Shown piece by piece: positions 1-38,868 of a stretch of DNA of 38,868 bases. The notes under the pieces were generated by a model. The model did not search any database and was not told the origin of the DNA. It worked only from the letters and a program-made list of their open reading frames with translations. The position numbers and the translations under genes were made by a program. The stretch lies in NCBI RefSeq assembly GCF_900114615.1, contig NZ_FOTS01000047.1, forward strand, positions 1 through 38,868, in the 5' to 3' direction. Numbering within the stretch: the stretch's first letter is position 1; the number at the start of each line of letters is the position of its first letter. The DNA is from Pelosinus propionicus DSM 13327 (GTDB taxonomy: Bacteria > Bacillota > Negativicutes > DSM-13327).

Positions 1-450
1 TGACAGCTTTGGCAAGTCTTACAAGACTGGCAGGACTGACAGCTTTGGCAAGTCTTACAAGACTGGCAGGACTGACAGCTTTGGCAAGTCTTACAGGACT
101 GGCAAGACTGGCAACAGTGACAAGAATAGCAGGACTGGCAAGACTGACAAGACTGGCAGCAGTGGCAAGAATAGCAGGACTGGCAAGACTGACAAGACTG
201 GCAGCAGTGGCAAGAATAACAGGACTGGCAGGACTGACAAGATTGGCAGCTGTGGCAAGAATAACAGGACTGACAGCACTTCATCGAATAGCAGGACTCA
301 CAACTCTTCATCGAATAGCAGGACTCACAACTCTTCATCGAATAGCAGGACTGACAGCTCTTCATCGAATAACAAGACTGACAACTGCTCATCGAATAGC
401 AGGACTGGCAACTCTTCATCGAATAGCAAGACTGACAACTGCTCATTGAG
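1..450. repeat. Tandem repeats inside the Cys-rich gene (36-, 45- and 27-bp units)
   Basis: Read on the minus strand, the left part is a 36-bp unit repeated about three times (roughly 1-96), the middle a 45-bp unit (about 97-260) and the right a 27-bp unit (about 260-440). All unit lengths are multiples of nine bases, so copy changes keep the three-residue Cys rhythm in frame. Copies differ mostly at third codon positions (TGC/TGT, TCC/TCT), which suggests selection on the protein rather than a very recent expansion. Confidence 0.85.
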
Positions 451-548
451 CAACTAAGCATAAAATCATCATCGTCATCATAATCACAATCATAATCACA
501 ATCATCATCGTAATCATCATCGTAATCATCATCGTCATCATAAAACAT
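1..548 (-). CDS. Cys/Met-every-third-residue repeat protein, 5' part only (runs off left edge)
   Basis: I do not recognise a family. The ATG at 548-546 follows a good ribosome site (GGAGGTGA), and the frame stays open for 182 codons to the window edge, so the C terminus is missing. Residues 1-29 are almost only Asp and Tyr with two Cys. From residue 35 to 182 every third residue is Cys or Met (43 Cys, 7 Met, no miss). The fillers are mainly Gln-Ser, Tyr-Ser, Lys-Ser and Lys-Thr. Three tandem units follow one another: nine residues (S-M-K-S-C-Q-S-C-Y), fifteen (H-C-C-Q-S-C-Q-S-C-Q-S-C-Y-S-C) and twelve (K-T-C-Q-S-C-Q-S-C-Q-S-C). There are 50 Cys in the visible part. No signal peptide or membrane segment is seen. 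Likely roles are soft-metal binding, a disulfide-crosslinked spore or surface layer, or a substrate for thiol modification; all are inference. The gene itself is well supported, its function is not. Confidence 0.8.
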   Translation of the reverse strand, partial: MFYDDDDDYDDDYDDDCDYDCDYDDDDDFMLSCSMSSCQSCYSMKSCQSCYSMSSCQSCYSMKSCQSCYSMKSCESCYSMKSCESCYSMKCCQSCYSCHSCQSCQSCQSCYSCHCCQSCQSCQSCYSCHCCQSCQSCQSCYSCHCCQSCQSCKTCQSCQSCQSCKTCQSCQSCQSCKTCQSC

Positions 549-651
549 TAATGAATCACCTCCATAAAATTCAGGGTAACCTATTAACATAGTATGATAA
601 CGCTAGATCAGATGTGACATTGTTTAACGGTGGTATTTCGAAAGTGTCACG

Positions 652-670
652 GGGACAGGTTCCTTGTCCC
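652..670. repeat. Dispersed short hairpin repeat, copy 1 (GGGACAGG...CCTTGTCCC)
   Basis: GGGACAGGTTCCTTGTCCC is a short imperfect palindrome. Close relatives occur at 7624-7650 and 25750-25767, with a decayed one near 28556-28575, always between genes. This looks like a small REP-like family. It lies between the Cys-rich gene and the MarR gene, and the rest of 549-742 shows nothing clear. Confidence 0.6.
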
Positions 671-742
671 ACGTAAAGGTATCAGCCTCTAATGCCCCTC
701 CATCTTCCCGTCGGTTTTTTATATTCTTTGTAGAAACATCGC

Positions 743-770
743 TTGACAAATTGTTCACCTAGTGTACAAT
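743..770 (+). promoter_or_regulatory. Promoter of the MarR gene with an embedded operator
   Basis: TTGACA at 743-748 and TACAAT at 765-770 are spaced 16 bases apart, a good sigma-A type promoter. The spacer holds TTGTTCAC-CTA-GTGTACAA (751-769), an inverted repeat with 8-base arms (one mismatch) around three bases. A repressor bound here would cover both promoter elements. The most likely binder is the MarR-type protein encoded directly downstream, giving autorepression. The same core recurs three times downstream of that gene. Confidence 0.7.
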
Positions 771-818
771 ATATTCATAGAGCACCATGATATTTTATTA
801 ACAACATGAGGTAGAAAA

Positions 819-1277
819 ATGATGGAACAAAGAAAAGAAATGCTGAAATCTTTTTTTAGATTGTCAAGGAAATTCCTGGAGGCAATGAAACAACCAAATA
901 AATTTGGCACAGACAGACTTCTATACTCATCAGAAATTCATACCCTCGAAATGATTGGCAAACATCCAGGCATAACCGTGACCGAACTGGCAGATCGACA
1001 GGGTATTTCCAAAAGCGCCCTGCCAAAAATCATACATAAACTCATTCAAAAAGATCTGGTCTACCGTTATCAGGAAACTGGCAATAAAAAAAATATTCTT
1101 TTGGAATTGACGGACAAAGGTCGAATTGCCGTTCAACATCATTTCAAATTTCACGAAACCTTTGACAGCGGCATTATGAAAAAAATTAACTCATTAACGC
1201 CGAAAGAATATTTGTTTCTCAGCGACATCCTGCAAGACCTGGAACAGTATATTGACCACATGGAGCAGCAGGAATAG
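819..1277 (+). CDS. MarR family transcriptional regulator
   Basis: A 152-residue protein of typical MarR length. Residues about 38-105 form the winged helix-turn-helix: an Ile/Thr-rich helix pair (GITVTELADRQGISKSALPK) followed by a wing region (YQETGNKKNILLELTDKG). Helices at both ends would form the dimer interface. The ATG at 819 follows TGAGGTAG, and a second ATG follows immediately, so the start is certain to within one residue. The gene stands upstream of an RND efflux operon on the same strand, and matching operator-like palindromes lie in its own promoter and in the gap before the operon. It is therefore probably a ligand-responsive repressor of itself and of the pump. The ligand cannot be told from sequence. 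Confidence 0.9.
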   Translation: MMEQRKEMLKSFFRLSRKFLEAMKQPNKFGTDRLLYSSEIHTLEMIGKHPGITVTELADRQGISKSALPKIIHKLIQKDLVYRYQETGNKKNILLELTDKGRIAVQHHFKFHETFDSGIMKKINSLTPKEYLFLSDILQDLEQYIDHMEQQE

Positions 1278-1313
1278 CCATATTGGATTTATATAATGAG
1301 GTATTTAGCAACA

Positions 1314-1347
1314 AATGCCGGCAAAATAAACCTTCTCCACCGGCATT
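1314..1347 (+). terminator. Possible terminator after the MarR gene
   Basis: AATGCCGG (1314-1321) pairs with CCGGCATT (1340-1347) across an 18-base loop and is followed by a short T-rich stretch (1354-1359). The loop is long, so this is a modest candidate. It would separate the regulator transcript from the efflux operon. Confidence 0.45.
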
Positions 1348-1364
1348 CATATGATTTTTCCTTA

Positions 1365-1383
1365 TCGTTCACCTGGTGTACAT
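1365..1383. promoter_or_regulatory. MarR-type operator-like box, copy 2
   Basis: TCGTTCAC-CTG-GTGTACAT matches the box in the MarR promoter at 15 of 19 positions and keeps the same dyad. It lies in the 1278-1689 gap before the efflux operon. TACATT at 1379-1384 could serve as a -10, though the -35 is weak. Confidence 0.55.
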
Positions 1384-1430
1384 TTTAATCACATACAAAC
1401 TATCCTGACATTTTTATTAAGACATGCGAA

Positions 1431-1449
1431 ACTATTCACCTAGGCAACT
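1431..1449. promoter_or_regulatory. MarR-type operator-like half box, copy 3
   Basis: ACTATTCACCTA keeps the left arm and centre of the box but the right arm is poor (GGCAACTA). TATAAT at 1454-1459 just downstream would be a good -10. Weak on its own; listed because of the two better copies on either side. Confidence 0.3.
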
Positions 1450-1550
1450 ACCCTATAATCAAGTTTATCTGATTGAATTAAGATGCTATTTCAGCAACAA
1501 GGATATCCTTTGCAAACGTATGCGAGTGACATCCTTATCTTTTTAAATTA

Positions 1551-1569
1551 TCGTTCACCTGGTTAACTT
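1551..1569. promoter_or_regulatory. MarR-type operator-like box, copy 4
   Basis: TCGTTCAC-CTG-GTTAACTT has a perfect left arm and centre and a partly conserved right arm. It lies about 260 bases upstream of the adaptor start. Together the three boxes in this 412-base gap point to control of the efflux operon by the upstream MarR protein. Confidence 0.45.
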
Positions 1570-1689
1570 TTCTTCTGAATGTCTGACGCTTCATCCAGGC
1601 TTCTCTGCCAAGAATATTTAGTAACTTTTCGCTATTCTTGACTTTATCAATCTTATTCTACTTACTTTTACTAAAGGAGGAAGCTTCCT

Positions 1690-1782
1690 GTGCCACAGCA
1701 TACCCCCCTTTCGTCAGGCCCCCTTTTTCTAGCTGAATTATTGAACATGCTGCTATTTGGCATCGCCCGGCGCGCACCGTAA
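1690..1782 (+). CDS. Possible 30-residue leader peptide before the efflux operon
   Basis: A GTG at 1690 sits nine bases after a near-perfect ribosome site (AAAGGAGG, 1673-1680) and opens a 30-codon frame ending in TAA at 1780-1782. The peptide has a hydrophobic middle and an Arg-Arg end (L-L-N-M-L-L-F-G-I-A-R-R-A-P). The frame ends 45 bases before the adaptor start. The strong ribosome site, with no other gene in reach, is the main reason to list it. It may be a regulatory upstream frame or a chance ORF. Confidence 0.4.
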   Translation: MPQHTPLSSGPLFLAELLNMLLFGIARRAP

Positions 1783-1827
1783 ATTCTTTTCCGAAAAAAC
1801 AGATTGTATACGATAAGGAGTGTTTCT

Positions 1828-2946
1828 ATGTTCAATATGCGACTGAATCTCAGCCGAAAAAAATACTATTATGCTCTGGTCGCTTTAACGGTAGGCTGCC
1901 TACTGGTAGGGGGCATGGCAAAAACACATTTTGCAAAAGCGCCAATAAAACCGGAAAGCTTCCCCGTGGTCCGCACCCAGCTCATTCAGGCAGCTACTGC
2001 CGGACAGGATTACACCTATGCCGGGGAAGTGCGCGGTCGCCATGAAAGCCAATTGGCTTTCCAGGTCACCGGCAAAATCATCAAACGCAATGTGCAGCTA
2101 GGCAGTATAGTCAATGTCGGTGATGTGCTGATGCAGATGGATGCGAAAGACATTCAGCAGACGGTAAGCAGTAATTCTGCCCAGATATATTCCGCCCAAT
2201 CGCAACTTAAGCTTGCCGAAAGTAATTTGAACCGCTACCGGCAATTACTGGACAGCGGCGCGATCAGCCATGCTCAGTATGACCAGTACGTCAATACCTA
2301 TGATGCCGCGGCGGCAGCGGTGCAGCAGGCGGCGGCCCAGTATACGCAGGGCGCTAATCAACTGGATTACACCTTATTGAAAGCGGATCAGACAGGAGTT
2401 GTCTCCGCAATCACCGCCGAGGCCGGCCAGGTTGTCAGCACCGGTCAGACAGTTGTCACCGTCGTCCAGGACGGAGAACAAGAAATCGAAATTAACGTAC
2501 CTGAAAACCGCCTGGAAGAATTTAAAACCGCCGGACAGCTCCGAGTTACTTTTTGGGCTTTGCCAAATGTGACACTGAACGGTAACGTGCGGGAAATCGC
2601 TCCCATGGCAGATCCGACGACTCGCACCTTCAAAGTGCGCGTCAGCCTGCTCAATCCACCGCCTTCTGTCAAGCTTGGGATGACGGCTACCGTTGCCTTA
2701 TTTGGTGGCGCTGCCCAATCTGCATTTTCCATTCCACTTTCTGCACTCTATCAGACCGGCAATACGCCCGCCGTCTGGGTTGTGAACGACAATATCCTGA
2801 CACTGCGCCCCATCCAAACCGGACTCTTTGGTAATAGCACGATCCAGGTGCTGGCCGGACTGCAGCCAGGCGACTGGATTGTCAGCGCCGGCGTACATAA
2901 ATTAACAGAAGGACAGAGGGTAAAAACAACCGGTGATGCCCTGTGA
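1828..2946 (+). CDS. RND efflux periplasmic adaptor subunit (HlyD/AcrA type)
   Basis: A 372-residue membrane-fusion protein linking an inner-membrane RND pump to an outer-membrane channel. Residues 12-30 are a membrane anchor or signal segment. A first lipoyl half (F-Q-V-T-G-K-I-I-K) is followed by 'G-D-V-L-M-Q-M-D', an Ala/Gln-rich coiled-coil hairpin (about 105-165), the second lipoyl half (A-D-Q-T-G-V-V-S), then beta-barrel and membrane-proximal domains. ATG 1828 was chosen because AAGGAG precedes it by seven bases; a TTG further upstream has no such site. Cys24 lies in the hydrophobic segment but in a poor lipobox. The stop overlaps the pump start (GTGA), so the two are translationally coupled. 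Exported substrates are unknown. Confidence 0.93.
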   Translation: MFNMRLNLSRKKYYYALVALTVGCLLVGGMAKTHFAKAPIKPESFPVVRTQLIQAATAGQDYTYAGEVRGRHESQLAFQVTGKIIKRNVQLGSIVNVGDVLMQMDAKDIQQTVSSNSAQIYSAQSQLKLAESNLNRYRQLLDSGAISHAQYDQYVNTYDAAAAAVQQAAAQYTQGANQLDYTLLKADQTGVVSAITAEAGQVVSTGQTVVTVVQDGEQEIEINVPENRLEEFKTAGQLRVTFWALPNVTLNGNVREIAPMADPTTRTFKVRVSLLNPPPSVKLGMTATVALFGGAAQSAFSIPLSALYQTGNTPAVWVVNDNILTLRPIQTGLFGNSTIQVLAGLQPGDWIVSAGVHKLTEGQRVKTTGDAL

Positions 2947-5900
2947 GCCATTTTAACCTTACCGCCTGGTCATTAAACCACAAACAATTCATTTATTTCT
3001 TTATCTTCCTCTTTTTTGTGGCTGGCCTTTTCTCCTACAAGAACGTGGGACGAATGGAAGATCCGGATTTCGCCATTAAACAAATGATTGTCAGCGTTGC
3101 CTGGTCAGGAGCCACCGCCAGCCAGATGGAAGAGCAGGTTACGGATAAAATTGAAAAGAAACTGCAGGACCTGCCTGGGCTTGACTATCTGAAAAGTTAC
3201 TCTACACCGGGACGTACGGTGATTTACATCAATCTCAAAGATCAGGTTCCCGCCAAGGAGCTTCGGGCCAGATGGCTGGAAGCCCGCAATATGGTGAAAG
3301 ATATCAAAGGAACCTTCCCGGAAGGCGTTTCTGAGCCCAGCTTCAATGACCGGTACGATGAAGTATATGGCGTAATCTATACGCTGACCGGTGATGGATT
3401 TACCTACGAGGAAATGCGGGAAAGAGCCGAAAAAATCCGCCGCATTCTCTTAAGCGTTCCCAGCGTAAGTAAAGTCCAGCTCTTGGGGGTGCAAAGCGAA
3501 AAAATCTACATTGAAATCGAAAATAGCAAACTGGCCCGTTTAGGTCTTGATCCGTCTGTAATTACAGCCGCCTTAAAGGAGCAAAATGCCATGGCCGCCG
3601 CCGGCATGCTGGAAACGGTATCCGACAATGCTTACTTACGAATTACCGGGATGTTTGAAAATTTGGAAGACATCCGCACCACGCCCATTCAGGCTGGTGG
3701 CCGCACCTTCCGTCTGGGAGACATAGCCAAGGTGACTCGCGCCTATGCTGAACCATCCGACCCGAAAATGTATTATAACGGTCAGCCGGCTGTCGGCATT
3801 TCTCTGGCAATGGAACCCGGCGGCAACATTCTGACACTGGGTAAAAATCTTGATAGTACTCTCTCTCAAATAAACCAAGAACTGCCGGCCGGGCTGGAAA
3901 TCAATCAAACTGTCAATCAGCCGAAAGTTGTGGAATCCTCCATCGGCGAATTTGTTGAATCCCTGGTCGAAGCGATCGTCATCGTTTTAATTGTAAGCTT
4001 TGCCAGTCTGGGTATGCGGTCCGGCGTGGTCGTGGCCCTAACCATCCCTTTAGTCATTGCCATTACGTTTACCTTAATGTACCTGACAGGCATCGCCCTG
4101 CAGAGCATCTCGCTGGGGGCTCTCATCATTGCGCTAGGTTTGTTGGTCGATGATGCCATCATCGCCACTGAAATGATGATCGTCAAGCTGGAGCAAGGCT
4201 GGAGCCGCTTCGACGCCGCTTGTTTTTCCTATACCTCTACCGCCTATCCCCGTTTGACCGGCGCGTTAATAACCTGCGCGGGCTTTATTCCCATCGGTTT
4301 CTCCAAAGGACTTGCCGCCGAGTTTTGCGTCGATCTCTTTTGGGTTATATTCTTCGCACTCATTGCTTCCTGGCTGGTTGCCGGAGCAGTCGCCCCTTTG
4401 CTCGGTTACCAGTTTATTAAAATAAAACCGGCCCAGCAAACAACCGATGAAAGCAATGTCCACCATGACCTTTATGACACCCCCTTTTATCGGCGATTTA
4501 AACGCTTGTTACTGTGGTGCATGCATCACCGCAAAACCGTACTAACAGCTACTGCCGCCGCATTTATCGGCTCTATTTTTCTCTTGGGATTGGTCAAACA
4601 GGAATTCTTTCCTGCGTCCAGCCGTCCGGAGCTCATCATCCAGCTCAAATTACAGGAAGGAGCTTCCCTAACCAACACTGCGGATGTGGCCCGCCAGTTT
4701 GCTAAAGAATTGGACGACGACCCGAACATTTCCTATTACACCTATCATGTAGGTGAAGGAGCTCCTCGCTTTGTGCTCAGTTTTGAACCAACCTTCAATA
4801 AATCGAATTTCGCTGAATTCATTGTAGTAGCCAAGGATGTTCAGGCTCGTAATGCACTTGCCCTAAAAGCCGAACAATTATTAAACACTGAATTTACAGG
4901 TGTTCGAGGGCATATAAAGTTATTATTCACCGGAACGGGACCCGATTATCCGGTGATGCTGCGGGTAAAAGGCCCTGACCATGAAAAAGTTCGTGAAATC
5001 GCTGAACAAGTTCGCGCCGTCATGGCCGCCCATCCAGCTACACAAAACGTAAACCTCAACTGGAATGAGAAAAGCAAAGTGATGCACTTGGAGGTTGACC
5101 AGGCAAAAGCCAAAGCCCTCGGACTCAGTTCCCATGAATTGGCCGCATCGCTCCAAACTCAGTTGTCCGGAACACCTATCACCGAGTTTCGTCAGCATGA
5201 TAAAACCGTCAGCATGGTTCTCCGGTTTGCGGAAGCGGACCGTAATAACCCGGAACGGATAAAAGACCTCAACATCCATATCGGCAACGGCAAATATGTC
5301 CCGCTTGACCAAATCGCCACCATCCGTTATGACGCCGAAGAAGGCTTAATTTACCGGCGCGACCTGCTGCCCATGATTATGGTACAGGCGGAACTGAATC
5401 CCACGTCTAAACATACCGGCTCGGACGTGACCAAGCAAGTTTACGGCAGCCTCCAGGAACTCAGAAGCAGTCTGCCAGCCGGCTATTTCATTGAATTTGA
5501 CGGTGCAACGGAACGCAGCATTAAAAGCAGCAAGTTCCTGGCGGAACCCATCCCAGCCATGCTGCTTATCATTATGATTCTGCTCATGACGCAGCTGCAA
5601 AGTATACCGAAAATGCTGTTAACCCTCTTAACAGCGCCACTTGGTATTATCGGTGTATCCATCAGTCTCCTGCTCACCGGAAGTCCTATGGGATTTGTGG
5701 TCCAATTGGGAATTCTGGCCTTGTTCGGTATTATTATGCGCAATACCGTTATATTGATGGACCAGATTGAACAACATCTGGTGGCCGGCGACTCGCTATG
5801 GGACGCTATTGTGTCAGCGACAATCAGCCGCTTCCGCCCTATTATGCTAACAGCGGCAGCCGCTATCCTAGGCATGATTCCGCTGGTACCCAGTACTTTA

Positions 5901-6059
5901 TGGGGCTCCATGGCGATTGCCATCGCCGGCGGTTTACTGGGAGCAACCATCCTGACTTTGCTGGTGCTGCCGGTTATGTATGCTACCTGGTATAAGGCAC
6001 AACCAGATGACGGTACAAAAATCAATTCTTTAAATGACGCCGGAAAGTCAATGTCTTAG
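2943..6059 (+). CDS. RND efflux transporter permease (AcrB-like superfamily)
   Basis: A 1038-residue inner-membrane proton antiporter of full RND length with the usual duplicated 6-helix plan: TM1 at about residues 14-31, a large periplasmic porter domain, TM2-6 around 335-490, a second porter domain (about 560-855) and TM8-12 to the end. The proton-relay Asp pair is present in TM4 (G-L-L-V-D-D-A-I, near residue 403). In the second bundle, 'G-I-I-M-R-N-T-V-I-L' puts Arg where AcrB has its essential Lys. The start is a GTG overlapping the adaptor stop. The pair belongs to one operon with the TolC-like gene 118 bases downstream. The substrate is likely a toxic organic compound (family knowledge); a metal pump is less likely because the helices lack the Met-rich motifs of CusA. 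Confidence 0.93.
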   Translation: MSHFNLTAWSLNHKQFIYFFIFLFFVAGLFSYKNVGRMEDPDFAIKQMIVSVAWSGATASQMEEQVTDKIEKKLQDLPGLDYLKSYSTPGRTVIYINLKDQVPAKELRARWLEARNMVKDIKGTFPEGVSEPSFNDRYDEVYGVIYTLTGDGFTYEEMRERAEKIRRILLSVPSVSKVQLLGVQSEKIYIEIENSKLARLGLDPSVITAALKEQNAMAAAGMLETVSDNAYLRITGMFENLEDIRTTPIQAGGRTFRLGDIAKVTRAYAEPSDPKMYYNGQPAVGISLAMEPGGNILTLGKNLDSTLSQINQELPAGLEINQTVNQPKVVESSIGEFVESLVEAIVIVLIVSFASLGMRSGVVVALTIPLVIAITFTLMYLTGIALQSISLGALIIALGLLVDDAIIATEMMIVKLEQGWSRFDAACFSYTSTAYPRLTGALITCAGFIPIGFSKGLAAEFCVDLFWVIFFALIASWLVAGAVAPLLGYQFIKIKPAQQTTDESNVHHDLYDTPFYRRFKRLLLWCMHHRKTVLTATAAAFIGSIFLLGLVKQEFFPASSRPELIIQLKLQEGASLTNTADVARQFAKELDDDPNISYYTYHVGEGAPRFVLSFEPTFNKSNFAEFIVVAKDVQARNALALKAEQLLNTEFTGVRGHIKLLFTGTGPDYPVMLRVKGPDHEKVREIAEQVRAVMAAHPATQNVNLNWNEKSKVMHLEVDQAKAKALGLSSHELAASLQTQLSGTPITEFRQHDKTVSMVLRFAEADRNNPERIKDLNIHIGNGKYVPLDQIATIRYDAEEGLIYRRDLLPMIMVQAELNPTSKHTGSDVTKQVYGSLQELRSSLPAGYFIEFDGATERSIKSSKFLAEPIPAMLLIIMILLMTQLQSIPKMLLTLLTAPLGIIGVSISLLLTGSPMGFVVQLGILALFGIIMRNTVILMDQIEQHLVAGDSLWDAIVSATISRFRPIMLTAAAAILGMIPLVPSTLWGSMAIAIAGGLLGATILTLLVLPVMYATWYKAQPDDGTKINSLNDAGKSMS

Positions 6060-6177
6060 TAGTATGAAATTGCGCAATTACTGAAGCCACTGCTGCCATC
6101 ATCATTGTCAGCCAGCGATTAGAAATGATTTCCAGAAACAATATAAATGTAAAATAATCCAACCGAAAGGAGAAATC

Positions 6178-7473
6178 GTGAAATCACCATTCATTCTCGT
6201 TAATACAGTCGTTGTAGCGGCTACTGCTTTCGTTATGTTTTGCCAAACTGCCCTGGCAGCACCGCTGGAGCTCTCACTTGATGCGAGTATTGCTCTGACG
6301 TATAAGAATAATCCAGCACTGCAAATTGCAGAAGCACGCCAAGAACAGTCAGTTTGGGCGCTGAAAGAAGCTCAGACCAATAAAAACATATCCCTAGATT
6401 ATGCCCATACGGATATACGTTCAAATTCCCCGCCCACATGGTCACGCTCCCCTGAAGCCGTCTCTCCCTATAACTATTTCAGCAACCAGATTATCGCCAG
6501 TATTCCACTCTATACCGGTGGTAAAGTAGAAAACACGATTGAACAAGCGAAACTCAGTCACAAGGTGTCTCAGCTTGAAAGTGCAGCCACCAAACAACAA
6601 CTCAAATTAGAAGCGAGTGAGGCCTATTATAATGTGCTGCAGAAAAAGACCTTGCTAGAAATCGCCAAACAAACGGTAAATGATTTTAACGCCCATCTTA
6701 AACGTGTCCAGCAAATGTACGATACCGGCGTGGCATCCTGGCATGACGTACTGCAAACCAAGGTCCGGCTAGCAAATGCGGAAAATGATTTAGTAAAAAC
6801 GCAAAACGATTATGATCTAGCCGTCTACAGCCTAAATAAAACGATGGGCTTACCCCTGCGCAGCGAAATTACGCTGACAGAACCGCTAATTTATCAGGAA
6901 TATGCTTTGGATCTTGACGACGTTATCTCCTATGGATTGGCACATCGTCCGGTGGTCGCTCAACAGCAGGCGAATATTCAAATAGAAGAAGCACAAATCA
7001 AAATCGCCCAAAGTGGACAACATCCCAAGGTTATGCTGACCGGGACCATGGCCTGGGATAACTACGACTTTGCTGGTACGGCGAACAGAGATTGGACCGC
7101 GATGTTGGTAACCCAATTTAACCTATTTGACTCTGGCAATACCAAAGCCAAAATCAGGCAGGCACAATCAGGCGAGTTAGCCGCACGGAAGCAAGCGCAA
7201 CAAATACAGAATAACATTTCCTTGGAAATCAGCGATGCTTATTTGAGTATGAAGGAAGCAGAAAAACGAATAAGTACCAACAAGGTAGCTGTTGAAGAAG
7301 CCAGTGTGAATTTTGCTATTGCACAAAGAGCTTATAGCGCCGGTGTCGGCACCAATTTAGATGTTATGGATGCTGAACTGGCACTACACCAGGCAAAAAC
7401 CAACTATACTAACTCATTATTTGACTATAACATCAGCAAGGCCCGGCTTCACAAGGCGATCGGCAGCGAATAA
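6178..7473 (+). CDS. TolC family outer-membrane efflux protein
   Basis: A 431-residue outer-membrane factor that completes the tripartite pump. Residues 1-27 form a Sec signal peptide ending in A-L-A-A. The rest is the duplicated OEP fold: long Ala/Gln/Lys-rich helices broken by beta strands (the Y-T-G-G-K strand near residue 115 and L-F-D-S-G-N near 318). The GTG start is preceded by AAAGGAGA. Its presence is direct evidence of an outer membrane, unusual for a Firmicute and typical of Negativicutes. No terminator is obvious in the 195-base gap after it, which holds only a dispersed repeat. Confidence 0.92.
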   Translation: MKSPFILVNTVVVAATAFVMFCQTALAAPLELSLDASIALTYKNNPALQIAEARQEQSVWALKEAQTNKNISLDYAHTDIRSNSPPTWSRSPEAVSPYNYFSNQIIASIPLYTGGKVENTIEQAKLSHKVSQLESAATKQQLKLEASEAYYNVLQKKTLLEIAKQTVNDFNAHLKRVQQMYDTGVASWHDVLQTKVRLANAENDLVKTQNDYDLAVYSLNKTMGLPLRSEITLTEPLIYQEYALDLDDVISYGLAHRPVVAQQQANIQIEEAQIKIAQSGQHPKVMLTGTMAWDNYDFAGTANRDWTAMLVTQFNLFDSGNTKAKIRQAQSGELAARKQAQQIQNNISLEISDAYLSMKEAEKRISTNKVAVEEASVNFAIAQRAYSAGVGTNLDVMDAELALHQAKTNYTNSLFDYNISKARLHKAIGSE

Positions 7474-7623
7474 GCCACTAAGGAGATATTCTGCCAGTGC
7501 ATGAACAATGTGATAAAAAACATTATGGTGGACTGTGCCAGTAGAGCTACAAGTATAACTCTATATACCCGTTCCCATCAGTAGGACGCTGGCGACGCAA
7601 AAATGGTGTGAAACATGTTGAAT

Positions 7624-7650
7624 GGGACACGGGAGCAGGTTCCTTGCCCC
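7624..7650. repeat. Dispersed short hairpin repeat, copy 2
   Basis: GGGACACGGGAGCAGGTTCC followed by TTGCCCC: a relative of the element at 652-670, between the convergent TolC-like and metallohydrolase genes. Confidence 0.5.
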
Positions 7651-7668
7651 CATTTAAAAATGATAGTT

Positions 7669-8598
7669 CTAGTCTTTTAGCTCGTTCCACCAGGTTATGC
7701 ATGGATAACGCTCAGCACCGATAGTGACAATTTCACCGATTTTTGGCGTAGTTACTTTTACTTCTCGCCTTTCGGCCTCTATTAGCAGTCGTTCGATCTG
7801 ACGTGTCCATTCAATATTCGATTGACTGAACATCCCCCAGTGGATTGGCAGCATGAGCTGCCCCTGTAAGTCAAGTTGTGCCTGCACCGCCTTTTCAGGA
7901 GTCATATGAATTGCCCCGAAGCTTTCAATAGCCTGGCCACATTCTACAAGAGTCAAGTCAAACGGACCATATTGGTCACCAATTTCCTTAAAATGTGGAC
8001 CATAGGCACCATCACCACTAAAGAAAATGGTTTCCTTCTCACTGGTGATTACCCAGGAACACCATAAGGTCTTATTGCGGTCAAACAAACCTCTTCCTGA
8101 AAAATGCTGATTTGGCGTACAGGTAACTATCAGCTCTCCAAAGCACGAGGTTTCTCCATATGACAATTCTGCAATCTTTTCTCTGGCAATCCCCCACTGC
8201 CGCAGCCGATTGCCAACGCCGAGCGGCACACAAAACCGATGCACTTTCTCTTTGATTCCCATAATCGATCGATAATCCATATGATCGTAATGATCATGGG
8301 ACAAGAGAAGAATATCTATTTCTGGGAGTTCCTGGGGTACAATCGGCAATTGTTCCGTAAACCGTTTTCCGGTAAAGAGAGAAAAAAACCAGAAAAGGTT
8401 CGAAAAGATTGGATCACACAGGATCGTCTTCCCTCCGATCTGCATTAAAACGGTGGAATGACCAAACCATACAGCTTTAGACTGCTTCGCCTGTAACATG
8501 TCATCCAGATTTAAAGTTTCCACAGGGATGGGCTGATGGGGTCTTCGATTTGGATAGTTATGTAAGAATCTTTTCAATAGTCGATATGGTATCTTCAT
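7669..8598 (-). CDS. MBL-fold metallohydrolase (NAPE-PLD/UlaG-like)
   Basis: A 309-residue cytoplasmic protein with a metallo-beta-lactamase fold. Visible metal ligands are H-D-H-Y-D-H (residues 101-106), a His in 'N-Q-H-F-S-G-R', Asp in 'F-S-G-D-G-A-Y-G' and His in 'P-I-H-W-G-M-F', the order expected for a two-metal site. The N terminus (W-F-G-H-S-T-V-L-M-Q-I-G-G) is typical of the group that includes bacterial homologues of N-acyl-phosphatidylethanolamine phospholipase D and of UlaG. The substrate cannot be fixed from sequence; a phosphodiester or lipid head group is plausible. Monocistronic, convergent with the efflux operon. Confidence 0.88.
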   Translation of the reverse strand: MKIPYRLLKRFLHNYPNRRPHQPIPVETLNLDDMLQAKQSKAVWFGHSTVLMQIGGKTILCDPIFSNLFWFFSLFTGKRFTEQLPIVPQELPEIDILLLSHDHYDHMDYRSIMGIKEKVHRFCVPLGVGNRLRQWGIAREKIAELSYGETSCFGELIVTCTPNQHFSGRGLFDRNKTLWCSWVITSEKETIFFSGDGAYGPHFKEIGDQYGPFDLTLVECGQAIESFGAIHMTPEKAVQAQLDLQGQLMLPIHWGMFSQSNIEWTRQIERLLIEAERREVKVTTPKIGEIVTIGAERYPCITWWNELKD

Positions 8599-8820
8599 GT
8601 GTGTACATCCTTTATTCTAATACCTACATTTCTTTTTCATCAAAATCCAAAAATTTAATGATTGGGCTCTATGCATAAATCCATTTGTCAGCTAATATTA
8701 TCTCATTTTGGATGTATTTTATAATCCACTATGATGGTATCATTATTCCCGTTTTGTTTCCAGAAAAATTCTCATTTGGCGTAGATGCAGTCTTTGCTGG
8801 CGCTAAAACTGCAAAACACA

Positions 8821-8858
8821 AAACAGCTATTTGTCCAACATCAGACAAATAGCTGTTT
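8821..8858. terminator. Strong bidirectional-looking terminator
   Basis: AAACAGCTATTTGTC (8821-8835) pairs perfectly over 15 bases with 8844-8858 across an 8-base loop. T-rich runs follow in both directions. It lies 55 bases past the stop of the chemoreceptor-like gene on the minus strand and probably ends it. The remainder of the 8599-8913 gap shows nothing else. Confidence 0.85.
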
Positions 8859-8913
8859 ACTCTTTTTTAACAACAAATCTGGATTTGAATGGTTGAGGTG
8901 AGCCATATCCCTC

Positions 8914-10005
8914 TTACTTAGGATTATTTTCTACCATGTCCATTAAATTATGGCCGAGCGACCGCAGTCCTTCAAGCATATTTGCAATTTCTTCGGTTGC
9001 TTGAGCTAGTTCATGACTGATAGAATTACTCTGTTCGACGTTGCTTAACACTTGATCCACTGCGTTACTAAATCTGACTAACATACTGGCAATGTCTCCG
9101 GCTGAACGTCTACTCTCATCCGCGAGCTTACGAACTTCGTCGGCCACCACAGAAAAGCCCCGTCCGTGTTCACCTGCGCGGGCAGCCTCAATGGCGGCAT
9201 TTAAACCAAGTAAATTTGTTTGCTGAGCTACCTGTCGGATAATGCCTAAAATCTGAGTGGTATTTGTTAATTCCTGCGCAGCAACTTTAGCAATTTGCGC
9301 TGATCCCTGACTAGTGGAGACTAGTTCCTGTGACGATGCAGTCATTTCTTGGACGGCCGCTGCCGCTTGTTCTATATCTTGGTACAGCTTACTCACATAA
9401 CGCTCAACCTGCTGCTTTCGCTCAAGCTCACGTGATCGCTCTACTTCTTGTGACTTAGCTATCTTAACAGCCGTATCAATCGCCTGCTTAACAGCTTCCT
9501 GTCCAGAATCTACGAATTCAATCTCAAAACCTTGCCTTTTAGCTAACTCTGTTCCGTTTGCATCACCAATGACACCCTTTATCCCCCGCTGCGAGAATTC
9601 TTCCATAGAATGCTTCAGATCCTCTTCATCAGCCCATGGACGCAAATAAATTTCCACCGGGCCAACCTGCAGCTCTTGAGGGCTGGTTCCAATCACAGCC
9701 TGGTTTATGGCGACACCAATCTTTTCTATCCCCCTGGCAACCAGCTTATGGATAGCGGGCAAAATATCACGTAACGATATAGCAATACTTACCACTTGTC
9801 TGCCGGTTTTTCGGTGTATCAACTCTGCCGTTCCCCCCCGGCTAATAAAAACACCGACCTGGGGATTATCTAAAACTATCTTTACAACTTCTTCCATACT
9901 CCCTTTTCGCACCTGCATATTTAAACCCATTTCAGCGATAATTTTATGGGCTATTTCAGCTACACTTTGCGACGGAGCAATAAATATTATCAATTCCAAA
10001 TTCAA
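8914..10005 (-). CDS. Soluble methyl-accepting-type signalling protein with N-terminal PrpR_N domain
   Basis: About 363 residues without a membrane segment. Residues 1-185 resemble PrpR_N, the ligand-sensing domain of propionate-type sigma-54 activators (S-Q-S-V-A-E-I-A... [11 protein letters not shown], and later the P-V-E-I-Y-L-R-P strand). A short charged helix (190-215) joins a chemoreceptor signalling domain whose hairpin tip is canonical ([18 protein letters not shown]). It should signal to CheA/CheW or form a cytoplasmic array in response to a small organic acid or similar ligand (inference). The start is uncertain: GTG 10008 lies one base after AGGGAG, too close, so TTG 10005 or TTG 9999 is likelier. 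It is divergent from an RpiR regulator across a 300-base gap rich in repeated boxes. Confidence 0.82.
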
Positions 10006-10085
10006 CACTCCCTAATTAAATACTTTAATTCATTTCCAATATTTCGAATATTAAATAATTAGCTTTGAGAATAGTATAGCATGCA

Positions 10086-10237
10086 GAAATAAAATTTCAA
10101 TAAAAAAATAGTTTGTTTGAAATTTTATTTCAAACAAACATAAAAAATCTTATTTTAAATAATACATCTTAAGAAATTGTGAAATAGGATCGATTACTTT
10201 TTTCACATACATTACTCACTTGTTGAAATATCATTTC
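10086..10237. promoter_or_regulatory. Three GAAAT-N3-ATTTC boxes, probable RpiR operators
   Basis: The palindrome GAAAT-N3-ATTTC occurs at 10086-10098, 10119-10131 and 10225-10237. The middle copy is the core of a larger perfect inverted repeat (10111-10139, 13-base arms, GTTTGTTTGAAAT and its complement around TTT). The third overlaps the -35 of the RpiR gene. RpiR-family proteins are known to bind TGAAA/TTTCA-like dyads, so the neighbouring regulator is the obvious binder. Confidence 0.6.
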
Positions 10238-10250
10238 TGCATGATATACT
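10223..10250 (+). promoter_or_regulatory. Promoter of the RpiR gene
   Basis: TTGAAA (10223-10228) and TATACT (10245-10250) are 16 bases apart. The -35 overlaps a GAAAT-N3-ATTTC box, as expected for autoregulation. Confidence 0.55.
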
Positions 10251-10317
10251 ATTTTCATAATCTAAATATTAAATTTATTATTTGCAAAAGCAAATTGGAA
10301 GGCAGAGGAATCGTGTC

Positions 10318-11166
10318 ATGACAAATCAGCCCTGTTTATTCAAAATACAAAGCAAATTGAAAGTATTAACTGATGCAGAAAGAAAAGTGGCCAAGTATGT
10401 AATTGATAATTATGCAGATATCCTCAAGCTGACGGTAACCGAGCTCGCTGAAAAATCTCAGTCTAGCGACGCCACTGTTGTAAGGTTCTGCAAAAATGTG
10501 GGCTACAAAGGTTATCAGGAGTTTAAGATCAGCCTGGCACAGGATATGATCATTCCAGTTAAACATTTAAATCCGGAATTGGATCAGGAGGACAGCACAG
10601 CAGAAATTACAAAAAAAATTTTTGGTTCTGTGATTACCGTACTTCAAGAAACGCTGACTGTGGTGAATGTAGATGAAATGGAAAAAGTCGCACAGGCAAT
10701 TTCAAATGCTAGAAAAGTAACAATTTTCGGGTGCGGCGGCAGTTCTTATGTCGGACAGGACGCCATGCACAAGTTTTTAAAAATTGGAATTAAATGTTTT
10801 ATATACAGTGACGTAGATACGCAAGCAATGGCCGCATCATTAATGAAACAAGGTGATGTTGTAATCGGAATTTCACATTCTGGCTGCAACAAAAGCGTTA
10901 TAGACTGTCTCAAACTTGCTAAACAGGCAGGCGCTCTGATCATCGGCCTTACTACACAGGGAAAGTCACCCATGCTCAGAAATTGTGACATAGTATTGTG
11001 CACTTCAACCAAAGAAACCGTTTTTAAATCAGAATCAGTTACTGCAAGAATTGCACAGCTTGTAGTCATTGATTCTTTAGTGGCATCGGTCGCTTTTAAG
11101 AATTATGGACCATCCTATGATGCAATACAAAAAACTCGAAATGCAACAGCTAGTAGAAAATTCTAA
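10318..11166 (+). CDS. RpiR/MurR family transcriptional regulator (HTH + SIS)
   Basis: A 282-residue regulator. Residues 1-77 hold the RpiR helix-turn-helix (L-T-V-T-E-L-A-E-K-S-Q-S-S-D-A-T-V-V-R-F). A linker leads to a SIS phosphosugar-binding domain (about 105-245) with 'F-G-C-G-G-S-S-Y-V-G' and 'G-I-S-H-S-G', the usual sugar-phosphate loops. ATG 10318 was chosen because AGAGGA precedes it by eight bases. It lies divergent from the PrpR_N/chemoreceptor gene, with three likely operators between, so it probably controls itself and that gene. No sugar gene is adjacent, so the effector is unknown. A second RpiR gene lies at 19011. Confidence 0.9.
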   Translation: MTNQPCLFKIQSKLKVLTDAERKVAKYVIDNYADILKLTVTELAEKSQSSDATVVRFCKNVGYKGYQEFKISLAQDMIIPVKHLNPELDQEDSTAEITKKIFGSVITVLQETLTVVNVDEMEKVAQAISNARKVTIFGCGGSSYVGQDAMHKFLKIGIKCFIYSDVDTQAMAASLMKQGDVVIGISHSGCNKSVIDCLKLAKQAGALIIGLTTQGKSPMLRNCDIVLCTSTKETVFKSESVTARIAQLVVIDSLVASVAFKNYGPSYDAIQKTRNATASRKF

Positions 11167-11196
11167 GACCGGCCGCAGGATTCTTATTATCGCTAT

Positions 11197-11922
11197 TCAA
11201 ATGACTTTAGCAATTAGCTGAACAAGATTAAAATACTTTCCGCCCTCAGCCTCCATCATTTTGATGTCCTCAGCGACAACGGGATGATAACCCGTCTGCC
11301 ATTCTTTCCACGCCTGTTTGCAACAGGCCATTTCACGACCGTCTACCACTTCAATGCCCTCGGCCCTCTTCCACAAATCTTTCCACCAATCAAGTGAGTG
11401 CAGGGTTCTTTCCATCTCGCTATTCCAAAACGGCTGCATATCATCGGGAATATTTTTCCCAAATTCGTATGTTAAGCCGGGAATAGCCACGGCGATATAG
11501 CCGCCCTTTTTCACAAAAGGAATGAGCGACGGGAGCATTTGGGCCGTATCACCAAAATAATGGTAAGCGTCCACAGTAAACAATAGGTCAAAATATCTAT
11601 TTGCGAAAGGCAATCCTTTGGTCGCGTCTACTGAAATCGGAACGGCTTTATCATCAATCCCGATCGATTTGAAACGCTCATAGTTTTCAGTCGGTGAAAT
11701 CCACAAGTCGGCGGCGAAAACTTTTGCGCCGTATTTTTGTGTCAGCAAGAGCGTGGAAAGACCGCACCCACAACCAAGATCAAGTATACGCATATTCTCA
11801 TTGACGTTTAGGCATGACGCTAATTCCTCTGCTACTCGCATGGCATTAGGCCCCATCATGGCAGATTTCAGAAATTCCATGTTATTCTGACTGGAAATAA
11901 ATTGATTTGTAAATGTGCACAT
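11197..11922 (-). CDS. Class I SAM-dependent methyltransferase
   Basis: A 241-residue Rossmann-fold methyltransferase. Motif I is I-L-D-L-G-C-G-C-G-L-S (residues 46-56), motif II the acidic A-A-D-L-W end of the second strand, and the fourth strand region is Y-F-D-L-L-F-T-V-D-A-Y-H-Y-F. Overall it resembles small-molecule methyltransferases of the UbiE/cyclopropane-synthase-like group. The ATG at 11922 follows GGAGGAAG. It is convergent with the RpiR gene and separated from the upstream small gene by a terminator, so probably transcribed alone. Substrate unknown. Confidence 0.85.
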   Translation of the reverse strand: MCTFTNQFISSQNNMEFLKSAMMGPNAMRVAEELASCLNVNENMRILDLGCGCGLSTLLLTQKYGAKVFAADLWISPTENYERFKSIGIDDKAVPISVDATKGLPFANRYFDLLFTVDAYHYFGDTAQMLPSLIPFVKKGGYIAVAIPGLTYEFGKNIPDDMQPFWNSEMERTLHSLDWWKDLWKRAEGIEVVDGREMACCKQAWKEWQTGYHPVVAEDIKMMEAEGGKYFNLVQLIAKVI

Positions 11923-12023
11923 ACTATTCTTCCTCCGTTACTCTTTTATCTTGCCGTTATACATCAATTATAGTAGTTATAGTATTACAATGCACCCTAC
12001 AAGATCATTCAGAAATAAAGAAG

Positions 12024-12047
12024 CGACACGGTAAAATCACCGTGTCG
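12024..12047 (-). terminator. Terminator of the CD3324-like gene
   Basis: A perfect 9-base stem (CGACACGGT and its complement) with a 6-base loop. On the minus strand it is followed by CTTCTTTATTT. It sits 14 bases past the stop of the gene at 12062-12331. Confidence 0.8.
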
Positions 12048-12061
12048 TTCTCACTTTTACA

Positions 12062-12331
12062 TTAACTTTTCATATCAGCCACTATTTTGTAGATTGTTTT
12101 GGGTGATAAGTAATTACAGCTTGCAATATCTTCAACCGAAATACCGTCTTGATACTGAGAAAAAATGATCTCGTTGCGTTCCTGAATATATTGCCTGCTG
12201 TTTTTTACGTCCCCCCACCGTTTTTTATTCTCCGCCTTTCGTGGAATATAAATATATTCACCGTCAATATACTGTTGTATTGCTTCTAACAAATCAGCGG
12301 GAAATATACTAACTGCGTTCTTGTAGCCCAT
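12062..12331 (-). CDS. CD3324-family small HTH protein
   Basis: An 89-residue protein with the layout of the uncharacterised CD3324 family of Firmicutes: an N-terminal segment P-A-D-L-L-E-A-I-Q-Q-Y-I-D-G-E-Y-I-Y-I-P, a basic middle (K-K-R-W-G), then a C-terminal helix-turn-helix (D-G-I-S-V-E-D-I-A... L-S-P-K-T-I-Y-K-I-V) related to Mor-type activators. It may bind DNA. The ATG follows AGGAGG with a short gap. Flanked by hairpins on both sides and so likely transcribed alone. No function is known to me for this family. Confidence 0.8.
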   Translation of the reverse strand: MGYKNAVSIFPADLLEAIQQYIDGEYIYIPRKAENKKRWGDVKNSRQYIQERNEIIFSQYQDGISVEDIASCNYLSPKTIYKIVADMKS

Positions 12332-12364
12332 TATGCTCCTCCTAAAATTGTAGTTTTAGGATTG

Positions 12365-12410
12365 AGCAAAGGCTATCTCACAGCATGTTTGTTATGCGAT
12401 AGCCTTTGCT
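12365..12410. terminator. Hairpin between the second MBL gene and the CD3324-like gene
   Basis: AGCAAAGGCTATC (12365-12377) pairs perfectly with 12398-12410; the 20-base interior can fold further (GCAT/ATGC). It lies about 125 bases past the MBL gene stop. The T-tract is weak, so it may be a terminator or an mRNA-stabilising hairpin. Confidence 0.5.
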
Positions 12411-12534
12411 CCGCATACCACCGACTCCAAATAATATAGGATCATAAGCCAATTTCCTTTCTTAAAGAGTTTATTTTTGTCTTACTTAAGCAATTTATTC
12501 TGATAAAATACAAAAAGTCCTGCTAAATTTATCC

Positions 12535-13416
12535 TTAATTAGCGCGTTCCACTTTGTGTCCTAAAAATTCCTCCAGTCTCTTATCGGAGTATTGGATATT
12601 GACGGTTTTATAGATATGCTGGTACCCGCAGCCTAAAAAAGGTATGGAAAACGGTTTATCCTTTAAATAATTCTGCTGAAATTCTCCCGAAAAACATTCG
12701 ATGTATGCGTCGACATATTCCATTGTAATTGGGTTCGGTCCATGGCTACTATAAATATCTATGATATCCTTTTCTAAGCGTTTTATCTTTTTCCAGCTGT
12801 CCAGCGCCATGGAAAAAGGGGCGTTTCTATCAGATTCGAAAAAGAAAATGATGGCATAATCACAAATCATATCTCCTGAGAAAAGTCTCTTTTTTGCCCT
12901 ATCCAGTAGCATGATATGCCCATAAGAATGCCCCGGTGTATATATTACCTCCAACGTCTTTCCGCCCAAGTCAAACAATTCTCCATCCTTTACAAAATGC
13001 GGAGTCAGGGCTCGGAGCAGGCTCTTTTCAGCGAATGCTTTGCTGTCAAAACGTTCAACGGCTTCCGGTTTATTCTCTTGTAGAAATTTTACTCCCGACG
13101 CAGCCGCGAACTGCCTTTCAGGCTTTGTGTCAAAGCCCATAATCTGACCGTAGTCCGGCTGGCACAGCCATATATCCCCAAAATGTTCACTGCCGTAGCT
13201 GTGGTCAGGATCGCCATGGGTCAATACAAGCATTACCGGCAAATCCGTTATACTTCTGATGATCGACCTTATGTCCTCGTAGCCAAAACCGGCATCAACT
13301 AAGATCGCTTTTTCCCGCCCCAGGATAAGATAGCAATGTACAATTCCAGCTTCCGTAATGACATATAGATCATCGTCCAGTTTCTGCGCCTTAAAAAAAT
13401 CTGTTGTGTTAATCAT
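12535..13416 (-). CDS. MBL-fold metallohydrolase (glyoxalase II-like group)
   Basis: A 293-residue protein with the metallo-beta-lactamase motifs in order: T-H-G-D-P-D-H-S (a variant of the usual HxHxDH, with Gly at the second position), P-H-F-V-K-D-G-E near residue 145, the conserved T-P-G-H-S-Y-G-H loop, F-S-G-D-M and a late S-S-H-G-P. The replacement of the second motif His by Gly predicts a changed metal site. ATG 13416 was chosen over an upstream GTG because GGAAGG lies eight bases before it. It is divergent from the HxlR-type gene, a common pairing of enzyme and regulator. Substrate unknown. Confidence 0.85.
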   Translation of the reverse strand: MINTTDFFKAQKLDDDLYVITEAGIVHCYLILGREKAILVDAGFGYEDIRSIIRSITDLPVMLVLTHGDPDHSYGSEHFGDIWLCQPDYGQIMGFDTKPERQFAAASGVKFLQENKPEAVERFDSKAFAEKSLLRALTPHFVKDGELFDLGGKTLEVIYTPGHSYGHIMLLDRAKKRLFSGDMICDYAIIFFFESDRNAPFSMALDSWKKIKRLEKDIIDIYSSHGPNPITMEYVDAYIECFSGEFQQNYLKDKPFSIPFLGCGYQHIYKTVNIQYSDKRLEEFLGHKVERAN

Positions 13417-13645
13417 GATTATCACCTTCCTTTGAAAAATTACATTTCGATATTACTCCCGATAGTTTAACCCGCATGTACAATGTCTACATTCCTAGCT
13501 ATCTCCATTGATATGGCTACCAAAAAAACTGACTTATCTGCTGGATTTTATTTTACACATACATATTATAATGCTACAATAAATCTATCAAGTACGATCA
13601 TATTTAATAGGTACTATCTTTAATGATAGTTAGGAGTGAAAAAGT

Positions 13646-13972
13646 ATAAATAACATCAATTTTGAAGACTGTCCAATTGCATTAGCACAAAAAATAATCG
13701 GAGGCAAATGGGCTCTTCGGATACTACATCATTTAAGTTCGGGAATGCTTCGCTTTGGAGAAATGAATCGTCAAATGCCAGAAATAACACAGGCCACTTT
13801 AACAAAAGAACTCCGTAGTTTAGAGAGCTTTCAGCTTATACATAGAAAAGTGTACGCAGAAGTTCCACCACGAGTAGAATATTCATTAACCGAAATTGGA
13901 ATGAAACTTTTGCCTGTTCTAAAAGAACTTGAAATATGGGGAGATGAATATAAAAAACGTATTAGACAATAA
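13646..13972 (+). CDS. HxlR family transcriptional regulator with non-standard (ATA) start
   Basis: The frame encodes a full HxlR-type winged helix: C-P-I-A-L-A-Q-K-I-I-G-G-K-W-A-L-R-I-L, then F-G-E-M-N-R-Q-M-P-E-I-T-Q-A-T-L and the wing V-P-P-R-V-E-Y-S-L-T-E-I-G. The family-typical 108 residues are reached only if translation starts near 13646, but no ATG, GTG or TTG exists there: the codon nine bases after AGGAG (13632-13636) is ATA, and a TGA lies in frame at 13637. The first ATG (13745) would remove the conserved N-terminal third. Either ATA is used, or a start codon was lost and the gene is dying. Divergent from the MBL gene, which it may control. Confidence 0.7.
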   Translation: MNNINFEDCPIALAQKIIGGKWALRILHHLSSGMLRFGEMNRQMPEITQATLTKELRSLESFQLIHRKVYAEVPPRVEYSLTEIGMKLLPVLKELEIWGDEYKKRIRQ

Positions 13973-14024
13973 CAAAGGAAAATAGATCCCTCAGAGATTA
14001 AAGGAGTCCAACGAACCTAATATA

Positions 14025-14068
14025 AAAACCAAGCAATCAAACCAGATAGGATTTGATTGCTTGGTTTT
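14025..14068. terminator. Bidirectional terminator between convergent genes
   Basis: A perfect 17-base stem (14025-14041 with 14052-14068, core CCAAGCAATCAAA) with a 10-base loop and A/T-runs on both sides, placed between the HxlR-type gene and the convergent TfoX-like gene. Confidence 0.88.
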
Positions 14069-14070
14069 TA

Positions 14071-14328
14071 TTATTTGCTAAACGCATTAAAAAAATTTTT
14101 CAGCTCCACTTTCGTTTCTTTTGGAACCTGGTTCTTCTTAACACCCAGAATAGCCCCTTCCAACGCATATAGCCGATGGATACAGGCGGAAGGATCTATT
14201 GCTCGTATTTTTAACCAGGCTTGCTTGCTGCCGCATTCCTTCAATTGTTCATAGGTTGTAATCCCCACATCATTGAGTTGTTTTTCAACTACCTCTCCAA
14301 TATTGGGCAGATCAGATAAAATTCCCAT
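14071..14328 (-). CDS. TfoX C-terminal domain protein
   Basis: An 85-residue protein consisting only of a TfoX_C domain: L-P-N-I-G-E-V-V-E-K-Q-L-N-D-V-G-I, then 'C-G-S-K-Q-A-W-L-K-I-R-A' and 'A-C-I-H-R-L-Y-A-L-E-G-A-I', a helix-hairpin-helix-like fold. In Haemophilus the full TfoX/Sxy is a competence regulator, but stand-alone copies in Firmicutes have no assigned role. ATG 14328 is chosen, eight bases after GAGG, over a GTG inside that site. It ends three bases from the terminator. Confidence 0.82.
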   Translation of the reverse strand: MGILSDLPNIGEVVEKQLNDVGITTYEQLKECGSKQAWLKIRAIDPSACIHRLYALEGAILGVKKNQVPKETKVELKNFFNAFSK

Positions 14329-14431
14329 GATATTCACCTCTCATACTAATCTGCTAGCTTATGAATCGTTTTTCTTTTTGTGACCTTGCCGCCCCTTTTC
14401 TTCCAGAGGGGGCAGTTTATTATTCGGTTAT

Positions 14432-14866
14432 TTATTTTGTGTAAAAAAGATATGTTGATAAAAACATTAAAGCTAATCCAAGTATTCGAGAAACATTGAT
14501 TGGCGTTTGGATATTGCCAAATAACCCATAATGGTCAATTATCATACTTAAAAACATCTGCCCAACTATACCGGCAATGATCGCTGAAGCAATGCCAATC
14601 TTCGGAACAGATAAAATAATAATATAAATAAATAACGCCCCAAATATACCCACAAATAATTTCCACTTAGGAAAATTAAGAGCTTCTAACATATTACCTT
14701 TGCCGAAAAAGCACGCCATAATAAATAAAATGATTGCTCCAACAGTATAGGCAAGACAACTAACTTCGATAGTACCTATTTTTCTTCCAAGCTCACTATT
14801 GACACTTGCTTGAAAAGATAATCCAATGCCTCCAATAAAACATAGAACCAAATAAAACCAGTTCAA
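14432..14866 (-). CDS. YdcZ/DUF606-type DMT family transporter
   Basis: A 144-residue membrane protein with four or five predicted helices (residues about 2-22, 35-52, 68-88, 92-112, 125-142). G-G-I-G-L-S-F-Q-A-S-V-N-S-E-L-G is the family signature. Proteins of this half-size DMT group often work as dimers, and many genomes carry them in pairs; only one is visible here. The start is TTG (14866) after GGTGGTGA. Substrate unknown. Confidence 0.82.
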   Translation of the reverse strand: MNWFYLVLCFIGGIGLSFQASVNSELGRKIGTIEVSCLAYTVGAIILFIMACFFGKGNMLEALNFPKWKLFVGIFGALFIYIIILSVPKIGIASAIIAGIVGQMFLSMIIDHYGLFGNIQTPINVSRILGLALMFLSTYLFYTK

Positions 14867-14963
14867 TTAAATCACCACCACGTAATTTGGATTGTTTACA
14901 GACATAGCTCAATTAAGCTTTTAGGCTCCTTGACAATTATACCTGCATGATCGAAAGGTGTTC

Positions 14964-15047
14964 AAAAGAGAAGCCGCCCATAAATTTACTGCCTAAGTTA
15001 TTATGGTTAGCTTCTCTTTATAAATGCCAAATCCTGCTATGATTTTA
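14964..15047 (+). repeat. Dispersed AGAAGCT/AGCTTCT element, copy A
   Basis: An imperfect hairpin (AAAAGAGAAGC ... GCTTCTCTTT) followed by the tail ATAAATGCCAAATCCTGCTA (15020-15039), identical to copy B at 25867. It fills the gap after the DAACS symporter gene, where it could also act as a terminator. Confidence 0.7.
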
Positions 15048-15076
15048 TATTATTGTCGACAGCCCCACCCTGCAAA

Positions 15077-16369
15077 CTATTCTTCATAATTCTTAGCATA
15101 TCCCTGCTGGATAGTCTCCTCAGAAAGCTCACCTTCCCAACGGGCAACAATCAACGTCGCAATCGCATTACCAATTAGGTTTACTGAAGTTCGTCCCATA
15201 TCCATAAGGCGATCAACTCCCATGATCATAAATAACCCTTCCATAGGCAAGTTAAACATAGCGGCCCCTGCTGAAAGTTGTACAAACGCCATACCAGGCA
15301 TTCCAGCAGATCCTTTTGACATAATCATCATGGCGACTATCATCATCATCTGTGTAGAGATATCAATTGGTATTTGAGACACCTGCGCAATAAACATTAG
15401 CGCCATGCACTTGTATATTGCCGCACCATCAAGATTAAATGAATAGCCTGTTGGAAGAACAAAGCTCACAATATGCTTGGGAACCCCAAATTTTAATAAT
15501 TTTTCCATTAGTATAGGTAATGCCGCTTCACTAGAGCAAGTCGAAAAACTGAGAATTAACGGTTCTTTAATAACTCTAAATACTTGAATCATATTTATCT
15601 TTAACATAAAGCATGCAAGCCCTAATATACAAACAACAAATATAACCAGTCCTAAATATAAAGTCCCAATCAACTTCGCCAACGGTATTACCAAAGATAG
15701 TCCATACTTACCAACACTCCACCCCATAAAGGCGAAAATTCCAAAAGGAGTCACTTTCATGACATAATGGGTCACATTAAACATTGCTTCAGAAACTGCA
15801 GTCAGAAAATCAAGGATCGGTTTCCCCCGTTCTTTCAATGCTGCGGTAGCCACACCAAAAAAGCAGGAAAAGAAGACTACTTGTAGTAAATTTGCGGTAC
15901 TTAATGCCTCGAATATATTGGTTGGTATAATAGACAGCAATAGCTCTGTCGTACTGCGGAACTTAGCGGCAGAAGCAGCTCCTTCTGGAGGTGCAACCTG
16001 CATAAGAGCGACCCCGGATCCTGGCTGGAGAACATTTGCCAGTACCAGGCCGATAATTAACGCAATTGTCGAAGCGAAGGTAAACCAAAGCAACGCCTTT
16101 CCGCCTAGCCTACTCATTTTTTTAAAATCGCCTGTACCAGCAATTCCTATAACCAATATGGAGAAAACTAACGGTACAATAATCATTTTGATCATTTTAA
16201 TAAAAGCATCACCAATTGGTTTTAATGTTACGGAAAACTCTGGAAAAAAATACCCGCACGCGATCCCTCCTATTAGGGACATAAGTATCACTGATGGTGA
16301 AGTACTTTTTATTTTTTTAGAAGTCACCGAAATGTCAGACGAGTTTGCATCTACCAAGTGCTCTTTCAT
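15077..16369 (-). CDS. DAACS dicarboxylate/amino acid:cation symporter
   Basis: A 430-residue transporter of the glutamate/aspartate/C4-dicarboxylate family (GltP/DctA/GltT). The Ser-rich HP1 hairpin (S-F-S-T-C-S-S-E-A-A-L-P), the cation- and substrate-binding TM7 (S-F-N-L-D-G-A-A-I-Y) and the HP2/TM8 region (A-G-M-P-G-M-A-F-V-Q-L-S, then M-G-V-D-R-L-M-D-M-G-R-T-S-V-N) are all present, with no missing motif. The D-R-x3-D-x2-R-T-x2-N box in TM8 is shared by acidic amino-acid and dicarboxylate carriers. It lies downstream of an aminotransferase and an RraA-like gene, which suggests import of an amino acid that they degrade. A hairpin at 16501 separates it from those genes. Confidence 0.92.
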   Translation of the reverse strand: MKEHLVDANSSDISVTSKKIKSTSPSVILMSLIGGIACGYFFPEFSVTLKPIGDAFIKMIKMIIVPLVFSILVIGIAGTGDFKKMSRLGGKALLWFTFASTIALIIGLVLANVLQPGSGVALMQVAPPEGAASAAKFRSTTELLLSIIPTNIFEALSTANLLQVVFFSCFFGVATAALKERGKPILDFLTAVSEAMFNVTHYVMKVTPFGIFAFMGWSVGKYGLSLVIPLAKLIGTLYLGLVIFVVCILGLACFMLKINMIQVFRVIKEPLILSFSTCSSEAALPILMEKLLKFGVPKHIVSFVLPTGYSFNLDGAAIYKCMALMFIAQVSQIPIDISTQMMMIVAMMIMSKGSAGMPGMAFVQLSAGAAMFNLPMEGLFMIMGVDRLMDMGRTSVNLIGNAIATLIVARWEGELSEETIQQGYAKNYEE

Positions 16370-16500
16370 TTATAAACACCTTCCTATAATTAAATATTAC
16401 TGCATCCATAACAAACTAAAAGGAAACTCAAAATCTTAGACAACTTTCATAGTTCTTCATCCTCCTTGTAAGAAAGACATACTATCCGCTAAAAACAACA

Positions 16501-16541
16501 AAAGGCGTCAGTGGCTTATAATTATGCCACGTGACGCCTTT
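16501..16541 (-). terminator. Terminator of the aminotransferase/RraA unit
   Basis: AAAGGCGTCA-GTGGC pairs with GCCAC-g-TGACGCCTTT around an AT-rich palindromic loop; on the minus strand it is followed by TGTTGTTTTT. It is the only clear feature in the 16370-16696 gap, along with presumed promoter sequence for the symporter. Confidence 0.75.
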
Positions 16542-16696
16542 GTCACCTAAATATATAAAAGCCTTTGTCTAATAGGTCTAAGGCTTCATTGCCTGAAATT
16601 AATAAACTTTAATTTATAAACTCTAGAGGCAATTATCAATAGCCTTTATACACGTTTATAAAGTAAGTACCTCGCGCTACGACGATTACAGTCAGC

Positions 16697-17389
16697 TTAT
16701 TTATAGTAGTCGTCAATAATCTCGCAGCCCACTCTCTCTAAGCCTAGGTCTACCCAAGGCTTATCTCGGCGGATCCGGTCTTTAATGCCTTTGATGATTG
16801 CCTGTTCCTTGGCAAGCTTTGCTTTAGCCTTTGCCAATAACTCAGGTGCATCTTGAGGATTAATAATTACTATGCCATCCGCATCTCCTACTACAATATC
16901 CCCAGGATTTACAACGACACCTCCGCAGCAAACCGGCACATTAATCTCACCAGGACCATCTTTATAAGGACCCTTAGGTTGAACACCGGCAGCGTAAACA
17001 GACATGCCTAAACCCTTCATTGCCTCCGCGTCACGGATTGCCCCATCAATAACCACGCCAGCGATTCCATTCACAGCAGCCTGAGTCATCATAATTTCGC
17101 CCGTTATGGCATTCGCTAAATCTCCTTGCCCATCAACAACAATTACATCACCAGGCCGTGCTAGTTCTAACGCCTTATGAAGCAATAGGTTATCGCCGAC
17201 TCTTGATTTCACAGTAAAAGCCGTACCCAGTAACGGCTTCGTATTAAATCGCTTTATTCGCACATCCATACAAAAAAACCGATTCATCTCATCAGCAATA
17301 TTGGCTACCGGCAATCCTCTAAAACCCTCTACCAATTCCTTATTGGGGCGATAGATCTTCAGAAAAATTCTGCACCCTGCATTAGCCAT
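16697..17389 (-). CDS. RraA-like family protein (probable HMG/CHA-type aldolase)
   Basis: A 230-residue protein of the RraA/4-hydroxy-4-methyl-2-oxoglutarate aldolase fold. The metal and substrate box G-V-V-I-D-G-A-I-R-D is intact, and a Glu lies 21 residues before its Arg, where characterised aldolases carry an acidic residue (D-x20-R-D). Such enzymes cleave 4-hydroxy-2-oxo acids to pyruvate and may decarboxylate oxaloacetate; RraA itself instead inhibits RNase E. The catabolic neighbours favour an enzyme. ATG 17389 was taken, nine bases after GAGG, over upstream codons lacking a ribosome site. The aminotransferase lies 116 bases upstream on the same strand. Confidence 0.85.
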   Translation of the reverse strand: MANAGCRIFLKIYRPNKELVEGFRGLPVANIADEMNRFFCMDVRIKRFNTKPLLGTAFTVKSRVGDNLLLHKALELARPGDVIVVDGQGDLANAITGEIMMTQAAVNGIAGVVIDGAIRDAEAMKGLGMSVYAAGVQPKGPYKDGPGEINVPVCCGGVVVNPGDIVVGDADGIVIINPQDAPELLAKAKAKLAKEQAIIKGIKDRIRRDKPWVDLGLERVGCEIIDDYYK

Positions 17390-17505
17390 GTAAATTCCTC
17401 CTGTTTTTAAGGTCAAAATTTAGAGTTACAAATCTTTGTAACACTTGATAAACGCCACTTGCAACACTTCATCTAGCAGTTTCTTTTCCCATCTCGCTAC
17501 TCTGT

Positions 17506-18696
17506 TTAACTCAACACCGCAATAGCCGCTTCGATCCGTTCAAGCCCTTTCACTATATTCTCCATTGAGTTTGCATAGGAGAATCTCAGCTTGTTCTTGG
17601 TGTTGAACGCTTCTCCCGGAACTACTGCAACATGTGCTTCTTCTAGAAAAAAGGCGGCAAGATCCATCGAGCTGGTGATTGTTTTTCCAGCATATCCCCG
17701 GCCCAGCAATGCTGATATATCGGGAAGCAAATAAAATGCGCCTTTGACCGTATCACAGGTAAAACCATCTAGTTCATTCAGGCGTTTCTGCATAAAACGC
17801 CTCCGTTTATCATATTCCTCTCGCATGTTACTCAGGTCATTCTGCGGTCCGGTTATCGCCGCGAGCGCTGCCTTTTGCGAAATGGCACAGGCCCCTGATG
17901 TCATTTGACTCTGAAAAGCATTGATTGCCTTAGCAATCGGTTTAGCAGAGGCAGAATAGCCAATCCGCCAGCCTGGCATGGCGTATGCTTTGGATACCCC
18001 GTTGATGATCACACAACGCTCTTGCACCTCAGGAGAAATCGACCCAATACAGAAATGTTTTTCTCCATCGTAAATCAGTTTCTCATAAATTTCATCTGAA
18101 ATTATGTAAAAATCGTGCTCCACTGCCATGGCAGCAAGTTTCCGTAAACTTTCCTCGCTATATATCGCTCCGCTTGGGTTGTTCGGCGTGTTGATAATAA
18201 TCACCTTAGTCCGCGGTGTTATGGCTGCCTCGATTGCTGCGAGATCAAGGGCAAAACCACGCTTCTCATCAGCTTCGACCAGCACCGAAACCGCTCCGGT
18301 CAGCTTAACCATCTCCGTATAACTCACCCAACAAGGTACTGGAATAATTACTTCATCCCCCTCTCCACACAGCGCATACAACGCATTAAGTACCGATTGC
18401 TTTGCCCCATTGCTGACGCAAATTTGCTTGGGGTCGTAGGATACCCCATTATCCATGCGCAGTTTATTAACTACCGCCTCCTGCAGATCAAAAAATCCGC
18501 CAGTAGGGGGATACTTGGTAAAATTCTGGTTAACCGCTTCAAAAGCTGCCTTTTTAATATAATCTGGCGTTGGAAAGTCCGGTTCACCAATATTAAATGA
18601 AATTATATCTGTTCCTTGTCGCCTAAGCTCAGCTATCTTGCCTGATAGTGCCACCGTAGGTGAAGGCTGTACCTCGCCGGCTCGTCTGGAAAGCAT
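17506..18696 (-). CDS. Class I/II pyridoxal-phosphate aminotransferase (aspartate-type)
   Basis: A 396-residue fold-type I aminotransferase of the AspB/1-gamma subgroup. Visible features: N-I-G-E-P-D-F-P-T-P at the N terminus, Y-P-P-T-G-G-F-F-D-L, N-T-P-N-N-P-S-G (substrate and PLP), S-D-E-I-Y-E-K-L, the Schiff-base lysine in N-G-V-S-K-A-Y-A-M-P-G-W-R-I-G-Y, and the substrate-binding Arg in K-L-R-F-S-Y-A-N. The start at 18696 is chosen because GGAGGAA lies just before it; a further-upstream TTG has no such site. First gene of a unit with the RraA-like protein and divergent from an RpiR regulator. The exact amino acid is not predictable. Confidence 0.92.
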   Translation of the reverse strand: MLSRRAGEVQPSPTVALSGKIAELRRQGTDIISFNIGEPDFPTPDYIKKAAFEAVNQNFTKYPPTGGFFDLQEAVVNKLRMDNGVSYDPKQICVSNGAKQSVLNALYALCGEGDEVIIPVPCWVSYTEMVKLTGAVSVLVEADEKRGFALDLAAIEAAITPRTKVIIINTPNNPSGAIYSEESLRKLAAMAVEHDFYIISDEIYEKLIYDGEKHFCIGSISPEVQERCVIINGVSKAYAMPGWRIGYSASAKPIAKAINAFQSQMTSGACAISQKAALAAITGPQNDLSNMREEYDKRRRFMQKRLNELDGFTCDTVKGAFYLLPDISALLGRGYAGKTITSSMDLAAFFLEEAHVAVVPGEAFNTKNKLRFSYANSMENIVKGLERIEAAIAVLS

Positions 18697-18819
18697 TTTT
18701 AATTCCTCCATTTTCTTATCCAAATTGATAACTTATTTAAACAATCTCTTGCTACCTCATATACTCCGCGCATAATGGAATCTACTCCATAAGAATATCT
18801 CATCCTTTTCATATGCGAA

Positions 18820-18875
18820 GTAGTATTTAAGTATTAAATACTACTATATTTTTTATAAAAAGTATTAAATACTAC
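18820..18875. promoter_or_regulatory. Repeated palindromic boxes AGTATTAAATACTAC (probable RpiR operators)
   Basis: AGTATTAAATACTAC occurs at 18830-18844 and 18861-18875, 31 bases apart (about three helical turns). The first is also part of a larger perfect dyad, GTAGTATTTA-AGTAT-TAAATACTAC (18820-18844). They sit midway in the 314-base gap between the aminotransferase gene and the divergent RpiR gene, so they probably bind that regulator. Confidence 0.6.
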
Positions 18876-19010
18876 ATTTATGTATGTAGCTTATCGCCTC
18901 TTTTAGTATCTGTCAAGAATATAATTTAACTTCCAATAACATTGCTAATTTATAAATCAAGATATTATAATAATAGGTATTAAAATAATATCAAATGTTA
19001 GGGTGATATA

Positions 19011-19862
19011 ATGGAACTTAATATATTGCAGAAAATTCAAAGCTCCACTAATGATTTAACAAAGACGCAGCTTCAGGTCTCCGAATATATTCAAGATAAT
19101 CTTGTCGAGGCATCTTTTCAAACCCTCGATCAAATAGCCGCAAGTATAGGCACCAGTACCACTACTGTCATGCGTTTTGCTTTTAGTCTAGGGTTTAGCG
19201 GATATTCTGAATTACAAAAAGAACTTCAAAACTATATTCGGAGTAAATTAACCCCTGAATCCAGACTGGCGAAGAACTTGGAAACGATTAATGAAGCTTC
19301 CCTTAAACTGAAATGTGCTGAAAAACAGATAAACAACATAAAAAATACCCAAGAAAATCTATCAGAAGAAGCAATCCAAGAATCCATACGATTAATTAAA
19401 AAAGCAAAAACAATTTATATATTAGGCGCGAGAACTTCATTTACAATTTCATACTTTTTATATCAGTCTTTAGCCCAACAGTTGGACAATTGCGAATTGC
19501 TTTCCCCGGTAGGACATGACGTTGATCGAATATTAAATATTAACGCGGCTGATTTGATGATTGTAATCAGCTTGCCGCGCTACGCCAAATCCACAATAGA
19601 AATGGTTAAAGCGATTCGAACCTTAAGAAACCCATCAATAATAAGTATTACTGATGGGTTTACGGCGCCTTTAGTACCATACTCAGATATTGTATTGCCT
19701 TGCGAATACGATAGTTTATCTTATCACAATTCCATGTCAGCGCCGCTATATATTGCCGATCTTTTGGTCACAGAATTATCGCAAACGGCTAAATCAAAGG
19801 CAGCCAAAAGGTTAGTTGATGCCGAAGAACTTATGAAACTACTTGATTATCACTATGAATGA
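19011..19862 (+). CDS. RpiR/MurR family transcriptional regulator (HTH + SIS)
   Basis: A 283-residue regulator with the RpiR helix-turn-helix (residues about 18-75: Q-T-L-D-Q-I-A-A-S-I-G-T-S-T-T-T-V-M-R-F) and a C-terminal SIS domain (about 125-260: Y-I-L-G-A-R-T-S-F, then V-I-S-L-P-R-Y-A-K-S-T). The second SIS loop has L-P-R-Y in place of the usual S-x-S-G, so a sugar phosphate may not be the ligand. ATG 19011 follows AGGGTGATATA. Divergent from the aminotransferase/RraA genes across the AGTATTAAATACTAC boxes; a local regulator of amino- or keto-acid catabolism is the best guess. Confidence 0.88.
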   Translation: MELNILQKIQSSTNDLTKTQLQVSEYIQDNLVEASFQTLDQIAASIGTSTTTVMRFAFSLGFSGYSELQKELQNYIRSKLTPESRLAKNLETINEASLKLKCAEKQINNIKNTQENLSEEAIQESIRLIKKAKTIYILGARTSFTISYFLYQSLAQQLDNCELLSPVGHDVDRILNINAADLMIVISLPRYAKSTIEMVKAIRTLRNPSIISITDGFTAPLVPYSDIVLPCEYDSLSYHNSMSAPLYIADLLVTELSQTAKSKAAKRLVDAEELMKLLDYHYE

Positions 19863-19929
19863 CTATTTCAGAATCGATGTTACACACTAGTTAGTAACCA
19901 GTCAGACAGTTCTTCAATTTGGTCATCCA

Positions 19930-21123
19930 TTATAGAGTGCTATCCGTATTTTTTACTGGCAAATTTTTGATCATCATTGAGCGAACTATAATAATACCAC
20001 CAACTGCAGCAATAAACCCAAAAAGAAAGGTTGAAGAGTAGCTAAATTTATCAGCAATAACGCCTCCGATTGGTGCAGAAAATGCATAGGCAACATCTTG
20101 AAACATCGCGAACCCTCCGAAAGCCGCACCACGCTGTTCCGGACTAATTCTCTTTATAACTTCTACCCCCATAGCCGGATATATCATTGAACAGCCGAGA
20201 CCAGTAAGCAAAGCTCCAAGTAAAGCAAGACTATAATGAGGTGCAAGCCAAAGTAATCCCTGCCCCGCTGTTTCAACCATAAGCGAAACAAGTGCAACCT
20301 TTACTCCTCCAATTTTATCGGGTAAAGTGCCGAAAAGAATACGACTTATCACAAATCCGATTCCGAATAACGAAAGACCAATACCAGCATATGGCCATCC
20401 TTGATCTTTGAAATAAAGGGAGATGAAGGCTCCTAAAACCGCAAATCCGATGCCTTGAAGTGTAACAGCCATTCCTTGTTTCCATATTGATCTTAAAAGT
20501 TTTAAAAATGACTTTTTCACTGCAATCGCTTTATGCGGAGCCACTTCTGGAGAAGTGATAAACATGATTACACCGATAATTGGCACGATGGATGAGGCCA
20601 GCATAACCGAATCAAAACCAAAACTCCTATAGAGCGTAAGTCCCACAGGCCCTCCCAGTGCAAATGCACCGTACATAGCCATTCCAAGAACCGCAAGTAT
20701 CTTTCCTGAATGTACAGGCCCGAGATATAAAAAATGCCAACTTGGAATACCGACGGTTGTCATACTTTCTCCTATGCCGAGCAGGAGTCGCCCCACAATA
20801 AGAATAGCGAATGATATTGAAGCACTCAATCCTGCTATTGAGGCGGCCATACAAACAAGTGCGGCAACCATGTAAAAGAAAAAACCGATCATAAAACATT
20901 TTTTACTACTTTTGGTATCAGCAAAATCTCCTGCGTACTTTCTGGAAAGAATCGTTGCAATAAAAGATACCCCGACTGCAAATCCCCCTAACCAGTTAGG
21001 AAGATTGAGAACTTCTTTTACGAATACAGGGATGACCGGAAGCGCCATCGCAACGGATAAATAAGTGAGAAAAATTGCAATGCCTAGTTTTGAGAGACTT
21101 TGTTTTAATGATATTTTTGACAT
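19930..21123 (-). CDS. MFS transporter (YfcJ/YhhS-like group)
   Basis: A 397-residue, 12-helix major facilitator. The loop 2-3 motif appears as 'L-S-R-K-Y-A-G-D-F-A-D-T-K-S-S-K-K', and 'G-R-L-L-L-G-I-G-E-S' begins helix 4 or 5 as in the E. coli YfcJ/YhhS group of predicted exporters. ATG 21123 follows AAGGAGATC. It is convergent with the RpiR gene. Upstream are two copies of an attenuator-like element (21166-21223 and 21325-21386), strong evidence of conditional expression. The substrate is unknown; a toxic small molecule fits the leader arrangement. Confidence 0.88.
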   Translation of the reverse strand: MSKISLKQSLSKLGIAIFLTYLSVAMALPVIPVFVKEVLNLPNWLGGFAVGVSFIATILSRKYAGDFADTKSSKKCFMIGFFFYMVAALVCMAASIAGLSASISFAILIVGRLLLGIGESMTTVGIPSWHFLYLGPVHSGKILAVLGMAMYGAFALGGPVGLTLYRSFGFDSVMLASSIVPIIGVIMFITSPEVAPHKAIAVKKSFLKLLRSIWKQGMAVTLQGIGFAVLGAFISLYFKDQGWPYAGIGLSLFGIGFVISRILFGTLPDKIGGVKVALVSLMVETAGQGLLWLAPHYSLALLGALLTGLGCSMIYPAMGVEVIKRISPEQRGAAFGGFAMFQDVAYAFSAPIGGVIADKFSYSSTFLFGFIAAVGGIIIVRSMMIKNLPVKNTDSTL

Positions 21124-21165
21124 ATGATCTCCTTATGACTGTAACCACCACCAAGCACGAAGGTA

Positions 21166-21223
21166 CAAAAACGCACTTTCTGCATATGGAAAAACAGTGC
21201 GTTGGCTGACGTGAACGCTTACG
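21166..21223 (-). promoter_or_regulatory. Attenuator-like leader element, gene-proximal copy
   Basis: On the minus strand a 29-base block (21195-21223) beginning CGTAAGCGTTCACG and ending in AACGCACTG is followed by a terminator hairpin: AACGCACT (21196-21203) pairs with AGTGCGTT (21170-21177), then TTTT. Within the block, GCGTT can instead pair with AACGC, so terminator and anti-terminator compete for the same bases. It lies 43 bases before the MFS start. A riboswitch or a leader-peptide attenuator are both possible; I cannot match it with certainty to a named RNA class. Confidence 0.65.
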
Positions 21224-21268
21224 TTATTTTGATATAATATAAGTTCTTTTTCGCAAAAAAGTAATCAT
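21224..21268 (-). CDS. Possible 14-residue leader peptide
   Basis: ATG 21268 opens a 14-codon frame (M-I-T-F-L-R-K-R-T-Y-I-I-S-K) whose TAA lies directly before the conserved leader block. AAGGAG is 16 bases upstream, rather far. If translated, a ribosome at the stop would cover the anti-terminator half of the block, which is how peptide-controlled attenuators work. Listed as a weak candidate only. Confidence 0.25.
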   Translation of the reverse strand: MITFLRKRTYIISK

Positions 21269-21324
21269 TTTTTCAATGTACTCTCTCCTTTTTAATATGA
21301 TTCCTGCCGGGAAAAAGAGCAACA

Positions 21325-21386
21325 AAAAAACGCACTCTCTTCCCTTTACAGGTCGGACAGTGCGTTGGCTGACGTGAACGCTTACG
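21325..21386 (-). promoter_or_regulatory. Attenuator-like leader element, distal copy
   Basis: The same 29-base block (21358-21386, identical to 21195-21223) is followed by the same stem (AACGCACT, 21359-21366, with AGTGCGTT, 21329-21336) but a different loop and a run of seven T on the minus strand. TATAAT-like sequence lies shortly upstream (about 21402-21410). Identity in the block and stem but not in the loop shows these are the functional parts. Confidence 0.65.
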
Positions 21387-21444
21387 ATATATTGTACGGC
21401 TATTATATCCTGCTTCTCATACAAAATCAATACTTTAAAATAAA

Positions 21445-21519
21445 TTACCCTATTTTACTCCGATAATACCATTCTACCACGGTGCAGTTCCTCTCAGGCT
21501 GGTTAATAGTTGTTACTGT
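21445..21519 (-). pseudogene. Fragment of an NTF2-like gene
   Basis: The short open frame between TAG (21520-21522) and TAA (21445-21447) has no start codon and encodes R-N-C-T-V-V-E-W-Y-Y, which matches G-N-C-T-V-A-E-W-Y-F of the intact NTF2-like protein at 31366-31746. The DNA match (21464-21495 with 31504-31537) is strong enough to be a relic of a related gene. The rest of the copy is not recognisable. Confidence 0.5.
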
Positions 21520-21575
21520 CTATAAACCTCGTCCTCATGACTTCTCATGTTTGATCCCTTTCGATAACCGGCTTA

Positions 21576-23102
21576 CTAATTTTTACTGCTCTTTTCTGAA
21601 TTTTGAGAGGGGTCCAAATTATTTGCTTGCTGCTTATCGTCAGAAGCTTCCTTTATTTGACCCACTCTTTTATACGCTGCAGCTCGATTTAGATAAATAT
21701 CGGCTTTCAAGATGTTGTACTTTGGCTTATCTGAAAGTTTTGCAATTGCTTTGCTATAATCATCAATTGCCTTTTGATAATCCTTTAAACCATAATACGC
21801 TTTTCCTCTTTCGTTATAATAGTCAGCGGTTTTAGGAGATAATTTGACTGCTTTATCAAAATCGCTAAATGCATTCTTATAATCTCGTAAAGATAAATAC
21901 GCCTTCCCACGAGAATAGTACACCATACTAGGTGCAGACATCTTGGGAGCCATCTCAAATGCCTTATTGTAATCATTAATCGCTTCTCGATATCTTTTCA
22001 CAGCATAATAGGCTTGTCCTCTTTCAAGATAATAGCCATAATCATCACTTTTTAATTGGATAGCCTGATTATAATCATCAATTGCTTTTTGATATTTTTT
22101 TACTTTGTAATAAAGTTTCCCGCGGTCATAATAATTATCGGCAACCTTTGGTTTTAGCTCAATTGCTTTATTAAAATTTTCTACTGCACTTTGATAATTA
22201 TTTAAAATAGAATGATTGTATCCACGCATATTGTAGTGCTTATAATGATTCGGTTCTAATTCAATAGCCTCAGTATAATCGTTGACAGCACTTAGGTTAT
22301 CATCCAATATATAGTAGGCAAAAGCACGACTACTATAATAATCCGCATCATACGGCTCTGAAGCAATTGCTTTATCATAATAAGAGATAGCTTCTTTATA
22401 ATTGCTTTTATATCCATTTTCCCTTGCCTTTTGAAAAAACTCATCAGCTACATCTTTTTCAGGAAATAACTTTTTTAAAATTTTCCGTACAACAGCATGA
22501 TACACATTACTATTATATTTTTTGTCCACATCAATTGTATCTATTACAGCAATGAGCTGATTCGATGACTCATCCAAGTGATTGACATCTAATTGTTTAA
22601 CTACTTCATTGACTCGTTCAATATCTGAATTATACTCACCTGGATGGATATAAATATCTAATCTAGACGGATTCCATGTATCTATCACCGATTTTATAAT
22701 CGTATAAGGATCTCTAGATGCACCAAAAGACATCGGCACCAAACCATAACTATCTATGGTTTGGCCGTCTTTGTCCCGTGCAGCAAGAAAGCGCCATTGC
22801 CTTACAGCCTCTAGAGCAGCATTATCAAGTATTTCATAACCTGAAGATCCATCTAGAGAAATCTTTCCAATTGAGCTGTCTTTTAAAATCTTTATTTTAA
22901 TCCGGACAGTTCCTGCCAAATTATATTTTGCTGCCTCTTGGGAATACATAGGCGCGACCCTACTAATAATCTGAAGCGGTGAAGAAAGATTTGCCTCAAT
23001 CTTCTCCGGCAAAGCAGCATTATTATCTTCTGCATGAGAAGTGTTAGGAACAATTAATAATACAGACAGAAGCAACATACATAAACTGACGATTTTCTTC
23101 AT
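21576..23102 (-). CDS. TonB C-terminal domain protein with eight TPR repeats
   Basis: A 508-residue exported protein. Residues 1-25 form a signal peptide (M-K-K-I-V-S-L-C... S-H-A-E). Residues about 45-125 are a TonB_C domain: V-A-P-M-Y-S-Q-E-A-A, G-T-V-R-I-K-I-K-I, A-A-L-E-A-V-R-Q-W-R-F. A linker region leads to eight consecutive 34-residue TPRs (about 210-490), each with the W/Y-x2-R-G...Y-x2-A-I-x-D-Y/F pattern. It lacks the long Pro-rich arm and N-terminal anchor of true TonB, so it may be a periplasmic scaffold rather than an energy transducer. ATG 23102 has AGGAGA seven bases before it. Third gene after the Hsp70 and J-protein genes, 86 bases apart. Confidence 0.88.
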   Translation of the reverse strand: MKKIVSLCMLLLSVLLIVPNTSHAEDNNAALPEKIEANLSSPLQIISRVAPMYSQEAAKYNLAGTVRIKIKILKDSSIGKISLDGSSGYEILDNAALEAVRQWRFLAARDKDGQTIDSYGLVPMSFGASRDPYTIIKSVIDTWNPSRLDIYIHPGEYNSDIERVNEVVKQLDVNHLDESSNQLIAVIDTIDVDKKYNSNVYHAVVRKILKKLFPEKDVADEFFQKARENGYKSNYKEAISYYDKAIASEPYDADYYSSRAFAYYILDDNLSAVNDYTEAIELEPNHYKHYNMRGYNHSILNNYQSAVENFNKAIELKPKVADNYYDRGKLYYKVKKYQKAIDDYNQAIQLKSDDYGYYLERGQAYYAVKRYREAINDYNKAFEMAPKMSAPSMVYYSRGKAYLSLRDYKNAFSDFDKAVKLSPKTADYYNERGKAYYGLKDYQKAIDDYSKAIAKLSDKPKYNILKADIYLNRAAAYKRVGQIKEASDDKQQANNLDPSQNSEKSSKN

Positions 23103-23188
23103 TAATCCATCTCCTAGCAATAACAATTATCTTTGGAAAAAACAAGACTTTTGCCCCTACTAAAAGAGCTGGCATTTCGTCCTACTGA

Positions 23189-23977
23189 TTAATTGATCCC
23201 TCGTAATATTTTAGTTAATAAGATTAGCAAGAATATTACGATAGATCCAAAATGAGCAACTGAATATATACCGATACCTATAATTACGATTATAAATACG
23301 AGCAATATAATGTAAAAAACATGCATATATTTTTTTGCCTGATTCATGAATATGTGATACAGGGTTACCTTTTTATAATGAATTCTCTCCATAGCAAAGT
23401 CTACAAATTCTCCCGGAAAAGATGTATATAATCTTCTTTGCTGCCCAGACCAGAAAAAATGTTGGTCGAATAAGTTCCAAACTATTGGAGGTAAACGGTA
23501 CTGAGTTGTTTGATATTGTTCTAACAAAAAGTGCAACATGTTATAGTCCAACTTTTGCTTTATATCTAAATTCCAGTAAGTATCATCTTCTAACAGTTCT
23601 TTCCATTGGCATATTTCTTCTCGCAGCATCTCATCGCTATAAAGTTCTTTTACCCTATTCATAAACTGTTCCACCGTATTGTCGATAAGAAAATTTGTTT
23701 CTACTCTACATTCCGATGCACTAATTGTTTTTACTTCTAATAGCTTTGTTTTTTTATCAATAGACTTCGATGATTCATGATCTTCAAAATGATCAACAAG
23801 TTCCATATTTTTCACGTTTTTTGCTTGTTTTAGCGCGAATTCATACGCTTCTCTAAGACGCTGAAATCCTTGAGGATCATCCTCCGGATGATATAATTTA
23901 GTTTTTCCAGCATAAGCTCTTTTAATTGCCAAAGTATCTGCTGTAGGTTTCAATCCTAAAATATCCCAAAAACTCAC
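23189..23977 (-). CDS. J-domain membrane protein (DjlB/DjlC-like)
   Basis: A 262-residue protein. The N-terminal J-like domain (residues 3-50: [20 protein letters not shown]) is of the E. coli DjlB/DjlC type, which partner the Hsp70 HscC. The HPD loop reads H-P-E (residues 30-32), a conservative change. A charged middle region follows, then two membrane helices near residues 212-260. The GTG start sits seven bases after AGGAG, whose bases overlap the stop codon of the Hsp70 gene, so translation is coupled. It would recruit the Hsp70 to the inner face of the membrane (inference from family). Confidence 0.85.
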
Positions 23978-23987
23978 TTTATATCTC

Positions 23988-25679
23988 CTACTCTTTTTCT
24001 GCTTCGTTTAGCTTCATTCGCAATATTGCTGCTGCCTTATTTATTTCTCGAAGATCCTGTTGATTCATCACACTTTCAAATCTCTGAAGAGCGTTGGCAA
24101 TGTCGATTCTTTCTTTTCCTAGCAGTTCTTCATAAAGTCGTTCACCGCGTGCAATGAGGAGCTGATTTTCCTGTCGATCTCTAGGATGTATTTTTATATG
24201 TTTTAAAGCTGCCATTCGTTGCTCAATCTCATCTTTAGACATAATTCCAGGGCTTTCTTCAATTATAACCTGCTTTTTAATTCCTGTTTCCAAAACGATT
24301 ACTTCAACCTCTAAAATGCCATTTATATCATAGGTATATCGAACATCAATAGACTGCTCACCTGCTGGTGCTAAAGGTACTTCGATTTGAAGCTGTCCTA
24401 GCTTGATATTATTCTTCGTCAGTCTACTTTCACCTTGAAATATTTCTATATTAATTGTCTTTTGATTATCATAAACTGTACTAAATCGTTCTACTCGACT
24501 GACAGGTATAACTGTATTCCGTTCAATAATCGGAGCAAAATGCCCTGATTCAGGTTTTCCTGATCCAGTTCTAATTGCAACCGCTATACCAAGTGTATAA
24601 GGGCAAACATCTGTCAGCACTACTTCTTTTAACATAGCATTTCTTTCTTTCATCGCAGCCTGAATTCCAGCTCCTAATGCTACTACTTCGTCAGGATTAA
24701 GGATACAAGCAGGCAAGCGCCCAAATAATTTACTAACAAGAGTGTGAACTAATGGCATCCTAGTTGCTCCACCAACAAGAATCACAACATCCACCTCATC
24801 AGACTTCATAGATGCATCTTTTAAAGCTTTTTCAACAGGTTGTCTTAACCTATTTACTAATACCTTAGCTGCCTCGCCAAAATCTAGGCGATCAACGCTC
24901 CACTCGAGAGATTTCTCATTTATTGTGCAGCGCATTATCCCCTTTACATTTTGACTCAAACTCTGCTTACATTGTTCGGCTTGCTTCAAGATAGATGCAT
25001 ATTCTTTTTGATGTAAATTATCTCTATTGATGTGCTGCTGTTGAATGAACGAAGAAGCTAGCACTTCTGTAAAATCTTCTCCACCCAAATAATTATCACC
25101 AGCAATTGCTTGTACTTCCATGACATTTTCAAACAGTTCTACAATGGAAACATCAAATGTCCCACCGCCCAAATCAAAAATCAGAAACTTTGTTTCTGAT
25201 TTTTGTTGATGAAGTCCATAAGCAGTGGCAGCCGCAGTGGGCTCATTGATCAATCGCTCTACCTTTAATCCAGCCAACTCTCCTGCACGTTTCGTTGCCT
25301 TACGCTGCGCATCATTAAAATAGGCAGGAACACTAATGACTGCCTCTTGAATAGGTTCTCCTAAATAGATCTCAGCATCTTGCTTTAAGGAGCGAATTAT
25401 AAAAGAGGAAAGCTCTTCTGGCAGAAATTTATATTTACCTAACTGAAAGGTTTTTTTTGTTCCCATATAACGCTTGAACACCGCTACAGTCAACTGTGGA
25501 TGACTAATTAAACGCTCTTTGGCAATCTGTCCCACTAAAATTTCTCCATTATCATTAACACTTATAACAGAAGGTGTCAGATTATTTTTCAAGTTATTTG
25601 GAATGATAACCGCGCCTTCTTCTGTCCAATAAGACACCAAACTGTTGGTCGTTCCTAAATCAATACCGATAATAGGCAA
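23988..25679 (-). CDS. hscC: HscC-type Hsp70 chaperone
   Basis: A 563-residue Hsp70, near the 556 of E. coli HscC and shorter than DnaK. ATPase motifs are complete: [11 protein letters not shown] (residues 4-14), [31 protein letters not shown] and V-G-G-A-T-R-M-P. The substrate-binding beta domain follows (about 385-500) and the C-terminal lid is truncated, as in HscC. The start is TTG, eight bases after AGGAGG. First gene of a coupled pair with its J-partner, then the TonB_C/TPR gene. This is not the housekeeping DnaK, which would sit with grpE and dnaJ. Confidence 0.88.
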
Positions 25680-25749
25680 TCGCTATTCCTCCTAATTATA
25701 ATATCCAGCTAACTATCGTTTATTGGCTAATAGCATATATGGGAAATGA

Positions 25750-25767
25750 GGACAGGCTCCTTGTCCC
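25750..25767. repeat. Dispersed short hairpin repeat, copy 3
   Basis: GGACAGGCTCCTTGTCC, a relative of 652-670, in the gap upstream of hscC and just before dispersed element copy B. Confidence 0.5.
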
Positions 25768-25809
25768 TTAATGCCAATACGTTTTTAACTATCGCTCTAT
25801 CAATTAACT

Positions 25810-25925
25810 AAAAGAGAAGCTACCATAATAAATTACAAACTAATTTATTATGGTAGCTTCTCTTTTATAAATGCCAAATCCTGCTATATTTACATTATAA
25901 GCATTATTTTACCAGGCAAGGCTCT
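25810..25925 (+). repeat. Dispersed AGAAGCT/AGCTTCT element, copy B (most complete)
   Basis: Two perfect 26-base arms (25810-25835 and 25841-25866) around CAAAC form a long hairpin. Then comes the tail ATAAATGCCAAATCCTGCTA (25867-25886) and a further stretch (CATTATAAGCATTATTTTAC, 25893-25912) that is also recognisable at copy D. It could also act as a bidirectional terminator between the peptidase remnant and hscC. Confidence 0.8.
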
Positions 25926-25932
25926 GTACAAT

Positions 25933-26651
25933 TCAAAGGTCTCTCTCAATACTATTTATCTTTTTATGAGGGACTGCAATAATATATGCACCTTTATATA
26001 TCTTATCCGAATATAGGGCATCATACCACATATAATAAAAACGATCCGCGTTAAATGATGTTATGCCGCTAGGGTTGTTTACATTGGTCCAATTCGCTCC
26101 CGAATCAGCGAAAAATATAGTGTCACGCCCTTTTTCTGGTGCTTGGCTTCCGGCATAATAACCAGTAACAACTACCCAATGCCCCCCCAATCAGACCATT
26201 CAACTATCGTTGGTATTCCTTTTTTAAGATTATCTCTTATCATTTCTAAACTTCCATTTAAACCCCATCTAGCATCAAAACCGTTCTTCTCGAGGAATTC
26301 TACAATATTAGGAGCCATAGTTCCCGGCTGGGAAGAGTCTGGACTTCCTGTATTCATTTCTTGAGCAATCCTCATTTCTGTCGTACTATTTAGGTCTGCA
26401 TCACTCAGCACATTATACCACCTCATTAATGACATTGCGGCAGCTGGTCCGCAAGTATAAGAAGTTGTTTGCTGATACCCTTTAACACCTAGTGAAACAA
26501 AAAATTCGCTTGGTTTTAGCTCATAATAATTGACTGCACCTAAAGAACTTGGCGGTCTTGTTAGCTTTTCTTCTGCAGATGTTATTGAAAATAAAGTACT
26601 TAAAAGAAATAATGTTAAAGCAACGATCTTGGTATTTTTATGAACATACAT
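25933..26651 (-). pseudogene. Secreted C39-like cysteine peptidase split by a frameshift
   Basis: Two abutting frames make one protein of about 238 residues. The first (26651-26172) has a signal peptide (I-V-A-L-T-L-F-L-L-S-T-L-F-S) and the catalytic Cys in S-Y-T-C-G-P-A-A-A-M. The second (26190-25933) has the catalytic His in G-G-H-W-V-V-V-T-G-Y and the Asp in F-F-A-D-S-G. They meet at a run of seven G on the minus strand (26182-26188); eight would give the expected W-G-G-H-W in one frame. So it is a recent frameshift, a phase-variable switch or a sequencing error. Start ATG 26651 follows AAAGGAGAGG. The intact enzyme would act outside the cytoplasmic membrane on peptides. Confidence 0.82.
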
Positions 26652-26820
26652 ATAAAAATCCTCTCCTTTTAAGATCCGATCCAACGCTCAATCCCATTAT
26701 ATTCCAAATATTCCTTATTATCAATCTCATTGTTGTTATTAATCTGATTACAAGAATTCAAAACCTATCTTTACCATTAAACAAACGATATTCCAAGAGC
26801 CCACCGTGGAACACTGTGCC

Positions 26821-27603
26821 TTACAAATTAGTCACCGCTTGAATTAATGCCCCTGTCGCAAATGCTACTATCATACTTGTAAATGTACCAATCAGAAAAT
26901 ACTCAGCAAAATTCTTTTCCTCGAGTTTTTTGTATCTAGCAATTGTTTTTCCTGCAAGTACTAAACCAATCGTTGCATAATTCATCTGCAGTACTAGCGT
27001 TAGAATTAGAATTCTCTCTAAATTTCCTATTGCTTCGCCAGCATTCTTCTTTTCATTTTCGCTTATAGGCTCATCGTTTTTTAAATGAAGGTATTTATCT
27101 AATACCTTTTTAGTTATAACAGTGGCACCTTTAAAGTTAAATATATATCCTAATAGTATAGTAATACCTATAAATACCTTTTGCTTTGTTAGATGTAGAA
27201 ATATAGGGTAATTATCTACTATAAAGCTGCCGATAGCATCAGCAAGCGAATTTATGTAAATGTCCTTTATAAAGGGGTAACAACTTACAATAAGAATAAT
27301 GTGAGCTGCTTGATCAAACATAAATGACTCTAATCCTTTATCTTTTTTCTTATCATATTTCACTTTGCACTTATCTATGATCCAATGAGCTAAAGTTAAG
27401 AGAATAATTACCCACCATAAGTTATTATTTATATCAAGATAGGGTGAAAGCAATATAATATTTGCTGCCAGATAATGCTTAATATGCCTTAACATTGCTT
27501 TGGAACAAGTTTTCTTCTTCTCAGCAATAGCATCATCTTGCAAAATAAAGTCCGTTACGATGTGGCTGAGTAGCAATAATACTAGAATGACTTTTGCATC
27601 CAT
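26821..27603 (-). CDS. DUF3307 (SatE-like) membrane protein
   Basis: A 260-residue protein with about five to seven hydrophobic helices. The DUF3307 start is clear: L-L-L-L-S-H-I-V-T-D-F-I-L-Q-D-D, with the conserved His-Asp-Gln set facing the membrane, then A-H-W-I-I-D-K-C-K. In streptococci this family is SatE, encoded with SatD in the sat (secretion and acid tolerance) locus; its function is not established. The SatD-like gene lies 187 bases upstream on the same strand, and the gap carries an operator-like palindrome. ATG 27603 follows GAGGTGA. Confidence 0.82.
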   Translation of the reverse strand: MDAKVILVLLLLSHIVTDFILQDDAIAEKKKTCSKAMLRHIKHYLAANIILLSPYLDINNNLWWVIILLTLAHWIIDKCKVKYDKKKDKGLESFMFDQAAHIILIVSCYPFIKDIYINSLADAIGSFIVDNYPIFLHLTKQKVFIGITILLGYIFNFKGATVITKKVLDKYLHLKNDEPISENEKKNAGEAIGNLERILILTLVLQMNYATIGLVLAGKTIARYKKLEEKNFAEYFLIGTFTSMIVAFATGALIQAVTNL

Positions 27604-27692
27604 AGTAAATTTTCACCTCATTATCGCTTGAATATTTTCTGCTTAGTACATTTACAGTTCTAATTCTCTGAAATTCAAATGGCATCTGCTCC

Positions 27693-27727
27693 ATCCTGTA
27701 TTGCTTATAACAGGATTACTATCCTGT
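27693..27727. promoter_or_regulatory. ACAGGAT palindrome between satD-like and DUF3307 genes
   Basis: ACAGGAT-TACT-ATCCTGT (27710-27727) is a perfect dyad, and a third half-site ATCCTGT stands at 27693-27699. No T-run follows, so it looks like an operator, not a terminator. The HTH-carrying SatD-like protein is the natural candidate to bind it. Confidence 0.5.
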
Positions 27728-27790
27728 AAATAAGATGTACAAGTTTTATTGCCTGTTTTCTATACGCTGCGTACTTAATATTTTTGATAG

Positions 27791-28423
27791 TTATTTTTTG
27801 CAATGATCAATGTCTTTTAAGTAAAAGGATATCGTTCGCTTTGCATCTTCTACCTCGGATAGGTAGGATAATTTTATGATATCAGATACACTCTGTTGTT
27901 TAATTCCAAGTTCGTGTGCAATTGCTTCTTGAGTCAAGTCTTGACGTAAATATTCTAAAACTTGTTTTTGACGTTTTGTCCTTCTTTCTGTACATGATTC
28001 AATAAAGTAATTCAGTGAATTAATCATGCACATACCAGCCGAATCTGATTTATAGATGATCTTAGGCTTCTTTTTCTTAGCTTGCTCAATTGCATTCCGA
28101 GCGAAATGGAACGCTGGCCCATCCATTCCTATTGCCAGTTTAGGATTAATATCTGTAACAATTTCCCCAATACCAACTCCGAAAACAAGCTCAACTGATG
28201 CCATTTCTCTTTTTACAAAATCAATTACTTTTGGAGCAACATGTGAACACTTTAAGAGAACCTGGAATTCATCTCCAATGGTTACGGTGAAAGGCGATGC
28301 AATCTCTGATTGATACAGTTTATTAGCCTTCTCCGCCATGGCCAGGAATTTCGTTTGGACCTCTTGTCTATCTTCTAGCTTACGCGAACCAATAATATCA
28401 CCTATGATAGCACAATAGAACAT
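27791..28423 (-). CDS. SatD family protein: cyclase-like core plus C-terminal HTH
   Basis: A 210-residue SatD-family protein. The core (1-135) reads like a class III nucleotidyl cyclase: I-I-G-D-I-I-G-S-R-K-L (Asp9), T-I-G-D-E-F-Q-V (Asp51), G-V-G-I-G-E-I and G-P-A-F-H-F-A-R-N-A, at the same order and spacing as the two metal-binding Asp segments and later helix of those cyclases. Residues 145-190 form a helix-turn-helix (Q-E-A-I-A-H-E-L-G-I-K-Q-Q-S-V-S). Known facts: SatD sits with SatE (DUF3307) in streptococci. Cyclase activity is my inference; the fold may only bind a nucleotide and drive the HTH. ATG 28423 follows GGAGGG. Confidence 0.82.
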   Translation of the reverse strand: MFYCAIIGDIIGSRKLEDRQEVQTKFLAMAEKANKLYQSEIASPFTVTIGDEFQVLLKCSHVAPKVIDFVKREMASVELVFGVGIGEIVTDINPKLAIGMDGPAFHFARNAIEQAKKKKPKIIYKSDSAGMCMINSLNYFIESCTERRTKRQKQVLEYLRQDLTQEAIAHELGIKQQSVSDIIKLSYLSEVEDAKRTISFYLKDIDHCKK

Positions 28424-28606
28424 AATATCCCTCCACTAAGAAAATGAAATCCATCATTTATTGGATAAATTAAACACCGCTGCCTCTGAGTAATTTTATA
28501 TTTTGTAGGCAGCTATTCACAAGCAATTTTTCTCATCACTAAAAACAGGACTCCGAAAGGCAGGCTCCTAGTTCCAATGAATTGCCTTTCAATCAGCATG
28601 GCAATT

Positions 28607-28680
28607 AAAAAGAAGCTGCCATAAATTTACTAACTACGTAATTATGAGTAGCTTCTCTTTATAAATGTTAAATCCTCTAA
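28607..28680 (+). repeat. Dispersed AGAAGCT/AGCTTCT element, copy C
   Basis: AAGAAGCTGCCATAAATTTAC ... GTAGCTTCTCTTTATAAATG with a diverged tail (TTAAATCCTCTAAAT). Together with a decayed copy of the GGGACAGG repeat (about 28556-28575) it is the main content of the 28424-28713 gap. Confidence 0.6.
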
Positions 28681-28713
28681 ATTTCTATATTGCCTTTTTA
28701 GGATCGGTTCTTG

Positions 28714-28746
28714 ACTTCATTATTTAGCACTTTGCAATAATGAAGT
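28714..28746 (-). terminator. Hairpin just after the GNAT gene
   Basis: ACTTCATTATT (28714-28724) pairs perfectly with AATAATGAAGT (28736-28746). It begins one base past the GNAT stop. The T-tract is poor, so its strength as a terminator is uncertain. Confidence 0.5.
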
Positions 28747-28747
28747 G

Positions 28748-29263
28748 TTATTTGAGAACAAATCGATTCAAATCATCCCATAGTAAAACCGATGAATTAG
28801 ATGGAATTCCTTCAAAATCGTCAATAAAATCTTTGTAAGGCTTCACACCTAAATGAGTATATATTCCTTTTGCCCTATCATTCCCTTTAACAATGCAGAT
28901 AGACATTTTTTCATATCCGTTATTGTAAGCATATTTACCAACTGTAAAAATCAGATTTTTCCCAATTCCACCACCTTGCACTGATTGTAAAATGTGCAAG
29001 GAATCAAGTAGCAAACATTTCTTTAAATCCTCATATGGCTTATATGCAGCAAAACCAATTATCATATTATTTTCGTCTACTGCAACAAAGGCTCCTTGCT
29101 TATCCTTATGAATATATGACAGCCACTTTTCTTTTGAATGCTCATATGTTATACCCTTCAAAAAAGAATCTGGTAAAATCCCTTGATATGTGGTCTTCCA
29201 ATCATCAGTATATAACTTAGCAATCGCTTGTATGTTATGGTCTATTATTGGTCTAATAATCAT
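28748..29263 (-). CDS. GNAT family N-acetyltransferase
   Basis: A 171-residue acetyltransferase of the GCN5 type. The acetyl-CoA pyrophosphate loop is V-Q-G-G-G-I-G-K (R/Q-x2-G-x-G/A class) after the strand L-L-L-D-S-L-H-I-L, and the C-terminal region N-D-R-A-K-G-I-Y-T-H-L-G-V is the usual N-x-R/A-I-x-F/Y-Y-x3-G motif. Members with the start R-P-I-I-D-H-N-I-Q-A-I-A act on small molecules or peptide N termini; the acceptor cannot be inferred. Downstream of the LysR gene on the same strand with a 34-base gap, so possibly co-transcribed. Confidence 0.85.
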   Translation of the reverse strand: MIIRPIIDHNIQAIAKLYTDDWKTTYQGILPDSFLKGITYEHSKEKWLSYIHKDKQGAFVAVDENNMIIGFAAYKPYEDLKKCLLLDSLHILQSVQGGGIGKNLIFTVGKYAYNNGYEKMSICIVKGNDRAKGIYTHLGVKPYKDFIDDFEGIPSNSSVLLWDDLNRFVLK

Positions 29264-29297
29264 TTATACTTTTACCGCCCTTTGGGTTACGGAATAT

Positions 29298-30182
29298 TTA
29301 TGTGAAATAATTTGCAGACAGTTCTAAAAACGCCTTCAAAGCCGGGGAAATCCACTTACCTTTATGATAAAGCAATTGTGTTTTCAAATTAAATGGCGGA
29401 CCTTGCCAATCAAGCTCTATAAGCTCTTTTTTTTCTAAGAAATTTTTGACTGTAACTCGCGGCAGAACCGTAATTCCCAGATTACCCGCTACGAGTTGCC
29501 TTGTGATTTCAACACTATCTATTTCCAATATAGATTTAGGGCGGATTCCCTCCTTAGACATACTGAGTTCCAATAGCCTGCGATAGCAGCAATCCACTTC
29601 ACCTAAAATCAATGTTTCATCCCTCAAATCGCTCACGGATATCTTCCCGCATTCCGCCAAACGATGGTGCGGAGCCCCGAACAGGCCAATTGGCTCAGAA
29701 ACAGCAATTACGGGAACAAAGTCAGGATCAACGATCTGCTGGTCCAATAGCAAGCAAACATCAATCTCGTTTTCCCGTAAATCCTGCAAATAAGACTCAC
29801 AATTCCCATATTTCAATATCAGCTCCACTGATGGGTATAGCCGATGATATTCTGCTAATAAGCTTGGTAATCGTGTCGATAGCAAAGACTCTGACGATGC
29901 TACTCGCAAAGCTCCTTGCGGCATATTGTTCAGTTCCGCCAGACTAATCATTTCGTTTGACAAGGATAGGATCGTTTGGGCATAGCCCATTAATTTTTGT
30001 GCTGTTGAAGTGAGAAATGTACGTCGACCAATTCGTTCAAAAAGGCGTGTTCCAAGCTCAGCTTCTAATGTACGTATCTGTCCAGTAATCGTAGACTGAG
30101 CATAGCCAAGCTCCGTGGCTGCTTTTGTAAAATTGCCGTGTTTTGCGATCGTTACAAATGTTCGCAAATCTCTTGTATCCAC
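29298..30182 (-). CDS. LysR family transcriptional regulator
   Basis: A 294-residue regulator. The N-terminal winged helix is clear (residues 1-60: L-R-T-F-V-T-I-A-K-H-G-N-F-T-K-A-A-T-E-L-G-Y-A, given in part; Q-S-T-I-T-G-Q-I-R-T-L-E), followed by a dimer helix and a periplasmic-binding-like effector domain (about 90-290). The GTG start follows AAGGAGG. Divergent from a PhzF-like gene with 158 bases between, the classic arrangement for a LysR activator and its target. Ligand unknown. Confidence 0.9.
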   Translation of the reverse strand: MDTRDLRTFVTIAKHGNFTKAATELGYAQSTITGQIRTLEAELGTRLFERIGRRTFLTSTAQKLMGYAQTILSLSNEMISLAELNNMPQGALRVASSESLLSTRLPSLLAEYHRLYPSVELILKYGNCESYLQDLRENEIDVCLLLDQQIVDPDFVPVIAVSEPIGLFGAPHHRLAECGKISVSDLRDETLILGEVDCCYRRLLELSMSKEGIRPKSILEIDSVEITRQLVAGNLGITVLPRVTVKNFLEKKELIELDWQGPPFNLKTQLLYHKGKWISPALKAFLELSANYFT

Positions 30183-30340
30183 ACTGAACCTCCTTACTCA
30201 CTTCTTTTACAGAATCGTCAATTCAATCGGTTTATCCGAAGTTATTATCTTGTATTTCCAATTTTACTGATCGATTATTAAATGCTATTATAAACTAAAC
30301 AGTGATCCAAAACAAGTTTACACTTAGGAGGTATTAAAGT

Positions 30341-31264
30341 ATGCAATACCAATACATCAAGGCGGATGTCTTTACTGACATTCTATTCAGCGGAAATCAG
30401 TTGGCAGTTTTCCCTAATGCGGAAGGTCTGGATGATAAGACCATGCAACTTATTGCACGAGAGTTCAATCTGTCCGAAACTGTTTTTGTATTTCCTCCAG
30501 CCAATCGGAATAACACTCGCAAATTGCGTATCTTTACCCCGGGAACCGAGCTTCCCTTCGCAGGGCATCCAACCATAGGAACGGCTTTCATCCTGGCTGT
30601 AACGGGTGAGATTCCTCTGCGTGGCGAAATTACCGAAATCGTCTTTGAGGAGGGGGTCGGCGATATCAATGTATCAATTACCAGTAAAGACGGCAATCCC
30701 TCGTTTTCTCAGCTATCTGCCGGAATGCTTCCCAAATTCGGTCCAGCAGCACCTGCCGTAGAAGAAATTGCAAAGGTGCTATCATTGTCAGTCTCCGACA
30801 TCACGTCAACCGAACATTCTCCACAGGCAATTTCCTGCGGCGTTCCCTTCTTATTCGTACCGGTTAATGACTTACAGGCGATCAAGCGGGCCAAAGTTAA
30901 TTTGTCCGAATGGGAGCGCGTGCTTTCAAATTATTGGGCCCCTCATCTATATATTTTCACCACTCAAACAGAACGTCCTGAATCATCTTTCCATGCCCGA
31001 ATGTTCGCACCAGCCATGGGTATCGCTGAAGACCCCGCCACAGGCGCCGCAGCGACAGCCTTTGCCGGTTACTTGGGTTCCCGAATCGCAGAAGGGAATA
31101 CAACTTACACGTGTACAATCGAGCAAGGGTTCGAAATGGACCGTTCTAGCCTGATACAAGTAACGCTGCACAAGGAGGACAATCGCGTAACTAGTATTAA
31201 AGTCGGCGGCATGTCGGTATTAGTCGGCCAAGGGTTTATTCATGTTCCGAATAATCCAGAGTAA
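30341..31264 (+). CDS. PhzF family isomerase/epimerase
   Basis: A 307-residue protein of the PhzF/diaminopimelate epimerase fold, with two similar halves. The catalytic Glu is E46 in N-L-S-E-T-V-F-V. The other conserved loops are P-F-A-G-H-P-T-I-G-T (about 72-81) and E-D-P-A-T-G-A-A-A (about 229-237). Members isomerise small acids, as PhzF does in phenazine biosynthesis; no phenazine genes are near, so the substrate is open. ATG 30341 follows TAGGAGG. Probably controlled by the divergent LysR-type gene. Confidence 0.9.
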   Translation: MQYQYIKADVFTDILFSGNQLAVFPNAEGLDDKTMQLIAREFNLSETVFVFPPANRNNTRKLRIFTPGTELPFAGHPTIGTAFILAVTGEIPLRGEITEIVFEEGVGDINVSITSKDGNPSFSQLSAGMLPKFGPAAPAVEEIAKVLSLSVSDITSTEHSPQAISCGVPFLFVPVNDLQAIKRAKVNLSEWERVLSNYWAPHLYIFTTQTERPESSFHARMFAPAMGIAEDPATGAAATAFAGYLGSRIAEGNTTYTCTIEQGFEMDRSSLIQVTLHKEDNRVTSIKVGGMSVLVGQGFIHVPNNPE

Positions 31265-31345
31265 TGAGGCAGCTTCCCTTTTAGAAATTCAAAATTTCAC
31301 TATATCTTTGCATCATAAGCATTGTTTTATCAGGCTCTGCTTCAG
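31265..31345 (+). repeat. Dispersed element, decayed copy D
   Basis: GAGGCAGCTTCCCTTTTAGAAAT resembles the right arm and start of the tail of copies A-C. A later stretch (TGCATCATAAGCATTGTTTTAT near 31309) matches 25892-25912 of copy B at most positions. This copy has lost the hairpin. Confidence 0.4.
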
Positions 31346-31365
31346 GTTTCTTACTAATATACACT

Positions 31366-31746
31366 TTATCGAGTTTCTCCAAACGGTTGATAATGTTTTG
31401 ATTTTGACTGAAATTCTTTTAAAGAAACAATTTTTTCATCGGAGTTAAACAAAATAATAGAAACACCATTAAATTCATCGCGAACCCCGTCAAAATCACA
31501 CTCAAAATACCATTCCGCCACGGTGCAGTTTCCCTCATGTATGAAATGCTTTACTCTCCATTGCAAAACAGTTCCTCTTTTATTCCAATCGTTAAACCAT
31601 TGTAAAATTTGGTTAATCCCGTGATATTCAGGTCCATAACATTCATTATAAAAAACTTCATTTGCAAATATTTCTTTTAATTGTCTCGCTTCTTTAGTAA
31701 GCCATAAATTAAAGTACTCTTGAATTTTATCTTCTCTTCTTTTCAA
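31366..31746 (-). CDS. NTF2-like (SnoaL-type) small protein
   Basis: A 126-residue cone-shaped NTF2-fold protein: helix 1 (I-Q-E-Y-F-N-L-W-L-T), the Y-H-G-I-N-Q-I-L-Q-W-F-N-D-W segment and the beta sheet (W-R-V-K-H-F, C-T-V-A-E-W-Y-F-E-C). Such proteins may be small enzymes or ligand-binding proteins; no catalytic set is certain. The start is TTG, nine bases after AGGAG. A fragment of a homologous gene survives at 21445-21519. Confidence 0.78.
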   Translation of the reverse strand: MKRREDKIQEYFNLWLTKEARQLKEIFANEVFYNECYGPEYHGINQILQWFNDWNKRGTVLQWRVKHFIHEGNCTVAEWYFECDFDGVRDEFNGVSIILFNSDEKIVSLKEFQSKSKHYQPFGETR

Positions 31747-31819
31747 AAATTCTCACTCCTTACTCCAATCTATTCTTCAAGAACTGGTTCATTCTACTAG
31801 TTTTATATTCTTATAAGCT

Positions 31820-32530
31820 TTAAATGCAATCTATGTTAAGGCTTTTATTTTTAGCATCTACCCATCCCATACTCACATTACAACCAAGTTCATATTTAAG
31901 CATATTGCCTAGTTCTCTTTGAGCAGAAAGCATGTTATCCTTATTGATATCAGAAAAACCATCAATTGGAAAGAAAATATTTTTAGATTGAATAGAAGTT
32001 TTTCCTTCTTCACTTTGTCTCCATGTCCATCTTCTCGTTCTCACTGAATTACCAGCAGCATACACAATTTCATTCTTATCTACCGACTCTATCTCTGTGC
32101 TGCCAAACGGAATGAAATAATCCTGCTCCTTTGAAAAACGCAACGTCATTTCGCCATTCATTGCGTCAATGTCATGTGCTCCAATCGGAATTTTATATTT
32201 AAGCGATACGGCATTGCCCAGATCAACTGCTGTGTTAATATTTGGTACACCTTTTCCCTTAGCTATTCTCGTCAACAATGCTTCAATGGAGCACATGTAT
32301 TTATTAGGATTTACATTCAGTTTACGAAAAGCTTCCCGGTAGCATAATACCTGTTCCATTTCTCTCACATTCACTCCTTCAAGAGAAGATTGACACAAAA
32401 GCATATTTTCCGCCAAAAGCTTTTGCATCTTCAAATTTGGAACAGTATTATCGATTCCATGTGCAATTACAACGGCAAAACAAACCGTATCAAGAGTTTC
32501 AAAAACTTTATCTTCCACTAAGAATTTCAT
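31820..32530 (-). CDS. B3/4 domain protein (PheRS beta B3/4-like)
   Basis: A 236-residue protein made of a stand-alone B3/4 domain, the fold found in the editing module of phenylalanyl-tRNA synthetase beta. Seen: Y-R-E-A-F-R-K-L-N-V-N-P-N-K-Y near residues 68-82, S-I-E-A-L-L-T-R-I-A, N-T-A-V-D-L-G-N-A-V-S-L-K-Y and I-G-A-H-D-I-D, all family hallmarks. Free-standing copies may hydrolyse misacylated tRNA or free aminoacyl compounds, but this is not settled. ATG 32530 follows AGGAGG. A short coding-like stretch without a start ends inside that site. Confidence 0.85.
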   Translation of the reverse strand: MKFLVEDKVFETLDTVCFAVVIAHGIDNTVPNLKMQKLLAENMLLCQSSLEGVNVREMEQVLCYREAFRKLNVNPNKYMCSIEALLTRIAKGKGVPNINTAVDLGNAVSLKYKIPIGAHDIDAMNGEMTLRFSKEQDYFIPFGSTEIESVDKNEIVYAAGNSVRTRRWTWRQSEEGKTSIQSKNIFFPIDGFSDINKDNMLSAQRELGNMLKYELGCNVSMGWVDAKNKSLNIDCI

Positions 32531-32539
32531 AGAAACCTC

Positions 32540-32638
32540 CTAAACTAAATGAATGAGCAAAACCTTGCCATCCAGATCTATAGCCGTACCTAAAATACCA
32601 CCAATGGCAAGGCTTACAATAAATAGAATAGGTCTGAA
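32540..32638 (-). other. Coding-like small frame without a start codon
   Basis: Between TGA (32639-32641) and TAG (32540-32542) is a 32-codon frame encoding a membrane-helix-like stretch (I-L-F-I-V-S-L-A-I-G-G-I-L-G-T-A-I-D-L-D). Its stop overlaps the ribosome site of the B3/4 gene. There is no ATG/GTG/TTG, but AAGGAG lies about 11 bases upstream. It may be a decayed small membrane-protein gene or chance. Confidence 0.25.
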
Positions 32639-32800
32639 TCACTAAGGTTCTCCTTTTTTAAAATATAACCATAAGGATTGTAAACCCTCTAGCAACTAGA
32701 TGGTCAAGCACTATTTGTATAGAATCTGCATTGCAATAGAAAAAATAATTAGTAACGCAATCTTGTTATGATAGCTTTATAAGCAAGGAGGTATTGAAGA

Positions 32801-33643
32801 ATGCTAGATAAAGATCATAAAGGATCTAGTAACAACATCCTTTTCACCATTGGAGAAATGGCTCGACTCTTTCACATGAATATCCGAACACTTCGCTATT
32901 ACGATGAGCTCGGTATCTTAAAACCAGAATATGTAAATCCAGATACAAATTATCGCTACTATTCTACGAATCAATTTGAGCGCTTGAATACCATCAGATA
33001 TTTGCGTGCTTTAGACGTGCCACTCGAAAAAATTTCTAATTTTTTCGACGAAAAAGATGTGAGTACCATTTTATCTATTTTTATGGAACAGCGTGAGAAT
33101 GTCTTAAAAAAGCAAAAGCAGTTAGCACATATTGAAAAGAAAATTAGAAACCGCATTGAACAGATAGAAACCGCTCTATCAGCAGCGTATGGTCAAGTCA
33201 TCATCAAGCATTTGCCGCAAAGAAAGATTGTATTATTAGAGAAAAATTTCACCCTTGCTGATGATTTAGAACTTCTGATTCGGGATTTAAGCAAGGAGCA
33301 TTGTCTGGATGATGCCATTTTTCTTGGAAAAGTTGGTGTCTCTATTCGTCAGCAAGATTTGATTAAAAGACAATTTACACATTTTTCATCTATTTTTATG
33401 GTAATTGAGGCTGAGGATGATTTTCATAATGAAGATAGCGTATTGCCGGAAGGTTCTTATGCCACTGTTCAATATCAGGGTACTCATGATGAGGCTTCGC
33501 CGTATTACACTCTGCTGCTAAATCACATTAAAGATTCCGGTTTTCAAATCAAGGGGAATTCTGTAGAAATCACCATAATTGATTCAGGGATAACAAATGA
33601 TTGTAATAAATTCGTGACAGAATTACAGATACCATTACAATAA
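32801..33643 (+). CDS. MerR family regulator with effector-binding domain (BltR-like)
   Basis: A 280-residue regulator. The MerR helix-turn-helix is at residues about 11-75 (F-T-I-G-E-M-A-R-L-F-H-M-N-I-R-T-L-R-Y-Y), with the classic D-E-L-G-I-L-K-P and Y-R-Y-Y-S wing. A long dimer helix leads into a C-terminal GyrI-like effector domain (about 130-278). This is the layout of multidrug-sensing BltR/BmrR. ATG 32801 follows AGGAGGTATT. No transporter is adjacent on the same strand: the CorA gene is convergent and the B3/4 gene divergent. Its target is therefore uncertain, possibly the B3/4 gene. Confidence 0.88.
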   Translation: MLDKDHKGSSNNILFTIGEMARLFHMNIRTLRYYDELGILKPEYVNPDTNYRYYSTNQFERLNTIRYLRALDVPLEKISNFFDEKDVSTILSIFMEQRENVLKKQKQLAHIEKKIRNRIEQIETALSAAYGQVIIKHLPQRKIVLLEKNFTLADDLELLIRDLSKEHCLDDAIFLGKVGVSIRQQDLIKRQFTHFSSIFMVIEAEDDFHNEDSVLPEGSYATVQYQGTHDEASPYYTLLLNHIKDSGFQIKGNSVEITIIDSGITNDCNKFVTELQIPLQ

Positions 33644-33689
33644 TTAGGTTCCTCGTCCATTCTGCCAGTTTTTCTTACTTGATTGTTAC

Positions 33690-34637
33690 TTAAAATAAAC
33701 CCCTTCTCCAAAGTCCTAACGTTACCATACCTGATACAGCAATACATAAAATAAGAATATACCAGAATCCATACTCACTTTGAAAAGGAAGCTCTAAATT
33801 CATACCAAATATCCCTGAAATCATGGTGGGTATTGTCAAGATAATGGATACAGCGGTGAACAGTTTCATAATTTGGTTAATATTATTTGAAATAATAGAC
33901 GTGAAGGTGGACATCATTCCGGTGAGAATGTGACTATACATTTCGACCATTTCCATAGCTTGCTTATTTTCAATTATTACGTCTTCTAGTAACTCTTCGT
34001 CATCTTCATACATCTTAATTAAATGATTTAGTCGATTGTTATTACGTAAGCGAAGAAGTTTTGTCAAGACCATCCCATTGGATTTCAGTGACGCCCCAAA
34101 AAAAGTAAGACTTTTTTCTAGTTCTAGTAATTGATAAATTTCTTCGTTGCGCATAGAACGAAGTAAATCTTTTTCAATTTTTTCAGTCATGTTATTGATT
34201 TCTATTACAAATTTCAAATACAACGTAGCCGATTTATATAAAATTTGTAATAAAAAACGAGTTTTTTTATAAGTGCTGAACAACCGTGCATTTTCTGGGG
34301 TGAAATCTGATAAAATTTCATTGTTGCGTAAACAAACTGTAATGATATAGTTTGATGTCAATATAATTCCCAATGGTAGTGTATCGTAGCTATTTTGGCT
34401 GTACATAAAAGGAATGTTAGTGATGATTAATATATGATTCTCCTCGATTTCTAAACGGGGGCGTTCTTTATCGTCAAGCGCTGCCTTTAATAAGTCATGG
34501 GGTACATTGGCGGAAGCAGCAACTGCCTCAAGTTCTTCTTCTGTCGGATTGATTAGGCTGAGCCAGGCCCCTTTTTCTAAACTCAACAATGACAAACCAT
34601 TAAGATGAGTGTCATTGCTTTTGTAAATTTTAAGCAT
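33690..34637 (-). CDS. corA: CorA family magnesium/divalent cation channel
   Basis: A 315-residue protein of normal CorA length. The N-terminal cytoplasmic domain is alpha/beta followed by long charged helices. The C-terminal two-helix membrane domain has the selectivity motif G-M-N in S-G-I-F-G-M-N-L-E-L-P, with TM1 just before it and TM2 near the end, then the basic tail W-R-R-G. It should form a pentameric Mg2+ (or Co2+/Ni2+) channel in the inner membrane. ATG 34637 gives the family length; AGGAGG is 13 bases away, longer than usual. A longer frame upstream is just read-through into the terminator of the next gene. Confidence 0.9.
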   Translation of the reverse strand: MLKIYKSNDTHLNGLSLLSLEKGAWLSLINPTEEELEAVAASANVPHDLLKAALDDKERPRLEIEENHILIITNIPFMYSQNSYDTLPLGIILTSNYIITVCLRNNEILSDFTPENARLFSTYKKTRFLLQILYKSATLYLKFVIEINNMTEKIEKDLLRSMRNEEIYQLLELEKSLTFFGASLKSNGMVLTKLLRLRNNNRLNHLIKMYEDDEELLEDVIIENKQAMEMVEMYSHILTGMMSTFTSIISNNINQIMKLFTAVSIILTIPTMISGIFGMNLELPFQSEYGFWYILILCIAVSGMVTLGLWRRGLF

Positions 34638-34754
34638 AAAATTTATGTACCCTCCTAAAATGCTTGGCATAGTCACACCATTGACATTATGATTTGCAAA
34701 TTTAGGTATTTTATTATAAAATTCCCAGATAAGTAACTGAGACGATGCAATAAA

Positions 34755-34787
34755 GAACCAGCTAAAGAAAATTTCCTTAGCTGGTTC
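34755..34787 (-). terminator. Terminator of the membrane chemoreceptor gene
   Basis: GAACCAGCTAA (34755-34765) pairs with TTAGCTGGTTC (34777-34787), and the interior pairs further; TTTATT follows on the minus strand. It lies 51 bases past the chemoreceptor stop. Confidence 0.82.
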
Positions 34788-34837
34788 CTTGTCTATTAAA
34801 GTCACGACAATTTTTTTGCCCGCTGTAACAAAGTAGT

Positions 34838-36502
34838 CTATATTTTAAACTTACCAACTAGCGTATTCATTGCTTCCGCCAGCTGAGACAATTGATAGGA
34901 CATTGCAGTAAATTCTTGAATCGATGCTGTTTGCTCTTCGATTGCAGCAGCTGCTTCTTCAGACTGAGAGGCAATTTGTTTAGAAACTCCTGCAATACTT
35001 TGCGTGGAAGAAGCAATGCCAGAAAAACTGGCTGATGCCTGTCCATTAAGCTGCGCAATTTTTTCTACAGCGTCCTTGCTATTTGCGGACCAGTTCATTA
35101 TCTCCTTAAGCGCCACAGCAAGTTCCTCAACGGCAAATTCAATCTGGTTCAACTCTCCCCCCAGCAAGGTATTCGCAGTATGAACCGTATCCACTTGCTG
35201 CTGCACTTGTAATATTTTATTCGTTACACTATTAGCCGCTTCGTTGCTTTGTTCCGCCAGCTTACGCACTTCTTCGGCTACTACGGCGAACCCACGCCCC
35301 GCTTCACCAGCTCTAGCCGCTTCTATTGCAGCATTTAAAGCAAGCAAGTTGGTTTGCCCCGAAATCGCTTTGATCAGGTCGATAATTTGGCTAATATCTT
35401 GGGAATGGGTGGACAACAAGTTGATGTTTTCTGTAACTTCTATCACTGTCTGTTTTAGCTTTTCTGTTCGGTCAGTTACTACCTCTATGTTTTCGCCGCC
35501 TTTATTTGCCTGTTTTTGCGCTTCTTCCGACAAGTTTGACGCCTCTTGGGCATGTTCAACCATCTTGGACATACCAGTCGCAACGGCTTCCGTATTGGTT
35601 GCTAATTCAGTCATATTCGTGTTTTGCCTGTGCGCGCCCTCCGCTACTCCTTGGACAGAAATAGCTACCTGTTCTACCGCTTTGCCACTTTCGTCACTAG
35701 CCTTCGACAGAGTATCTGCTAAATTCGAAACCTTGCGCGCCGTCTCTTGAGAAACCTGAATAATTTTTTGTATTTTTTCTATAAATAGGTTAAAGTGCTT
35801 GGTTACTTTGCCAATTTCATCTGGACGAGAGTCATCAAGTCGAATCGTCAGATCCCCTTCACCAGAGGCAACTTTGGCAAAAGAAGCTGCTAGAGCATTT
35901 ATCGGTCTGATAACAGAGAAAATGATAACATATAACGCCAGAGCGGCAACCATAAAACCAAGAAGGGAAATAGCAATCTGAATTGTCTTTGAAAGAACAA
36001 TCTTATTCTGAGAATTTAGGTCTAGCAGATCTACTAATTTATTAACTTCCGCCACATAATCAGGAACCATAGCATTTACTTTATCAACTCTTTCAGTTAA
36101 ATCTGCCGAATTGGCTGACGCAGTTACAGCCATGATAACCTGCTTATATTCCTCCCAGTGCAGCTTAACCACTTCGTACTGTTTTCGACTGTCGCTATTA
36201 GCGATTGGAACTAAATTTAACGTCTTATCGCCTTTATTAAGCCCATCGATTATCTTGTCATATACTCCCATCTCTTGGACAATTTCATTTTTCAAAACTG
36301 TTTTCTGTTCAACAGGGGCAGCTTTATATTGATTGCTTAATAGTGCCAAGCGATAAGCACGGAAGCGTAAATTACCTGCTAAATTAATGGCCGGTGCATC
36401 ACCCGCCAAGACGCCAAACGTATAAAAGTTTATTCCGAGCAACCCTACAATGAACACAAATAAAGTTAAGATGACTGCAAGTAATTTAGTTTTTATTAAC
36501 AC
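34838..36502 (-). CDS. Membrane methyl-accepting chemotaxis protein with PilJ-type sensor
   Basis: A 554-residue chemoreceptor. TM1 is at about residues 4-28. The extracytoplasmic sensor (30-180) begins [14 protein letters not shown], the PilJ/NIT-type N-terminal domain. TM2 is at about 185-205, HAMP follows to about 260, and the signalling domain carries [19 protein letters not shown]. Methylation helices flank the tip. GTG 36502 was chosen because AGGGA precedes it. Its PilJ-type sensor suggests a nitrate-like or surface-contact signal, but this is inference. Ends in a terminator before corA, so transcribed alone. Confidence 0.9.
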
Positions 36503-36739
36503 AACGTTCCCTCCCGTGAAATAGTTCATCGTAAGCGTTTCATAAAACACCTTACCAGAACCTGGCAGCTTTTTATATTGATTATATTTTTTTATGTTTC
36601 CTTAAGCAATGATATAGATCACAAAAGCGGGATATTTAAACTATTGAGCAAATATACATATCTATCCTGCCGATTGGTAAATGTATGATAGCAGCTATCT
36701 GTACTTCCCAAAACATTGCGAACGAAGATAACGCTTAAT

Positions 36740-37927
36740 TTACTCGATAGTCGCCGTTTTCATATTTAACACAAAGAAAACGGCTATACTCGCAAACAAA
36801 GCCAAACACCCGCCTAATACAAACGGAGCTGCCTGACCTACGGCATCCCACAAAAAGCCTGCGATAAGGGAAGCCGGTAACAGGCCTATTCCCACGATTG
36901 CGGAATGAAGTCCCAAGGCGCTGCCTTTCAAATGCGGCGGAGCTGTTTCTGCTATTAATGCTCTTTCACCGCCTGCCGTAAGCGCTGTATACACGCCATA
37001 TATTGCAAATAGTCCCCAAAAAGCAGAATTGGAACTTAATAAACCAATTCCGAGATATACGACTGCATATAAAAAATAGCCTGCACACAATGTATATTTA
37101 TGTCCGACTTTATCTGACAAATTGCCAATAGGGTACGATAGGGCAGACGCAACAATATTAAAAATAAAATATAGCAATATGGCCTCTCGTTCAGAGAATC
37201 CTGCATGATATGCACGGAGCAGGATGAATGAATTGGATGAATTCCCAAGTGTAAAAATAAAAATGATAATTAAAAATAGCTTTAACCGCCTATCTAATGA
37301 CTTCCACTTAAAATCCAGCTTTTTAGGTGCACTTTGCTTTTTTTCATCCCTTACAAAAAAGATACACAAAGGTCCTATTAAAGCTGGAATCATAGAGATT
37401 ATAAAAATATTGCGAAAGCTGCTTTCATCAGAAAATCCCATCAGGAAAAATGCAAGCAGTATGCCGATAGAAGCCCCCATCATATCAAAGGCTTTATGTA
37501 ATCCATACGCCTTCCCAAAGCTGCCATTTTCGGCGGCTTCGGCAACCAACGCATCTCTAGGCGCAGTTCGTATTCCTTTTCCGAAACGGTCTACAATCCG
37601 CGCAAGCAAAACCCCGCCCCATGTTACAGACAATAAAATAATAACTTTGTTAAAAAATGAAGCTATATATCCTATAAAAGCCAATTGCCTTTTGTTGTTA
37701 TATTTATCCGCAATCATTCCTGAAAATAATTTTAATATACTTGCCAAGCTTTCCGCGATACCCTCAATCACACCTATAATTGCAGGCGAGACTCCCATTA
37801 CAGAGGTCAGGTACAGCGGCAGGATTGGATAAATCATTTCGGTGCTTATATCCGTAAAAAAACTAACGAATCCCAGTATAACAATATTTGAGGCAATAAA
37901 CTTCTTTTGCGGCTTTTGTTCCGGCAT
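36740..37927 (-). CDS. MFS transporter
   Basis: A 395-residue, 12-helix major facilitator. Near the N terminus is F-F-T-D-I-S-T-E-M-I-Y-P-I-L-P-L-Y-L, and after helix 4 the signature D-R-F-G-K-G-I-R-T-A-P-R-D-A-L, common to a widespread group of predicted drug or metabolite exporters. ATG 37927 follows AAGGAG. Only 26 bases separate it from the upstream HTH gene, so the two form an operon and the HTH protein probably regulates it. The substrate is unknown. The 36503-36739 gap shows nothing I can interpret. Confidence 0.88.
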   Translation of the reverse strand: MPEQKPQKKFIASNIVILGFVSFFTDISTEMIYPILPLYLTSVMGVSPAIIGVIEGIAESLASILKLFSGMIADKYNNKRQLAFIGYIASFFNKVIILLSVTWGGVLLARIVDRFGKGIRTAPRDALVAEAAENGSFGKAYGLHKAFDMMGASIGILLAFFLMGFSDESSFRNIFIISMIPALIGPLCIFFVRDEKKQSAPKKLDFKWKSLDRRLKLFLIIIFIFTLGNSSNSFILLRAYHAGFSEREAILLYFIFNIVASALSYPIGNLSDKVGHKYTLCAGYFLYAVVYLGIGLLSSNSAFWGLFAIYGVYTALTAGGERALIAETAPPHLKGSALGLHSAIVGIGLLPASLIAGFLWDAVGQAAPFVLGGCLALFASIAVFFVLNMKTATIE

Positions 37928-37953
37928 AAAAACTGCTCCTTCTTACAACATAA

Positions 37954-38373
37954 TTAATTTCTAATCGGCCAAAAAATCTTAAAAGTCAATTTTTCAATTT
38001 CACGCTGTCGTTTATAACTGACCCGCAAGGTTGCGTCATCAGGCAAGGAAATATCTTCATTTAAATCCGGCAACAGTTCGTGGATATTTGAATCATTCGC
38101 TTTGAGCTTGTCAATCGATTCTCTTATCTGTTCTAATAAATCCGGCATATTTGCTTTTGTATCATTTGCAACCCGGTATTGTTCTGTTTGATTCAGATAA
38201 TCGACAGAATTGCCCTCACCAAGCCAGTTTAACAACGCAATTTTGCTAAACCTCCACTCGCGCCCTATCTTTCTTGCTGGAATTCGTTCCTCTCGCAGCA
38301 GTTTAATCATCGTTCGCTCGCTGACACCGAAAAACTCCATTGCCTGTTCAAGATTTAGGATATCATTATCCAT
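37954..38373 (-). CDS. Excisionase-type helix-turn-helix protein
   Basis: A 139-residue protein. Residues 5-55 are a MerR-like HTH_17 domain (L-N-L-E-Q-A-M-E-F-F-G-V-S-E-R-T-M-I-K-L, then I-P-A-R-K-I-G-R-E-W-R-F). A polar, helix-rich C-terminal part follows and may form a coiled coil. ATG 38373 has GGAGATG before it, so the ATG further upstream is not used. First gene of a two-gene unit with the MFS exporter. A transcription factor for that exporter is the simplest reading; excisionase in the phage sense is unlikely since no integrase is near. Confidence 0.85.
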   Translation of the reverse strand: MDNDILNLEQAMEFFGVSERTMIKLLREERIPARKIGREWRFSKIALLNWLGEGNSVDYLNQTEQYRVANDTKANMPDLLEQIRESIDKLKANDSNIHELLPDLNEDISLPDDATLRVSYKRQREIEKLTFKIFWPIRN

Positions 38374-38595
38374 GTGACCATCTCCTTTCATGTATTTCAA
38401 GAATAACATATGGTTGTCGTTTGATCAATAAATAATATACACTTAATATGAATTTAACATTATTTAATAACATTCAATAATGTATTGCTTACTGCAGACT
38501 ATCGGTAATGCGCTGTGCTTCTTTCCGATCAAACTCCTGCATCGAAAGACTGTTCTCCTACCGATCGTGTAGTCGCGCTCTCATAATGTAAAAAG

Positions 38596-38868
38596 AGGCT
38601 GTCGCAAAATGCTTTTTGAAAAAAAGCATTTTGTGGCAGCCTTCCTTTCTTGAGCAGATAAAATCCAGGCGAAAAAGAATAAACAAAGAAGCTCTTCTTC
38701 CGTTTATGCCCATAGCAAACAGAGGAAGCCTCTTCCCCAATAAAAAAGTCTATTTGTATTTGTCAGGCTGCTTTGGGAATATGCAAGTAAGTTCCACAGC
38801 GACCACTTTGAATTTTGTTGTGGAGTTTGTTTAGGTTATACCCCATGCACAGCAATAGAAACTCGGTT
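38596..38868 (-). mobile_element. Right-hand end of an IS1182-type insertion sequence (truncated by window)
   Basis: AGGCTGTCGCAAAATGC begins a near-perfect palindrome (22-base arms 38596-38617 and 38621-38642, two mismatches) with the form of the terminal repeat of IS1182-group elements, and also works as the transposase terminator. The transposase 3' end follows at 38763. The other end lies beyond the window. Confidence 0.7.
38763..38868 (-). CDS. IS1182 family transposase, C-terminal 34 residues only
   Basis: The frame open at the right edge ends at TGA (38763-38765) and encodes M-G-Y-N-L-N-K-L-H-N-K-I-Q followed by S-G-R-C-G. The Y-N-L-N-K-L-H-N motif is typical of the C terminus of IS1182-group DDE transposases. 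The rest is outside the window, so integrity cannot be judged. Confidence 0.75.
   Translation of the reverse strand, partial: TEFLLLCMGYNLNKLHNKIQSGRCGTYLHIPKAA

Follow-up and report, generated by a model that had tools for sequence, protein, structure and literature searches.

Background

Repetition of a cysteine-led tripeptide is not in itself new among bacterial peptides. Precursors made of Cys-Xaa-Xaa repeats, with cyclodehydratase-type maturation, were described in 2009 as heterocycloanthracins (PMC2674419). Such precursors are short (BA_2677 has 88 residues, 13 of them Cys), carry a leader and come with a set of dehydrogenase, scaffold and cyclodehydratase genes (PMC2674419). A second point of comparison is provided by CdeC and CsxA, proteins of the exosporium or coat of Clostridia which, in the excerpts of the literature used here, are linked to sporulation and very rich in cysteine. 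The third is enzymatic. According to the sections of PMC13063428 used here, Escherichia coli YcaO is a backbone thioamidase whose target is a protein Met, Met82 of uL16, and not a RiPP, and given sulfide, Mg and ATP it modifies full-length uL16 in vitro; the relevant part of PMC7550191 places the thioamide between Met82 and Gly83. The substrates of non-TOMM YcaOs were unknown at the time of a 2015 survey, in the portion cited (PMC4603692), and the 2026 E. coli paper suggests, in the sections used, that further YcaO protein substrates remain undiscovered (PMC13063428).

Here we analyze a gene of Pelosinus propionicus DSM 13327, probably a spore former, whose product carries Cys or Met at every third residue and whose conserved partner is a YcaO gene. 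Cys-Xaa-Xaa repeats with dedicated maturation are known, and so are YcaO enzymes; what appears to be new, judging from the sequences, is a YcaO with a candidate dedicated substrate made of a sulfur-rhythm repeat. Our preferred reading, to which we assign a probability of about one half, is a late mother-cell structural protein of the spore whose repeated backbone is modified by the adjoining YcaO. In the open-licence literature we found no description of a family with Cys/Met at i+3, nor of any YcaO linked to spores, although Figure S33 of PMC13063428, on RiPP-like contexts of non-acidic relatives, might mention such loci. An earlier note on this DNA knew of no described family with the pattern: the 2009 precursors contradict this (PMC2674419), even if the window protein is not one of them by most of the features tested.

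A strict sulfur rhythm at a contig edge

The window, that is, the whole stretch of 38,868 nucleotides that was analyzed, is the entire contig G000:C116 (NZ_FOTS01000047.1). The features discussed below are these:

1-548, minus strand: first 182 codons of the sulfur-rhythm gene, which starts with the ATG at 548-546 and runs off the contig
462-548, minus strand: Asp/Tyr-rich N terminus, residues 1-29, from the translation
3-446, minus strand: residues 35-182, the rhythm region, with Cys or Met at each of its 50 third positions
557-563, minus strand: putative ribosome-binding site GGAGGTG, from the sequence; a Shine-Dalgarno-like motif is present in 23 of 25 upstream regions of the family
589-615, minus strand: sigma-K-type promoter, AC (615-614), 17-base spacer, CATACTAT (596-589)
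Contig G000:C23 (locus L006), about 3957-4049, minus strand, outside the window: 3' part of the rhythm gene, delimited by hand from the sequence
Contig G000:C23 (locus L006), 2042-3859, plus strand, outside the window: ycaO gene

Direct translation of positions 1-548 gives a stop-free minus-strand frame (548 to 3) of 182 residues, in which all 50 third positions from Met35 to Cys182 are Cys (43) or Met (7), with zero misses. The earlier note had described this rhythm over residues 35-182, the 29-residue Asp/Tyr N terminus before it, and a start with a ribosome site; all are found in the translation and at the positions listed, and a further in-frame ATG lies at 590. The residue following a rhythm position is mostly Gln, Tyr or Lys (41/49) and the next is Ser in 42/49, so that the array counts 9 distinct tripeptides among 49. 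AlphaFold2 models the protein (P0001) at a pLDDT of 33.8 with zero secondary structure, and searches yield no Pfam family match and none in NCBIfam at E up to 1.

The frame is indeed open at the window edge, as had been noted, because the window is a whole contig and the assembly breaks inside the repeat. Contig C23 (4,049 bases) terminates in the same repeat, in frame and with an 8-base overlap with the window start, and continues the gene as SCQSCQSCKTCHSCHSCKTCHSCHSMKREK-stop: nine further rhythm positions, then SMKREK-stop. From the overlap, the in-frame repeat and the stop we read C23 and C116 as neighbors, and C23 very probably carries the end of the gene. The leftward extension that the earlier note had proposed as a check thus very probably supplies the C terminus, together with a YcaO gene beside it, and the stop or frameshift just past the edge that could have undone the claim is not seen, if the contigs are neighbors. 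The join relies on the 8-base overlap and on the order of ycaO and rhythm gene in relatives. As the MarR and efflux proteins of the window and the dehydrogenase of C23 have no tblastn match at 1e-8 in the loci of eight relatives, these relatives back the adjacency of the two genes only and not the rest of the join. If the contigs join, the product has 210 residues (182 + 30 - 2) and 58 rhythm positions (50 + 9 - 1), both minimum values since the break falls within the repeat. On its other side the window holds, at 819-7473, a MarR-type regulator and, after it, ORFs that seem by eye to encode a membrane-fusion, RND efflux and outer-membrane set.

A repeat of this kind raises the question of a spurious frame over a tandem DNA repeat. 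Internal DNA repetition is strong here, two plus-strand frames are also open, and similar-looking repeat frames exist without a YcaO partner; part of the repetition of the window array is in fact owed to tandem duplication. As a full account, tandem duplication was rejected, since other species keep the same spacing with other residues: locus L036, for instance, has 38 Met positions spread over 22 distinct tripeptides among 37. As a gauge of chance, the best 12-position score of the 359 other open frames of the window is 4/12, and in 60 loci whose YcaOs fall outside the clade defined below, the 5,994 frames reach at most 7/12. As a promoter-like sequence, a ribosome site and a start also stand before the frame and recur in the relatives with other fillers, we regard a spurious origin as extremely unlikely.

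A YcaO gene is the conserved partner

The YcaO protein encoded on C23 has 605 residues, its gene is convergent with the rhythm gene, and it is the sole YcaO found in this genome. Among 60 close genomes, the rhythm protein is matched in nine, the YcaO in eight and both in six. In these six, the two genes lie side by side four times (G005, G034, G050, G058), at facing contig ends in our genome and on different contigs in G017; as for the two genomes with a YcaO match alone, a rhythm-like gene adjoins it in G028 and none does in G037.

To reach further relatives, a profile of eight YcaOs was searched against the species collection and the best 80 of 409 candidate loci were kept. A rhythm frame adjoins the YcaO in all of loci L029-L045 (at least 46% identity, the frame-broken L055 apart), with scores of 12/12 in 14 loci, 11 in L045, 10 in L041, which is cut by a contig end, and 9 in L037. 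In a tree of 82 YcaO sequences (broken L055 and partial L058 left out, three duplicates dropped), the 22 rhythm-bearing rows sit in a clade of 24, with an SH-aLRT support of 97 obtained by a quick method with no bootstrap, and the rhythm label requires 2 changes, against 19.8 when shuffled. The genes are adjacent in 20 of these 22 rows (across facing contig ends in our genome); the rhythm gene is on another contig in L023 (G017) and 3 kb away in L054. In the remaining two clade members no protein of strict rhythm lies nearby: nothing of the kind is seen in L046, and the Met-rich protein of L047 does not keep the rhythm strictly. The latter, a small Met/Pro/Tyr-rich frame at L047:7845-8195 that reaches 7/12, may be a divergent partner. 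L055, whose YcaO is 46% identical, frame-broken and outside the tree, has no rhythm protein. Outside the clade, none of 60 fetched loci (5,994 frames, with L055 and some incomplete loci included) reaches 9/12. A second tree of 49 rows, including E. coli YcaO, also groups the 18 adjacent-type YcaOs in one clade (support 96); the position of E. coli YcaO in it is unsure because of a very long branch.

Gene orientation is convergent in most loci and co-directional in L043 and L044. No third gene is widely common: when neighboring frames of at least 70 aa within about 6 kb were clustered by blastp (E 1e-6) in 20 loci, some of them ended by contig edges, no cluster apart from the pair occurred in more than 5 of the 20, the next best occurring in 5 and 4.

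Across the class of the window, 17 of 380 genomes have this YcaO at 1e-90 and 16 of the 17 also have the rhythm protein, G314 being the exception. The two genes are adjacent in fifteen (our genome, again, across facing contig ends) and on separate contigs in G017. Our genome aside, seven of the 16 pairs lie outside the loci named above (G005, G017, G034, G310, G318, G321, G323); G005, G017 and G034 were already in the profile and the first tree, and the pairs newly added are G310, G318, G321 and G323. In a sample of 398 genomes from the phylum, only our own has this YcaO at 1e-90, so the module is rare. Overall, the two-gene pairing is conserved and well supported. It names a candidate substrate for one stand-alone YcaO clade, found in cultured anaerobes such as Sporomusa and Clostridium.

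Spacing is kept while residues change

We compared 25 arrays, leaving out L035 and L113 as masked. Their common unit is Cys or Met, then Gln, Lys, Asp, His, Asn or another residue, then mostly Ser, followed in frequency by Cys, Gly, Pro and Ala. Arrays are mostly Cys (as in SCQSCH) in our genome, Sporomusa sp. KB1, Propionispora, G017 and G034, and mixed Cys/Met (as in SMKCMDSC) in other Negativicutes, S. acidovorans included. In five Clostridium species the longest run is Met-only: 28 positions in C. ganghwense, 38 in C. aestuarii, 36 in OS1-26, 49 in C. uliginosum and 56 in C. gasigenes. Ser at +2 is frequent in some Met-type relatives (16/27 in L034, 26/37 in L036) and is nearly nil in L038 and L044. 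An N terminus resembling the Asp/Tyr segment occurs in many Negativicutes relatives, although not in G005, S. acidovorans or G310, and is absent from the Clostridium proteins.

Homologues with the same rhythm and different fillers, which the earlier note had set as a test of its claim, are thus present across the family. From these comparisons, selection seems to keep sulfur at i+3 while tolerating changes of the sulfur residue and of the fillers. A family where sulfur spacing is the conserved trait and Cys and Met are exchangeable is under an unusual constraint, and the exchange argues against a family-wide role of thiols, disulfides or Cys-derived azolines alone. Two earlier proposals are affected. 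A disulfide-crosslinked coat fails for the family as a whole, the Clostridium members carrying Met, not Cys, at rhythm positions. The idea of a substrate for a thiol-modifying enzyme survives in part: a modifying enzyme is plausible, as a YcaO is the conserved partner, and its purely thiol basis does not hold family-wide, for the same reason of Met at the Clostridium positions.

The three-residue period also recalls collagen, and a collagen-like filament of the spore surface with sulfur in the X position can be envisaged: the C. uliginosum array (L043) scores 81.9 bits against Pfam Collagen (PF01391; cut-off 27.2), because Gly occupies nearly every third residue. Such Gly-rich arrays are seen at L043:5276-5803 (42/48) and, in C. 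gasigenes, at L044:5219-5881 (54/55). Gly dominates in these two of the 25 arrays only. Elsewhere its place is taken mostly by Ser, Ala, Pro or Cys, with which no collagen triple helix forms, and neither P0001 nor three other family arrays scanned (L029, L036, L039) match the model. On the Gly pattern and these scans we rejected collagen as a family-wide account and consider the filament very unlikely.

A sporulation-type promoter

The motif AC-N16/17-CATANNNT precedes 20 of 25 rhythm genes, that of the window included, at 57-79 bases from the start; the 25 upstream regions are those of the array set, with L113 replacing L041. Dinucleotide shuffling gives a mean of 0.69 and a maximum of 4 in 200 shuffles. 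As the species are related, 20/25 expresses conservation and not 20 independent cases, and the shuffles overstate independence. Of 184 other ORFs examined in the window and L029-L045, the motif precedes 11; these include three ycaO genes, one masked rhythm gene (L035) and one shadow frame. The form resembles that of known promoters: in the portions cited, AC marks the -35 element of C. difficile sigma-K promoters, with CATATAAT at -10 for sigK itself (PMC3789822), and the B. subtilis boxes lie 14-16 bases apart, counted from longer boxes (PMC517825). A sigma-K-type promoter of the rhythm genes is therefore well supported at the sequence level, and the link to spores suggested by the earlier note gains substance.

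The sequence before ycaO is supported more weakly: the rhythm-gene motif occurs in 7 of 24 cases (shuffled mean 0.62), and the variant AC-N16/17-[CA]ATATANTA, chosen after viewing the sequences, in 10 of 24 (shuffled mean 0.09). In our genome a sigK-like gene is present as two pieces about 5.3 kb apart (G000:C78:180450-180866 and 186134-186385; L144, L145), which cover model positions 4-143 and 137-220. Their scores, 234.8 and 101.9 bits, both fall short of the cut-off of 298.65, as if sigK were interrupted by a skin-like element. Elsewhere in the genome, L007:4686-6994 (G000:C85) has two adjoining ORFs with SipL/SPOCS domains, the first kind bearing an SH3 tail and the other His/Asp-rich. A sigma-K-type motif precedes a small Cys/Asp-rich ORF in the region, and these are probably spore-layer genes.

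With such a promoter, the rhythm protein could be a plain Cys/Met-rich coat or exosporium protein, its sulfur left unmodified as disulfides, soft-metal ligands or oxidant sink, next to a YcaO that acts elsewhere, for instance on uL16, and owes its position to shared late-sporulation expression. Cys-rich proteins that self-assemble at the spore surface are known, CdeC and CsxA among them in the excerpts used, uL16 is the target reported for E. coli YcaO in the sections cited, and the clade includes several YcaOs of fairly acidic pI (down to 4.73). Set against this, 22 of the 24 clade members keep the pair, in Negativicutes, in Clostridium and in further Clostridia, no third gene is widely common, and the pI of 4.40 of E. 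coli YcaO suits the basic uL16 better than does the clade mean of 6.18, a weak argument. Disulfides cannot be the common function, because Met-type arrays have few or no Cys. P0001 also differs from CdeC and CsxA in having no NCBIfam match (the library includes a CdeC model), a strict three-residue rhythm and a YcaO partner. On balance an unmodified coat protein seems rather unlikely; placement of the rhythm protein in a spore layer, which our preferred reading shares, is quite probable.

The enzyme is closest to E. coli YcaO

The C23 protein is a clear YcaO (183.1 bits against PF02624, cut-off 25.7). Residues E74, E77, E193, E201, E204 and E293 are invariant in 25 YcaO sequences, in a region that aligns with 4q84; we take them to be nucleotide-site residues with a role in ATP binding. 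The structural model has a pLDDT of 91.0, and its first 16 Foldseek matches are all E. coli YcaO, the best with TM 0.80/0.84 over about 600 columns; other YcaOs (azoline-forming LynD, TruD and McbD, and archaeal ones) reach 0.29-0.67 by target length. A sequence profile (A1) agrees, scoring 268.9 bits over 541 positions with 4q84 and 53.8 with the next chain.

The likeness to E. coli YcaO (PDB 4q84-4q86) extends over the full-length fold, including the C-terminal helical domain, with 31% identity over about 400 residues, and to the lack of TfuA (PF07812, 0 matches in our genome). In the cited sections of PMC13063428, TfuA is not universal for thioamide-forming YcaOs and is missing in E. coli as well. 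Three features set the enzymes apart. Our enzyme scores 304.1 bits with the E. coli equivalog NF040716, far below the cut-off of 700; its pI is 5.78 (clade mean 6.18, range 4.73-8.86, trimmed open frames), against 4.40; and in place of uL16 it is paired genetically with a low-complexity sulfur-rhythm protein. YcaOs outside the clade have a mean pI of 5.60, so a non-acidic pI is no mark of the clade. Neither is a C-terminal CxxCxx(x)C..C element, found in 21 of 24 clade members and in 20 of 58 others. A C-terminal PxPxP is typical of TOMM cyclodehydratases; it is found in the last 15 residues of none of 87 YcaO frames (broken L055 and partial L058 included), and the TOMM cyclodehydratase model TIGR03604 gives our YcaO 56.1 bits (cut-off 219.25).

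Taken together, the fold, the lack of PxPxP, TfuA and maturation neighbors, and the charge favor a dedicated protein substrate other than uL16, and we think it likely that the rhythm protein is that substrate. Of the known YcaO reactions, the same evidence favors thioamidation, the best fit to a Met-x-x repeat. By analogy with the E. coli enzyme, ATP-dependent backbone thioamidation at many repeats would be the reaction, a proposal that we place slightly short of an even chance. The analogy has bounds. E. coli YcaO needs folded uL16, leaves peptides of 11 or 21 residues unmodified and still modifies the M82A variant, in the sections cited (PMC13063428); therefore it gives no ground to expect a disordered substrate or to require Met. 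According to the same sections, its group includes a few non-acidic members that look RiPP-linked (PMC13063428).

Could the pair instead be an azol(in)e RiPP system similar to heterocycloanthracin and sonorensin (TIGR03601), the YcaO cyclizing repeat Cys, and Ser, to thiazol(in)es and oxazol(in)es of a bacteriocin or signal? Tandem Cys-Xaa-Xaa units, tripeptide-wise variation in length and dedicated maturation enzymes, the marks of heterocycloanthracins (PMC2674419), are shared, and a small residue precedes most rhythm positions. Related YcaOs of a sister branch lie beside Nif11-leader precursors at L052:4290-4628 and L053:5496-5813 (TIGR03798, 45.3 and 50.2 bits, cut-off 32.3), which makes azoline or other RiPP chemistry possible; these peptides have the Nif11 leader with, by eye, a GG motif, both absent from rhythm proteins, and themselves lack the rhythm. 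Against the RiPP reading, Met at a rhythm position cannot be cyclized, and +2 Ser, frequent in some Met-type relatives, is nearly nil in others. The weak TIGR03604 score is paralleled by the absence of any Pfam or NCBIfam match of P0001, the heterocycloanthracin family included (presence of TIGR03601 in the library being assumed). A typical leader is lacking, no scaffold, cyclodehydratase and dehydrogenase cluster is found among shared neighbors within 6 kb, and a single YcaO is present in our genome. In place of a short precursor we find at least 210 residues, Met replacing Cys in relatives, one YcaO neighbor and a late-sporulation promoter. The resemblance to heterocycloanthracin is real, and most of the family features tested are missing. 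Membership of the heterocycloanthracin/TOMM group was rejected on model scores, context and Met-type relatives, and the RiPP reading as a whole is distinctly improbable. Azoline formation at Cys or Ser could still take place in some members; as a reaction common to the whole family it fails at rhythm positions, because Met-type relatives offer nothing to cyclize there.

A putative sulfur-lattice spore layer

In our preferred reading, the gene would produce, late in sporulation and in the mother cell, a structural protein of tripeptides with Cys or Met, then a polar and a small residue, and the adjoining YcaO would modify its repeated backbone. We would expect a rod or mesh in which sulfur recurs in register at every third residue, in side chains and probably also as thiocarbonyl; such a product would lend itself to soft-metal binding, oxidant quenching or coat cross-linking. 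The conserved spacing points to a role of ordered sulfur in spore layers through metal, oxidant or cross-link chemistry. In its most specific form, which we advance tentatively, a lone YcaO would thioamidate a structural protein at dozens of spaced residues, yielding a polythioamide and an endospore layer with a sulfur lattice. If true, this would be categorically new: to our knowledge no earlier structural protein is known to be poly-thioamidated, and a YcaO active on neither ribosome nor bacteriocin would gain a defined substrate.

Rhythm frames without the YcaO

A search of the class with the window protein matches 30 of 380 genomes, of which 13 have the pair and 17 lack this YcaO at 1e-90; it misses three pair genomes (G028, G309, G310). 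Ten fetched loci of the 17 hold a frame of at least 9/12 (L014, L016, L123, L127, L128, L131, L132, L133, L135, L140); a long Cys/Met rhythm by itself is therefore not confined to genomes with this YcaO. By eye, six of the ten look like frames over DNA repeats, and four like other real peptides (L127, L131, L132, L016).

Three of these four (L127, L131, L132, in G062, G064 and G063) form one separate Cys-x-x family, with about 70-80 leader-like residues followed by NCCQANCCQTCQGCQSCQTC-type repeats. Their genomes have no YcaO at 1e-90, L131 has no convincing Pfam or NCBIfam match, and the family is a possible RiPP precursor. The fourth, at L016:1498-1722 (G006:C1, same genus), is a short Cys/Asp/Ser protein; it contains stretches of DSCDSSDSCDSC and KKCHKCHKC and reaches 9/12, in a genome without this YcaO. 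Finally, a 44-residue frame at L020:1507-1638 (G017:C56) resembles the N terminus of the rhythm gene and meets an early stop, while the full gene lies on C64; from its sequence it would be a relic or second copy.
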